Assembly: GCA_000827265.1 (NCBI GenBank)
Contig: KN834818.1
Location: 27,287-91,286 of the forward strand
Direction: 5' to 3'
From: Collybiopsis luxurians FD-317 M1
Lineage: Eukaryota; Basidiomycota; Agaricomycetes; Agaricales; Omphalotaceae
DNA length: 64,000 nt
Below are positions 1-64,000 of this stretch, piece after piece. Under the pieces are notes generated by a model, which saw only the letters and a program-made list of their open reading frames with translations, was not told the DNA's origin and ran no database searches. The translations under genes were made by a program, and so were the position numbers. How positions within the stretch are numbered: position 1 is the stretch's first letter; the number at the start of each line of letters is the position of its first letter.

Positions 1-1294
1 TTAAAAACACCTTGCACCAATCCATCCGCCAAAGCCCAGAGATCTTGCTCCATCACTACCTTACCGCAACCGGACAACAACTCAGCAACTCGCGTAACGA
101 TGCGTTCGATCGCAGTTCGAATCACTAAAAACGGAGTTAGTTAAGTTAACTGAACGAGTAAAAAACAACGCTCAAAAAGAAAAACTTACTATCATCTCGA
201 GACAGGATAGTACCGTCAGAAGGAACCGGTTTGACGAGAGGTTCAAAAAACCAAGTCTTCAAACCGGAAACCTCACAATAAGACCGCCTATCGTCGACTT
301 TCCAAATGACTGCAGGCTTCGTCGGAGCGGGAGCAGGCGCTGCAGGAACAGGAGCAGAAGTGGAAGGGACCTCCTCCGGGTAGTCCAACTCCATAGAATC
401 CATGGTGTCGGGAGCCTCCATCTCGACATCAACATCCACAGCCTCCTTTCCTTTGCGAGATGGAGCCGGAACGACCTGCTCGCGACTCGGCTCCCCTAGA
501 ATCTCCCTCTCTTGCCGAAGGAGCTGACTCTTGCGAAAGGCGGTCGAGGAGACGACTAGAATGATGATAAGCACCTATCCTATCACAGATACTCCGGACT
601 TACCTGCTTTCCTTTTGCCTTCTGGAGCCCTCGGTCTATCCAACGATAATCCTAACTCCTCAGGATGACTACCATAGTAGGGGATTTTTTGCAACCCCGC
701 CGTTAAGGCATCCCATTCCTCGCCCTGAATAGAAAACAGCCCTCGACTTGACACGAAACGATAGGCGACGACGAGGGGGAGTTTAGCGAGAATGTGGAAT
801 TGAAGGAGTCGGAAGACACTCTTGAACAAACAGAACTTCTTGCTAGAAGGATAGTTCGTTTCGCAAGTGGCACAGGACAAGGAATTGGGGCGAAGGGAAC
901 AAGTGGATTGAAGGTTATGCGAAGCGCAGTATTCGCAAGCCGGGTAATGTCCAAAAATGTCCTTCCACTCATCAGCAGCTACCCTATCCAAGACCTCGGG
1001 ACGCGAATTGGCGAGATATGCATCTTCGTAGATGGGCTGGAGACCGGTAGGAAGGATGGAGGGAACGCGATCCGTAATAGAAATTGAGGGATAGCTGAGA
1101 CGTGTACTGCACTCAAAGGCCACACGTTGCATCTTCTTGGCCGCTGGTGGAGCAGAGGGTAGAGCATTGGAAAATGGAACCATGGACGCCGATTGAACGG
1201 ACTGCGGAATTTTGATAATCAGTCGGGGTTGCGACCCTCCTGAAGCACTTGATGACGCGATAGGCTGGTCGGAAAACGCTTGAGAAGATGACAT
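1..1294 (-). CDS. Hypothetical cysteine-rich protein, 3'-partial
   Basis: I do not recognise the family. The model has three exons (1294-604, 555-190, 124 to beyond base 1), with two short GT-AG introns that keep one frame. The start is the ATG at 1294 (MSSSQAF). The N-terminus is Ser/Pro-rich. Near residues 125-170 there is a regular cysteine array, C-x2-C-x8-C-x8-C-x2-C-x10-C, which could bind zinc. The middle exon is acidic and proline/alanine-rich and looks disordered. The reading frame is still open at the window edge, so the C-terminus is missing. It sits next to LTR-like sequence, so it may belong to a multicopy, transposon-associated family; that is inference. Function is unknown. Confidence 0.55.
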
Positions 1295-1483
1295 AGTGGT
1301 AAGAGGAAAAGAAAAAATTGATTCAAAAACCCAGAGTGCCAGCTTTATAAGGGCTTCGGACTTAGAGTTTTCGATCGAAAATCGGCAGCCGGCACATCGA
1401 AAACTCAATCTGACGGCATGGCAGTCACAACACTGTGTCGCATCAAAAGCTACACGTCCTTTCGAGGGCTCAAGGCCCTTGGG

Positions 1484-2150
1484 GGGGGTAATGTTATGCC
1501 CTACACTATTTTTTCCGCTCTTTCCAAACAGTACACTCACCACACAACTCGATAATAGTCCTACCAATTCATTCGGCTCTCCAAATCCGACACGCATTTC
1601 GCAAGGCGAACTAACCAGTTGCTCATTCCAAACTTCTATTCACAAGGCCACATGTCTTCCCGCAGAGTATAAAAGCCTTGTACCTACATCTCTCACGATA
1701 ATGCTGTTATTACCTGAACTATCTTGATCTGTGTTGTTTCTGTTCTCTTGTTCACTAGTCTATAATATTATTCTGCTTAACACTGAGTCGAGCAAACCCC
1801 ATTGACACTGAGTCACTGGCATATCCACTTCTCACTTGTCGAACCAATCGACAAGACTATTCGACTGCCGTAGCCTTTCGAATATTCCATCTCGTAGGGT
1901 AAACGGACACCGAGTCACGAACCTCCCGAGTCAACCCTCGTTAATACTGTCTTAACGAGTTCTTTCGATATACTATTTCTAGTTGCACCGAGCTACTAGA
2001 TTTATTATTCGACACTCGAGGATCCTTCCTCCACATCCAACACCAAAACTGTACAGGACTCGTTCACCTGTTGTACGTAGCGACTCCCCATCGCGTATTC
2101 TGTCTCGGCTGTGGTATAATAAAATACTTTCTATTCATTGAACCTGCTAC
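1484..2150 (+). mobile_element. Possible LTR of a gypsy-type element
   Basis: A run of G (1481-1488) resembling a polypurine tract is followed by TGTTATGCCC at 1492, the usual look of a fungal Ty3 3' LTR start. A TATA-like AGTATAAAAG lies near 1667, and an AATAAA-like ATAATAAAATA near 2116. I could not define the right end, and no second LTR or pol is present, so boundaries are approximate. No coding region is supported between 1295 and 2137. Confidence 0.3.
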
Positions 2151-2833
2151 AAGCTTCTAACAACAAAGGTAGTAAAGGTCCTAACACTTTCCATGATATT
2201 GCTGACCAGCTTAAACACAAGTACCAGGATCCCATTTCTGATCCACAGTTCATCTCTGCTCTTCTTTGCTCTCTTCTGAACACGCTTCCCTGTCAGAGTT
2301 TCCATTGTTCCCTTCATGGCAATTTGCAGAATGACAATCTTAAACATGTCATCTCTTGCTTGTACAGTGAGTATCATGAGCAGATGAAAGACCAGAAGGA
2401 AGTTCCTAAAGGTTCTGAGGATGAGAGCTCATTGGTCAAGAATGAGGCTATGAATATCACCAACTTGCTTGCCCTTGTTGCATCATTTGCCAAGGATCAC
2501 AAGAAGACTTTGCCTGCTCCTGCTATGCAGAAAGGTAAATCCTTCCAGGTAATTTGCCATCATTGTGGTGGACATGGCCATTACCAAGCTGATTGTGCTA
2601 TACCTGCTAATTGTAAAGATGCTCAGGCTGTGTTTGAAGAGATTGATAATGAGGAGAATTTTGCCTTTTAGTCTTGTCAATGCAGAAAGGTAAATCCTTC
2701 CAGGTAATTTGCCATCATTGTGGTGGACATGGCCATTACCAAGCTGATTGTGCTATACCTGCTAATTGTAAAGATGCTCAGGCTGTGTTTGAAGAGATTG
2801 ATGTGAGGAGAATTTTGCCTTTTAGTCTTGTCA
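2138..2833 (+). pseudogene. Ty1/copia gag remnant with zinc knuckle
   Basis: The frame from 2138 encodes a truncated copia-type Gag. It ends in a retroviral-type zinc knuckle, CHHCGGHGHYQADC (C-x2-C-x4-H-x4-C), near residues 139-152. Gag packages element RNA. The N-terminal part of Gag and all of pol are missing, and the 3' end passes straight to a 3' LTR at 2936, so this is an internally deleted element. The last 155 bases of the gag segment are duplicated in tandem just downstream. The copy is out of frame with the first, since 155 is not a multiple of three, so the product stops at 2671. Confidence 0.7.
2525..2833 (+). repeat. Tandem duplication of gag 3' end
   Basis: Bases 2525-2679 and 2680-2833 are nearly identical copies, each starting ATGCAGAAAGGTAAATCC and ending CTTTTAGTCTTGTCA. 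I see one small difference, GATAATGAGG against GATGTGAGG. The duplication covers the zinc knuckle and is very recent compared with the rest of the element. Confidence 0.9.
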
Positions 2834-2935
2834 GGAATCAGGGAGTGCCACTTTCTTTATTCCTCACTTATACCCTTACTATTTTCTCTATTCTTTCCAT
2901 TCTTTCTGTGCTTCATTTCTCCACTTGAGGGAGTG

Positions 2936-3144
2936 TGTCAGCAATTTATTAGCACTGGTCTGAGTGCTAGAAGCTCACATGAACCTTGCATGATTTTAGG
3001 TTTCACTATATAAGCATTTTTCCTTTGTTATGCTCCTTTTCCTTAACCATTACCTTTGCTATCACACTGTACATACTTGTACTAGCCACAAGGACCAAAC
3101 ATTGATTTATTCTTGCTTCTTTTACCCTCTCAAAAATCTCAACA
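2936..3144 (+). mobile_element. Copia-type 3' LTR
   Basis: A purine-rich TTGAGGGAGTG lies immediately before TGTCAGCAATTTATTAGC. The element ends in CTCAACA at 3144, about 209 bp, with the expected TG...CA ends and a TATATAAG promoter-like motif near 3010. It belongs with the gag remnant upstream. The 5' LTR was not found. Confidence 0.65.
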
Positions 3145-4701
3145 CTCCTTCAAAAGGTAACAATGTGGTAGCACTCCCTTTTCCTAATGTAGATTTACTG
3201 TAATTATTTCCTCAGGGATTGAACCTTCTTGTGCAGCTCCATTTTCTTTTATTTTGCTTCTCTGTCACCAGCATCTGCAGCACTAGATTCTCTTCTTTTC
3301 TTATTCATCTTTTGTTTTCTTTACTTATATTCTTGGTAGTAGGATGAGGGAGGGGAAAGGAGGAGACAAAGGAGGATGTACAAACCTGCCACCAATGCAT
3401 CACCAACATCTGTAAAAGCACCCTATGCCAAGGTTGACCAAATTACTGCTCAGGGTCTCCAGGATCTTGAATAATCCTGAGAATCCTAAAACTTACTGGG
3501 GCACTCCTGCAGCCTGTATGCCCCAAAATTAAGTCATAAATCTGGGAAGCCTGGGCCATCCTCATCTGCCCTGGTTGCTCCCTGGCAGCACCCTGAAGCA
3601 CCCTGACGATCTCACTGGCTTTACATTATTTGAAAGTTTGTTTCACTATGTAGTCTCACAAAAGAGACCATCCACAGAGTTCATAACAATAAAAAATTTT
3701 TTGGGAGAGTCAGAGTGGTACCAGGGAGAGCAAAGAAGAATTAAAAAATTCACAAATTCACTTGAAAATTCATTCCGCACCTCTTAGGGTCTGTGAATAG
3801 CAATTATTTCATTTCCAAATGTTAGGATACAAGCAGGGATCAAGAGGGGGAAGGAAGCACAACTTTAATTAAGAAATACTAACTATGGATTATATATAGC
3901 TAAGTAAGTGACTTGAGTCAACAGAAACAAAAGTTATGGAATAAAGTAAATCTATGAAGTAAGAATGTGCAGTGTAGCTGGACAACTGAAGCACAGCCAT
4001 TCCTCAACACTAAAATTCTCTGAACACACATTAAGCTTTTTCAGAACTATTCTACTTACCTTGGGTAACTCAATGGTGAAATCATTTCTTTGAAATTGTC
4101 TTCAATTAAAAGAAATCAGACTTAGAGGCATTTTCTGCCACTTTGAGGTAGATATCTTGCACATTGAAGGGTGCTAGGATTTGGGGTTGTCTCCTGGCAT
4201 CCTCATAATCATCAACAGTCTAGGCACCCCTGGAGGCTTTGCTACACTCAGAACTTCTTTTACAATCCTGGGTGACAAGTACTTTTGTGGATGGAGGCTG
4301 GGGGACCTCATTGCTGACTGTCAGGGGAACATGCCAAGCAGTGTTCTGTCCTGATTTCCAACTCAAACTTGGTTCCCTTGCCTGCCAAGCTTAATTGATT
4401 CTCAAGCTATCAAACTTTATATTCTTTTCTTCCCTCTTTATATCCACCTTTACAATGAAGCTCTTCTTATATTGGACTCTGCTGGTAGTGAAGTACATAA
4501 AATTTTCACCTTAAAATCTATAAACAGGACTCAACAAAATCCTGAGTGTGCCCTAATCTGAATTCTGCAATGACAGAACACATTTCTGTACTCAACATGC
4601 TGAGCAATGGCTCAGCCTTGAAACTTAATTTATATGCCCTTTTTATGCATCTTCTTTCCTCTTTTCTCATGTCTACTATAGACTCCCCACAGACCTCATA
4701 A
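3145..4701. other. AT-rich stretch without genes
   Basis: I see no supported gene. The sequence is AT-rich and decayed. A patch at about 3420-3610 has the CCTGG/CCTGAG word composition described under the degenerate repeat. Confidence 0.5.
3420..3610. repeat. CCTGG-rich degenerate repeat, copy 1
   Basis: This patch is built from short variable words such as CCAGGATC, AATCCTGAGAATCCT and GGGAAGCCTGGGCC. It stands out from the AT-rich surroundings and resembles the patches at 6800-7075, 7565-7735 and 63285-63453. Confidence 0.4.
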
Positions 4702-5119
4702 GGTTTAACAAACCCTGCAGCAACAAGTAGTGTTAATGCTCAGGATGGCAAATATGGCACTGCCCTTTTCACTGCTGTAGTAAAAGGAAATGCAGAAATG
4801 GTGGATCTTTTACTTGAGAAAGGAGCTGATGTGAATGCTGAGGGTAGCAAATATGGTGATGCCCTTCAGACAGTTGTAGTTTATGAGACTGAAGCTATTG
4901 TAATTCTTCTCCTTGATGAAGGGGCTAATGTTAATGCTCAGGGTGGTGAATATGGCAGTGCCCCTGTAGGCTGCTGTTGCCAAAGGAAATGACACCATGG
5001 TAACTCTATTACTTGAAAAAGGAGCTGATGTCAATGCTTCTGGTGGCTTGTATAGCAATGCCCTTCAGGCTGCTGTTACCAATGAGAATGAGGCCATCAT
5101 ACATTTATTACTTCAAGAG
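4702..5119 (+). pseudogene. Ankyrin-repeat protein remnant
   Basis: The frame encodes about four ankyrin-type repeats with the recurring core LLLEKGADVNA and the variant GGxYGxALQ typical of fungal ankyrin proteins. Ankyrin repeats mediate protein binding, and in fungi they often form the C-terminus of NLR-like proteins. A one-base insertion near 4968 (GCCCCTGTAGG against the expected GCCCTTCAGG) shifts the frame, and the coding similarity ends abruptly at about 5119 where a foldback element begins. There is no start codon or complete domain, so this is a dead fragment. Confidence 0.75.
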
Positions 5120-5122
5120 TAC

Positions 5123-5353
5123 TGTTCCATTTTGTTTAATTCAACACACATTGTGACTTGTAACATGACTGATAAAATTTTGATTTTGACAAATTTCCTT
5201 TTAAGGTAATATTTGTTAGCAATTTTAGGGCTTAAGGTAGTCAAAACTGTAATTTGAGGGCAATTTTTTGCCTTTTTCAGTGTGACAGGTCAAAAAATTT
5301 CAACATTTTCAGGCTCTGTGACCTGTGACTGTTGAATTGAATGAAATGCATCA
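5123..5353. mobile_element. MITE-like foldback inserted in ankyrin remnant
   Basis: The left end (CATTTTGTTTAATTCAACA, about 5129-5147) matches the inverted right end (TGTTGAATTGAATGAAATG, about 5330-5349), and the weaker similarity continues inward for some 50 bases on each side. The left end abuts the last ankyrin codons. No coding capacity is present. I could not identify a clear target-site duplication. Confidence 0.5.
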
Positions 5354-6799
5354 CAAAAATGCCATTTGCAAATATAGAAAGTTACAAGTGCATGGAACAT
5401 ACTATTGGTTACCCACAAGCTGGCCACCTCCTAGTTCCTGGCCATCCCCTATCTGTTAGATCCTATGTACTCATGTATGTCATGGGAGTGTACTAATATG
5501 AAAGAATAACTTTAAGTGGAGCTCTAACCAACATTTGGCACTAAATGAAAATAGGTGGGAGTGATGGCTTATTGCATACCCTTCTAGGATGGCTGGAAAA
5601 ATGTGATTTCATAAGTGAGATTCTCAGATGTTTGCCCTTTATCACCATTCCCTCTCAGTTTGTTGCAACAAAAAGGCTTTCATACATTTCTTGTATCCCT
5701 TCAGTCTACCAAAAAGTATCTTATTGAGCACTTGTCCTTCACATCAGAAACCTGTCATCAAAATTTCTTATCCTGTATCAACCAATATTCCCTGCAAATG
5801 TCCACAAAGTCTCAACCAATTATTTGACAACCAGAAGGCCAAACTTGATGAAACTTGAGGGGTGTCTGCTCTCACATTAGAGAATAGGATCTGAATTTCT
5901 TTCAATTTTTTTTTGCAGTTTTATTGCTGTCTCAATGATGCTTGCAAGAGCAAAAAAATTTGGGATGGTATGGGAAAGGTAGGGACTGCTGGCTGAGGTT
6001 ACTCATTGTGAGGTGCCCTGCCATGTTGCATGTGCCCTCTAGTCTGTGAATATACCTATTCTGAATGCTGGTGTACATTTTCAGGACCAGGGCTTCTCAT
6101 CTTTTTTTGCACACAACTTTGGTGAATCCAGTCAATATGTGATACATTCCCCTACCCTCAACATCATCCAAACAGCTAGCTGTTGCCCATATGATACTCA
6201 TTAGTGTCTCTCACCTTCTTTGCAAATGGCAAAAGATAGAAAATTTGTCAGCATTGTCTCGAGGAACAGTCAACAAACTTTCTTCCAAAATTGGATGTAT
6301 TAATGTATTTTCTGCAGTATAATCTGTCCTGCACATATCAGAGACTGAATATCTTACAATCATACATATATAGAGCCTGAAAGAGCTTTTTGGTGCTCAG
6401 AACAAGCAGAGGGCCAAAAATGGTTAAATTCCCACACCGGCCAGGATCCTGGTGTTCTACAGTATTGGACCTCCTTCTGTAAAATATTCATTCAGTGAGT
6501 AAATTGCCTCCAAAAAAGACCAGATTGTGCTCAAAATGTGTGCAAGACCCCAGCCCACATTTTGAGATATCTTACTTTACCTCCTGGACTTGTACTTAGC
6601 ACTCATGGAATGAAAAACCCTTAGGTGGGCAGGTTCTGAGTCACTGATAGTAATGAAATGCTGAGTTTTTGTGATGGTGATTTCTGTGCCTGATCCTTTA
6701 CAGGCAATTTTATATTAATGGTGTAATATTGATGACACAAAGTAATGTATTAAAGCTGTTATGATAATAAATTACAAACAATTTCAAGTCTAGACTAAG

Positions 6800-7075
6800 T
6801 TGAGGCAGCAGCATTTGAGTCACCAGATCCTGATCAGTGCCACCATGCAGGGCACAAGTAACTGCCATGTGGCAGCATTGGCCCACTACAAATGGCAGGG
6901 CATCAAGTCTGGGAACACCCAGGAGATTGGCCAAATCCTGAAGAATCTCAGACACTTTCAGGCACTCCAGGTTGCTCAGATTAGGCTTCCCAGGTTTTGG
7001 GCCAATTCCTACACTTCCTGGAAGATGTTTGAAAATGATCTGAGAGTCTCTGAAAATCCCAGGAGCAGAAGTATT
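6800..7075. repeat. CCTGG-rich degenerate repeat, copy 2
   Basis: The patch consists of words such as CCAGGAGATTGG, AATCCTGAAGAATCTCAG, GGCACTCCAGG and GGCTTCCCAGG, similar in style to the patches at 3420, 7565 and 63285. Confidence 0.4.
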
Positions 7076-7564
7076 TTTATATGCTACAAATGATATAAAA
7101 TTACATTGCAAATGTGTAGTTATGCATTATTCTTATGTAAATCCATAATCAGGACATTTATTTGGTTTGAATTAGGCAACAATTTTTACTTTTTTTTTAT
7201 AAATCACATGAGCCCACTGTGAGCTGTCTACAATCAAAAAAAGTTTTCCCCATGGTCAATACATGCAAAGATTATTATAACCTATTGTATATATACTATG
7301 TACATATGTATAGACTTTGAACTACACAAATATACTGTACTTAAGTATGTTAAGTCAATACAGAGCTTACATTAGTATAATAGACTGTATTCAAAGTGTG
7401 ATAACTAACTAGGAAAACTGAAGTAATAGGTGACCATGTAACATTACAGGTATAATACAATACAATACTACAGTACATAAGAAGCAGTACAAGAGTAAGA
7501 TATATAGAGTAGAGTAAGTAGAAGAATAAATAAAAGGATATTTTATTATTTTACATTCATATGT

Positions 7565-7735
7565 TGAAGCCTCAGAACACCTCAAAGATCCCCAGGGATT
7601 CCCAGGCTCCAGGGGCTTGGGAGGATGTCATCTGGCACCCTGGGCAGCCTATGTAGCCTAGGACTCCTGAGAAGCCTTAAACTACCTAAGGATGACCTAT
7701 ATGTGCCTAGGCTATAGGGCCTTTTTCATGATGTG
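7565..7735. repeat. CCTGG-rich degenerate repeat, copy 3
   Basis: Words such as GATCCCCAGGGATTCCCAGG, CACCCTGGGCAGCC and AGCCTAGGACTCCTGAG form a patch of the same kind as at 3420, 6800 and 63285. Confidence 0.4.
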
Positions 7736-7740
7736 GAATG

Positions 7741-8790
7741 CTCAAGGGGGCTTTTATAGCAATGCCCTTCAGGCCATTGTAAATCTTTTGCTCCAAAGAG
7801 AAGCTGATATCTGTTGTAAAGCTGGTACGAACATCTATTCCTAACCCCTATTCATTTCTCTTTTACTATACATCTTTCACATGACTGCATTTATGACTAA
7901 CTTTCATATCAATACCTTTTGGACATACAACTCCTCCCTATCTCCACTCCACACAGTATCATTGTTCTTTTTCTATTTCGTTCCCACTGTCATTGTTTTA
8001 TTAATGAACTGTCCTTGTTTCTCTTCTCGCATCTGTCACATGACCACATGCTCCATACCTTTTATTCTCGTAGCTGTCACTTAGCTATTGTCTTCCAGTA
8101 GCATTAGTTTCTTGTCTTATCCTCCAGTAGCATTAGTCCCTCTTACAGCTTACTACAGTATATATACCTACCACCTGTAACCTGAGTCCCCATCTTGACC
8201 TCTCTGTCAATTGGGACCAGGTGAGTATCCTGCTTGTACCAGTAGACTATTTAATTAACTCTGTTGATTGGGACCAGATTCTGCCTGAACTGATTACTGT
8301 GCTCCTGAAAGTCACTCCACTGTAAACTGCTTCGTGACAATATCAATGCTCAGGGTGGCCTTTATGGAAATGCTTTTCAGGCTGCAGTAGCTAATCCAAA
8401 CCAGGCCATTGTCAATCTTCCTCTGGAGAAAGGAGCTAAGGTCAATGCTAAGGGTGGCAAATACAGTGGTGAGTTCCAGGCTGTTGTAGTCCATGGAAAT
8501 GAAACCATTGTTAGTCTCTTACTTGAGAAAGGAGCTGAAGTCAATATTCAAGGTGCCAGCAAATATGGCACTGCCCTTTTTTCTGCTGCAGCTAAAGGAA
8601 ATGCAGCTCTGATGGATTCTTCACTTGATAAAGGAGCCGGAAGGAGCTGATATTGATGCTTGAGATGGCTTTTATAACAATGTCATAAACTGCAGTCAGT
8701 CAAGATTTTACTCTGGAGCAATTGCTTACAGTGTCATATATGGCAATGCCATTCTGGCTACCATACATATTATGTTGGAGAGTGAGAGAG
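7741..8790 (+). pseudogene. Ankyrin-repeat remnant interrupted by a solo LTR
   Basis: Ankyrin coding sequence is present at 7741-7811 (frame ending LLLQREADI) and resumes at 8340 (NINAQGGLYGNAFQAA), running with frameshifts and stops to about 8790. The two parts join within one repeat when the intervening solo LTR (7812-8339) is left out, with ATATC duplicated at the junction. Repeats resemble those at 4702-5119, so both were probably one family of tandem ankyrin genes. There is no start, and stops occur in the last repeats, for example near 8648-8664. It is dead. Confidence 0.75.
7812..8339. mobile_element. Solo LTR, 528 bp, with 5-bp target duplication
   Basis: The element begins TGTTGTAAAGCTGG and ends CTTCGTGACA. 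It is flanked on both sides by ATATC (7807-7811 and 8340-8344). It contains a TATATATA motif near 8159. TG...CA ends plus a perfect 5-bp duplication inside a once-continuous ankyrin frame are the signature of a solo LTR left by recombination. Orientation was not determined. Confidence 0.8.
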
Positions 8791-9146
8791 AATAATCTAT
8801 AGTTGTATCTCTCATTTATAGATATAGCACATTGGAAGTAGGGACCCTCAGGAATGCTGCAACTTATGTTAATATGAATTTGGAGCTAATTTGTAGTAGA
8901 TAGAGAGCTGATAAGGAATGTTCAAGCTTGGGTTAGTGCAGTGTCACTCCTGATTTCTCCTGTTGCTTGCCATTCTTGGTTGATATTGAATCTAGTAATC
9001 TACAAAAGAATAGCAAATCCAACACTGGTCATTCTGCCCTCTTCTTTACCCTGTGAGATTGATTTGCTTCTTAACATTAATTGCATTATTGACAGAATTG
9101 TGGATTTTAGCTTTCCCAGTCACTGAATTTACAGGTCCCAAATACT
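8791..9146. other. No gene seen
   Basis: AT-rich sequence between the ankyrin remnant and the long foldback element. Nothing recognisable. Confidence 0.5.
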
Positions 9147-9842
9147 AGGCAGGTTGCCACATATGTTGTGTGAATTTATTCAGGAAACCACGGCCAAAAG
9201 AAAAGGAAATTTTGTTATGGAACTCCAGTGAAATAAAGGTTTATTCTTACTTGAATTGAGCCTTGAGAAATGAATATTATTTTGAAGCAAATTGCACTTG
9301 AACAATATTGTGTAATTATGATTGCATTTCCCCTGGAATAAAACACCTTCTTTGTCAGAAATTAAAATAAAATATTGCTTGAGATCTATTCTAGAATGCC
9401 GACTAAGTGTATGTGAGCAAACTAGGAATCCCCCAGTTTTGCACCTGGTACTTGCCCGGTTACCGGGCAATACATGTCACCTATGAAATTAATGTCTTTT
9501 TTTCAATCAAAAAAGATCCAAAATCTTGGAATCTGAAACTAATCATTCATTCCCGGAACAATGCAGCATGAAACTAAGCCGGCATTTCGGAATAGATCTC
9601 AAGTGACATTTTACTATTTAAACGTCCAACAAAACAGGTGTTTTATTCCAGGGGGGAATACAGTATAATTACACCACACTTTTTCAAGTGTAATTTGCTC
9701 TGGAATGATATTCTCTTATTACATACTTAATCCAGGTGAGAATACATCTTTATTTCACTAGAGTTTGGCAGCGAAATTCTCTTTCTTTTTGCCGCAATTT
9801 CCCTGAAAAAATTTGAGCAAAATATGCGGCAAGCCACCTGGT
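9147..9842. mobile_element. Long-arm foldback (MITE-like) element
   Basis: Bases about 9148-9407 and 9574-9842 are inverted copies of each other over roughly 260 bp, by eye about three-quarters identical. Examples are AGTGAAATAAAG, CCTGGAATAAAACACCT and GAGATCTATTC on the left, all found inverted on the right. The spacer of about 166 bp holds a perfect 19-bp palindrome, TTGCCCGGT-T-ACCGGGCAA (9452-9470). There is no coding capacity. The boundaries are where similarity between arms fades; no target duplication was recognised. Confidence 0.75.
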
Positions 9843-9992
9843 GAAAAGGATTTTCAAAACCCTATAATTAACACAGGATAATGCTATGAGTGCCTGGGAT
9901 TACATCTTTCAGAGACATAATCACGTAGATAATATCCAATGAATATTAAAGAGTAAATCGCCATAACGAATGAATCATTTTTTTCATGAAGA

Positions 9993-10160
9993 TCTTGGCA
10001 AGGCCAAGCTTTTTTTTAAGATCGGATGCTTGAACTTCGAGGGCTGCACGTTCTGGTTAGGTGAGACGCACGAGTCAGTCAAGTGAAGCCAAAAAAGTTG
10101 TGAACATCACTCACCTTCGGGTCAAGGTCGATAAGCTGAATTTCTGATCCAAATCTTTTG
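9993..10160 (-). pseudogene. Bud20-type zinc-finger gene fragment
   Basis: This is a decayed copy of two internal exons of the Bud20-like gene at 19911-20430. The exon equivalent at 10115-10160 lacks one base compared with its 47-bp counterpart, causing a frameshift, and its acceptor AG has become CG. The intron and part of the next exon follow down to about 9993, and similarity then stops before the zinc finger itself. It lies upstream and divergent of esterase 1, as the better copy lies upstream of esterase 2, so it was carried along in a segmental duplication. Confidence 0.65.
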
Positions 10161-10570
10161 CGCGAGCCTATGAGTTTTGATTTGCGTTAGTACCATCCGT
10201 ATATCAGTAGTTCGACATTTTCATATGTTCTTGCTGTTCTGTGTACTCTGGAACGGCGAAGGCGACCCATAATGATCGCAGCAGAAAGGAAAGTTTAAGA
10301 TGGCGCTCGCCGCTTCTAGCGCCATCATGTGTGCTTATATAACCTTTTGAAACGCCGACGAATAATGCGCCACCCTTGTTCAACTTTACTTCCATGTCAC
10401 TCTATACGGCGCTGTTTTCTACGCTATACAGCCTTTTATATAGCGCAGAATGAGAAATTTCTCGGTGCTCCTGGCGGTACGTCGCTTGTAAGCTTAGTTC
10501 TTTCCCTGTCCGTTCCTCAGGAACCAGCAAAAATCCTCATACAAGAGCATTGTTATCCTGGTCTCCTGGT

Positions 10571-10863
10571 CTCATCTGAGTAATATCACCTCGAGCAAAT
10601 CGATTGGACGTGCCTTGTGGAAATTCTCTTGCCCTCTAACCCCACCATGGACTGGGCCGCGTGATATTTGTGGCTTCGAGGTACAGTTGAGTATCGCATA
10701 GTGCGGTACTTAATCCAGCGTGGAATAATTCTTATGTCGTAATAAACAGTCATGTGGAATAGGGTTCTGGTCCTCTCCAGCTAAATTCCGTACGACTCCG
10801 GTTTTCGACTGTATAAATTTGTTCAAGGGGGAGACAACAGGCGCATTTGACCCAGAGTCCCCC
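10571..10863 (+). promoter_or_regulatory. Esterase 1 promoter
   Basis: A block shared with esterases 2 and 3 includes TCATCTGAGTAATATCACC, ATCGATTGGACGTGCC and GGGCCGCGTGATAT, ending GGCTTCGAGGTA near 10682. The TATA box TATAAAT is at 10812-10818, about 50 bp before the ATG. In copy 1 roughly 125 bp separate the block from TATA, while copies 2 and 3 have 20 bp or fewer. Confidence 0.6.
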
Positions 10864-13630
10864 ATGAAAATGATATCAAGTTCGCCTCATATACATTTGG
10901 CCTTGGTGGTTATGGCATCTTGTCCATTGGTGTCATCAAGTACTACTCACACCGTGTCACTTTTATTTGAGAACGACGCGAATTGGGAGGTAAGTATGTC
11001 ATATCTTGGAGCATTTTTTGATTTAGCAGCATCTAGTAGCAATTCGCTAATAGCTCCAGCGCTCTGCTTGTCTATGACGCAGCATCATCTAGCGATGCTT
11101 TGACAATCTGTAAAGAATTTAACGAGACTCTCCTTGCTCCAGGAGATCTGGCAGAGTATGTGCCAATTTAAAGCCTACGCGATTTCTTTTATTCACCCCC
11201 TCCATCCAGCGTCTCCAACAAACTCTCGTATCTTCAACATCTAGGTCAATTTGAAAATGAATCGCAGTTCTGGATCAGAGCGTTCAATTCTACGGAGGCC
11301 ACATCTGTTGCGCCTTTCTCCTCTTCCGTGTCGTTCCCAAACTCGGACACATGCAAGAAGCTTCCATTTTTGTGCAGTAATTCTGCTCCTTTCACTTCTC
11401 AGGTAGATACAAACTTTACGAACTCACCCACGACAACCGTGGCTTCCAATGGCACCATCTTTACTGGGTGCGTTCTAAATTTTGCTATCCTTTGCGAGTC
11501 TGACAATAAGTGGACACATGCAGTACACGGGATCATATGACATTTCGATTCATGGGTATTCCATATGCCTCTCCACCATTGGGCTCTTTACGATTCCAGT
11601 ACCCGGAAAGGTGGGAAGGTAGTCACGTCGACGCGACCGCATGCAAGTTATCTCGTTATCCCTCATTTCAATCGACTATTTTCTGAATCTTTTTGTTCAG
11701 TCCAACCCGCGTGTTTGCAGTTTGGCTCTTTCGCTAACAATGATATGGGTCTTAATCCATGGGGAATAAGTGAAGACTGGTACGCTACGCTTCGCACTTT
11801 GAGATCGCCAAGTTGATTTCTGGCTTAGTTTGTATCTGAACGTATATACGACATACATTCCTTCTTCTACTTCTGACTCTCCCGAACCACTCAGACCTGT
11901 TTGTCGCTTTGCAATAAGCTATTATACTATAGCTCTAATACCCCTATAGGTATTCTTTTGGATCCACGGCGGAGGAAATACAGGTGGCACAGGAGACGAT
12001 GAAACATTCGACGGTGCACCTCTCGCCACAAGAGGCGACGTGGTCATCGTCACCATAAACCATCGGCTCAACATCTTTGGCTTCCTCGGTCTCAACGACT
12101 CTGCTATACCGGGAAACTATGCCCTGGCCGACAAAATTGCCGCATTGCAATGGGTACAAGAACACATTTCCGATTTCGGAGGTGACCCTGAGAGGGTGAC
12201 AATCATTGGCCAATCTGCTGGAGGATTTTCGGTAGTGGATTTGTTAAAGAGTCCGAAAGCAGCTGGATTATTCCATAGGGCGATTTCGGAATCTGGAGCC
12301 GCAGGGTCATCATTTTTCACACCTGAAGAGGCGAGTGAAGCGTATCGTTAAGTTGTCCCAGTATATTTGGTTGTGATTTACTGACCAGTCTGCATTGGAT
12401 ACGTACATAGTCCCCGTTCTGGTTCCGTTCTGCAACAATACTGGAGTGAAGCTCTTACAGTGCCTCCAAGCCCTACCAGCAGAGACGCTGCTGAACATTA
12501 CGAATGTAGCCACAACCTGGAAAACGATTATCGACGGCGTTTACGCTATAGACTCTGCCGTGCATCAAATGAGTTTGGGCCCGAGTGCAGTTAACAGCGT
12601 ACCTTTCTTATTAGGATTCATGCCCGAGGAAGGACAATCGTACGGACGTCTTCTCCTCCCTGATTGCGCTTATGTTGATTTTCACCGTACTGCCAGGTTG
12701 CTTGGAACCACTATTGCGCCGAACGACACGAATTTCGCGCAAGATCTGGCGACTGCCATAGGCTCAACGCAGGCTGAAGTTGTTTTAGAGTCGGGATTGT
12801 GGACAATATCTGAAGATTTCACTGTCTGTAAGTCCGACTCACTTCCGCTCGCTCTTGAAAGTTTTGTTCCGCGCTCAAATTTACGGCCCAGACAATGCAA
12901 CCATCAACGCTTACTCCGATTTCTTGCTTACTTGTCCTGCGGAGAGTATGATCTCGTCTGCATCGGGATCTAATGCTTTTCCAGCTTTGTGAGTTACATG
13001 TTTCGTGATCTCTCTCCAGGAATTCTGACAATGGAAATTAACTGATTGTCTTCAAAGGTATGTATACACTATGCAACACGCCTATGGCCTCAATCACCTT
13101 GATCCATATGGTCTCTGCACATTCCCGACAGGACATATTCAGCCCTACTATCGTTGCCATGCTGGCGATGTGTATGAGGTAAGTGCGCTTGAAAGATCTA
13201 CCGAATTCAAAAAGAAAAAAAAACTATTTGTCTCTCTTGATAAATTTATCTTTTTCTTTGGTCACTGAAGCCATTTCACGGGTCCTTCACCAGTAATCTC
13301 AACGGTTTATCCTTACCGCAGGTCTTTGGTACATACTACCTATTCGACCTACCCATTCGTATACCTCAAGACGTCTTTTACACCGCTCTCGTACAGGACC
13401 TATGGACAGCCTTCGCACGTACGGGCAATCCAAACCCGGATCAAGATGATCTTGCAGCCAGAGGTCCAGCGTATGAGAGCACTCTCCGGATTTTGCGGGA
13501 GACCAAATGGGTCTGGGAGGAGTATGATAATGTGACGATGAGGAGGGCTTCGTTGGATTATCCAGACTTAGGTATTTTGGAGGGACTTCCGGATGTTGCG
13601 AATGGTCGGTGTGCAGTGTTGACGCAGTAG
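10864..13630 (+). CDS. Secreted type-B carboxylesterase/lipase, copy 1
   Basis: Predicted to hydrolyse carboxylic esters outside the cell; substrate unknown. Twelve exons (10864-10989, 11040-11155, 11210-11467, 11524-11642, 11701-11779, 11829-11898, 11950-12346, 12411-12639, 12697-12827, 12892-12988, 13058-13178, 13322-13630) give 683 residues in one frame. It has an N-terminal hydrophobic signal peptide, the oxyanion motif HGGGN, nucleophile Ser345 in GQSAGG, acid Glu462 in MPEEGQ and His575 in RCHAGD, the usual alpha/beta-hydrolase triad of this family. Intron 4 starts with GC (GCAAGT), the same in copies 2 and 3. It is the first of three direct tandem copies. I see no disabling change, so it is probably functional. 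The start is the first ATG after the TATA box, with the signal peptide directly behind. Confidence 0.9.
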
Positions 13631-13869
13631 AGCCAACAAGAGATGAGTTGGTAGGTGGAACGGCAAGTAAGTACTATTTCTAGCTAAAATCAGGCATTTC
13701 TTTTGTCGTTCAAAGGACACAGTTACATAACAAAATGGTTAGAAAACAATATATCAGGATCTATTGCTCTAGAGACCATCGCTTACTGTGCTTGTTCCTC
13801 AATTACGCCAAACTTAAGCTTGAAAGGCGTCTTCAGGTTTAGTCTCTGAGTTCATCCCCAGACTCGCCG
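13631..13869. other. Esterase 1 3' flank
   Basis: The first bases (AGCCAACAAGAGAT) are shared with the 3' flanks of copies 2 and 3. No gene. Confidence 0.5.
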
Positions 13870-14708
13870 TCCGCTTGGCCAGAATTTGGGAAGACTGGTT
13901 ACATCGACAGCACGTATGATTCAGTAGTGCTTCAATCTACGTTATGTCTTTGTCAACCACGACTAGTGACAATATAGATATCATATACCTGGAAATCAGT
14001 ACATGCCATTCATCGATGTCTACAACCAATCTTCAACTTTCACTACAAATCCTCGGAGAGATATTATCTTCTCCCGGATGTTCTTATGTGGGCACAGTCC
14101 CAGACGAAAACGTTCTTAGTCTGGCATCGTTTAAATGGTATATACATACTACCTTCCATGCATTCTGCAGTATCATATTCTCAACCGTCTCTGCAAATTC
14201 GCCCGACACTGTCAAAGGTTTTCGTGAACTCAAGAAGAACGCTGTCGTAGCATCGCTATCGAACGGTAATGTTCGGTTCCTCGTAGCCAAGCATACTGGG
14301 CTTCCCTGAAACGTCGTTTTCTCTGGCGAGTCATTTGGCTCGTATTAATCATGCGTATGGATCTCTTTGCTTATGGACATACTGGTACCCAATTTACCGG
14401 ACCTTTTTATATCGATCTCGCCCACGATTTCATGTTTACCTTACTGCTGCGAGACTGCTATAGAAGCCCAGCAACATACCAAGGAGCTCTCAAACACCTC
14501 TCTCTATCCTCAATGCCCCACAAACCCGCCATGGTCGCCGCCTGCATTTTTGGTCGCTAAAGGTAGGTTTGAAGACGGTATATATCCCCAGCCCGGATGA
14601 GGATTGGAATTCGGATGATTTGAAGGCTAAAAACAAGGCGGAGAGTGGAGATTGTGAACAGGTGACAGGATTTCGAAGAGCTTGCAAAGTTGTTTAGCAA
14701 ATGGGTAT
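13870..14708 (+). pseudogene. Type II haloacid-dehalogenase-like (HAD) pseudogene
   Basis: Fragments in order match the HAD haloacid dehalogenase family. They are an N-terminal piece (AWPEFGKTGYIDST, near 13877), a DNIDIIYLEI segment near 13968, the strongly diagnostic DTVKGFRELKK and ASLSNGNVRFL near 14204-14280, a KTVYIPSPDEDWNSDDLKAK segment near 14570, and a C-terminal DFEELAKLFSKW near 14666-14703. A TGA at 14307-14309 stands where the family has Trp (LPW), and frameshifts separate the later fragments. It cannot make the enzyme. It lies in the spacer between esterases 1 and 2. Confidence 0.7.
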
Positions 14709-15024
14709 ACTCCGCACCATAGACGATAATTTTGCTCGTTTCTAAACGTACTATTGTCCATCAAGTCTCAATTTACGTCACGGTATATACATTTGAAAAT
14801 AGGCCTCTATCGCTTCGTACTGGGGAAACGGCGCTTTGAATCAGCATTGACACTAAGTTGCTCGATTTAGCCTCATAGCTTTATTATAATTTTACAAATT
14901 TTTGGTCTATGGGTACATTATTACAAATGAACTAGTACGATCATCCTAATACTTAGGTCGTGATATCTGACTCTGAAAAAAAACTGTTTGATGACGATGA
15001 CCTGCCGTCTATACTACACTGCGA
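14709..15024. other. Intergenic, no gene
   Basis: Between the dehalogenase pseudogene and the Con-6 stop codon. Nothing recognised apart from probable 3' untranslated sequence. Confidence 0.4.
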
Positions 15025-15469
15025 CTAGTCCTGCTCGCCTTCTACATCCCGAGAAACAGATTCACTGTCTACGTTATCGAGCATCTCTCGTGCATGAGCC
15101 TTGGCTTTGTCGCTGGTTTTATCGTCTGCAAAGCATGACGCCGAATAAGTAATCATTTTTATGAGAGAGCAAGGTGGGGGAGATATTCACTGTTTAAAGT
15201 AGCCTTAAATCCACCTGCAGATAGGGGTAAGCGGCGTTAAATAGATAGGTAGGTAATTTCAATCGGAACATACCAATTACATGGTTCTGGTGCGCATCAC
15301 CCGTATCAGCTTTGCCACTTGTATCAGTCTTGTTCTCAAAGTTGGCGCCCATCTCCTGAAGACGTTCGGATGCGTTGTCTTTAGCTTGTTGAGAGACGTT
15401 GTCGTTGTGGAGAGTTCCTCGAAGGCCGGCGGCGACACGCTCTGGGCTCTTCTGGGAGTTGTCGGACAT
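15025..15469 (-). CDS. con-6: Conidiation-specific protein 6 (Con-6) family
   Basis: Three exons (15469-15274, 15214-15191, 15125-15025) encode 106 residues. The protein holds two Con-6 repeats: SPERVAAGLRGTLHNDNVS near residues 8-26 with KDNASERLQEMG following, and GGFKATLNNDKTSDKAKAHA near residues 66-85. Con-6 proteins are small, hydrophilic and stress- or sporulation-linked; biochemical function is unknown. Length and repeat number fit the family. The 24-bp middle exon lies exactly at the second repeat. The start is the only in-frame ATG near the N-terminus. It sits alone between a dehalogenase pseudogene and the NACHT gene, with no sign of co-regulation. Confidence 0.85.
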
Positions 15470-15784
15470 GGTGATAAAATATGTGTGTAATAAAAGGCTA
15501 AAGTTTGTTGTTTGTGTGAAGGAAGGTTGAATGTGATGTTTGAATAGTTTCGTTTAGAGGGTTTTTATACTTTTTGCTGATGGTGAAGATGGGCTAACCA
15601 TCGAGATGAAATGACATTAAAATGACGAACAGGCTATGACAGTGACGCAGGGTTGTTGAAGGATCATCTGAAGATACGTCCTTGTCTTCGATTCGCCGCC
15701 AGGTAGGCCCTCCTATTGTGGCAAAAGCGATGTTCAAGTGGAGCATAAGAATGCACCATGCAAAGCCGATTGCTTGGCTCAATA

Positions 15785-15960
15785 ATAAGTGGATGATGGA
15801 ATAAGAGGATTCCGTATTTGAGCGATTTTTAAATCCCGGTCATGCCATAATCAAAGGCCAAGTATTTATTGATACTCGTATGTCCAGCTTTGACCATCTC
15901 CTTTTTTAATTGTACTCCAGAAATTCATGAATTACGATTTATTCAGATAACCCGCCTCCA
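15785..15960. repeat. Duplicated flank, copy A (matches 23945-24150)
   Basis: Segments such as TTTAAATCCCGGTC...GCCATAA, TATTTATTGAT, CCAGCTTTGACC and TTTAATTGTACTCCAG recur in the same order at 23945-24150 downstream of esterase 2. The similarity shows that the esterase duplication included several kilobases of flank. Confidence 0.6.
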
Positions 15961-16039
15961 TGAAACGCGGGTAGAGTATACTGATCACATTAAAATGTTA
16001 TATTACTTCTTTGATGGCTATCTGCATATAATAGGCGGG

Positions 16040-18174
16040 TTACTTTTTGCAAGAGTAACGAGAGGAGCCGGTTAATGGCCCTGCTCCGCTCACACGCCAG
16101 CTCCACCAGTCTATTTCCGAAAAGCAACCTTCCAATCCCAGTCTCTCCATTGAGTTTTCGAACACAGCTAGAGATAATTGAATCGGAATTGTAACTGTGA
16201 CCTGTTCCTTCTCAAGAGAAACCTCCTTAAATGAAATCTTGGACAGGACCAGAGAGAATCCACGTGTGAATAAATCCCTAAAATGTGGTAGTGTGCAGTA
16301 CCATCCATAATTATCCTTGTAAAAGAAGGGGGGAAAATTTAGTGAAGCGCAACAGAGATTCCTGATGACTAGAAGATACTCACGCAAAACTTGACCCAAA
16401 TTTTGAACAATTTCCTGAGGAAAATAGATAATGTCGACTCGAGATTGTGGTATCTCCAATCAAAGCAACTTATATGGAAAAAAATCAAAGAATGAATATC
16501 AGACGATTCAAGTCTGCATAGAAGTTCGGCACTGCCGTTTGCGTAAATGCCATGGTCAATCCAGTATCTTGTAGAATACCAATGGAGAGTCGGTATTTGA
16601 AAGCTGCAGGGATTTTGAGCAATGATGTTCAAGCAACACTGAGCAAGGTAATCATGTCCAATGGCTTTGTCAATGAAATATTCCATGGATCTTCTGCGAT
16701 CAAGCAGGAAATCCCAAAATGATACATGGCAGAATTCGAGGTTAGATTCAACAGGTGTTGGACCTTGAAAAAGGGAATGAAGTCCAGATAGAGCAGCACA
16801 AAGAGCGCCCTTCGAATTCATTTGTGTAGAAAGAAGAGTTATCAGTTCGGGGCCTTTCCTTGAAGGAGAATCCGCAGTTCTATAGGCAACAATTGCTCCT
16901 AAGATTTGAACAATTACGGTGGAATTTTTTTGCATCGAGAGTATCTGGCGATAAAGAGCATCGAGCTCAACAAATGGTGACTCTGACCCTTTATCAGGCT
17001 GTGCAAGATTAAGGACCATATTGAGGCGATCTGCCGGAACTGCAGAGTCATCATCGATAAACTTCAAAATAGTCGTTGGGTATATGAACTGTCCTGAAGC
17101 ATGCTGAACCAAGCTCTCGATCTGATTATGCGTCGGCCAAGGACGAGGGACATGTTCCATGTTACAAGAATGCCGTTGAAGAATGTCTTGGAACCTGTCC
17201 TGCAGAAATACTCGTATATCGCAGGATGCTTGGTAAGTATTGTCTAGACACATGCGATGACAGATTCTGATGAAGCTTGGGCCGTTGAAGACCTCTTTAA
17301 TACGAGGCTCTGGCCGACTGGCTATCAGAACGCGAAGTGGAAGGAGGCCGTTTTGCATTGCGTTCCCAAGGATAGACAGGATCCGTTGTTGATTAGGAGG
17401 GTCGGAGCACTCATCCAGACCATCTATAATCAAGATTTGAGCACGAGTTGAGTCTGAGGACAGAGCGATATCAGCGTTGTGGTTGATTCTTGACCGCTTG
17501 GGAGCGTAACTGAGGCGGGGAGAGGGACTGCGTCTCTTCCCATATTCCGTGCTCGAATTGACAACTTCCTCTTCATGGGCTTCGTGGATCTTCCTAAACG
17601 GTTGAGCGATCAGTTTTTCGAACTGATTCTCAATAGAGGAAGTAAGAATGCTAGGATCGTCTATAACTGCCGCATCGATAATAGGACGAAGCTCTGGTAT
17701 TGAAATAGCCAGCTGCAAAGCGATGGTAGTGAAAAGTCGCTGAGGATTGTTTCTGGAAGGGTCCGTCCGCCAAAAAAAAAAGCTCGCAGCTAGCACACCT
17801 CTCCGTGCGCAAGTTTCAGCTAGCGTCTGGGCGATAGCAGACTTTCCAGCCCCTGCGGGACCGTAGAGCCAGCAAGCAGTACAATCATCCTCCGCATGAT
17901 AACCGTCGATTGTTCTGATGCCAATTATACTAGAATTATCTGAATGTATCCTCCTAGGTATTGGATCTACCTGCCCTGGATGGGGATGAACCCAACATTC
18001 CAAGTCCCTCAAGACCGCCTCCCTTGTGCCCGGATGGCAAAGCGGAGGGGGCATTCGAGCTTCAGCATTAAACTGAGCTGACTTAGATGAGTAGGCGAAC
18101 AATTGTAGAAGACCTGTTGTACCAGCGTAAGAAAACCAAAAGTCAGATTGGATTGATGAACTCGCCCTCTTCAT
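16040..18174 (-). CDS. NACHT-domain STAND NTPase (fungal NLR-like)
   Basis: Two exons (18174-16384 and 16315-16040, 68-bp GT-AG intron) encode 688 residues. A short leader with CHPGTRE precedes the NTPase core. The P-loop is GPAGAGKS (residues 105-112) and Walker B is ILIIDGLDEC (247-256), followed by the sensor-like LIASRPEP. Family members bind ATP and act as signalling switches in heterokaryon incompatibility and defence. The C-terminal half has the FCHVSFWDFLLD element common in basidiomycete copies, then a unique tail. I see no WD40, ankyrin or TPR repeats, so this is a short-form member. The first in-frame ATG after a stop was used; an upstream exon carrying an effector domain cannot be excluded. 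It looks intact. Confidence 0.85.
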
Positions 18175-18415
18175 GCGCAAACACAGTATTCGATATGTTC
18201 ATATCACGTCCAATGTTATTGAACGTTCCATCGTGAATGGTAAAGTAACGAGATTGACTGAACATAGTTTCAACGCAAAGTCGAAATTCAGCGTCGACCT
18301 AGTGATGCAAGTCTGAGATAGAGATTATACTGCGACCGAATTTACCAAGTGTCACGTATTAGGCGATTGACACTAATTCAGGGGGTCCTGTTATGCGTTA
18401 TGGTTTTTACATGAA

Positions 18416-18532
18416 TAGGGCTCTTCACCGTACCATAAGGTACGGTAATACGTAAGTACGGTACGGATTCCGTACCGTGCAGTTAAGGATTTGAAGCTGT
18501 TTATCCGTACCATAACCCCGCGTACAGCCCTA
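18416..18532. mobile_element. Small inverted-repeat element with nested hairpins
   Basis: Ends TAGGGCT (18416-18422) and AGCCCTA (18526-18532) are inverted. Inside are CCGTACC-ATAA-GGTACGG and ACGGTACGG-ATT-CCGTACCGT, two perfect hairpins made of the same GGTACGG word. TAGGGCT-type ends recall hAT-derived MITEs, but no 8-bp target duplication is visible. Confidence 0.4.
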
Positions 18533-19910
18533 TGTAACATGCGTTCGGGATTACTATATACTGATGTATATGCGCTTCAATCTCCGCGTTACATGAATTT
18601 TAATACGAATGTAATAGCATGTATATACAGCAAGTTATCAGGTTCAACAGCTTTCTTGTTGCGCAACAGGAATCCTGCTACTAGTACAGCATCGACAATA
18701 CGAAGAAGGAAATGCAACTACTATGGCATAAACACGATACGATCAAGGAACGCATTGAAATTCGTATGTTTCCAGAACGGCCGAAGAGGTCAAACGTTCA
18801 GATCGTTCATGCACGACTCAGTCAACTGGTAGAGGGATTGTTATGGAACTGGGTACTTCCTGGGTTCGAGAACTTCCAGTTCGATCAGTGGGAGAGAAGA
18901 AAGTCAGGATGAGAAAAGAAAGAAGCCTGGAGAACCGTCAGGTGTCTGCAAGCACCATAAGAGCCTACCAGGCTGTTGAGATAATTAAGTGTCAAGGGAA
19001 TATGTCTCGAATACACTGAAAGGCGGTGGAATGAAAGAGAACAGAGATAGGATAGAAAGACACAGGCAAGTTGACAGCATGATTCATCTGTGACAGGCGC
19101 CACTTATGCATGTAGTTATTCAATTTGGTACGCTTCCTCTTGGTTCACAATCGAGATGTGGCGTAGACAACTATAACATGCAATACAACGTGGCGGTAAA
19201 GAATTCAGAAAAAAAAGGAGTAAGTCCGCTCTACGGCTTCTAACCTGCATATTTTGTGGGAGTCCTGGAGAGTCTCGGCCAGCCGCGACGGTCGCTAGAC
19301 ACATCAATGACTTCCGTGCTGCGGCGAGAGTCGGTAGTAAGCCCATCGTATGTAGGTATGAGTGCTTGGGACATGGCGAGTTGGAGGCCTCAAGTCCCAA
19401 GTCCTACTCTTCGAGCCTAGTTGTATTCCCACCTAATGGCAGGAAGGGGAACAGACTAGGAAGACCTGTCCTTCTCTGAAGCCAAGATGGGAGATTTCGA
19501 AAGAATAGTCACAGAAGTTCATTATACTCTGCTTTGCTATGAAATGAGTAGACAAAGTTGAAGAAAGTCCTTACATACGCGGGATCAGAGCTGGATGGAG
19601 ACGATAGCGAACCGATTGAGTCGCCTCCGGTCATAGATGTCTCATCCTCGTCCTTTCGTTACCGTCAAGACGGGGGTAACACTTGTGCAGTCCAATCTCC
19701 GGACAGCGTGATGACCAGGATTAATGGAGAAGCGAAGACCATCCATACTCTAAGTTCCTTTCTCTTGATCTCCTAGCCGCACCACGATAGGACAGGTGTC
19801 TAGCATTCACCAAACACCGGATGATACGACAGTATTCTGAAGCCAGGTGAGATGCGTTAAAAACAAGCTTGATTGAAAGTTCCGCACCTAAAAGCACAGT
19901 AGGATTCCGC
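18533..19910. other. Region without recognised genes
   Basis: Several short open frames exist on both strands, none with a recognisable domain or convincing splice structure. The unit may contain a lineage-specific gene that I cannot support. Confidence 0.4.
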
Positions 19911-20430
19911 CTACATCGTAGCAGCTAAATCTACGTCGGAAGGCCTCTTTCCTTCTCGTCCTACTCGTTCAGCTTCTTCGATGATGTAAGCTGGCTCTTT
20001 CAACTGTTTACAGCGTCTTTTATGGATTTTGCCGCGCCAATGATACCGAAGCACTGCATCTGTTTCGTAATATCTGCAGATACCAAGAAGAAAAGCTGAA
20101 GTTAAAGATTACCGGGAAAAACAAGTAAATTGCCTACCTGGCGCATTCGACACAATAATGCTGGGCAAAGCCAGGCTTTTCGAAATTTAATGGCTGAGCT
20201 TCGGGGGCTGCATGGTTCTGGTTGGGTGAGACGCAAGCGTTAGTCAGTTTTATCAAATAAAGTCGTGAACATCATTCACCTTCGGGTCAAGGTCAATAAG
20301 CTGAACTTTCTGATCCAAATCTTTTGCTGCGAACAGATTTGCGTTAGTACCATCGGACTTTCCATAGATGATAGTCCAGTATTTACACGTGTCTTTGCCG
20401 CTCTGTAAACGTCTCGACGAGCATTGTGCC
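19911..20430 (-). CDS. bud20: Bud20/ZNF593-type C2H2 zinc-finger protein (N-terminus unresolved)
   Basis: Exons 20326-20280, 20217-20138 and 20073-19911 join in one frame to give KDLDQ...LIDLDPK, then a single finger YCVECARYYETDAVLRYHWR with GKIHKRRCKQLKEPAY following. This C2H2 finger plus basic tail is the hallmark of Bud20/ZNF593, a shuttling factor that helps export pre-60S ribosomal particles. A first exon ending at 20389 (ARRDVYRAAKT) fits the family's basic N-terminus, but I could not place its start codon; 20430 is only a guess. The protein is short after the finger. It lies divergent from esterase 2. Whether this copy is fully functional is uncertain because of the 5' end. Confidence 0.7.
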
Positions 20431-20719
20431 CAAACGGACAGCAAGTGGACACATAAAAAACGCGGAGACGCTCAGTCCGAAAGCGCCCATCACGTGGGTT
20501 CAGTCCTCTAGCTACATAGACGCCGGCCGGAGATACGCCACCACTTGCTCTTCCATAGCAGTCTGCACGATGCGTCATATCCACGCTACATATTCGGATA
20601 GCGCGAAGCGAACATGATTTGATACTACCACTTTTATCTCGCTTGTAAGCTTGGTTCGTTCTCAATCTGTCCCTCAGGAACCGGCAGAATTTAGAGCCTC
20701 ATAAGGAGTCCTGGGCTCC

Positions 20720-20907
20720 TGGTCTCATCTGAGCAACATCACCTTGGGCACATCGATTGGACGTGCCTCGTGGACATCCTCTTGGCCTGTAAGCTGAACT
20801 AACTGCTTCATGAACTGGGCCGCGTGATATCTGTGGCTTTGCGGTATGTTTTGTATAAATATTCGAATACAACATGTGGATTTGATCCACAGTCCCCCTG
20901 GCCCCCC
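20720..20907 (+). promoter_or_regulatory. Esterase 2 promoter
   Basis: Holds the block shared with copies 1 and 3 (TCATCTGAGCAACATCACC, ATCGATTGGACGTGCC, GGGCCGCGTGATAT). The TATA box TATAAAT is at 20854-20860, about 50 bp before the ATG. Confidence 0.6.
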
Positions 20908-23753
20908 ATGAAAATGATGTCAAATCTTTTTCGAGTTCATTTGGCCTTTGTGATTCTGGCATCTTGGACATTGGTGCTCTCTAGTACCACTCACACAGTG
21001 TCACTTTTATTTGAAAACGACGCGAATTGGGAGGTAAGTAGGTCGCAGCGTTTCCGCTTCCTGGAGCATTCTCCGATGTAGCGTCATTCGGTAGCAATTC
21101 AGTAACCGCTCCAGCGCCCTGCTCATTTACGATGCAACGTCATTCAGTGATGCTGAGGCAATTTGTGAAGAATTTAACGAGACCCTCCTTGCTCCGGGAG
21201 ATCTAGTAGAGTATGTGCCAATGTAATGCCTACGCGAGTTCTTCTACTAACCTCCGGCATCCAGCATCTCAAACAAGCTCTTGTATCTGAAGCGTTTAAG
21301 TCAATTCCAGAATGAATCGCAATTCTGGATCGCTGGTCCCAACTTTACGGAGGCCATAGCTGTTGCGCCTTTTTCCTCTTCCTCATTATCCCCAGAATCG
21401 GACGCATCCATAAAACTTCCGTTTCTGTGCAGCAATTCTGCGCCTTTCACTTCTCAGGTCGATACAAACTTTACGACCTCGCCTACCACAACTGTGACTT
21501 CCAATGGCACCACCTTCACAGGGTTCGTCCCGGGTTTTGCTAACCTCTGCGAGTCTGACGATGAGTGGGCACATGCAGTACACGGGATCATATGACGTTT
21601 CGATTCATGGGTGTTCCATATGCTTCTCCGCCTTTGGGTTCTTTACGATTCCAGTACCCGGAAAGGTGGGATGGTAGTCACGTTGACGCGACCGCATGCA
21701 AGTTATCTCGTTATCCTTCACTTCGATCGACGCTTTTCTGAATCTTGATATCTAGTTCAACCCGCTTGTTTGCAGTTTGGGTTTTTCACTAATAACGATC
21801 TGGGACTTAATCCTTGGGGGATTAGTGAAGACTGGTACGCTATACTTATATTTTGTTCTTGGAACAGCGTCAAGCTGATTCCTGTGAACAAACATCTCAG
21901 CTTGTATCTGAACGTATATACAACATACATTCCTTCTTCTACTTCTAACTCACCCGAACCACTCAGACCAGTTTGTCCCTCTCCACAGGTCCTTATTGTT
22001 CAGCTCTAATATTCCCGCAGGTGTTATTCTGGATCCACGGCGGAGGAAATACAAGCGGCACAGGAGACGATGAAACCTTCGACGGTGGACCTCTCGCCAC
22101 AAGAGGCGACGTAGTCGTCGTCACCATAAACCACCGATTAAACATCTTCGGATTCCTCGGTCTCAACGACTCTGCTATACCAGGAAACTACGGTATGGCC
22201 GACAAAATTGCCGCATTGCAATGGGTACAAGATCACATTGCCGATTTCGGGGGTGATCCACAGAGGGTAACAATTTTTGGACAGTCTGCTGGAGGGTCCT
22301 CAGTCGTTGATTTGCTAAAAAGTCCGAAAGCAGCTGGGCTCTTTCATGGAGCCATTTCGGAATCGGGAGGTGCAGGTTCGTTTGTGACGCCTGAACAGGC
22401 TAGTGCAAAATATCGTGAGTTTTTGAGTCACTATAGTAGATTGCTTTGGCTGAACTTTGGTTCTCTCTGAAATGTAGTCCCTGCGCTAGAACCATTCTGC
22501 AACAGCAGTGGGATAGAACTTTTACAATGCTTGCAAGCCCTCCCAGCCCAGACATTGCTGGATATCACGAATGTTGCCTCGAGTTGGACGACAATCATCG
22601 ATGGTGTATACGCTGTGGACTCTGCTGTACACCAAATGAGCCTGGGTCCGAACACAGTCAACAGCGTGCCTTTCTTGTTAGGATTTATGCCCGAAGAAGG
22701 ACAATCGTACGAATGTCTTCTTCTCCTCCTGTTCAACACTCATGTTAACTTTCGCCATACTACCAGGTTGCTCGAAACCGCCATTGCACCGACTGACAAA
22801 AATTTTACAAAAGATCTGGTGACTGCCATAGGCTCAGCGAAGGCTAAGGCTGTTTTAGGGTCGGGGTTGTGGACGATATCTGAAGATTTTACTGTCTGTA
22901 AGTCCAACCCACTTCTGCTTACTCTTGAACACCCGAAATCCCAAACTGAATGTGGACAATTCTACGATCTAGACAATGCAACTATTAACGCTTACACCGA
23001 CTCACATCTTACTTGTCCCGCAGAAACTATGATCTCTTCTGCATCGGGATCTAATGCTTTTCCCGCTTTGTGAGTCACTCGTTATACCTCCCTCATCATC
23101 TCATTTTGAGGAATTCTGATATTCTCTATACACTCTGATACTAAAAATTAATTGGTTACCGGTCATTGTGTTCATAGGTATGTATACACTATGCAACATG
23201 CCTATGGCCTTAGTTACTTTGATCCGTACGGCCTCTGCACATTCCCGACAGGACAAATTCAGCCCTACTATCGTTGCCATTCTGGCGATTTGTATCAAGT
23301 AAGTGACATTGAAAGATCTACTTACCAAATTCAAGAACAAAGGATCTTTTCCTTGTTACGTTTCATAAATTTATTTCTTTTTTTGGTTACTTTCGATTAT
23401 TCACCGGTAATCTAAGTAAACGGCTTTCTAATCCCTGACTATAGGTCTTCGGTACATACTACCTATTCGACCAACCTATTCGCATCCCTCAAGACGTCTT
23501 TTACACTGCTCTCGTACAAGATCTATGGACAGCCTTCGCACGTACGGGCAATCCGAACCCTGACCAAGTCGATCTCGCAGCTAGAGGTCCAGCATATGAG
23601 AGCACCCTTCAAATTTTGCGGCAGACCCAATGGGTCTGGGAAGAGTACGATAATGTGACAATGAGAAGGGCTTCGTTGGATTATCCGGACTTGAGTATTT
23701 TGGAGGGACTTCCGGATGCTGCGAATGGTCGGTGTGCGGTGTTGACGCAATAG
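20908..23753 (+). CDS. Secreted type-B carboxylesterase/lipase, copy 2
   Basis: Same 12-exon plan as copy 1: 20908-21033, 21095-21210, 21265-21522, 21579-21697, 21756-21834, 21901-21970, 22021-22414, 22478-22706, 22767-22897, 22973-23069, 23178-23298, 23445-23753; 682 residues. Signal peptide, HGGGN oxyanion loop, nucleophile motif GQSAGG, acid motif MPEEGQ and His in RCHSGD are all kept. Intron 4 again begins GCAAGT. Exon 7 is one codon shorter than in copy 1. All exons other than 7 have the same length as in copy 1. No inactivating lesion seen. It is the middle copy of the tandem array, about 7 kb after copy 1 and 1 kb before copy 3. Confidence 0.9.
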
Positions 23754-24589
23754 AGCCAACAAGAGATAAGTGGATGGGTTTGACGGCAAGTAAGTATCGT
23801 TGTCTTTTACTCGTTCGGTACACTGCTTCAAGGGAGAAAAACCTGATTTTCATTTGCTTTTGTGTAAGTTCTTTTTCGAATAGCAAGCTAGAGCGTTAGC
23901 GTTGAAGTGTTATTCGGTAGATGATAGGCTTATACCCAGGGTGTGATTGGTTGAATAATGGATAAATAATGGAATACTTTTAGTCGTAAAAAATCGCGTA
24001 TCTGCCCAATTTTCAAATCCTGGTCGTGGCATAAATGGAATCCATAAAAGTTTAAGGCCTTTTACTTATTGATTGTCGTTAGTACGCCCAGCTTTGACTG
24101 TTTCTTTTCTTAATTTAACTCCAGTAATTCAAGTTATACCTCCGCTCCTACTTAGTTATTCTCGTGGAAAAAATTGACGGCGCTTGCCAGTGTTCACGTG
24201 GGATCTGTATGCTAGGTACCACCCTCTGTTGTTGACTTCCATGACACTCTGTTACTGTAACCGTACGAGCCAGCTCTTCTCCTGCCCATATTCTGCTTAT
24301 CACTTTGTCTCGCATTCTATTAGTCTCTCAGGAACCAGCAAAATTCAGAACATCATAAAAGGTCTTTATCACGACGAAAGAGGCAAAAATTCCGCACGAC
24401 AGAATGAACCACCGAATAATAAAAATCCAGTAAGTAAGACCACTGAACGATAATATTTTGATTCAGCTGAGAGTGATTGTACGCGCCATTCAGCTATGTA
24501 TATTGATTGATAAAATCTCAATAGGCTTCCTGAATCTTTATTTATCTTTGCCATTCGGAATTTTTTCCACTTTCGAGGTGTATCCTGGT
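23754..24589. repeat. Esterase 2-3 spacer with duplicated flank, copy B
   Basis: About 23945-24150 matches 15785-15960, and about 24220-24260 resembles sequence near 10370-10410 (CCACCCT...ACTTCCATG...CACTCT). These shared pieces mark the edges of the duplicated unit. I see no gene here. Confidence 0.5.
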
Positions 24590-24757
24590 TTCATCTGGGT
24601 AAAATCACCCTGTGTATATCGAATCAACGAGTCTCGTGGACGTCTTTTTGTCCTCAAACTGCTTCGCTGACTGGGCCGCGTGATATCTCTGGCTTCGAGG
24701 TATAAATTATTCAGGGAAATTACAGCGTGTGCATTTGACCCCGAGCCCCTCACGAAA
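24590..24757 (+). promoter_or_regulatory. Esterase 3 promoter
   Basis: Shares the conserved block (TCATCTGGGTAAAATCACC, GGGCCGCGTGATATCT, GGCTTCGAGGTA) with copies 1 and 2. TATAAAT at 24701-24707 follows the block directly. Confidence 0.6.
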
Positions 24758-27609
24758 ATGATATCAAACTCTTATATACGTTCGGCCTTTGTGGTCCTGA
24801 CATCTTGTACATCGGTGTTATCCAGTACTGCTCACACAGTGTCGCTTTTATTCGAAAACGACGCAAATTGGGATGTAAGTAGTTCCCAACGTTTCCACTT
24901 TTTGGATTTTTGATGTGCCGGCATCTGCTAGCAATTCAATAATCGCTCCAGCGCTCTGCTCGTCTACGACGCAGCATCATCTACCGATGCTTTAGCAATT
25001 TGTAAAGAATTCAACGAGACCCTCCTAGCGACGAAAGATCTAGCAGAGTATGTGCCAATGTTACACTTACGCGATTTTTTTATACTCACCTCCTCGATTC
25101 AGCATCTCCAACAAACTCGCATATCTTCAACATTCCGGTCAGTTCGAGAATGAGTCGCAGCTCTGGATTGCTGCGCCCGACTCTACCGAGGCCATAGCTA
25201 TTGAGCCTTTCTTCTCTTCCACGTCGTCCCCAAACTCGGACGCAGCCAAGAAACTTCCGTTTTTGTGCAGCAATTCTGCTCCTTTCACTTTTCAGGTCGA
25301 TACCAACTTTACGACCTCACCTACGACAACTTTGACCTCCAATGGCATCACCCTCACCGGGTACGTTTCATGTTTTGATCACCTCTGTGAGTCTGACAAT
25401 GAGTGGAAACATACAGTACACGGGATCATATGACGTTTCGATTCATGGGTATTCCATATGCCGCCCCACCTTTGGGTTCTTTACGATTCCAGTACCCGGA
25501 AAGGTGGAATGGCAGTCACGTTGACGCGACCGCATGCAAGTGATCTTGTCATTCTTCACTTCCAGCGACTGTCCGCTCACCCTTTACATTTAGTTCAACC
25601 TGCCTGTTTGCAGTTTGGCTTCTTCACTAACAACGATCTGGGTCTTAATCCTTGGGGGACAAGTGAAGACTGGTACGCTACATCTTGTTCTTTGACAACG
25701 CTAAGCTGATTTCAGTAAAAAAAATGTCTTAGCTTGTATCTGAACGTATATACGACATATATTCCTTCCTCTACTTCTGCCTCTCCTGAACCACTCAGAC
25801 CTGTTTGTACCTATACTAACCGTTATGATTTGCTCTAATACCCCCGTAGGTGTTATTCTGGATCCACGGCGGAGGAAATACAAGTGGTACAGGTGATGAT
25901 GAGACATTTGACGGCGCACCTCTCGCCACAAGAGGCGACGTAGTCGTCGTCACTATAAACTACCGACTCAACATTTTTGGATTCCTTGGTCTCAACGACT
26001 CTGCGATACCGGGCAACTATGCTATGGCTGACAAAATTGCAGCCTTGCAATGGGTGCAAGAACATATCGCCGATTTCGGGGGCGATCCGGAGAGGGTGAC
26101 CATTTTTGGACAGTCGGCTGGAGGATTTTCGGTGGTAGATTTGTTAAAGAGCCCCAAAGCCACTGGATTATTCCATGGAGCCATATCGGAATCCGGAGGT
26201 GCAGGGTCTTTCCAGACTCCTGAAGAAGCGAGTGAAGCGTATCGTTGAGCTGTCCCATTATATTTGGTTATGATTTACTGACGAATCTTTATTGGATACG
26301 CGCTTAGTCCCTGCATTGAGACCATTCTGCAACGGCACCGGAGTGGACCTCTTACAGTGCCTCCAAGCCCTACCAGCCGAAACGCTGCTGAACATCACGA
26401 ATGTTGCGCCGAGCTGGACAACGATTATCGACGGTGTATACGCTGTGGATTCTGCCGTGCACCAAATGAGTCTGGGCCCGAGCGCGGTTAACAGCGTGCC
26501 TTTCTTACTAGGATTTATGCCCGAAGAAGGACAATCGTAAGGACGTCTTTTTCTTCTCCTTCCGGATTGTGCTAACGTTGATTTTCACCGTATCTGCAGG
26601 TTGCTTGGAACTACTATAGCACCGAACGACGCAAATTTCACGCAAGATCTAGTGACTGCCGTAGGATCAACGCTGGCTGAAGATGTGCTAGAGTCGGGAT
26701 TGTGGATAATATCTGAAAATTTTATTGTCTGTAAGTCTGACTCGCTCTTGGGAGTCTTGTGCGTCCCATCCCGTGTCCCAAATTCCCAACTAAATGTGAA
26801 CGGTCCAGATAATGCAACTATCAACGCTTACACCGATTCGCTTCTTACTTGTCCCGCAGAGAGTATGATCTCATCTGCATCAGGATCAAATGCTTTTCCC
26901 GCTTTGTGAGTTACTTATCATACGTATCATTTCGAGCAATTCTGACGTATTTATTTTCACAATGAAAATTAACTGGTGCCTGGTTGTTGCGTTCATAGGT
27001 ATGTATACACTATGCAGCATGCCTATGGCCTCAGTTACTTTAACCCATACGGCCTTTGCACATTCCCGACAGGACAAATTCAGCCCTATTATCGTTGTCA
27101 CTCTGGTGATTTATATGAGGTAAGTAAATCTTGACAAATCTACCGAATTCAAGGAAAAAAATTTTTTTTTTTTTGTTTATGTTTCATAAATTTATTTCTT
27201 TTTTTGGCTACTTGAGTTGTTCATGCATTATTCACCAGTAATCTAAACAGTTTTCTAACTCTCCCTACCCTGACTCTAGGTCTTTGGTACATACTACCTA
27301 TTCGGCCAACCCATTCGCATTCCTCAAGACGTCTTTTACACCGCTCTCGTACAAGACTTATGGATAGCCTTTGCACGTACGGGAAATCCAAACCCAGATC
27401 AAGACGATCTCACAGCTAGAGGTCCAGCGTATGCGAGCACCCTCCGGATTTTGCGGGAGACCAAATGGGTTTGGGAAGAGTATGATAATGTGACGATGAG
27501 AAGGGCTTCGTTGGATTATCCGGACTTGAGTATTTTGGAGGGACTTCCGGATGCTGCGAATGGTAGGTGCGCAGTGTTGACGCAGTCAAGCCAACAAGAG
27601 ATGCGCTGA
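24758..27609 (+). CDS. Secreted type-B carboxylesterase/lipase, copy 3
   Basis: Twelve exons (24758-24874, 24932-25047, 25103-25360, 25417-25535, 25594-25672, 25733-25802, 25850-26243, 26308-26536, 26600-26730, 26809-26905, 26999-27119, 27280-27609) encode 686 residues. The motifs HGGGN, GQSAGG, MPEEGQ and RCHSGD are intact. Two ends differ from copies 1-2. The first ATG has become ACG, so translation should begin at the next Met, three codons later and still ahead of the signal peptide. The TAG stop is TCA, adding seven residues before TGA at 27607. Intron 4 has the shared GC donor. These end changes are tolerable, so the gene is probably active. Confidence 0.88.
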
Positions 27610-30357
27610 ATGGAAAGGATGGCAACTTTGACCACTATCGCTAGCTAAAATTTGTCTTGTACTCGCGTTGTACGATACTGGAATTGATTCGAGAGAGATA
27701 AGGCTATTTCTTGTTGATAGGATAGGAAAGGATATATATTATACTGGCCTTCTGTATGCTTTGTGGGCTGAAGGGAGAGTGTTGAGATGCTCCTCGGCAG
27801 ATGATCAAGCCACACCCGTCCAATCGTTATGGCTTGAAGGTGAGCCGAGTGGCTTTCGCCTGTGATCCTTGTACTGGAAACATGTACGATTCAGAACCAC
27901 GTTTTTGAGTAGACTCTCGCTCCAGTCCCGACAGTGTCTTATTCCCTTGGAATAACTCCTAGCGAAGGTGGACAACGTTTGTTTAGTAGTTAAGACGACT
28001 TTGCACGAAAGAAATATTACGGACGCAGAATCCTGCAAATTCTATGCATACAGCTCTGCGCAAGCACTGTTCGGCCTTGGCAGGTTATACTCACTTACTC
28101 AATTGGCCAGAGGCTCAAGATCCGATTATGATGAAGTTTTTGTGTTTAATCTGAGTGGGAGGCTCACGGGCAGCGGCCCATGGTCAAGTAGCGGATACTT
28201 AACTGGATACCACGCTACCGCCTTGAGGTGAGAGTGAATGATGCCTGATACATCTCGAAATTGATGTGTATCTCGAACAGTTGAGCATCCCAGCAAACCA
28301 TAGGTTGGTTCTAGCCCAGACCTTCCTTGAAGTTCGTCTTCTCGCTACTCGGTCATCGCTTTTGGTCATATTCCAAAATGAATTGTTCAGCGATGGTTCT
28401 GTCATATCTCTTCTAGGGAAAGTCATAGCATCGTGCTTACCATATACAAGCTGCCAGTTCTCTCGGCTTGATCGAAAACCATATCTTGCCAGAGACGTTC
28501 CGAACTCATTGAGCCGCGACAACCGTGCGTTTCATTACTCCTCAAATAGGACGGGGTCAGGTCACTCCCACTTGATTTCTCAAAGTAGATGCTATTTTGA
28601 CAGTCGAACCGAACTGAAGTGGATCAATCACCTCGAGCCGCTCGGCACCGGTATGCATATGCACCTTGATAGCTGAACCTCAGTAGTCGTAGCATGAGGC
28701 TGGTTAGGCTGCTGGTTCTTTCGAGGCTCTAATGCGAGCAGAAATACACCCAACGGAGTATAATTGCCCAGATTTTCTTCATGATTCATGAATAACGCAA
28801 GAAAATTTCTCCTTTTGGAGGATGTACAGCCGTTACGTCAGTCCATCATTGCTTTTCCGGTATTATCCATCCGTATTTCATGTATTTCCTAAGTAGTTCT
28901 CTCTCGTGGCTGGTCTGAAAGAATGGAATCTTGAAAAGCGATGCTGTTGTTAAAATCAAATTTGTTAACCAGACTGATTCTCCTCAAACGTCGTAGGATC
29001 ACAATTCCCCAACACTTTCATGATTGGAAGCACGGTGCGCGCCTTAAATGCCTAAGTTCTCCATGCAGGCAGAGAGCAGCCATCATGCAGGACAGTTTTG
29101 AAGTGATATTTGGGATTCTCTTAAGCCTCATGCGTCTCTCCATGAGAGTTTTCGAGCACTGTCTGGCATGTACATAGCTTTAATTACCCTTTCAGCAATA
29201 TCTCTCAAGTACAGCTCACGATCTGTGCTTGACATCCAGATGCCCATTTGGTGAAACAGGCTACTGTTTAACAGGAATTTCTTCATCCCGCATGTGTTGG
29301 GTGGGCACTGGGTGAGCTCATTTCAACTGTCTGAGCAAGGCACTTCAAATGACCACAAGGGGGTTGGTTGCCTGAGTACCTCATCTGAGGAGATATGAAT
29401 AAGTACTAAGGGCCTGAGGTCCTGTTCCCGCGGGAGCCTTTGCTAAAATGGTCAAGTTGCTACACTCATAACCGCTGATCTAAGCTCCCGTGGAGACAGC
29501 AAGCAGAGCCTGCCTCGGCTAGCTATTGAAGGTGAAGAGTGGATGCCTATGACTGGAACTTTGACTAGCTCGATGATAGAAACTCCGTTAGACTCCGCTG
29601 CAAGGCTCTACTTCACTAGCCATGTATAGCACTATATGCTTCGATATTAGCGTGTCATTTCTTGATCTTGATATTGGCAGTCTGAAATACGCAACTATCT
29701 TCATTGCATCAGAATCTCTGAGAGTCTGTTAGAATATTCAAGCTGGTTCAACCCGTATTGGATGGAATTCAGAATTCGCCCTTCCCGTTCCCTCCGGACA
29801 GTGGTTTCTAGTTGTATTCGGCTCATGCCACTGCTCAATTCGACTGTAAATCTCTCATCAAGTGAATATTAATTGTGGGGTATATCCTTCGGCATCTGAT
29901 GATTTTGTTGATCCGTGCTACAGCAACCGTCAGAAGTTGGTATCTTCACATCATGATGATCATAATCGAACAATTGATATCGCGGTCCGTGTCAGTCGAT
30001 GTTCAATGCACAGTTGGCTGTTGATTAGCGACGGCCGCTGGTAGAACTTATGGCTGCGGATTCTTCGGGAATTATAGAAGGTCATATTCATTTTTCACAG
30101 CAGACTAATTGGCAAGCAACGACAAGCAAGTACTAGTAACACAAGAGCTTGGGGTATTAGACAAAGCAAAATTCGATGTAGATACTAGAAATGATACAGT
30201 CCAAAAATTTTTCTTACAATGAAAGCAACTACATAGACGGATTCGAGGTATGGCAGTGAAACATAACACGAGCCATGGGCAACTCACAAGAAATATGGCA
30301 GCGAAAACAAAAACACAAGGTCAATAAATAGTGTACATTCATGGAGAAAAGGATTTT
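27610..30357. other. Long region without recognised genes
   Basis: Short open frames occur on both strands, for example at 28199-28676, but none shows a known domain, a signal peptide or a clean splice model. I see no repeats beyond scattered low-complexity sequence. Confidence 0.4.
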
Positions 30358-31542
30358 TCAAGCATCATCCCGCTCATGGCGAGAATGCAAAGGTTTTGTA
30401 GATGTCGCTGACTCGGAGGACAGCGGCCCAGGTGAAGCTCTCCCACTCGAAGGAGGAGAGCGCCTTGAGACCGGCGGCGAATCACGGTCCTGCCAAGGCC
30501 TTCTAATCTCCTCTTCTCTTCGCGATGCATGATGAGATCCGTTCGACGGTTGAGAAGAAACAGCTGAGCTCAAAGGAGCCAGTGATGGATGAGAATAGGA
30601 GTAAGGAGGAGAAATAGGTGGCAGGGTATTGGACATGGGGGGAGAACCTTGGGCGGTAGAACCGTGTCCTGCAGACTGATGATGAACAGGCGGCGGCAAT
30701 GTGTGAGGAGATGGTTGCGAAGGTGGCGATCTGGAACGCAAGGCAGAATTTGCCAGCGGACCACGCTTATGAGGAAATTGCTCAGGACGAGGCCTCGAAT
30801 GCGTCCGCTCGAACAATCCGCATTTATTACACAACTGATAATTAAGAAGGATCATTAGAGCAAGTCATTGAGCCAGAGATAGCGAAAATTGTAGCTCACC
30901 ACTTTTCCAGGACTGAGATTGCTTCGTCTCCACGTACTTGTGTCCGTAGTGCAGCAGTTGAAGCATCTCCTGCGCACACGATCACTGAGTTTTGTTGCTG
31001 CGTCCTCAGTGTAAACTATGTGGATATTGCTATTGATTGGTGCCCCGGGATAATGCATGGGCATGCCTGGGCCGTAAGAGTCGCGCACAGGGTGTATTCC
31101 GTTCATCCCTCCTAGAGGTACTCCAACTGGAGAAGCTCCGCTCATATGATGGGTGACGAAGGGAGGGGGTGCGTCAGTCACAGAGTAGTGCGAGCCCCCA
31201 TGCGATCCATACCCTCTGTGACCGCTGTGATGATTGACCGGAGGTGGGGGATGGGAGTAATATGTCTGAGAATGAGACGCGTAATATGGGGGTGCTGCAT
31301 GAGAAAGGGGAGGCGAACGACGAGTGGGAGGAGTAGAAACAGAAGACTGGTCCAACGATGAAACGGATGGGGTAGGAGAGTTTGTGGATGACAAAGTGGC
31401 TATGGGTGGAGCTGTGGGTGGCGAAGGACGCCTATCGAAGTGACGATGTCTGTCGTTTACAATAATTATTAAAGAGCTAGAACTTATGGAGAGAATATAC
31501 CTACGACGGCATAGGGTACGGGTCAAGCACACGGTGAGGCAT
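30358..31542 (-). CDS. GATA-type zinc-finger transcription factor
   Basis: Three exons (31542-31505, 31449-30900, 30834-30358) encode 354 residues, starting MPHRVLDPYPMPS. The N-terminal half is rich in Ser, Pro, His and Tyr, as in disordered activation regions. The finger is split by the last intron: CFNCCTTDTSTWRR precedes it and LCNKCGLFERTHSRPRP follows. This gives C-x2-C-x19-C-x2-C with the WRR and CNKCG signatures of GATA DNA-binding domains, plus a basic tail. The C-terminus is again Ser/Pro-rich. Such factors bind WGATAR sites; which pathway this one controls cannot be told from sequence. Neighbours are long gene-poor stretches on both sides. Confidence 0.85.
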
Positions 31543-33073
31543 GTATGAGTTGGTCGATGAGATGACGAGGGCGCGTCAAAATAAATCAAAGCTTATGTCT
31601 GCAATCACAACGGAAAATGAGCGGTCGACGTCGCAATCACAAAATGTTGACGAACATTGATGATATTACCGAAGGACGCAGATCTTTTTGCCGAGTAAAG
31701 TCCGTCTGCGTGATAATACTGACGTGTAAGCAGGTTTTAATCAATGTCACAGTTTATCTCAGTAAAGAGGGCGAGGGACAAAGTTCAGCGAGGGTAGGGA
31801 TGTTGAGGGCCAGCGAGAGTCGTTGACGGGGCTGATGATGGATCAAAACAAGCCCGTATGGTGTTTATAAAGAATCAACAGAAGGCCGTTCTTTCTAAAG
31901 AAAGCCGTATGTTATCAATATCCAATCCGAATATAAAGCACATATGTACGGTATTCCTGTGTCAGAGGCGCTAATGATGAGATGATGAAGAACACGAGGG
32001 CCTGACGCGATCTCAGTTACATAGACCCAGAACTTTGGCCCGAGCTCGGTTCAGATATCGATGGTTCATCCCAGGTCCTTGGATCTCAATTGCATGTTTG
32101 AAAGTTCGTACCTACGGCATCAGACGATAATAGACCCACTAGCTGTGATGCGGAAAATCATGATGCCGCACAACTCTAGAAGGCCTAGCGAAGTAAAAGA
32201 GACACGTATCATTGTATCACGATGAGAATATCTCACGTACATCGCATGCAGGCTGCGTCTCAGTAGATTTGTTCCCTTCGGACAAGCCCTGCGACCTCTT
32301 GGTGTGAGAATACGGAAGCGACCTATGCCCACTTTGAACAACATTCAACTTCATATGTAAACAGAATCCGAGCCGCCCATCATCGAATATAGCAAATGCC
32401 AACCGTTAACTCCCGAGGACATGATGGCCAGCTTTGAAACAAAGAATTTATTAACCCATCTTTTCCGAAATCTCTCACGCAAAGCCTATATGGAAACCTT
32501 CTGGCGTCGCACGACTCGCATGATGGCCTCCATACCTACAGCTCTGAAATTAACTGGAAGGGCATCTCGGGACTGGGCTGTTCAGTGCATTGTATGTTGC
32601 TTTGCTCGAGAAGGCAATTGTCGTTGATAGCATCTACCGTGATCATCAATTTCTTTTTAATATATTAGAACAAAAAAATTGTAGTTTCGGACAATTTCTA
32701 AAATCGCAAGATGGTGAACGGCGAAAACCTGAGCATGTTGCCATTCTACGTTCAGTGAACCATTGAGCAGACTACGAGGTAACTACAAGGTGACTACCGG
32801 ATCCAAGTCACGATCCAATCCCACAACGTAAGTACTCAAATTTGACCGCTTCGGCAGTAACTTTTGATTATCGGCGCTCATGGGATACAGCATCGTTGTA
32901 GATAATGTGTTGCTTAAGTTCAGAGGACCTCCTATCTAACTCGTGTAGTCATCTGCTTCATGATCAAAAATGTAACAACTAGTCCCAGTCTCAACTCACT
33001 TTCTTCGCGGTTTTTCATTCGAGATCCATAATTTCTGCTGGAGTAGTCAGCATCGCTGTAATGTTAATATTGG
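31543..33073. other. No gene seen
   Basis: Upstream region of the GATA gene and beyond. Short open frames only. The first few hundred bases probably hold its promoter, but I see no clear TATA box. Confidence 0.4.
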
Positions 33074-33315
33074 CTAGAAAATATGATAAAGAGTATTAGA
33101 AAACCGCAATCTAGCGAGAATACATTTTGCATCTGATGGTACCAATGACGAGGAATCACCGTCATTATTTCTACCAAAACCTGATGTCGATCATCCGTCC
33201 ATCCAGAATGGATAGCCATAGCCTCATGAACATTCGGAGAGTCAGAGATGGTTGGGCAGTGAGTCAGAGATAGCTCTCTGAGCTTGCATTTCCTCCGCCG
33301 ATCCTCAGTAACATT
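33074..33315 (-). pseudogene. Possible LRR/F-box-type fragment
   Basis: An open stretch encodes KCKLRELSLTHCPTISDS, which fits the leucine-rich-repeat consensus of fungal F-box proteins (LxxLxLxxCxxISD). I find no start codon, F-box or preceding repeats in continuous frame, so this is at best the C-terminal remnant of such a gene. Confidence 0.25.
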
Positions 33316-34873
33316 CGACGCATCCTATGAACCATATCACATGGAATGATTTTCCATCAGAGATGGAATATCCAAATGCAAACAAATAGAAGACAGCTCG
33401 GTTTCTCTGCAGCTTCTTTCCATAATCATACTAATGCAGGATCACGAGATCTGCATCGTTTATGCAAATTGGTGAAGCTGCCAGATGTCCGTACTCGAAG
33501 GTGTTCGGATTTTCGGATTGCCACCTCATGTAGAGAGCTGGGAGATGCTTCGCAGGTACTGCGGCCAGCAGTGCCAGAAATATTGCCGGCCGTACTTTAT
33601 ACATATGTACATACGTCCGTGCTTGGCTTCAGTGACCCCGCGTCTTCCGATCATCGAGGGCACTAGGATAAGAAAGTTCAATCTGAAAATTTTCTTCTAT
33701 TCAGTCTGTAGCACTTTGACTCGAAAATATCATCAGATGACAGCGTGTGGGATGAGTCTAGCAAAACTCGACTTGAATTTCCGCAAGGAAAATCCTGATG
33801 TCCATCAACTGTTATCTGTTTATAGGAGCCCAGCGGTGAAGAAACAAAGCTACCTGATGATAAGAAAGTAAGGGATATTTTTGATATCATCAAAAAGCAT
33901 ACGAGGTAATCATTGCGACCCTGCTGACCGGTCTCGCTCAGTTATCAGCGTCTTATGATCCGTAGCAGTTCTCGAAATCAATACCATCAATTGAAAGCAG
34001 AATCATGTTAAGTATATGCCTCCAGCACTGAGCTTTCTGCCATTGAAGAGCAGCTTCGCAATTCGCATACATTCTTTGGACTCCACACGGATATTACAAG
34101 CTTCCGGCGATCGCAGCACCTCCTTGAAAGGGTGTGTGGGGATGAGAAACCGTCCATTGAGAACGCTCTCCATAGAGGGCCCACATGACTGTGACAGAAT
34201 CAATAGATATTCGGACGGGAACACGCAGTAGTACACGTGTACAGTTTAGCCTCCTCAGGCTCTGGCCAGTCGTTTGCAGGCTGGCAGAGGCGTGCTCAGG
34301 ATCTGATCGTACCCTCCGTAACCCCATTCAGCTGGTCGCTGACGTTGAAGGCTTATTTTTGTGCGTATGTTTGTCGAAAAAAATGCTAGCTTAGCCGTTG
34401 AAAGTAAGCTGTACATGTCACGAAATAAAGTTCTGTCGTTACATATGCGTGTCGGATAAGAACCCGAAGACGCCAAAGGGGAATAGCTCCATAAACATAC
34501 GTTGTACGCTGGTACCCTTGCCCCGTTCAGAAATACGTTTCTCATCATTCAGTTGGATTTGAATCTTCATAAGCCTCATTCCGCACGTTACGACAATCGT
34601 CCCTGCAAAGTATCTTAGAGTGGAAGTAAGTATGATATAGTCGACTAAAAAAAGGTTCTTTTTCTTCACCTGAGATTACTCCAGGCCTGATTCATGATTA
34701 ATGATTACTAACAGAAACGTCAGCTTCGAAATTGCTTCAAAGGCCACTGAATCAAAGACGCAATTGAAGTATGACTCGCACGCGCTATGTCACGTGCGGA
34801 GAGGGCAGATAAGATAAGATAAGATGATTACCTTGCATCGATCTGCATCATCATCCTTATCAATATCATCGCC
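33316..34873. other. No gene seen
   Basis: Only short, unrecognised open frames. A GATAAG-type repeat (GATAAGATAAGATAAGATG, about 34810-34826) lies about 50 bp before the flavin-reductase start and could be a GATA-factor site. Confidence 0.4.
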
Positions 34874-35723
34874 ATGTTCTATCGTCCTGGCGTTACAGAT
34901 CATGGTCTACCTTACGACCCTTTCAAAGCCTGTGTTGTTCCTCGACCGGTAAATACCTTCCCCTGGCTTGAGCTCGAGATCACAATCAAGTCTTTGTTCT
35001 ACCAGATCGGATGGATAACAACTCTTAACAATGATGGGTCTACAAATCTCGCTCCATACAGCCAATTTAACAATATCAACTTTGACCCACCGATGGTTAT
35101 GTTCAGCTCCAATCAAACCCCCGAAGGGTCACGCAAAGATACTGTGATCAACATTGAACGACAGGGAGAATTTACTTGGAGCCTAGCTACTTGGGATCTT
35201 CGAGAGCAAGTTCATATCTCGTCTGCTGCTGTACCTTACGGAAGAGATGAGTACGACATAGCAAAACTCTCTCGCGAAGCCGGTCAAACTCTCAAAACTC
35301 CCATGGTTGCAGAATCGCCGGTCAAGGTAGGTGAGCTTTCGAGGGGGATCACTCCAAGGGACGCTGATCTTTTCAGTTTGAATGCAAATATCATTCAACT
35401 ATTCGTATTCCTGGGAAAGGCGCGATGGGAACCGTGGATATTATTATTGGAGAAGTCGTCGGAGTCCATATTTCTGACAGCGTATTGACGGATGGAAAGT
35501 TGGACATTCTCAAAACAAAGCCCATCGCGCGCTGTGGTTACTATCAGGTTCCTGGATGCTTTACGAAATCAGCCTTGCACATAGCTCACCTGGTTTAATT
35601 TTCTAGTACGCTGTCATCTCAGGAACAGATCAAGTTTTCGACATGATTCCTGATGACCCTCGAATGCGTTCAGGTCTCGAGGGATCTGTGAAGGCGAATC
35701 GGGCCATGCTTAACGCCCAATGA
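34874..35723 (+). CDS. Flavin-reductase-like FMN-binding split-barrel protein
   Basis: Four exons (34874-34948, 35006-35326, 35377-35547, 35607-35723) encode 227 residues. The protein matches the flavin reductase-like family (split barrel): IGWITTLNNDGSTNLAPYSQ near residues 26-45 and PPMVMFSS near 52-59 form the FMN site, followed by KDTVINIERQGEF, then the C-terminal GEVVGVHI strand. Members use FMN to reduce flavins or related substrates; the substrate here is unknown. There is no signal peptide, so it is likely cytosolic. Three short GT-AG introns. A run of GATAAG repeats lies just upstream (about 34810-34826). Confidence 0.85.
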
Positions 35724-36362
35724 TAATTTTATCGGATCTGGGTAGCTTAATTTGTACCTGTATCAGCGCACTGCTCCCCTTCAGTAGGGGTGTGGAGTAT
35801 GTCTTATGGCTACTTCTCTCAGTTGCAGTCCCAACTATATCTCAACTCGAGAGGACGACACCTCATAGCACCGAGGACCTGGACATCGTGTCTGTCTGGT
35901 TAAGAGATCATCAATGCATACAGAGCCAACGTGTGGTAGTAGCGATGCTGAGAAGCCGTTTCCACCCGGCTATCCTTTCGGTAAGAACAACGGAGTTTGC
36001 AGAACAAATATTTGCTGCTTATTGGATTCTGTATATTATGCTTGACGGTGAATTGTCCCTTCCGCACCCGCATGGTCGTGCTGTGGTCTAGCTTAATATG
36101 CATTTCTAAGCGGAAGTATACATAAACAAAAACCATATGAATCATTCAGTTTTATTTGATTTTGAACTCGAGATGCTTTATGTATCAAGAGTGTATAAAA
36201 AATCATTAGCTTGAACGAGTGCGTAGGTCCCCAGTGCTCCTCGAAACCTTTTGCAGGCTGCCTGTAGGACACTTATCGATTTCACATCCTCCAAAATTTT
36301 ACTCTTTTCTCTTGCTGCCCGCGCTCGTATGTTGGAATTTAACTCTTTCAACACGAAAGTCA
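35724..36362. other. No gene seen
   Basis: Intergenic sequence between the flavin-reductase-like and thaumatin-like genes. One open frame at 35720-36091 has no recognisable features. Confidence 0.4.
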
Positions 36363-37563
36363 ATGACCATCAAAATACTTATCGTTGCCTCGTTGATAAG
36401 CTTTGCTTGTAATGCCAATGCCAACCGTACAGTACCAGTCGTTAACAGTTGTGCTTTCACAATTTGGTAAGCTGAACCTTCATTTCTCGAAGTGATAGCT
36501 GACTAGTTCTACTGTCAAATCGGCCTATCACTCATAATTCTAGGCCCGGCGTACGTATGATAATATACGAGGCTGAAATTCTCGAATCTGAACAATTCTT
36601 CTATCTGTGTTTAGATGCATACCGCAGGCTCCTCAGTCCTTGATCAAGTCAACGGGCAAGTATTACTCCGAGTAGTTATCTCCTAAATGTTTACCGTCAC
36701 TGACCGATCCCAAGATGGGAGCAAGCAGCTGGTTCGACGGTAACTTTTGATGTGCCTGATAACTGGAGTGGGGCTTCAATCTGGGGACGCACGGAGTGCG
36801 ATTTTTTGACTGTTCAAGGACCTACTTCATGTGTCACCGGTGGCTGCCAGGGAGGACTTATCTGCACTGGGACTGTGAGCATGAGTCACTTTAGTCCAGA
36901 TTTGCTATTCTCAACATTTACTGAACAGGGTGCAACGCTCGCAACAGCTGCAGAGTTAACTCTTTCCGCATCCCTATTAGACATTCATGACATTTCAGTC
37001 GTTGACAGCTTCAATCTTCCCATGACTCTCATTGCTAGCAATCCATCCTGTGCTTCTGCATCGTGCCCCGTAAATTTGAACCCTGAATGTGAGTGAGCCT
37101 TGTTCTAGAGGGATAACATAGTTGCTTGGAATGCAAAATTGACACACTGATGCACGGCCGTTCAATCACGAAGGCCCAGTTGAACTCCAAGTTCTTGACC
37201 CAGCTGGGGCTGTTGTTGGATGCAACAGTGCCTGTAGTGCCAACCTCGATGGCAACCCCAGTATGACACTTTTGTTCTGCTTTCTGATATATCAAAACTG
37301 ATCGATTCCCTGACCTCAGCCAACTCTTCTAATTGCTGCACAGGGTCGCACAACACACCATTAACCTGTCCTTCTTCCCAGGTCACAGACTATGCTTTCT
37401 TCAGTATGTTTATTTTTACCTCTGTTCTTGCCAGTGATTGATCATAGATGTTACAGAGAATGCCTGTCCGGATGCAATGGTTTTCGTTTATGACGAAAAT
37501 CTGTCTTCACTGCCCTGCTTGGCTGATTTGAGGTCCAACTATACCTTGACTTTCTGCCCTTGA
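36363..37563 (+). CDS. Secreted thaumatin-like protein
   Basis: Eight exons (36363-36466, 36544-36550, 36615-36655, 36715-36874, 36929-37088, 37174-37260, 37320-37403, 37448-37563) give 252 residues. A signal peptide (MTIKILIVASLISFACNANA) is followed by the thaumatin core: VVNSCAFTIWPG, GSTVTFDVPDNWSGASIWGR, SNCCTGSHNTPLTCPSS and the ending TLTFCP. Many paired cysteines suggest the usual disulphide-bonded fold. Fungal family members can bind or cleave beta-glucan in cell walls and fruiting bodies. Exon 2 is a 7-bp micro-exon, needed to restore WPG, and the intron after exon 3 begins GCAAGT rather than GT. Every junction keeps frame. It appears intact. Confidence 0.88.
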
Positions 37564-39119
37564 ATACACGATCTATGTGAAGTGGTAGTAGACGATTTCC
37601 ATGTAAGATGTGAGGCTCTGGCATCTGCCACCTGGCACTGGCTCAGTAATACATTGAGTTTGCATACAGTGTTGATCAAGCTCGCTGATTTAACAGCAAA
37701 TTCAATGAAAGATGGTTAGCAGCAAGCGTCCCACAGCAAAGACATGAACAGCTTTCTCGGATTCTACCTTCATGGTAAATTCTTTCTGGTATCGAGCCTT
37801 TTCACTGTTTTCGAGACCTTACCCCACGCACTCGATAGACAATAGACAAGACTAGCTTTACAGTTTACAGTTTACACTTGCCCGTCAATTCCTTCCCAAG
37901 CTTCACAGGTATACTTTCACTGTCCAGGGCCCAGGACTGTGTTCATACTGAAAGCAGTACTCCAATCACAGGCTCAAGAAGCAAGAGTTGAGACTGTCCA
38001 CAATAATTGGAGAGGGCACGGATCTATGCTCCGCCGCCTCGATCATGTTTCGAGTATTTCATGTCTCACATATTACTATCAATGTCCCGGAGAAACCGGC
38101 TCGTACTTTGACTGCTTCAAATCTCCTAGGAATCATACCACAACTAAATTACACCTATTTCATGCTATTAATCTGTTCCGTAATCATTCGGATTTGAGTA
38201 TCACCTAGAACTTGCGTCGAACAGGCCAAGAAAGCAGAAGTTGCAATTTTCCCACGCGCTTCGGAATCGCCGGACCGGTTTGTAACTCCTGCCATTTTCT
38301 GACCTCAAACCGGCTTCGCATTGGCTATACCTGGAGCAATTATAAAGTCCTGAAACTTGGCTGAATTGAAGCTTAGGATATGTTTACAATGTATAGAAAA
38401 AATAGAGCTCATTCGCTGCATGAGGTAACAGTTTTTTACGAGTCCGGAATGAAAAGAAGGAATTGACTTGCAGTGAAGTTTATACTGACATTTTCGGTTT
38501 CAACTCTAGGACAATAATAGTATGAGTATATATATTGTATTTATGATTACTTATGCCGTCGAATCAATGCCATTATCTGGCCTTTTTCAATTGCCGGATA
38601 CAGAGGGTTTGGCAGCACTTGGGCAGCACCCTCACAAGGTGGGTTCGTAGTTCAAACAGCAGACATTAGGATAAGTAACAGTCAATACCAGTTGGGGGAA
38701 CCTCTTCTTTTTGATATAATACCCTCTGTTGCCAATATACAAAGGATGAGGATGGAGACTGGGGGAACTAACAGCTGCTAGCTTCAATTTTCAGAAGGAA
38801 GAAGGAAACGCAACAGACGAGACACTAGCGGGTGGTTTGTATGATTATGCTACAATGCTTTCACCGTTGGAGTGGGCTGAGGGGTATGCAGACAAGATCT
38901 GAGGTGGTGAATAGGGTGGATAGCGGTGAACTACGCCACTGTACATCGGTGTTTGAACATATGACCATCATGTGAGCCCGAGTCAAATCTGGAACCTATT
39001 CCACTGTATAATAGACTTCGGCAGTGGACCAGCGATCTAAATCAACTCGGGAGTCGAGCAATGGTGAGTCAACTACGGAGGAATGAAATTCCTGAATGCA
39101 TACGAATGATCCTCAGTGT
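37564..39119. other. No gene seen
   Basis: Short open frames near 37939-38208 show nothing recognisable. The rest is non-coding by inspection. Confidence 0.4.
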
Positions 39120-41264
39120 AATGGACTTACTTGGGACTCAATAGGCAATAAAAAACTAGCCAACGCCCAGCCCATGGCACTTTATTGCGACAAAAGAGCA
39201 AACAGTCTTCCCCTTCCGTGTCTTCTATATATAGTGGAAGTTTCTGATGATTGTTTGGGTTTCCAGCTTCTAGCAAGACCTCGTACCAATCACCCTTATC
39301 TAGAGTGAAAAATTGGCAACCGGCATACGAGACACCGGCGGGGGGATTGCAAGGGTGGATTACTAGACAGGTATATTTCGATTTGGCACTGGACCAATGA
39401 GCTCGACTTTTCGTGATGGTGAGAGATCCTACTAATTCATCCACCTCCGACCAACGAATATTCCGTATTTTGAGAGTCTCTGTTGCTCCAGTATTAAGTT
39501 CCTCGTCCTCTCAAACTGCTTCCCAGAAGTTCCCCCAGAGGTCTTTTATGTCATGCCAAAATTGGGCTTGAATATCTACCAACCGACGGATCAATAGTGC
39601 AAGCCCGTGATGGAGAAGTTTGAGGTATCGAGGGAGTTCTCGAGTCAGCTGGGCACGAAGATCAAGATATTCGGTGGACGCTGTGAGGATATCCGGAGGA
39701 AGATAACTCTCTGGGGTCATGCTTGCGATAAGATGGAGATACAAAGGCTCCCGCTCGTCCATGGACTGTTAGCAACTCCAAGGGGTGTTGCATGGTCACC
39801 AGAAATCGAGATATGACCTTTAGTAACTCCTTGCTTATCGCATCCTCCAAGAGAAGGCACCGTGATACCAGATTATCTATTAATATCTCTTTGAAAGCAT
39901 CAAAAGTTTCGCTTCCATGCTCCTTTGAAAGTCCGATACTCTTGCCGAAACCGATCGACCAAACTTTGAGCACCTGCATAACGCTTGTCATGGACTTAGT
40001 TCACCCGTAAACTGTTTTCACGAATTCTGTGACGAAAAGCTTGATTTTTTGCAATTCGTCTCCCAAACGTCGCAATTTATCAGCCTCGTCTGTGAACGGA
40101 TAGGCCGTGTTTAAGCCCTTCGAATGACTATGAGTCGCCGACGGCACAGAAGAAAGGTTGGAGGTCAAATTTTGTTTTTGAGCGTCATCCAATGTTATCT
40201 TTTTGACTTCCATCCGATCTCTCTGTTCGCGGAAAACAAGCAATAGCTTTTGAATTCTAGCCTTCGCAAAACGAAGATTTCCCTCGTCGGGATGAGAATC
40301 CGGAGTTTGGTAAAGGATGGCGTCGAGCAAGAGCGAATACATGGAAAGTCGTTGAACCGGCTTTACGAGCAGGAACTGGAGATTCAGCGTGCGCGAGAGC
40401 AAGGAGGAATGGACTTGGGTCTGAGCGAAATAAGCGTCCAGCTCGGGCTTGTTGGATAGCGATTTAAGATGCCTGACGGCCGAACTATATCCGGCGATAT
40501 ATTGCGTGTATAAACGTTCTATATCAGGCATCTTCGGATGAGAAAGTCGTATTGGTCGTGCTAGAAATACGGTAAGATATGACCAGCACACATCATGCGT
40601 CGGAATAGGGCACCAACCGAGTCCTCGTAGCCATTAGATCCCCGCCCCGAGGCGGCTTGCAAATGGTTACAAAATCGATCTGAAAATATGGCAAGCTTGG
40701 GAATATTATTGATGCCGTTGATTGTCGCTGCAGGGTCCGTAGACGAGTCATACTCGTATGTGATAGGTAATTTGCGTGAATATAGAGCTGAAGACGGTAA
40801 AATACCTGGCATGGGAATTAGTGATATTAACAATCAACCTCACGAAGAGTCGTAAACACACCCAGTGCCAAAGGAATGTAAATGTCCTTAACGAGAGCCA
40901 GGTGTGAAGCGTATGCTCGCTCTGAAGTCAGCAACTCATAGAGGGCATCTCTCCTGGGAATGCATAAAGCAAGAGTTGTTTGCTCGATGACTGAAGACAT
41001 GCAGGATGAAAATGAATCATCATCCTCCAGTGTAAGCGACTCGGAAGAAAGTGAAAATTCTGGAGGCGATGACAAGGATGCTGACTTATTTTCTTCCCTT
41101 GGCAGCTCTTCTACCGAGCTTAATGACGACGGCAACGCTGCGGTGGGACCAAAACCAGCTTTGGAAGCATTATCTTCGGTAGAAAGAGTACTGAGAGTGA
41201 AGCTCGAGGATTTGTCTGCCGATGAGACATCTCTGGCTTCCAAGTGAGGACTGGAGTGTAGCAC
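39120..41264 (-). pseudogene. Rho guanine-nucleotide exchange factor (DH plus BAR-like), decayed
   Basis: Coding blocks on the minus strand are a Ser/acidic leader and the DH start RRDALYELLTSERAYASHLA (40854-41264), IPKLAIFSDRFCNHL (to about 40560), and the DH core LLVKPVQRLSMYSLLLDAIL (40001-40591). Then comes a helical, BAR-like segment (39514-39991) and an SH3-like tail (FFTLDKGDWYEVLLE, 39127-39444). RhoGEFs activate Rho/Cdc42 at sites of polar growth. Lesions are a frameshift near 39755-39775, an in-frame TGA at 39511-39513, another frame change near 39180 before GWALASFL, and possibly a TGA at 40001-40003, which a 48-bp intron could instead remove. The N-terminal start is not found. 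Errors in the assembly could mimic some lesions. Confidence 0.65.
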
Positions 41265-41589
41265 GAAAAGGGAAGGTAGAGATTAGACGAAGCTAATACG
41301 GCTGACACAGGGCACTAGCCACTGATCCACGCGGTTAGAATGAGGCTAAACGCCCTTCAGGTTGATAATCTATAGGATCAAATTATATCGACGGCGAATC
41401 ATTACGGGCGTTTAATCCATATGTGGCGTCTAGGAAAGATAAGATGAGATTAGAATATGGCCGGGATACGTTGAGTAAATTATGGCAAGCGGCGGCGCGC
41501 TTCAAGCTTCGAGCTTGAGCTATGGATATATCAAAAATGATACAATATCTACATAAAAAGGGGGTCGCTCGAATACCAGCTAGGCTTCT
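41265..41589. other. No gene seen
   Basis: Intergenic between the P450 stop and the RhoGEF remnant. Confidence 0.4.
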
Positions 41590-43976
41590 TCATTCTGAAC
41601 CACTGATATCACGCTGCTTCACATATAAAGGCATCTGGGTTCCTAGTTCTGGTCGTCCTCGAATCATTGGCATCATAAGGATGCTAGGAACTCTCTGCAT
41701 GTCCAAGCCATGAGGGGGTAGCAAAAACTCGAATGATTCAAGAAACCCAAATAACATAACTTGAAGCTCTAAGACTCTGAACAACCAAGCCAACTTCTTG
41801 AGAACAACTGGACTCTGAAAACGGATGTAGCAACACTCACGCAAATTGCCAACTAAGAAAGATTCGTCATCACAGGTCAGCGTTATGTTTTCCAGCTACA
41901 GAGACGCCAACATTTACCCGATGCAAGACCTTAAACCACCGCCTAAAATCTATTGAGATTCTCGATCATAGCCTTAAAAGACCGGACTCACTAAAAGTTG
42001 CCCTGTTGATCTTTGCTGAATAATAAAGTCGAAGAGGAAGATGAAGTTAGTACATACAGATCGCCATAGACCCCGACATTAACATCTTTTCTGTTATCGA
42101 AAAACCGGACGGGATTCCATGAATTAGCATCGTCGCCCCATACTTGGGTCAGGCTGAAAATAGATAGCATGTCAGCAACGTATGAAGGATTCAAGGGAAC
42201 TTCGAACCGATTATAGACGCTCAACGGCATTAAAATGCGTTGTCCTTTGGAAACTGGTATATGGGATAGTGACTTCCCCGATTTGCTTTTCACCGAGATT
42301 GAAAGAGGAATAATATCGTTGAAGGTTGCTTCTCGGATGATGGTGGGAAGGATTGGATGTAATCGAAGAGTTTCCTATCAAAAGTATGTCGTGTGCAGAA
42401 TTCCAGATAGATCGAAGGGAATTAACCTTGATAACTGCGTTGAAATACGGCATGGACTCGTAGTTTTCGGGGGAAGGTGAGGTGTCAAATCCGGTTTGGG
42501 AGCGGAGGCCTTTAATTTCTTCATATACCCTCGCTTGGCTTTCGGGATGACAGGCGAGTTCGTAAAGCATAAATACAAAGGTTGAAGCACTTGTGTGATT
42601 TCCGGCAAGAATTATCGTGCTATTCTAGGGTCAGTAACTTATGATTAATCAATGTACAAGAACATTCCCCTCACGTAATTTGAGAAACAATCTCTTCTTC
42701 GCTGAGTCTTCTCCTAGGATCTTCATCAGCTGCAGATCGAACTGAAACATATTTTAGCTCAAGCCAAATCTAGCACTGAGTCGGCGTACCCAGAGTACTA
42801 AGAATATCTCTATCATCGCTATAAACAGTCTCCTTTTGCTTCAGAATATTCATGGCGGCATCCTGCGCCGCGGTTAGAAATGCCGAAAGTCTGCGATCCT
42901 CTTTAGTTCTAAACATCTTGAAGCCAAAGCTCTGGGGAAAACGCCGTCGTATTGCACTGTAGAGTATTGTTATTGCCGATGGCGAGGTCGAATCAAGGCT
43001 TAACAGAGACCATAAGTATAATCGTTGCTAAAATAGGCAGGACAGCGGGCCACTTACAACATATCCCTCAATGTCAAGTAAAGCTCGTTATATTCGGCCG
43101 AGCCATCAAGAACACCGAAGTTGAAGTTGAATGCACCTTGAAAAGTCTATGAATGCTTGAAAATTTTGGATACTATGGAACACCTACTCCGACCAATGAC
43201 ATCTAGTGTGATTTTTGGGATCCATTCTGCCATGTTCAGATTGATGGTATCTACACCATCCAGCCGTTTAATCCATTTCTTCACAAGCTAGAGAAACATC
43301 AATTACTCCGATAATAGAGGGGAACAAAAGAAGAGATATCACCTGGGACGTAGCCTCTTGGAAGAGAGGAACAAAATACTTGATCTGCTGTGTCGAGAAA
43401 GCTGGATTGAGTGCTCTTCGCTGGCGTTGGTGTGCCTCATCTGTGAATAATTAGAAGCCTATCGCAAGATAATCACAATTGGGCACCGCTTACTAGTCGC
43501 AAACAATATACCCCTTCCGAATACTCGCTCCGCAATAATGCGAATGTCAGTAGGTTTAGGATAGTTCTGAGATTGCATGATATGCTGCAAGCCCAAAGGA
43601 TCCGCAATCATGAGAATGTCCTCCTGTCAAAAGAAGTATAGTCATTCGGGAGAAATTAGGAGTGAGAGATGAAGGGAGTGTAGGGCAACGGTTCGAATCG
43701 TACGTACTGAGAAGCATCCAAAAATTCGAAGCGTGGGTCCATATTCCTTAACCCAAGAAAATTCTAAATTACCAACATCACTTTGCCGATTCAGTTCGTA
43801 TTCGTGACCTATATGTAGTTAATTTCACGAGGACCCTTAGCAAGGAGGAACGAACCGAGTAAATAAGAAGTAGGGACAGGTCCCCGAAGGAAGAACAACG
43901 ATGATCGTCTTCTGTGAACAACAATCCCGGCTGACAGTAATGCCAGCACAGTTGTGCACAGAATTGTCAGGGACAT
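41590..43976 (-). CDS. Cytochrome P450 monooxygenase, 15 exons
   Basis: Exons 43976-43856, 43808-43708, 43623-43494, 43440-43343, 43287-43194, 43136-43058, 42956-42790, 42741-42675, 42619-42427, 42374-42208, 42153-42058, 42002-41992, 41942-41918, 41852-41841 and 41776-41590 join in frame to 515 residues, a normal P450 length. It begins with a membrane anchor (MSLTILCTTVLALLSAGIVV). Other landmarks are the I-helix AGNHTSAS, ETLRLHP (ExxR), WNPVRF, and the haem loop TFSGGLRSCIG with ligand Cys448. Micro-exons of 11, 25 and 12 bp surround the haem loop. Predicted to oxidise a lipophilic substrate at the ER; substrate unknown. It resembles CYP64-clan basidiomycete enzymes, but I do not assign a CYP number. 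It looks intact. Confidence 0.88.
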
Positions 43977-44525
43977 ATGAGTGTAAACTTCTTGAGGCGT
44001 CGTATGGAAGTATGTGGATGAGGGAACAAGGAAAGGCGGGAAGCGACATATTTTCTATGATTTTCTTTAAAAATTACGGCTCTCTCCGGGTGAATAAAAA
44101 TACGATGCGAAGGCAGCCCGCAAGGCCCCCCCAAAAGAGAGAAAAACAAACAAAGACTGCAGTAGTTATCGCGAAATGGTGCCGACTTCACGAGTTCACA
44201 AGGTGCAAGGTGGTAGAACCAAAATGAAATCACCCGAATCACGACTTTGACTTTTCTGGCGATGACCATGCCTGTCATATAGATAGATTCAAGGTCAGCG
44301 CCATATATCGCCCCCCATGAGATTCGGTCAGATTCTGAGGATCTTCGAAAGGGCGGCGATTAACAGGGTGGGGAGCCGACGAGCAAGATTCAGCACCATA
44401 GGATGGATCTAGACTCGATGCTCACACGAGGGCCGCATATGCCGCTGAACGAAAACATGAGCGGGGTCAGACCCTTCCGTCAGTCGTACGTACAAAAATT
44501 GCTCGAAAGAATGAGCTCCGCTACC
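43977..44525. other. No gene seen
   Basis: Sequence between the P450 start and the esterase 4 stop. No supported gene; likely P450 promoter and esterase 3' flank. Confidence 0.4.
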
Positions 44526-47460
44526 CTACACTAAACCCACACCCCCTGAAGCAGCAGTAATAACAGCACACCTCCCATTCCCCTCGTCCGGAAGGCCGCG
44601 AACAACCTCAAGCCCCGGATAATCAAGCGATGCAATCTTCATCAATCCACTATCATACCTAGGCCATACCCAGTTTGTCTCTTCTAATATCTGTAAGGTA
44701 CTCTTATACGCCGGCCCTCTAGCCGCCAGATCCTCCCTGTTCAAGTTGGGATCTCCAGTATGCGCAAAAGTAGACCACAAATCTTGCACAAGATTCGTAT
44801 AAAATATGTCAGCTGGTATGCGCACGGGCTCTGAGAAGATGTGATACGTTCCAAAGACCTACAAAAATGGTGTGGCGTGTTTTTCAGATTTACAGATGAA
44901 TATGGATATAGCAAAGCACCACACGATTACGACGGAAATGAAAAATGGGATAGATCTAGAACGTACCTCGTAAAGATCTCCCGAATGGCACCGATAGTAA
45001 GGCTGAGGCATTCCCACAGGAAATGTGCATAGCTCGAAGGGATCGAAAAACGATAGACCATACGCATGTTGCATGGAGTAGACGTACCTAACAAAAAGAC
45101 TGTTTAATGATGTTCCAAGCCAAGCCAACAAAATAAAACGTAGGGAAGCGGTGAAAGTAGGGGTTGAGTGATCTTACATCGCAGGGAAAGCACTAGATTT
45201 AGAAGCAGCAGCTATCATGTTCTCCGCGGGACAAGTGAGGGACCAATCCGTATAGGCACTGATGGTTGCGTTATCTGATACCAATTATGATGAGAAACAC
45301 GCTTAAAAAAAACACAAACAAACGAAAAAACCAAAAAGAAGAGCACGCCAGAAAGAGACGAAACGAGAACATACAAACATTAACATCTTCGGATACAGTC
45401 CAGAGTCCAGACTTCAACACGCTTTGCGCAAGAGGAGCGCCTAACGCGAGGATTAAAGACTGGTTGAAATTGGTGGCATTGGGTGAGATAGTCGTTCCGA
45501 GCAATCTAGTCCAGTAATCAACAGGTCAAGATCAAAAAAGGGAAGGGACAAAAAACATACGACTGTCCTTCCTCGGGCATGAAACCGAGCATAAAGGGCA
45601 CGCTGTTGACCGCCTTTGGACCCTTGGCCATTTGATTTACCGCGGAATCCAAAGCGTACACACCATCGATTACAGTGGTCCAGGCTCCGACAAAATTAGT
45701 GATGTTTAGTAAAACCTCAGCTGGTATTGCTTGCAGGCACGTTAAAAGCTCTGCGCCGGTTTCATTACATAGCGGAGAGAGAAAAGGCTCTAAACATGTG
45801 AGTAATTAGTTGTTGCACAGCGTGGTTTCGTTGCGAGAATTAAAAAAACCACACTCACCAACCAACTCAGAGACCTGTTCGTACGTCATAAATGTTCCTG
45901 ACCCTCCAGAGTGTGAAATCGCCGAATGAAAAAGTCCAGCAGCCTTTGGGCTCTTCAACAAATCCACGATCGACCACCCCCCAGCCGACTGCCCAAAAAT
46001 CGTCACCCTTTCCGGATCCCCACCAAACTGTGCCACATGCCCCTTCACCCACTCCAATGCAGCAATCTTGTCCGCCATAGCGTAGTTTCCTGGAACAGCT
46101 GAATCGTTGAATCCGAGGAAACCAAAGATATTCAGTCGGTAGTTGATCGTGACGAGGACAACGTCCCCTCTGGATACGAGTGGACCTCCGTCAAAGGTCT
46201 CATCAGATCCCATGCCGTTGATGTTAGCTCCTCCGTGGATCCAGAGCATCACCTAGAGATTTCCCCTACGGATGTTAGAGCCAAGCCAGAAAAAAAACCA
46301 TAAGGGGATATAGTACGAACGGGTCTCAGTGGTGCAGGAGATGCCGATAAGGAAGAGGGTATGTATGACGTGTACACGTTAAGATACAGGCTGGATTTAA
46401 TATGTTTCAGTACAGTGGAAAAGTGCACACACACACATAATATCACAACTCACCAGTCCTCACTTATTCCAGAAGGATTGAGGCCTGCGTCGTTGTTGGC
46501 AAAGGCCCCAAACTGTAGGCACGCAGGTTGGACTATAGAGTAAATACAGAGAAACGTCAATTACACGCATTTGGGGGGTTGTAATCAAGCTCACAAGCGG
46601 TCGCGTTGACAAATGAGCCTTTCCATGCTTGAGGGTACTGAAATCGCAATTTCCCAGTAGGCGGAGACGCATATGGAATACCCATAAACCTAAATACTGC
46701 GGCGCAAGCAAGGGTCAGGCGAAGTCAAGGGGAGAAAAGGTACAAGTTGATACCTAGATGATCTCGAACGCTATTTACGACCAGCAGGTTTAGGCATTAA
46801 GACTGCGGAAAGTGGAAAACGGCTATTCATACACACCCAGTAAAAACTGTGCCATCAGAAGTTACATTGATTTCCGGCAACACTGAAAACTGCGTGTCAA
46901 CTTGAGAGGTAAGCGGCGCAGAGTTGGAGCACAGGAAAGGTAGCTTTTCTGACTCGGCAGCAGCATGGTGAGAAGGCGAGGACAAGAACGGTGAGACTGA
47001 AGACCCCGAGGAAGAAGAATCCGATGCGACCCAAAATTGAGTGTTCTCGTCGAATTCCCCTAGATGCTTGAGGTACGATAGCTTGTTGATCACACTACGG
47101 AAAACGAAAGTTCAGATCATGCCATTTTCTTTAGTATCGATTGACGCCTACTCGGGTAGGCTTTCCCTTCTAAGTAGCGTTTCATCGACCTCTTCGCAAA
47201 TGCGAGAAGCATCGCTCAACGTTTCGGGATCGTAAAATAGCAATGCACTAGTGCGATTACCGAAAGCCTATTTCAATCCATTTGCACAGTCATTTCGCGA
47301 AAAAAAAAGCGAAAACGAAAGTTTCTCCAAGCCTCACCTCCCAATTTCCGTCGTTGTCAAATAAAAGAGAAACCGATCTCTCTTTCGCCTGTTCTGCACC
47401 TGACGCAAAATATAATAAACTGCTCAAAAGCAACGTGAGTAATGGGGAGAGGGCCCTCAT
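44526..47460 (-). CDS. Secreted type-B carboxylesterase/lipase, copy 4
   Basis: Thirteen exons (47460-47338, 47267-47152, 47094-46837, 46770-46754, 46696-46595, 46532-46454, 46390-46321, 46252-45859, 45789-45561, 45505-45375, 45274-45178, 45087-44967, 44858-44526) encode 689 residues. Signal peptide MRALSPLLTLLLSSLLYFAS, then HGGAN, GQSAGG, MPEEGQ and RCHSGD. It is the same family as copies 1-3 but more diverged and inverted. The exon equivalent to exon 4 of the others is split, giving a 17-bp micro-exon. The intron at the site of the GC-AG intron here begins GTGAGC. Exons otherwise align length for length with the tandem copies. It appears intact, and sits next to the repeat-peptide gene. 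Confidence 0.9.
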
Positions 47461-48453
47461 TGTGAGGCAAAATTTTTGATGAAATAAGCCAATGTAAGGG
47501 TCTTATATTCTTTCGAGCGTATCATGAGGTTCAAAAGGCCCTGGAGGGGGTCATATGTTCGAGTGGTCATCTAACGGGGTTTCGTCGGGCAAAGTTCTTG
47601 AGAACATCTCAAATAGTGAATACGGGGAAGGGGAGAGCTCGATAGCTACAGAGCGGGCTTTAGAGGGCTCATTAATCTATTAGGTGGGAGAAAAAGCTCA
47701 CCTTGAAAACTGCAGATACCGGTTTCGACATGTTCTAATAATTGAGTTGAATAATGATAATAGGCAGTTTCGTTTCATTATCAGAGTGAAAGCAGCGATA
47801 AAACAAAATTTCAATGGCCACTTTCTGCAGTGAGAGCTCTACAACGAAATTTAAGTTTGTGAAGAACGATTGAAGAACGAAGCTCATTGGCATAAGCGCC
47901 GTAACAACTTAGGCGCCTGTTTGGCTGGCCGTCCGGAGCCCGGGTCCACCGTCTCCCCGAACCGGGGGATTCGAAGCCCCGTCACTAAGGGCGGAGGTGC
48001 TGCCACTAGTGACAGGGCGAGGATGAACTATTCTTGCTGTTGCTGAGGAATCAGACCGTGCAAGGTCGGGATGTGACCTGGGCGGAAAGTGGGAAAGCTC
48101 AAGCTATACTCCAACGTCCCCCGAGGTATCTTGCAATGTACTTCAGTCCTGTACAGGCCGCTCAAGCTTTTTGTAGGGATCATCCCTCCTGCCCAGACAT
48201 CCAATCATAACAGGTGGCTCAAACACTGGATTCAGCCATCAACAAGAGTCCAAACCGCTCACACCACACCGCCACTCTATTAATTTTCCTCTGGTATCCA
48301 AGTAATATACAACCAGTGCACGACATATGCCAAAAAATCTACGAAACTAGTCGAGAGTTTTGGAAGAAAGTATATGCTTTATGTTCCTTCCAGCACAGCA
48401 CACGAACGAGCGAACGAATGAAAAGGGGAAATCATGACACGTCCTATGAAGAA
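47461..48453. other. Intergenic, with a GC-rich island at 47925-48020
   Basis: No gene recognised. The island holds GTCACTA...TAGTGAC inverted ends (about 47980-48012) and a T-arm-like GGGGATTCGAAGCCCC, but no full tRNA fold could be built. Confidence 0.4.
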
Positions 48454-49489
48454 TCAGTTGTATGGAACGATGTTTCCAACTCCGTCAGTCTTGACCGGCT
48501 GTGTGTTTAAGTATGAGTACCGGGATGTATTGACGGTCTATAACACACCGCGTACCTGTTCAGTGGGAATCTGTCTCTTGTTGTAGGGAACAATGTTTCC
48601 AACTCCGTCAGTCTTGACCGCCTGTTTGGTATTATTAGTATCGGGATAGATAGACCTTTCATAATGAACCACGCACCTCTTCAGTGGGAATCTGTCTCTT
48701 GTTGTAGGGAACAATGTTGCCAACACCGTCAGTCTTAACCGCCTGCTCGGTCGAATATTAGTAACACAATAAATACCTATCCTACAATACCCCACGCACC
48801 TCTTCAGTGGGAATCTGTCTCTTGTTGTAGGGAACAATGTTGCCGACTCCATCAGTCTTCACTGCCTGCTCGTTTAACGATTAGTACCAGAAGAAGTAGA
48901 CATTCTATAGCACACCACATACCTCTTCAGTGGGAATCTGTCTCTTGTTATAAGGAACAATGTTGCCGACTCCGTCAGTTTTCACCGCCTGCTCGTTTAA
49001 CAATTAGTACCAGAAGAGATAGACTTTCTATAGCACACCACGTACCTCTTCAGTGGGAATCTGCCTCTTGTCATAAGGAACGATGTTCCCAACTCCATCA
49101 GTCTTAACCGCCTCCTCAGTCGGAATCTGTCGCGAATAAGCAACAATCTTGCCATCGGGTGCCTTCACAGCGTTCTGCTCAGGTATCTGACGCGAGTAAG
49201 CGACGATTTTGCCGTCAGGTGCCTTCACAGCGTTCTGTTCAGGAATCTGTCGCGAGTAAGCGACGATCTTGCCGTCAGGCGCTTTGACAGCGTTCTGCTC
49301 GGGGATCTGACGAGAGTATGCGACGATTTTGCCATCAGGCGCTTTGACAGCGTTCTGCTCGGGGATCTGGCGCGAGTAAGCGACGATTTTGCCGTCGGGG
49401 GCTTTTACGGCGTTCTGCTCGGGGATTTGACGGCGGTAGACTTCGATGGTATCGAGAGGGCCTAGACCGCTCCGACGGGAAGCTTGTAG
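48454..49489 (-). repeat. Coding repeat array of the KEP gene
   Basis: Two arrays. 60-bp units (five, about 49132-49432) lie in one exon. Units of about 123 bp (66-bp exon plus about 57-bp intron), with exon starts at 48988, 48865, 48742, 48621 and 48498, carry near-identical exons and clearly homologous introns. Confidence 0.9.
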
Positions 49490-49634
49490 CTAGACGGAAG
49501 GAAAGGGAATTTTTAATACATTTAAATCCAAGGCGCAAAAGAAAGTGCTTTACCGGCATAGGAAGAGGGGAGGCGGTAGCTGGACCAGCCAAAAAGGCAG
49601 CCAAGAGGGTCAAGACGATTGTACGAGTCAACAT
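48454..49634 (-). CDS. Secreted Kex2-processed repeat protein (KEP) candidate
   Basis: Seven exons (49634-49554, 49489-49046, 48988-48923, 48865-48800, 48742-48677, 48621-48556, 48498-48454) give 277 residues in perfect phase. Signal peptide MLTRTIVLTLLAAFLAGPATA comes first. Exon 2 has five 20-residue repeats (QIPEQNAVKAPDGKIVAYSR), then a switch to a second repeat. Exons 3-6 are each 66 bp and encode one 22-residue unit including KR; exon 7 encodes the last, ending VPYN. Five KR sites would let Kex2 release four copies of QIPTEEAVKTDGVGNIVPYN plus a terminal variant. This layout is known for fungal KEPs, including pheromone-like peptides, repellents and ribosomal cyclic-peptide precursors. 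The actual product and role are unknown. No UstYa/DUF3328 partner is seen nearby. Confidence 0.85.
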
Positions 49635-49860
49635 GATTGGTCAATGAAAGAGAACGTTAAAAGGATAATTCGAGTTGGAAAAAATGAGTGCTGGAAGGTT
49701 CCTGCTGCCTGGCAAGGAAAGAAAGAAAGAAAAACTAGACGACACGGTGAGTAACAGCACGATTGGGGGGGCCAGAAGGGCTTACCTAGGAAATAACAGA
49801 GGAAAAGGGCAGTGAAGGGAAGGGGGAACGAACGAAAGAAGTGAATATTAATAGCGATGA

Positions 49861-49880
49861 GGGCCTTTTATGCTGTCAGG
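49861..49880 (-). promoter_or_regulatory. TATA box of the KEP gene
   Basis: On the minus strand GCATAAAAGGCCC lies about 230 bp before the ATG at 49634. It is the only TATA-like motif I see in that upstream region. Confidence 0.4.
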
Positions 49881-50319
49881 TCACCATCAATGATGGTAAC
49901 GAACTCAAGGGCACATGCCGAGATGTCCGTCCTTCAAGTCACGTTATACGCATGGTCGCTTGGGCAGTACCATTTGAATCCTCGGTTTCGTACATAGCTC
50001 TATGAATACCAGACGCATGTAGTCAATGACGACCACTTTGAGGTCTACCTCGACCGTGTCCCAAAACATAAGAAGAGGGACGGCAAACCCAGATGGTTGA
50101 CGCTTGTATTGATGTTGATTCAAAAATTCATTGCCTCGCCCGCCCGTCATCAAAGAAGGCAGTCTGCACCGCTTACCAGCAGTAGCATGTTAGTCTATGT
50201 GAGCCCTCTGTCAGCTAAAAATACGACTTTTAGTAATCAGTACCAACGCAAGAAAGTCAAGTTCGACAACTCACCTTGTAATACGTATTGAGGCTAAAAA
50301 AGTACTTCCAAACTATTTT
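49881..50319. other. No gene seen
   Basis: Region upstream of the KEP gene and before the tandem repeats. Nothing recognised. Confidence 0.4.
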
Positions 50320-52860
50320 TTAATTAGACTCCTCTTCATTGCGGTAAGAAAGTCTGATCTTTAGGAAGCGGAGGGCGTGGATTCAGTCAAGCTCCGTTCT
50401 CCGGCGGCGTGTCTGCGAGTACTTTGAGGGGGGAGGAGAAGTTGTATCCACCGACGTGATGTAATCTTCATGTGAAGTGCGGAAAAGATTGGGGCTGCCA
50501 GCACGCCTCGATGATTAATCAGTGCACTGAGAAGTAGAACAATTCGAGTGCGCTGGGCAAGGCTCAATGGAACATATACTTACTGCTACCCTGTTCCAAA
50601 TCTGGATGTAGAAATGTTCGGATGTGAACATACCTGGAGAATGAAAACTGAAATGGAACTTGGTTTAGGTGAGATCCTGAGCTGCGGCCTTGCGGAGATT
50701 AGAGACAAGAAAGGGAAAATTCGGAGAGGGCACTCATGCCTCTACCACATCCTTGTCTCCGACTCAGCGCATTTGATATGGAAACTTAATAACAACTACA
50801 TTATAAATCACAAAGACTCGTCCTGGAGCAGAAAATACCGAATTTGAAGTGGAGTGGAGGGGGCCCTAGATATCCGCCTTCAAATAGAGTGTCTTTGTAT
50901 CCGCCCAACGTCAAGCCGGAGGAGAAACTGTTGAAACAAACAGCTCAACTGGAATCCTCAAAAATAAGAAAAATTTCCCTGATCCAACCCCGGCATTTTG
51001 GTGCGTAGAATTGCGGGTATAAGACGAGTCGGGTAGAGGAAATCTACAGCCTTAGGTTTTATGTTTTATGTTCATTATGCTAACTCTTTTTAGGGACGGC
51101 GGTGTTGAAATTCTCTTGCTCTGGGTCTCACACGGATGTTCCGTGAGTTAATTTCAGGACCGTATTTCCCCAGGTGGTATGCACCGCCCAATGGATGTCG
51201 TGCCACACAGCGATGAAGGAAGACAACTTTGTTGTCAATCCGAAGGAGATACTCTACGCTCAACCACAACAAAAGAAACTTTAGAAAGAGTTCGGGTGCA
51301 GGAACTCGCTTCTTCCTAATTTCTCGAAAGATGTTAGAGAAGAACCAAACACCGCTGGCAGGCGTGCCGCTCTGTCGGGAGAGCTCTCAGGCAGCTTGGG
51401 CTGAAAGTCCGGCACCCATTCACATCGGATTCGAAGCAGCTAAAAAAGCGCAATCAACGCGCCAACGTCCAAAGGGGTTGTGGAAATCCTCGGTATAGTA
51501 AACTAAGGATGTGTCGGCCAATAAGCAGATAAGTGTGGCTAATCCCACTGCTCGGGTTCATCGGGTTCCATCTTAACTTATTCATATTAGTCGCTCACAT
51601 AAACGCACTGGCCGTATAAGCGCACTTCGTATTAAAATCAGGTACTTACTTCTGACTTATTCATTTTTGTTTACAGACTCCTCTTCATTTCGGTAAGAAA
51701 GTCTGGCTTTTGAGAAGCGGGGAGGGTGGATTCAGTCAACCTTCGTTCTCCGGGGTCCGGCGGTTTGTCTGTGAGTACGTTTTTGAGGATAGGAGGAGGA
51801 GAAGAGGTTGTATCCACCGACCTATGTAATCTACGTGTGAAGTGCGAAACAAATTGGGACCGCTCTGACGCCTTGATAATTGAGAAGGAAGAAGCTTCGG
51901 GTGCAGAACTCACTTCTCCCTATTTTTATACAGGAAGAACCAAGCCCGTTCGCAGGCGTACCCGTTCTATAGCAGGAACTCTCAGAAGGCTTACCAGTGG
52001 ACTGCAGGCCCGGCGTTCTCTTGCATCGGAATAGCCAAAACCGCCACTAGCTGTAACTTATAAGACTGACCCATCAACTTCCGAAGGGGTTGTGAGTTTG
52101 CTAAAGAAAAGTTTCGGCATAGTGTGTCGGTCGATAGATGACATTGGGTGTGGCTAATCCCTTAGGTTCGGGTTCAGCGGGTTCCAACTTAACCTATTCA
52201 TATTCATTGGTCACATACACTGGCACCTTGAACTCACCTCCTATTAATCAGGTACTTTCAACCTATTCGTTTTTTACAGACTTCTCTTCGTTGCGGTACG
52301 AGAGTCTGAATTCTGATGCACAGGAGCGTGGATTCGAGTTCAGTCAAGCTCCGCTTTCCGGCGGTGTGTCTTCAGGTATATCTTTGAGGGGGGGAGGAGA
52401 AATATCCACCGGCTTGATGCAAATTAAACTGTATGTGAATGCGGAAGAAATTGGGGGTGCTAGGACGCCTTGATAATGAAGTAGCGTGCTGAGAAGGAGA
52501 AAAAGCCCGGGTGCAGAATTCACTTCTTCCTAATTTCTCGACAGAAAGATGTCAGAGAAGAACTAATCCCCGTTTTCCGGCCTACCCACTCTGTGGTATG
52601 AACTTGGGTTGCAGGCTCGGCGCTCTTTTGCATCGGAGTAACCTAAAAGCGCCATCAGTGGAACTCATAAGCCTGGCCCATCAACCTCCGAAGGGGTTAT
52701 GAGTTTGCTAAAGAAAATTATCTGCATAATATGTTGGTTGATGGATGAGTGTTGCTAATCCCGCTCAGGCTCGGTTTCATCGGGTTCCAACTCAACCTAT
52801 TCATATTCATCGCTCACATACACGCACTGACAGTTTGCGAGAAAATTGCTCCAAAATGTA
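50320..52860. repeat. Imperfect tandem repeats, unit about 0.6 kb
   Basis: A block starting GACTCCTCTTCATT..GGTAAGAAAGTCTG recurs at about 50325, 51678 and 52280. A linked block with CACTTCTTCCTAATTTCTCG recurs at about 51305, 51910 and 52520, and one ending CATCGGGTTCCA...CATATTCATCGCTCACATA recurs at 51560, 52175 and 52775. Units are diverged and the first is truncated. On the minus strand the units carry short decaying frames; the one ending at 50361 starts with a signal-like stretch (RIVLLLSALINHRGVLAAPI). They may be remnants of a tandem small secreted protein gene. Confidence 0.6.
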
Positions 52861-54212
52861 TGTGCCTGCATACTTCGACAAATTTTAAGAAGCCAGTCTC
52901 CGATCAGAAGTAACTGCAACATTTTCAAAATTTGTACCCAGGCTGTTCGGCCTGTGACTGACAGCTGGAGCCTGTTACAAGAAAGAATTTCAGCCGCCAG
53001 AATGATAATATGGGTACGCGTAAGGTACGCGTGCGCGGAATTCAAATTTCGCAAATGAATGAATGGAAAAGGAACCAAGAGTCGAAATAGCCGAGGAGGA
53101 GGAGGAACGCATGAAATTGCTTTTCAGTCGAATGACTGCTCACTGTAAAGTCTAATTTATTACTCTTCGGATCAATGACCGACACATACGTCGGGATCCA
53201 AGAATGGATATAAAGAAAATCCCTCGGCGGATCTGCGGAATGGCAATGATCTGCTCGAGCCAGGTCACTTAATGCGGATGTATGCATTTTTCATGAATTT
53301 ACACTGAAAATCAATGCTTCGGTCACTTGCTGAAATACATCAGCAACTCCGCCGGGCAGGATGCATTTCCTATCGCGGACGGCGCGATCGAGAGCCTCTC
53401 AATCCTTTGCGGCTTGAGATTGCTAGTAGAGTCGGCTTTTAGTCGGCGAATCACAAGCCGCCATCAGCCGCAAAGCAGCCGGCTCCAACAACCGACGTAC
53501 CAGCAAAGCTCGAGTGAAACCAGTGAAGCCACCTTCAAGTTCCCCGCAGATGCCTCCCTAGAGCGAATACATAGACCTCTCCACTTACCACCAAATACCG
53601 TCGCTTCGTATTTTTAGAAGTGCTTTGACGGCAAGGCACGACCCGAGGTTGTAAAAGAGCCAACCGTCCCTGGGCCACTTCGTCTATGCCAACATTGATT
53701 CTTACCGTTAGATGCCGCTGATAATCGTTTTCTCAAATAGAAATATACGATGGCGCGTCTAAGCAAAAAGGGTAGCGACTCTGATTGATACTTTACGGTA
53801 TCACTAGCGGTTTCAGCGGCATTCTAACCCACTCTGCGTTGAGCCTTTCTCCCGTAGTGGTTAAGTATGTCTTTTTTTTCTTGCGAGGGCACAGCGGCCA
53901 TCTTCTGCATTCACTTCATTACCCTGCCTTGTGCGCTTCAAGTTCTATATCTAACAACACATACTGCAAGGTAGCTTCGCCAACAATACATCTTTGTTGA
54001 TGCCGAAAAGTCCAGCCTTTGGTTCTCATCGTCAAGTTGAATGGTGGGTTTCCTATTCAAGTTGGTGGGACGAGACGTGATAGTTCTCTAGAAAAAGGAC
54101 AACTCCTCGGTTCCCTCTGTATTGTTAGCGATATTTTTTAATCGACGGCGTTTAAAAGCAGGTGGGCGACTCTGTTGCGATGAACTAGCTTTTCCTGCTT
54201 TTAAACCTCTCC
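52861..54212. other. No gene recognised
   Basis: One open frame (53327-53617, +) is Ser/Gln-rich but unrecognised. The final few hundred bases are likely the promoter of the Zn2Cys6 gene. Confidence 0.4.
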
Positions 54213-56362
54213 ATGTCGCGGAAGCGAGCCCATAATAGCTCCGACTGCACAAATTGCAGGCAAGTATTTTCTCTTTCTTATCCCTTTAACTAAGGTTTTA
54301 AGTCAAGCTTCTATAGGCAAAGAGGGATAGTGAGGAGATCCCGAAGCATACTCTGATTTACGATATCTTACTTCCCGTGTTTTTTTTTTTTTCTCAGCCC
54401 TGCGATCGAAAGCGTCCGGTATGCGGGTCATACAGCTGCATGCTGCTGCCCAGTACCTGTAAATACCCAGACCAAGGCGCATCGCTAGATAAGCAACTCT
54501 TGCTTCAAGAAATTGCCGTTCAGGAATCTCGCCTCAGACAATTACGACTACAACAGTATCCAAGCCATCCCCAACGTACACAGCCCCCTTCGCAATCGCA
54601 GGTAAGACACCTTGATTGCAATTGAGTCTATATCTTTTCATTGAGCGTTGGTGCTAGCAGCTCTCAGTGGACCTAAGACGCATATTGTGAGAAGCAATTG
54701 TTATTTTTCCCCATCCCCTTTGTCTCACGAATGGGCTTTATTTTCCTTTTTCACCGTTCAGACTACGTACCTTCCTCTCCCACTCTGCCGAATTTAGCTT
54801 CTTCCTAGACCTGTCTCGATTCTCTATATCTCTCACATCATCCTCGCCATCTCAGCAACCTTTTCCTCCAGTCATCAACGCATGTCAGCTCTTAGGAGCA
54901 CATATCTCTCCCACCAACGAGCTATACGCACTCCGCTTATCCCTTCTCTCCCAGACCATCAATTCTACCTCCCTCCAACTACCCAAACATCCGGTTTACC
55001 TCGCGCAATCTCAGCCCTTCCTACATACCATCCAAGCAGAGATTCTACTTTCCCAGTACCTCTTCACCAACGTGCACCAACTTCGCCAAGCCAAATACCA
55101 CTTAACCAAAGCTACATCAATGGTTCTCGGAGGTGGATTTCACAAGATTCGTTCAGGTGATATACATCTGTTTCGGGATACCGGTAGGGCAGGAGTGAAT
55201 TCATTACCTGCGCCAATAGATGGTGTAGAGGAAGGCGAGAGACTCAATGCGCTCTGGCAGGTGGTTATCATGAACGCGTGTTGGAGTTCCACGGACGACA
55301 GTTTGGAGTCGGACATTTCCTATGACAACCCCGATTCAAGAATCGACGCTCCGTGGCCTGTCGATTCGGGGTCTTACTCTCAGGTATGCTCCAATATTTG
55401 GAGAGCGGGGGTGGGCGGCTTGGTATTCAACCGTTCAGCGGTGAAACCCATTACAGATATCACTTTCCGACAATGTCCAAGGAACATATACTATCCAATA
55501 TTTTTTATCGAATAACCCTGACAACGCTCAATCCTTGCTGGCTTTTCACGCCAAAGCAGCGATATTATTCGAAAAAGCAACTCAACTCCGCAGTCAGTAT
55601 CACTCCGGTAAGGTCGTCCCCATCCCCGGAAAAACACAAAAAAAACAAGAATTGACACTGAACAGTTGATAGATATGACCCTCGAACAACTCACACACCT
55701 TCAACAGACCTTCCACACTCTCGACCATTTGATCGACAAGATCCTCAAATCGATCCCATCATTATCAGACCCGAACACTTCCAGAAGTGACATTCGGAAA
55801 CTACTCGTTGTACATACCTTGTGCCACGCCGTCACCATCCGGCTACATGAGAATTTCAGCCAGAAAAATGCAGGATCTCACACGCAAGTGTTATCAGCGG
55901 CAGGAAGCATAGTTGAGACTTTGAGAAACACGAATTTTCGTGATTTTCTTTTCATAGATCCTTTCATCGGAGTAGGCGGACTCTTTCCATTTATGCCATC
56001 CACTATTTTGAGCACTCTGTACTGATGATCGTCTGAGATTAGTACCTATGGATGTTCGCTGCCAACGTTTATATCAATGAGATTCGCAACGTTGGAAGAA
56101 CCACCTCCGAGACGACAATGTATATCAATCAGCTGATAGATTCAACGCAAATGATTTTCTCAACAATGGAGATATTCGCTTCGAGATCGTCACTCATAGG
56201 TATAATCTTCTTTCTCGCAAAATCTATGCAAAAAGACTGAGAATTTTGCTTTTGCTTTTGTTTTCGTTTTTAAAAAAAATTTTTTTTTTCTCAACACTAG
56301 ACTCCCTGCTCAAGGGAACGAGTCAGACTTTCATGGCAGCCCGTGCATCTACAATAGCGTAG
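54213..56362 (+). CDS. Zn2Cys6 fungal transcription factor
   Basis: Nine exons (54213-54259, 54317-54329, 54398-54601, 54661-54686, 54762-55383, 55457-55607, 55673-55971, 56043-56199, 56301-56362) give 526 residues in one frame. The zinc cluster starts near residue 12: CTNCRQRGIPCDRKRPVC then GSYSC and six residues later C. A 13-bp exon supplies RQRGI, which is required for the normal C-x6-C spacing. Intron 1 begins GCAAGT. Spacing between Cys4 and Cys5 is four residues rather than the usual two. A fungal-specific regulatory domain follows (LRTFLSHSAEFSFFLDLSRF, INACQLLGAHIS, LLAFHAKAAILFEKA). These factors bind CGG-type sites; targets are unknown. It looks intact. Confidence 0.85.
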
Positions 56363-56412
56363 TAACCATACCTATACCTATAAAACATTTAACGATCTAG
56401 ACGTAGCCATTT

Positions 56413-58148
56413 TTAGATACGAGCCGCACGAAAAAGGCGGTCGCGGACATGTTGTATTTCATTTTGCGTTATCAGGGATAGAGCCATATTATATTCGTCG
56501 ACTGAGGTGGGCTTGGCCTGTCGACACATATGGAAAGCCGAGGAAGTCGAATAAACATGGAGAACACCGCTGTATACTTCGAAAGAATGAGCCACTTACG
56601 TTAAAATTCAATCTCAACATAGTGCCACTCCCGCCCTCTTCATCTTTCCAAAATGCAAAAGGCACATCGGTCGCAATAGTGGCTCCGGTCTTGATCGGAG
56701 CAGAACATTTCAATTTCGCTCGAGCCTCTGTGTTCCTAGTAGACGATAACGTTGATTTGGGTTCTTTCATCTTTACGTGCGACTTTCGCGCTTTCATTGT
56801 ATCCATTTGTTTCTGAAGCCCGATCGTCTCAGCTTTGAGCCGGTTCAGCGCCGTTTCGAGAGAAAAGCGAGCATTTTCTACGGCCTCATGGTATCCCCGG
56901 AGAGCCACTGTAGCTTGCGTGTGATCGTTGACGAGTTTCAATGGTAGACCCCCTCTAGCTGGCGCTTCAGACTTGGCCAATTGGATTCGAGCTAATGTCA
57001 AGACTGACTTCTTGAGTCTTTTGATATGTGAAGGATGGTGTGCAGCTGCTATCAGAAGGGGCTGCGCTTCTGGCTCTCGATCGTGGGTCAGAAATTGCTT
57101 GCAGTTATCTTTCTGCATATTCCAGGTGGCGTGGTCAGATTGACGGACTGGTTCAACAGATTCAGGCAAAAATTCTCACTTTAGGCTCGACTTTTTCAAT
57201 TTTCTTCTCGCCACCTGCATCTGATCGAACTCCCGCCAGATAAACGAAAAAATCCAAAGCCCTTCTTCCACCGTCACCGGACCAAACCTCCCGGCAAAGA
57301 ATATCTTCGAGTTTGGAATCTCGAAGTGCAATCAGGCGTCGGGTAGACAGAAAGGCGTATTTCGATTGATACTGGGATGAGTTAGAGCTGACGGATAGTT
57401 GCATCTATTTGGTTTCTTTAGAAGAACGTCCGCAGTCGCGCTGGAATTCAAAGAATCTCGACCTTTACGTTTGCTAGCATTCTTTCGCGTTCCATCAGCT
57501 TTAGTCCAGAATTAACCCATCCTCGTTGAGATGACTGAACCACTAAGAGTCGAGAAGCATAAGAAAGATCAGGCCGAGGATCAACCTTGGAATGGGCTTG
57601 TGCGGTGTGCAAGATATGAGTGGAAAAGGCTACTAAAAGGCGTAAAAACCTATCAACGATTCGCGATCAGTAAATCGGAATTATCGGTCGAGTATGAATG
57701 AATATCACGACTAACTTGTCTCCAGCGCATTCTTCCAATAATGATTTGCGAGCCTGAACGTTTCTCCACCATACCGAGGTGACTTGATTCCCCTTGAGAG
57801 AATTTTGTCTCAAGGTTTCGAGATAACGGGCAAAGGACGTTCGAAAGGCAGTCGTTTCGGACGGTTTGAGGCACGGATAGGTCGGAAAAACCTTGATGAA
57901 GAAATTCATTCAATGAGCGAGAGAATATGATCTTCGCGACATGCTTTTTTGACATTCTTTCCCTCAATTCTTTCAACCAACCAGTACGCCAGATCCTCCA
58001 TCAACTTGATCCTTGCGCGTAAACCGCGCTTGTGAGCATTGAAAATGTCGATATCAAATTGGTCGTCATTGACGCCTGGGAACTGAAGAATTTGAAGGTG
58101 AACTAAGAAGAGTAGAGGAAGGGGGAGAATTGGGACAGCCTCGTCCAT
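56413..58148 (-). CDS. HAUS6/augmin-subunit-like coiled-coil protein
   Basis: Six exons (58148-57945, 57891-57716, 57649-57469, 57404-57180, 57114 region read as 57112-56600, 56517-56413) give 467 residues. The N-terminus (LLFLVHLQILQFPG, IKLMEDLAYWLVERI, VFPTYPCLKPSETTAFRTS, KSLLEECAGDK) resembles the HAUS6 N-terminal domain of the augmin complex, which recruits gamma-tubulin to spindle microtubules. The centre (FSLETALNRLKAETIGLQKQ) is helical and probably coiled coil. The family assignment rests on N-terminal motifs only. The first intron either starts at a GC donor (GCATGT), keeping GKNVKK, or at a weak GTCAAA three codons... two codons earlier plus one; both keep the frame. I see no lesion. 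Confidence 0.55.
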
Positions 58149-58551
58149 GATGGTGAACGGTCAAGAGAAAGTCACGCACAAGTCACACGGATGCACGTGC
58201 AAGTGTCACATCGTGTCTGGCAGAGTCTTACTTTCGCTCGAGATATACACTCAAATACATAAAAGCATACCCATCTGTTGGACTGTTTTCCAAATTAAAT
58301 GGCCAGGTTTGAAGGGTACTGATTAGAATACTGAGATTGTGCTAGAGGAATGATCTGAACCGCAAAGATTCGACAAAACGGCTGACAGACACCAACAAAT
58401 GTTAATTGAAGATACGGTACCTCTATGGCAAATCTGCTCCTCCATGATCTGCATGATCTGTGACCTCAAGGCTCGGGCCCCACATCGAGACAATCTGCTG
58501 GGATATCACAATATACAAATAACATTAGTTGAGTAATGAGGCCATCTCATC
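58149..58551. other. No gene seen
   Basis: Intergenic space between the HAUS6-like start and the stop of the pterin-dehydratase-like gene. Confidence 0.4.
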
Positions 58552-59734
58552 CTATTTCCCAACCGCTTCATCAACCTTCTGCTCTTTACCTAGGCAGTCT
58601 GGTGACCAATGGCCCGTTTTCTGACAGAACGAACAAGGTGTAAAAGGTGGATTCTGCTTCCTATCTGGACACTCCTTCAGCGGGTGGGGCAGTCCACAAC
58701 ACGGGCAGAATCTACGTCGGAATATCGCTGAAATCACATATTCTACCGTCAACGGAGACTTTGGGGGACGGAGGAGAGAGATAATTCCACTTTGGTCGAA
58801 CTGAGTGGACGAGGTGGAAGGGGGGACGTAACGTTCGCGGAATAGCTCGTCTACTAGCATGGCGAACCGGATGTCGCGCATGGTGAGTCCTGGTACGATG
58901 AGGTCTTTGCCAAAGGCTAGAAAGAGAAAGTAGGCTCTGGATCAGTGGGGTTGCCTTTGAAGAAAGTCGCTACGTGAGGCTCTCACATTTTTCTATTGCA
59001 AGTCTGTTTGGCCTCAAGTCCACTACTTCATCTGGAACGTAGGCTTCATGTGTCTGGATCTCTATATGAACCGCGGGCCCGTGTTGGCGCGATATGTCAC
59101 TACTATTTGCGGCCCGTTCAAACTTTCCAACCCACTCCAATCTATTCCAGAGCCCAAGAACGTTTGGATCATGCTACATAAGAGAGTTAGGAGCAAAGAC
59201 AACGAACGTATTATGGTAGATCACTCACTCTTTCCTTCTTAGCAATCGCCTTCACGTCCTCAATAAATCTCGACGCACTTTCCTCTTGGCCAAACATGTA
59301 GTTCGTTCGATACACTAGCCCATTCCCTGGTACTGGGTCCAAGCTTTCGGGCAATCCCTCTTCGGCATCTTTTTTGTATACATTGAACGTCAAAGGGACT
59401 ACATGTTCTCTCGCCGTCGTGTGCGTGAAAAAATTCCAAGGAATTCGCTCGCGAAGAGGAAAAAGATACTGTTCCATTTCATGCGGTGTAAGCCACGGTG
59501 TCGGTCTGGTTTTGGGACGAGGAGGAATCGGAGGAAGAGACGTTATATGGTCAGCAGTTTGAGGGACGCGTTTGGGTGATTTAGTGCTTGCTATGGTAGA
59601 CAATGAGCCAATTCAATGAAGTGCAAAGAATTTGTTGGTGTACCATATCTCCAACACCCAGACGATACGTTCGTTCGTAGTCGTTGGAGAGCGCGCAACG
59701 CTGCCGACGTCGTGGAAGATGCTAACACAATCAT
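58552..59734 (-). CDS. Pterin-4a-carbinolamine-dehydratase-like protein with C-terminal zinc knuckles
   Basis: Four exons (59734-59644, 59590-59229, 59173-58987, 58916-58552) give 334 residues. The N-terminus (ALRALQRLRTN...RYASTK) is basic and looks like a mitochondrial presequence. The middle matches the PCD/DCoH fold: YRTNYMFGQEESASRFIED, the ERHDPN active-site strand, VHIEIQTHEA, and PGLTMRDIRFAMLVDELF. PCD dehydrates 4a-hydroxytetrahydropterin; here the usual HHP has become HDP, so activity is uncertain. After this the C-terminus holds CPCCGLPHPLKEC and a classic CCHC knuckle CSFCQKTGHWSPDC, pointing to RNA or protein binding. The fusion is unusual. Family call is from motif order only. 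Confidence 0.6.
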
Positions 59735-59956
59735 TTTAACACAGCCACGAGATTCTGACTTGCCTATGTAATCTGTCGCGATAAGATAAGATTCACGGCC
59801 TCGACTTGAATAAATAACGTACGCTGCGTCAACCTTGGCGAACCAAAATTTGAACGGGGTTAATTTAATTCGCGCGGTATTAGCAATTACATCTTGCCTA
59901 GCAAATGAATACATCGATTCCATTTTCGAGTAAAATTCGCAAAAGCAAACTGTTTT

Positions 59957-60073
59957 GAAAAAGTTAATCTTTTTCAGCTGAGAAACAAAACAGGCGATGA
60001 GGAGGCGAGGTCCTCATTTACGGCTGAAACATTGCCCAATTTGTTTCTCTCCTCAAAAAGTTAACCTTTTTGA
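59957..60073. repeat. Inverted repeat, about 33-bp arms
   Basis: AAAAAGTTAATCTTTTTC followed by GAGAAACAAA (59957-59989) is found inverted at 60040-60073 (TTTGTTTCTC, AAAAAGTTAACCTTTTTG). The spacer is about 50 bp. This could be a small MITE or a hairpin transcript; nothing else supports a function. Confidence 0.5.
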
Positions 60074-60244
60074 AATGGCAAATCTGATTTTTAAAAAAGG
60101 ATTCATTTCATAAAAAAAAATCTGGGCTACAATAGTCATGTCTCTTGTCTAGGAATTTTTGTGAAAAACAAGATCATCTTCACAGATTTCCACAAGTTTT
60201 TCTTGAATGGTGTTTTTGAGCAGTCGTGGAGTCTAAGGCATTCC

Positions 60245-60400
60245 TTCGTAGTGTTGCCGCAGCTTGGCTAGCTGCAAGTCGACTCACCTAGCCGCGGCTC
60301 AGCTGGCTCGATAGCCCGAATGAGCTGACTTGAAAAAGCTTTAGCTGACTTGAGCTGGGGTCAGGCCGACTTCCAGCTGGCTAGCCGGATGCAAAAAGCC
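60245..60400. repeat. AGCTGACT/CTAGC-rich low-complexity patch
   Basis: The words GGCTAGCTGCAAG, CAGCTGGCTCG, GAGCTGACTTGA, TAGCTGACTTGAGCTGGG and CAGCTGGCTAGCC recur with variable spacing and both orientations. No gene lies between 59735 and 60710. Confidence 0.45.
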
Positions 60401-60710
60401 CTTTGAAATCAATGTAGAATATTTCTACAATGATTGTCCAATACAATGAGGGCGCAAGTGAACAAAAGTACAGGTTGCTAAGCTGGACTGGTCAAACCAG
60501 GTTGACTGTGGTCTATGCAGCGAGCGCATCACTTCAGCAAGCCACTTTGCCACTTTAGCCACCAGCCAGCACCTTTGACCTCAATTGGACTCCTTTTTGT
60601 TCTCTGTAGTATTTAAGATGGGTTTCTTCACATTCATCTCCTCTGTGTCCTTTTTCTCTCTCACATATCTCACATAGAGCTTGATAGCGAGCTTCTTTGT
60701 TTTTCTCATT

Positions 60711-61859
60711 TAGGACACCATTTCTTCCTTCGATGACTACTCCATAGATCGCATTTCAGTTCCAAATAGGGCTGATTCTTTCTGCTTCCGCTACAAGGGG
60801 AAATTCATTGCCAGTGCTCATGTTCCTGAGCAGATTCATGCAAATCTCATTATGCTTGAACAATGCCTTCCTCTTTCAGACAATAGCGACTCTGACAATG
60901 CTTGATTGCTTGCTCGTCGTGCAGCACTTGAACGGTCCACAGAGTCTTTGTATCAGCTCCACAACTACAACCCTCCCGGTTCCTCACACCAGCACCACTC
61001 CTCACCACCTCCTTCTGAAATGTCTAAATCTTCTGGCTCTAGTCCATCCCCCACTCCTGCTGTTCCTGACATGGCGCAAATGATGGCGCAGATGGCTCAG
61101 ATGATTGCTGCTGCTCAGATAATCCAACAGTCTAACCTGCAAGCCATCTCGGTTCCTCCACTGCCTCTGTTTGCTTCTTCAGACACAGTACCTGCTTGTG
61201 AGTCTCTCTATTCCTCCTTTCCCAATGTCAAGGAGAAGCACATCTTGGACATCACTCGGCATGATTTCAGGCCCTATGGCCTTCACAAGCTGGATTTTTG
61301 GGTTCAATCTAAGGCCGATGCATCGGATGGCAGTCTTGAGACTCTTGACAAGAGCCAGGGGTCTGTCAAAGATTATCCCTCTCTTGACTCACTACTCATT
61401 CCACTGTCCACTTATTTCTCTATTCTTATTTCTTATGCTCTTATGGGAGGCAAACCCAAGGTTGGCTGTGCCCTGGCACTGCGCTCTCACTCCTACATTG
61501 CATCTCTGATGGAGATGGCAAAGGAGTTTCAGTGGTCTTATGTCCTGGAGTACCATGTTCAGTACATGAACATTCGCTGTCAAGAAATGAAGCAGGGTAA
61601 TTACCTCGGGTGGGGACCAATTGATGCCCAACTTCACACCTGGGTTACAGCGCATCCCAAGCCTGCTTCCTCTGCTTTCCCATCTTCATCAAAATGGTCT
61701 TCTAGGGGCAATGTTTCTAAGCAAATGTGTCATGACTGGAATGATGGCAAATGCTCAGATCCTTGCCCTGGTGGTCAAATTCATGGTTGTTGTAACTGTC
61801 ACACCAAGGATCACACATGGAAGGACTTAAAGTGTCCTGGCCCAAAGGCTCATTCATAG
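60711..61859 (+). pseudogene. DIRS-like retroelement, Gag-like first ORF (one nonsense codon)
   Basis: One frame runs from 60711 to 61859 apart from a TGA at 60903-60905. It encodes an acidic start (FDDYSIDRISVPN), a Ser/Pro/Gln-rich middle, HDFRPYGLHKLDFW, and a C-terminal Cys/His cluster: CHDWNDGKC, C, HGCCNCHTKDH, C. That cluster pattern is typical of the first ORF of DIRS-type elements. The TGA fits a CGA-to-TGA change. No clear start codon was found near 60711, so this copy is probably dead. Confidence 0.55.
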
Positions 61860-61871
61860 GTTCTTGGCAAG

Positions 61872-63290
61872 GTGAGCCGGCGTCGAGGCCGCCGTTCTTG
61901 CTACAAGTCAGCTCGCCAGAGCCACATGCCTCTTAATGACATTGTTATGGAACTATCTTTTGGTTTATTGCATTCAGACTTATTTCCTCCTCTTTCCCTT
62001 CCTCCTCTTCACCCAAACTCTGATCCTCGCTGCAATCTTCCTGTTTCCTCCTCTCCCAATCCTGTTTCTTCCACTTTGAATCATGACTCTTGGAATTTCT
62101 ACTTAAAGGACTATCCTGACTGTACATTTGTATCCTTGCTTTTACACATCATTTGCTTCAGCACTAATACAGGGTTCTGCTCTTCTCAATATTCTCAGTC
62201 TTCAAAGAATTTGAAGTCAGCTTATGAGCACTCTGGATTTGTAGATGCTGCTATCGCCGAAATGGTGCAAGCTGGTCATCATGCAGGTCTGTTTGACAGT
62301 CCTCCACTCCCTAACTTTTGTTGCTCACCTATTGGGGTTGTTTCCAAGAAGTATAATTCTTTGAAGCTTCGACTTATCAATCATCTGTCTTGGCTGCATG
62401 GTACCTCCATCAACAACAGGATAGCTGATTTGGAAGCAAGCATTTCATATGACATGTTTGAGAAAGCAGTCAGGGATCTTGTAGCTTCTGGGCATGGCTC
62501 ATTGTTAGCCAAGTTGGATTTAAAGGATGCCTTTTGTCACATTCCCCTTTGTGCTGCCGATTGGCATTTATTTGGTATCTCTTGGGGCTGCAAGTTTTAT
62601 TACTCGCTGGTTCTCACCTTTGGTTTGAAGAACACTCCGTATATTTTTAACCTCTTTGCAGAGGCATTGCACTGGATTATCCAGCGTCACATCCTGGCAA
62701 GGTTGCGCCATTATTTGGATGATTTTTTACTCATTTTCTCACCCATGTTTGACACATCTCTTGCTAATGCAGCTGTAGATTGGGTTATGGCCTTGGGTGC
62801 CAAGCTTGGGCTCAATTTCCAGCCATCTAAGACTGTTTGGCCTGCTCAAATTATTGAATTTCTTGGTTTAATCCTTGATTCCATCTGTATGGAGGCAAGG
62901 TTGCTGGAATTCAAACTCAAAATCCTACACTCGCTGCTGGATACATGGGCATCAAAAACCAGGTGTACTTTACATGAGGCACAGCAGCTGTCAGGTTTTC
63001 TTCAGTTCTGCTCTCAGGTCATCCCCCACTCCCACATTTTCCTTTGCTGTCTCTTTGATTTTGAGGCCAAGTTTTCATCTGCATTCTCTTGTCGCCACAT
63101 CCCATCTGGTGTACAATCCGATTTAGCCTGGTGTGCTCACTGGAATGGGGTGCAGATTTTGTCTCCATCCTCTTCAATTTCAGTTTGGACGGATGCTAGC
63201 AGTGTCAAGGGAATTGGTGGAGTGATTGACAATGCCTGGTTTGCTATGCGTGTCCCTCCATCAGGAAAAAGTTCCATATGCCCAGGCTAG
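61872..63290 (+). mobile_element. DIRS-like reverse transcriptase/RNase H ORF
   Basis: The frame (472 residues) contains KLRLINHLSWLHG, the first catalytic block KLDLKDAFCHIPL, LTFGLKNTPYIFN, and the YxDD motif in RHYLDDFLLIF, followed by a connection region and the start of RNase H (VWTDASSVKGIGGVID). RLINHLS plus WHLFGISW and this RNase H order resemble DIRS/tyrosine-recombinase retrotransposons more than gypsy. The frame breaks at about 63285, where a CCTGG-rich patch begins, and the downstream region, where the tyrosine recombinase should lie, is lost in the gap. Confidence 0.65.
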
Positions 63291-63453
63291 CAGTGGCCAG
63301 TCTCAGAGAGTCCAGGTAAGCCTAGGCCACCTAGGCTGCCTGGGCTGCCCAGGTCAGCTGGAGTGGTCAGGAGACACCCCCCAATTCCTGAGGATCCTGA
63401 AGATGCCTGAGATTTCTATAAAGATCTCTGAGAGTGCCTGAGGCTTCCCTGAT
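63285..63453. repeat. CCTGG-rich degenerate repeat, copy 4
   Basis: AGCCTAGGCCACCTAGGCTGC, CTGCCCAGG and CCTGAGGATCCTGAAGATGCC are the same type of word string as at 3420, 6800 and 7565. It begins exactly where the RNase H frame ends and runs into the gap. Confidence 0.45.
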
Positions 63454-63950
63454 NNNNNNNNNNNNNNNNNNNNNNNNNNNNNNNNNNNNNNNNNNNNNNN
63501 NNNNNNNNNNNNNNNNNNNNNNNNNNNNNNNNNNNNNNNNNNNNNNNNNNNNNNNNNNNNNNNNNNNNNNNNNNNNNNNNNNNNNNNNNNNNNNNNNNNN
63601 NNNNNNNNNNNNNNNNNNNNNNNNNNNNNNNNNNNNNNNNNNNNNNNNNNNNNNNNNNNNNNNNNNNNNNNNNNNNNNNNNNNNNNNNNNNNNNNNNNNN
63701 NNNNNNNNNNNNNNNNNNNNNNNNNNNNNNNNNNNNNNNNNNNNNNNNNNNNNNNNNNNNNNNNNNNNNNNNNNNNNNNNNNNNNNNNNNNNNNNNNNNN
63801 NNNNNNNNNNNNNNNNNNNNNNNNNNNNNNNNNNNNNNNNNNNNNNNNNNNNNNNNNNNNNNNNNNNNNNNNNNNNNNNNNNNNNNNNNNNNNNNNNNNN
63901 NNNNNNNNNNNNNNNNNNNNNNNNNNNNNNNNNNNNNNNNNNNNNNNNNN
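63454..63950. other. Assembly gap (N)
   Basis: A run of 497 undetermined bases. Its true length and content are unknown. The last 50 bases after it carry no recognisable feature. Confidence 1.
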
Positions 63951-64000
63951 ACGGTGAGCACATCTATGTGATTTGTTTTAAAAGTGTAAATTCTGTGAAC

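Follow-up and report, generated by a model that had tools for sequence, protein, structure and literature searches.

A Secreted Repeat Precursor, Probably Kex2-Processed and of the Coprinopsis cinerea KEP 497993 Type, in Collybiopsis luxurians

The window, by which we mean the whole 64-kb stretch of C. luxurians DNA that was analyzed, carries on its minus strand a complete gene (48454..49634) whose spliced model and homologues indicate a 277-residue Kex2-type repeat precursor. The ATG is at 49634 and the last base of the stop codon at 48454, which are exactly the limits assigned in the first-pass annotation. The splicing pattern is predicted from genomic DNA, and the seven exons that had been proposed were reproduced as an in-frame model, with exons of 81, 444, 66, 66, 66, 66 and 45 nt and six introns of 64, 57, 57, 57, 55 and 57 nt, all of which are GT-AG and phase 0. 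Exon 1 (49554..49634) is followed by intron 1 (49490..49553; GTAAAG...TAG), for which there were eight frame-keeping options. The option used runs from 49553 to 49490, and its product agrees with a Lentinula lateritia protein (P0001) across the junction SPLPMP/LQ. Exon 2 (49046..49489) encodes the leader, five units with SR junctions, one KR unit and the start of the next unit, and intron 2 (48989..49045), which has an in-frame TAG at codon 6, then interrupts TEE/AVK. Exon 3 (48923..48988) encodes AVKTDGVGNIVPYNKRQIPTEE, a module that recurs in exon 4 (48800..48865), exon 5 (48677..48742) and, with TEQ at its end, exon 6 (48556..48621); introns 3 (48866..48922), 4 (48743..48799) and 5 (48622..48676) lie between these exons. 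After intron 6 (48499..48555), exon 7 (48454..48498) encodes PVKTDGVGNIVPYN and the stop codon, so that the final peptide ends at the C-terminus.

The order of elements in the predicted precursor is a probable signal peptide, the leader LQASRRSGLGPLDTIEVYRR, five copies of QIPEQNAVKAPDGKIVAYSR, one copy of QIPTEEAVKTDGVGNIVPYDKR, four copies of QIPTEEAVKTDGVGNIVPYNKR and a terminal QIPTEQPVKTDGVGNIVPYN. The probable signal peptide (MLTRTIVLTLLAAFLAGPATA; 49572..49634) was assigned by hydropathy, with a peak of 2.58 over 12 residues from residue 6, and by inspection; its ATA/SP site was placed by eye, and we assume from the -3,-1 rule that the cut falls after ATA. Before the first core lies the leader segment LQASRR SGLGPLDTIEVYRR (49430..49489), which contains two RR sites, and a section of the leader, SGLGPLDTIEVY, may be released as a separate peptide. 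The five tandem units QIPEQNAVKAPDGKIVAYSR (49130..49429) are 60 nt each and have monobasic SR junctions, and the unit that follows, QIPTEEAVKTDGVGNIVPYDKR (49064..49129), is KR-bounded, ends in YD and has no intron in its coding sequence. In total there are 11 units of about 20 residues, all 11 with an N-terminal Gln, and Tandem Repeats Finder recovered both arrays (period 123, score 702; period 60, score 413).

The dibasic sites of the spliced protein comprise five KR and two RR pairs. Five KR sites, four identical 20-mers (QIPTEEAVKTDGVGNIVPYN) and one C-terminal variant (QIPTEQPVKTDGVGNIVPYN) had been noted from the sequence at first pass, and all are correct in the spliced protein, although that inventory had omitted the five SR copies and the KR-bounded copy ending in YD. 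Digestion in silico at KR and RR gave four identical fragments and one near-identical fragment, where PMC9769878, in its available text, defines a KEP by at least three similar fragments between dibasic sites. The same digestion left the SR block as one fragment of 122 residues. For the peptide of the SR set, pyro-QIPEQNAVKAPDGKIVAYS, the computed MH+ is 2011.049, and for its shorter form pyro-...VAY it is 1924.017. The corresponding values are 2127.060 for pyro-QIPTEEAVKTDGVGNIVPYN, 2013.018 for pyro-...VPY, 2152.092 for the pyro form of the C-terminal variant and 1263.647 for the leader peptide SGLGPLDTIEVY.

Comparison of the copies at the DNA level revealed a pronounced excess of silent differences. 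The five SR units are identical in protein, and 17 of their 20 codons vary, every time at the third base; the differences amount to a minimum of 21 base changes, every one of them silent, against an expected silent fraction of ~28% (P ~3e-12, assuming independent changes). Of the 18 minimum changes that separate the six KR-type units, 15 are silent (P ~2e-6, on the same assumption), and the three replacements are confined to the first and the last of these units. At the SR junction, the Ser and Arg codons differ only silently among the five copies, which argues that the monobasic form has been kept by selection. Exons 3–6 have 59–62 of their 66 bases in common, and the repeat introns are pairwise 54–72% identical, with the exception of introns 2 and 3 (91%). 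Since the copies have diverged silently and the introns have also diverged, most of the array would appear not to be freshly duplicated or homogenized. Selection is evident in these data, and we infer that the peptide sequence is what it keeps.

In each of units 7–11 one intron falls after TEE and before AVK (TEQ and PVK in the last), whereas the KR-type unit just upstream, in exon 2, codes for the same stretch without an intron. The simplest history would be that an intron was gained once within a unit and that the resulting exon and intron module of ~123 nt was then duplicated in tandem; alternatively, the intron may have been lost from the exon 2 unit. Introns 2–6 (48499-49045, minus strand) each bring an in-frame stop at codon 6, in the context V-[RC]-G-[VS]-L-stop, and have branch-like sites (TACTAAT/TACTCAT). 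On this gene model, every 66-nt exon could be skipped in frame, and a retained intron would cut the precursor short behind a QIPTEEVRGVL-like end. A literature search for Kex2 precursors with an intron per repeat found none, which is weak evidence of newness. In the available text of PMC6339444 and PMC7329392 the word “intron” is absent, and in that of PMC9769878 it occurs once, in relation to cDNA cloning; these texts describe neither one intron per repeat nor a second peptide set behind kept monobasic sites.

Protein searches identified named homologues in L. lateritia (P0001), Hymenopellis radicata (P0002), Desarmillaria tabescens (P0004 and P0021) and Termitomyces (P0019), together with one further NCBI protein (P0006) and 12 metagenome proteins. 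These make 18 hits among the matches listed and, as the searches scored only the candidates with most words in common, numbers of homologues are to be read as “at least”. No C. cinerea protein was among the matches listed. Phytophthora Pol proteins and PF10988 proteins (P0007-P0013, E 4e-4 to 0.07) were excluded before the counts as DGVGNI-like repeat matches, P0008 being the one inspected. P0006 looks like a wrong-frame gene model; it was kept in the counts, with its 21-residue match left out of the position counts. Desarmillaria tabescens has two related precursors, and the repeats of P0021 have decayed or diverged. In a search of the C. luxurians genome (64.26 Mb) with the C. luxurians units and with the homologues P0016 and P0001, convincing matches were found at this locus only, and the one other match listed (E 0.37) was elsewhere on the same 280-kb contig (C70).

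The homologues resemble the C. luxurians protein in both leader and repeats. The leader of P0001 is identical to that of C. luxurians at 35 of 47 residues, and the leader motif (here GPLDTIEVYRR) is conserved in 10 of the 18 listed hits by regular expression and, by eye, in P0001. A scan of these hits with a hand-made pattern found 59 units, from 15 of 18 proteins; the pattern misses some visible units, and P0021, P0024 and P0025, in which it found none, were kept in the denominators. Unit length was 17 residues in 46 cases, 18 in 12 and 21 in one, so that 58 of 59 were of 17 or 18 residues though the pattern permits 16–21. Downstream of the units there was a dibasic pair within four residues in 43 of 59 cases, the protein end in 12 and a single basic residue in four; the C. 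luxurians units had five dibasic, five single and one none, bringing the combined total to 70 units from 16 of 19 proteins. Homologues lacking KR sites and conserved spacing had been named in the first-pass annotation as a refutation of its reading, and the comparison came out in favor of that reading. The pattern accepts only I/L/V in the first and P/S/D in the second place, K/R/N where the conserved lysine stands, a G/N, and Y/F as the last residue; because it fixes these positions they prove nothing. At positions left free by the pattern, the 47 distinct homologue units had Glu at position 4 in 42, Ala or Pro at position 6 in all 47 and Pro as the next-to-last residue in 37. Independent of the pattern, 13 of the 18 listed hits have a C-terminal Y or F, and a mature end in PY fits with this, the last C. 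luxurians copy ending PYN rather than PY.

These features relate the gene to a known precursor, KEP 497993 of C. cinerea, for which a literature search on that name and on the string NGNIEPY returned PMC9769878 only. According to the available text of that paper, pyro-QIPAELPTKSINGNIEPY and the corresponding -PYK peptides were confirmed by mass spectrometry, mainly in young caps, and were gone in a KEP 497993 knockout; unmodified forms lacking pyroGlu could not be confirmed, and at least 13 agaricomycete homologues were reported (Vogt et al. 2022, PMC9769878). The best C. luxurians unit, the C-terminal variant, is identical to the C. cinerea 18-mer in 11 of 19 aligned columns, with an alignment score of 46, where the best of 1000 shuffles reached 41. 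Of 19 proteins tested in this way, including that of C. luxurians, 18 scored above all 1000 shuffles; the score of P0003 was reached by 12 of 1000. Termitomyces P0019 matches the C. cinerea peptide at 16 of 18 positions and aligns with the C. luxurians protein over 148 columns at 43%. On these comparisons of sequence we place the C. luxurians precursor with the KEP 497993 family rather than in a new one, and the earlier description of it as not tied to a known family is not supported.

What the two precursors share, besides probable secretion, is a QIP-x-E-x-x-x-K...G-x-I-x-PY core, Kex2 sites and an N-terminal Gln. The C. luxurians gene differs in having 11 units, five monobasic SR junctions and five unit-splitting introns, features that may nevertheless be shared. 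The L. lateritia protein P0001 (NXY57DRAFT_3272) is likewise similar in leader, cores and dibasic sites and differs in having three units by the scan, with irregular spacing; our guess is that its gene model retains intron sequence. A further guess is that the family is the same as the G-1/P-2 type (#7) of Umemura 2020, which in the available text comprises 64 KEPs from 49 genera, nearly all basidiomycete, at 1.03 per strain (PMC7329392). That type has a high Tyr content, includes Coprinopsis, Termitomyces and Armillaria, and has no member with DUF3328 within 15 genes, as far as the same text reports (PMC7329392).

The genome contains candidate processing enzymes. Two P_proprotein loci are consistent with kexins, and a fragment of a QPCT-type (M28) glutaminyl cyclase was found at 423130-423522 of contig C38 (G000:C38:423130-423522), with glutaminyl-peptide cyclotransferases as its best PDB relatives (E ~1e-32); the genome search found no PF05096 glutaminyl cyclase. 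Together with the C. cinerea peptides (PMC9769878), this fragment makes likely the conversion of the N-terminal Gln to pyroglutamate that had been suggested for the C. luxurians peptides.

Among the 40 selected ORFs of the window, the domains above cut-off were carboxylesterase (two exons), RhoGEF, P450, flavin reductase, NACHT/NPHP3_N, thaumatin and reverse transcriptase, and those below threshold include a fungal transcription factor domain (22.7 vs 23 bits). For the flavin reductase, the best hit was a C. luxurians protein (87%), with Gymnopus androsaceus at 72%, in both cases over 68% of the query; Collybiopsis and Lentinula both belong to the Omphalotaceae, and this one gene and the Lentinula KEP together make an Omphalotaceae origin probable. 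We see no sign in these 40 ORFs of a biosynthetic cluster for the peptide, though a P450 lies ~6 kb off (exon at 42214-42624, minus strand). The carboxylesterase (COesterase) exons lie a short way downstream of the peptide gene (45809-46724, minus strand). Elsewhere in the window, a 609-residue open frame with a NACHT/NPHP3_N P-loop domain lies at 16372-18198 (minus strand), and two plus-strand ORFs ~10 kb apart (12377-12970 and 22471-23070), both without a Pfam match at 0.01, are alike (...QCLQALPA.TLL.ITNVA...SVPFLLGFMPEEGQSY...) and are probable paralogues. At 60906-63287 (plus strand) lie ORFs that resemble a retroelement, of which the second has a reverse transcriptase domain, and a stretch read as N follows inside ~63.4-64.0 kb.

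Based on the gene model, the units and the homologues, the gene product is very probably a secreted repeat precursor of the KEP 497993 type, processed by Kex2, in line with the secreted Kex2-type precursor proposed at first pass. The processing steps, and the protease assigned to each cut, are proposed by analogy. The signal peptide would direct the chain to the secretory pathway, where Kex2 would cleave after YxKR and RR, a Kex1-type carboxypeptidase would trim the basic residues and a glutaminyl cyclase would convert the exposed N-terminal Gln to pyroglutamate. Each chain would then yield several linear copies of pyro-QIPTEEAVKTDGVGNIVPY(N), ~19-20-mers. The upstream SR-joined copies would either be cut more poorly at their monobasic sites or leave as one piece of 122 residues. 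In C. cinerea, the peptides persisted in every kex knockout tested, including the kex2a/c double, from which the authors inferred redundancy among three Kex2 proteins (PMC9769878, available text); Kex2 as the cutter therefore rests on that redundancy of paralogues. As Kex2 targets the SR junctions are non-standard, and the retention of their single Arg by selection implies that Kex2 or another protease would cut there.

The free peptide may serve outside the cell in sequence-specific signaling or interaction, a role that we tentatively favor over a bulk wall repeat, at somewhat less than even confidence, because the core is conserved along its length. The KEP 497993 knockout had no visible growth or fruiting phenotype under axenic conditions, and the synthetic peptides did not inhibit any of five bacterial strains, according to the text available (PMC9769878); a signal role is for these reasons still a proposal. 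That knockout, a high copy number and the lack of a known receptor would also suit a structural repeat at the cell surface (a repellent/Rep1-like fiber or a wall protein) in place of a free signal. We consider a structural role improbable: the cores, with GRAVY values of -0.41 and -0.64, are hydrophilic and contain no Cys, a single-sequence AlphaFold model of exon 2 had a mean pLDDT of 45 with no confident fold, and in the available account the relative's peptides were recovered in extracts and one from culture supernatant (PMC9769878). The repellent reading is accordingly poorly supported, as is that of an ascomycete alpha-pheromone precursor, which also has Kex2-cut tandem peptides but in which (STE13 type) XP/XA dipeptides directly follow the Kex2 site; the C. 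luxurians sites are instead followed by QI or SG. An intact repeat protein, for example a small beta-propeller, in which the basic pairs are incidental, is very unlikely. The whole protein scored above cut-off for the Pfam families PD40 and TruB_C (the latter with four passing stretches), and the low-confidence AlphaFold model has a weak strand periodicity. However, the PD40 match does not reach cut-off in any stretch taken singly, its profile spans 38 positions versus units of 20–22 residues, homologues retain the dibasic sites and Tyr/Phe end while unit number varies, and the relative's peptides were detected free (PMC9769878, available text). We rejected both Pfam matches by judgement as repeat-driven, TruB_C being called spurious because the units are 20-residue tandem repeats in a secreted protein. 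A PDB sequence search gave nothing better than E 0.013, with mostly designed or unrelated proteins.

A dikaritin-like RiPP, in which UstYa-type oxidases cyclize a Tyr core, was the other product type considered. Dikaritins (ustiloxin, phomopsin and asperipin-2a) have the same arrangement of a signal peptide and repeated cores between Kex2 sites, the core end IVPY loosely resembles the phomopsin and ustiloxin cores YVIP/YAIG in the literature available, and the P450 exon described above and the presence of UstYa matches elsewhere in the genome could be counted in favor. Dikaritins differ in their UstYa-type oxidases and cyclic products. At least eight UstYa/DUF3328 matches were found in the C. 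luxurians genome (contigs C1, C89, C64 and C29), in a search that scored six candidate places; none was on the 280-kb contig of the gene, and none was among the 40 selected ORFs of the window. The peptides of the C. cinerea relatives were detected as linear pyroGlu forms (PMC9769878, available text). Because no UstYa/DUF3328 match from the places scored lies on the contig and the relative's peptides are linear, the cyclic option raised in the first-pass annotation is very unlikely.

A reading that deserves more weight, although we still think it rather unlikely, is that one precursor supplies two separately released sets, with the KR block processed by Golgi Kex2 and the SR block secreted as a 122-residue concatemer that is cut later, in certain tissues, by a monobasic-specific (e.g., yapsin-like) protease. 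This would be consistent with SR junction codons that vary only silently over five copies and with the intact SR fragment left by cutting at KR/RR only. In C. cinerea, the peptides of one KEP differ by tissue, which the authors considered unrelated to KEX expression (PMC9769878, available text), and yapsin 2 is named as a monobasic-specific fungal protease in the title of a reference. Against this, Kex2 itself may cut at single Arg, since products of such cleavage were obtained in Pichia with KEP 497993 among the sources (PMC9769878, available text), and monobasic junctions are scarce in the homologues (4 of 59 units).

Returning to the precursor of KEP 497993 type that we favor, the family is spread across many mushrooms with a well conserved core. 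The C. luxurians member records selection within itself with unusual clarity: the DNA of its copies has diverged and the peptide has stayed identical, single-Arg junctions included. This turns into a testable question whether the two kinds of site in one precursor, monobasic and dibasic, set free different peptides at different times. Two features merit follow-up: the intron in each repeat and the second peptide set behind monobasic sites. We speculate, with little confidence, that one precursor holds two messages under two locks, the standard KR sites and the kept single Arg, such that different proteases or tissues would release different peptides. As every 66-nt exon of the KR set comes with an intron of its own, splicing could set the number of copies in that set, and as the five repeat introns each bring a stop at codon 6, intron retention could switch the KR set off.
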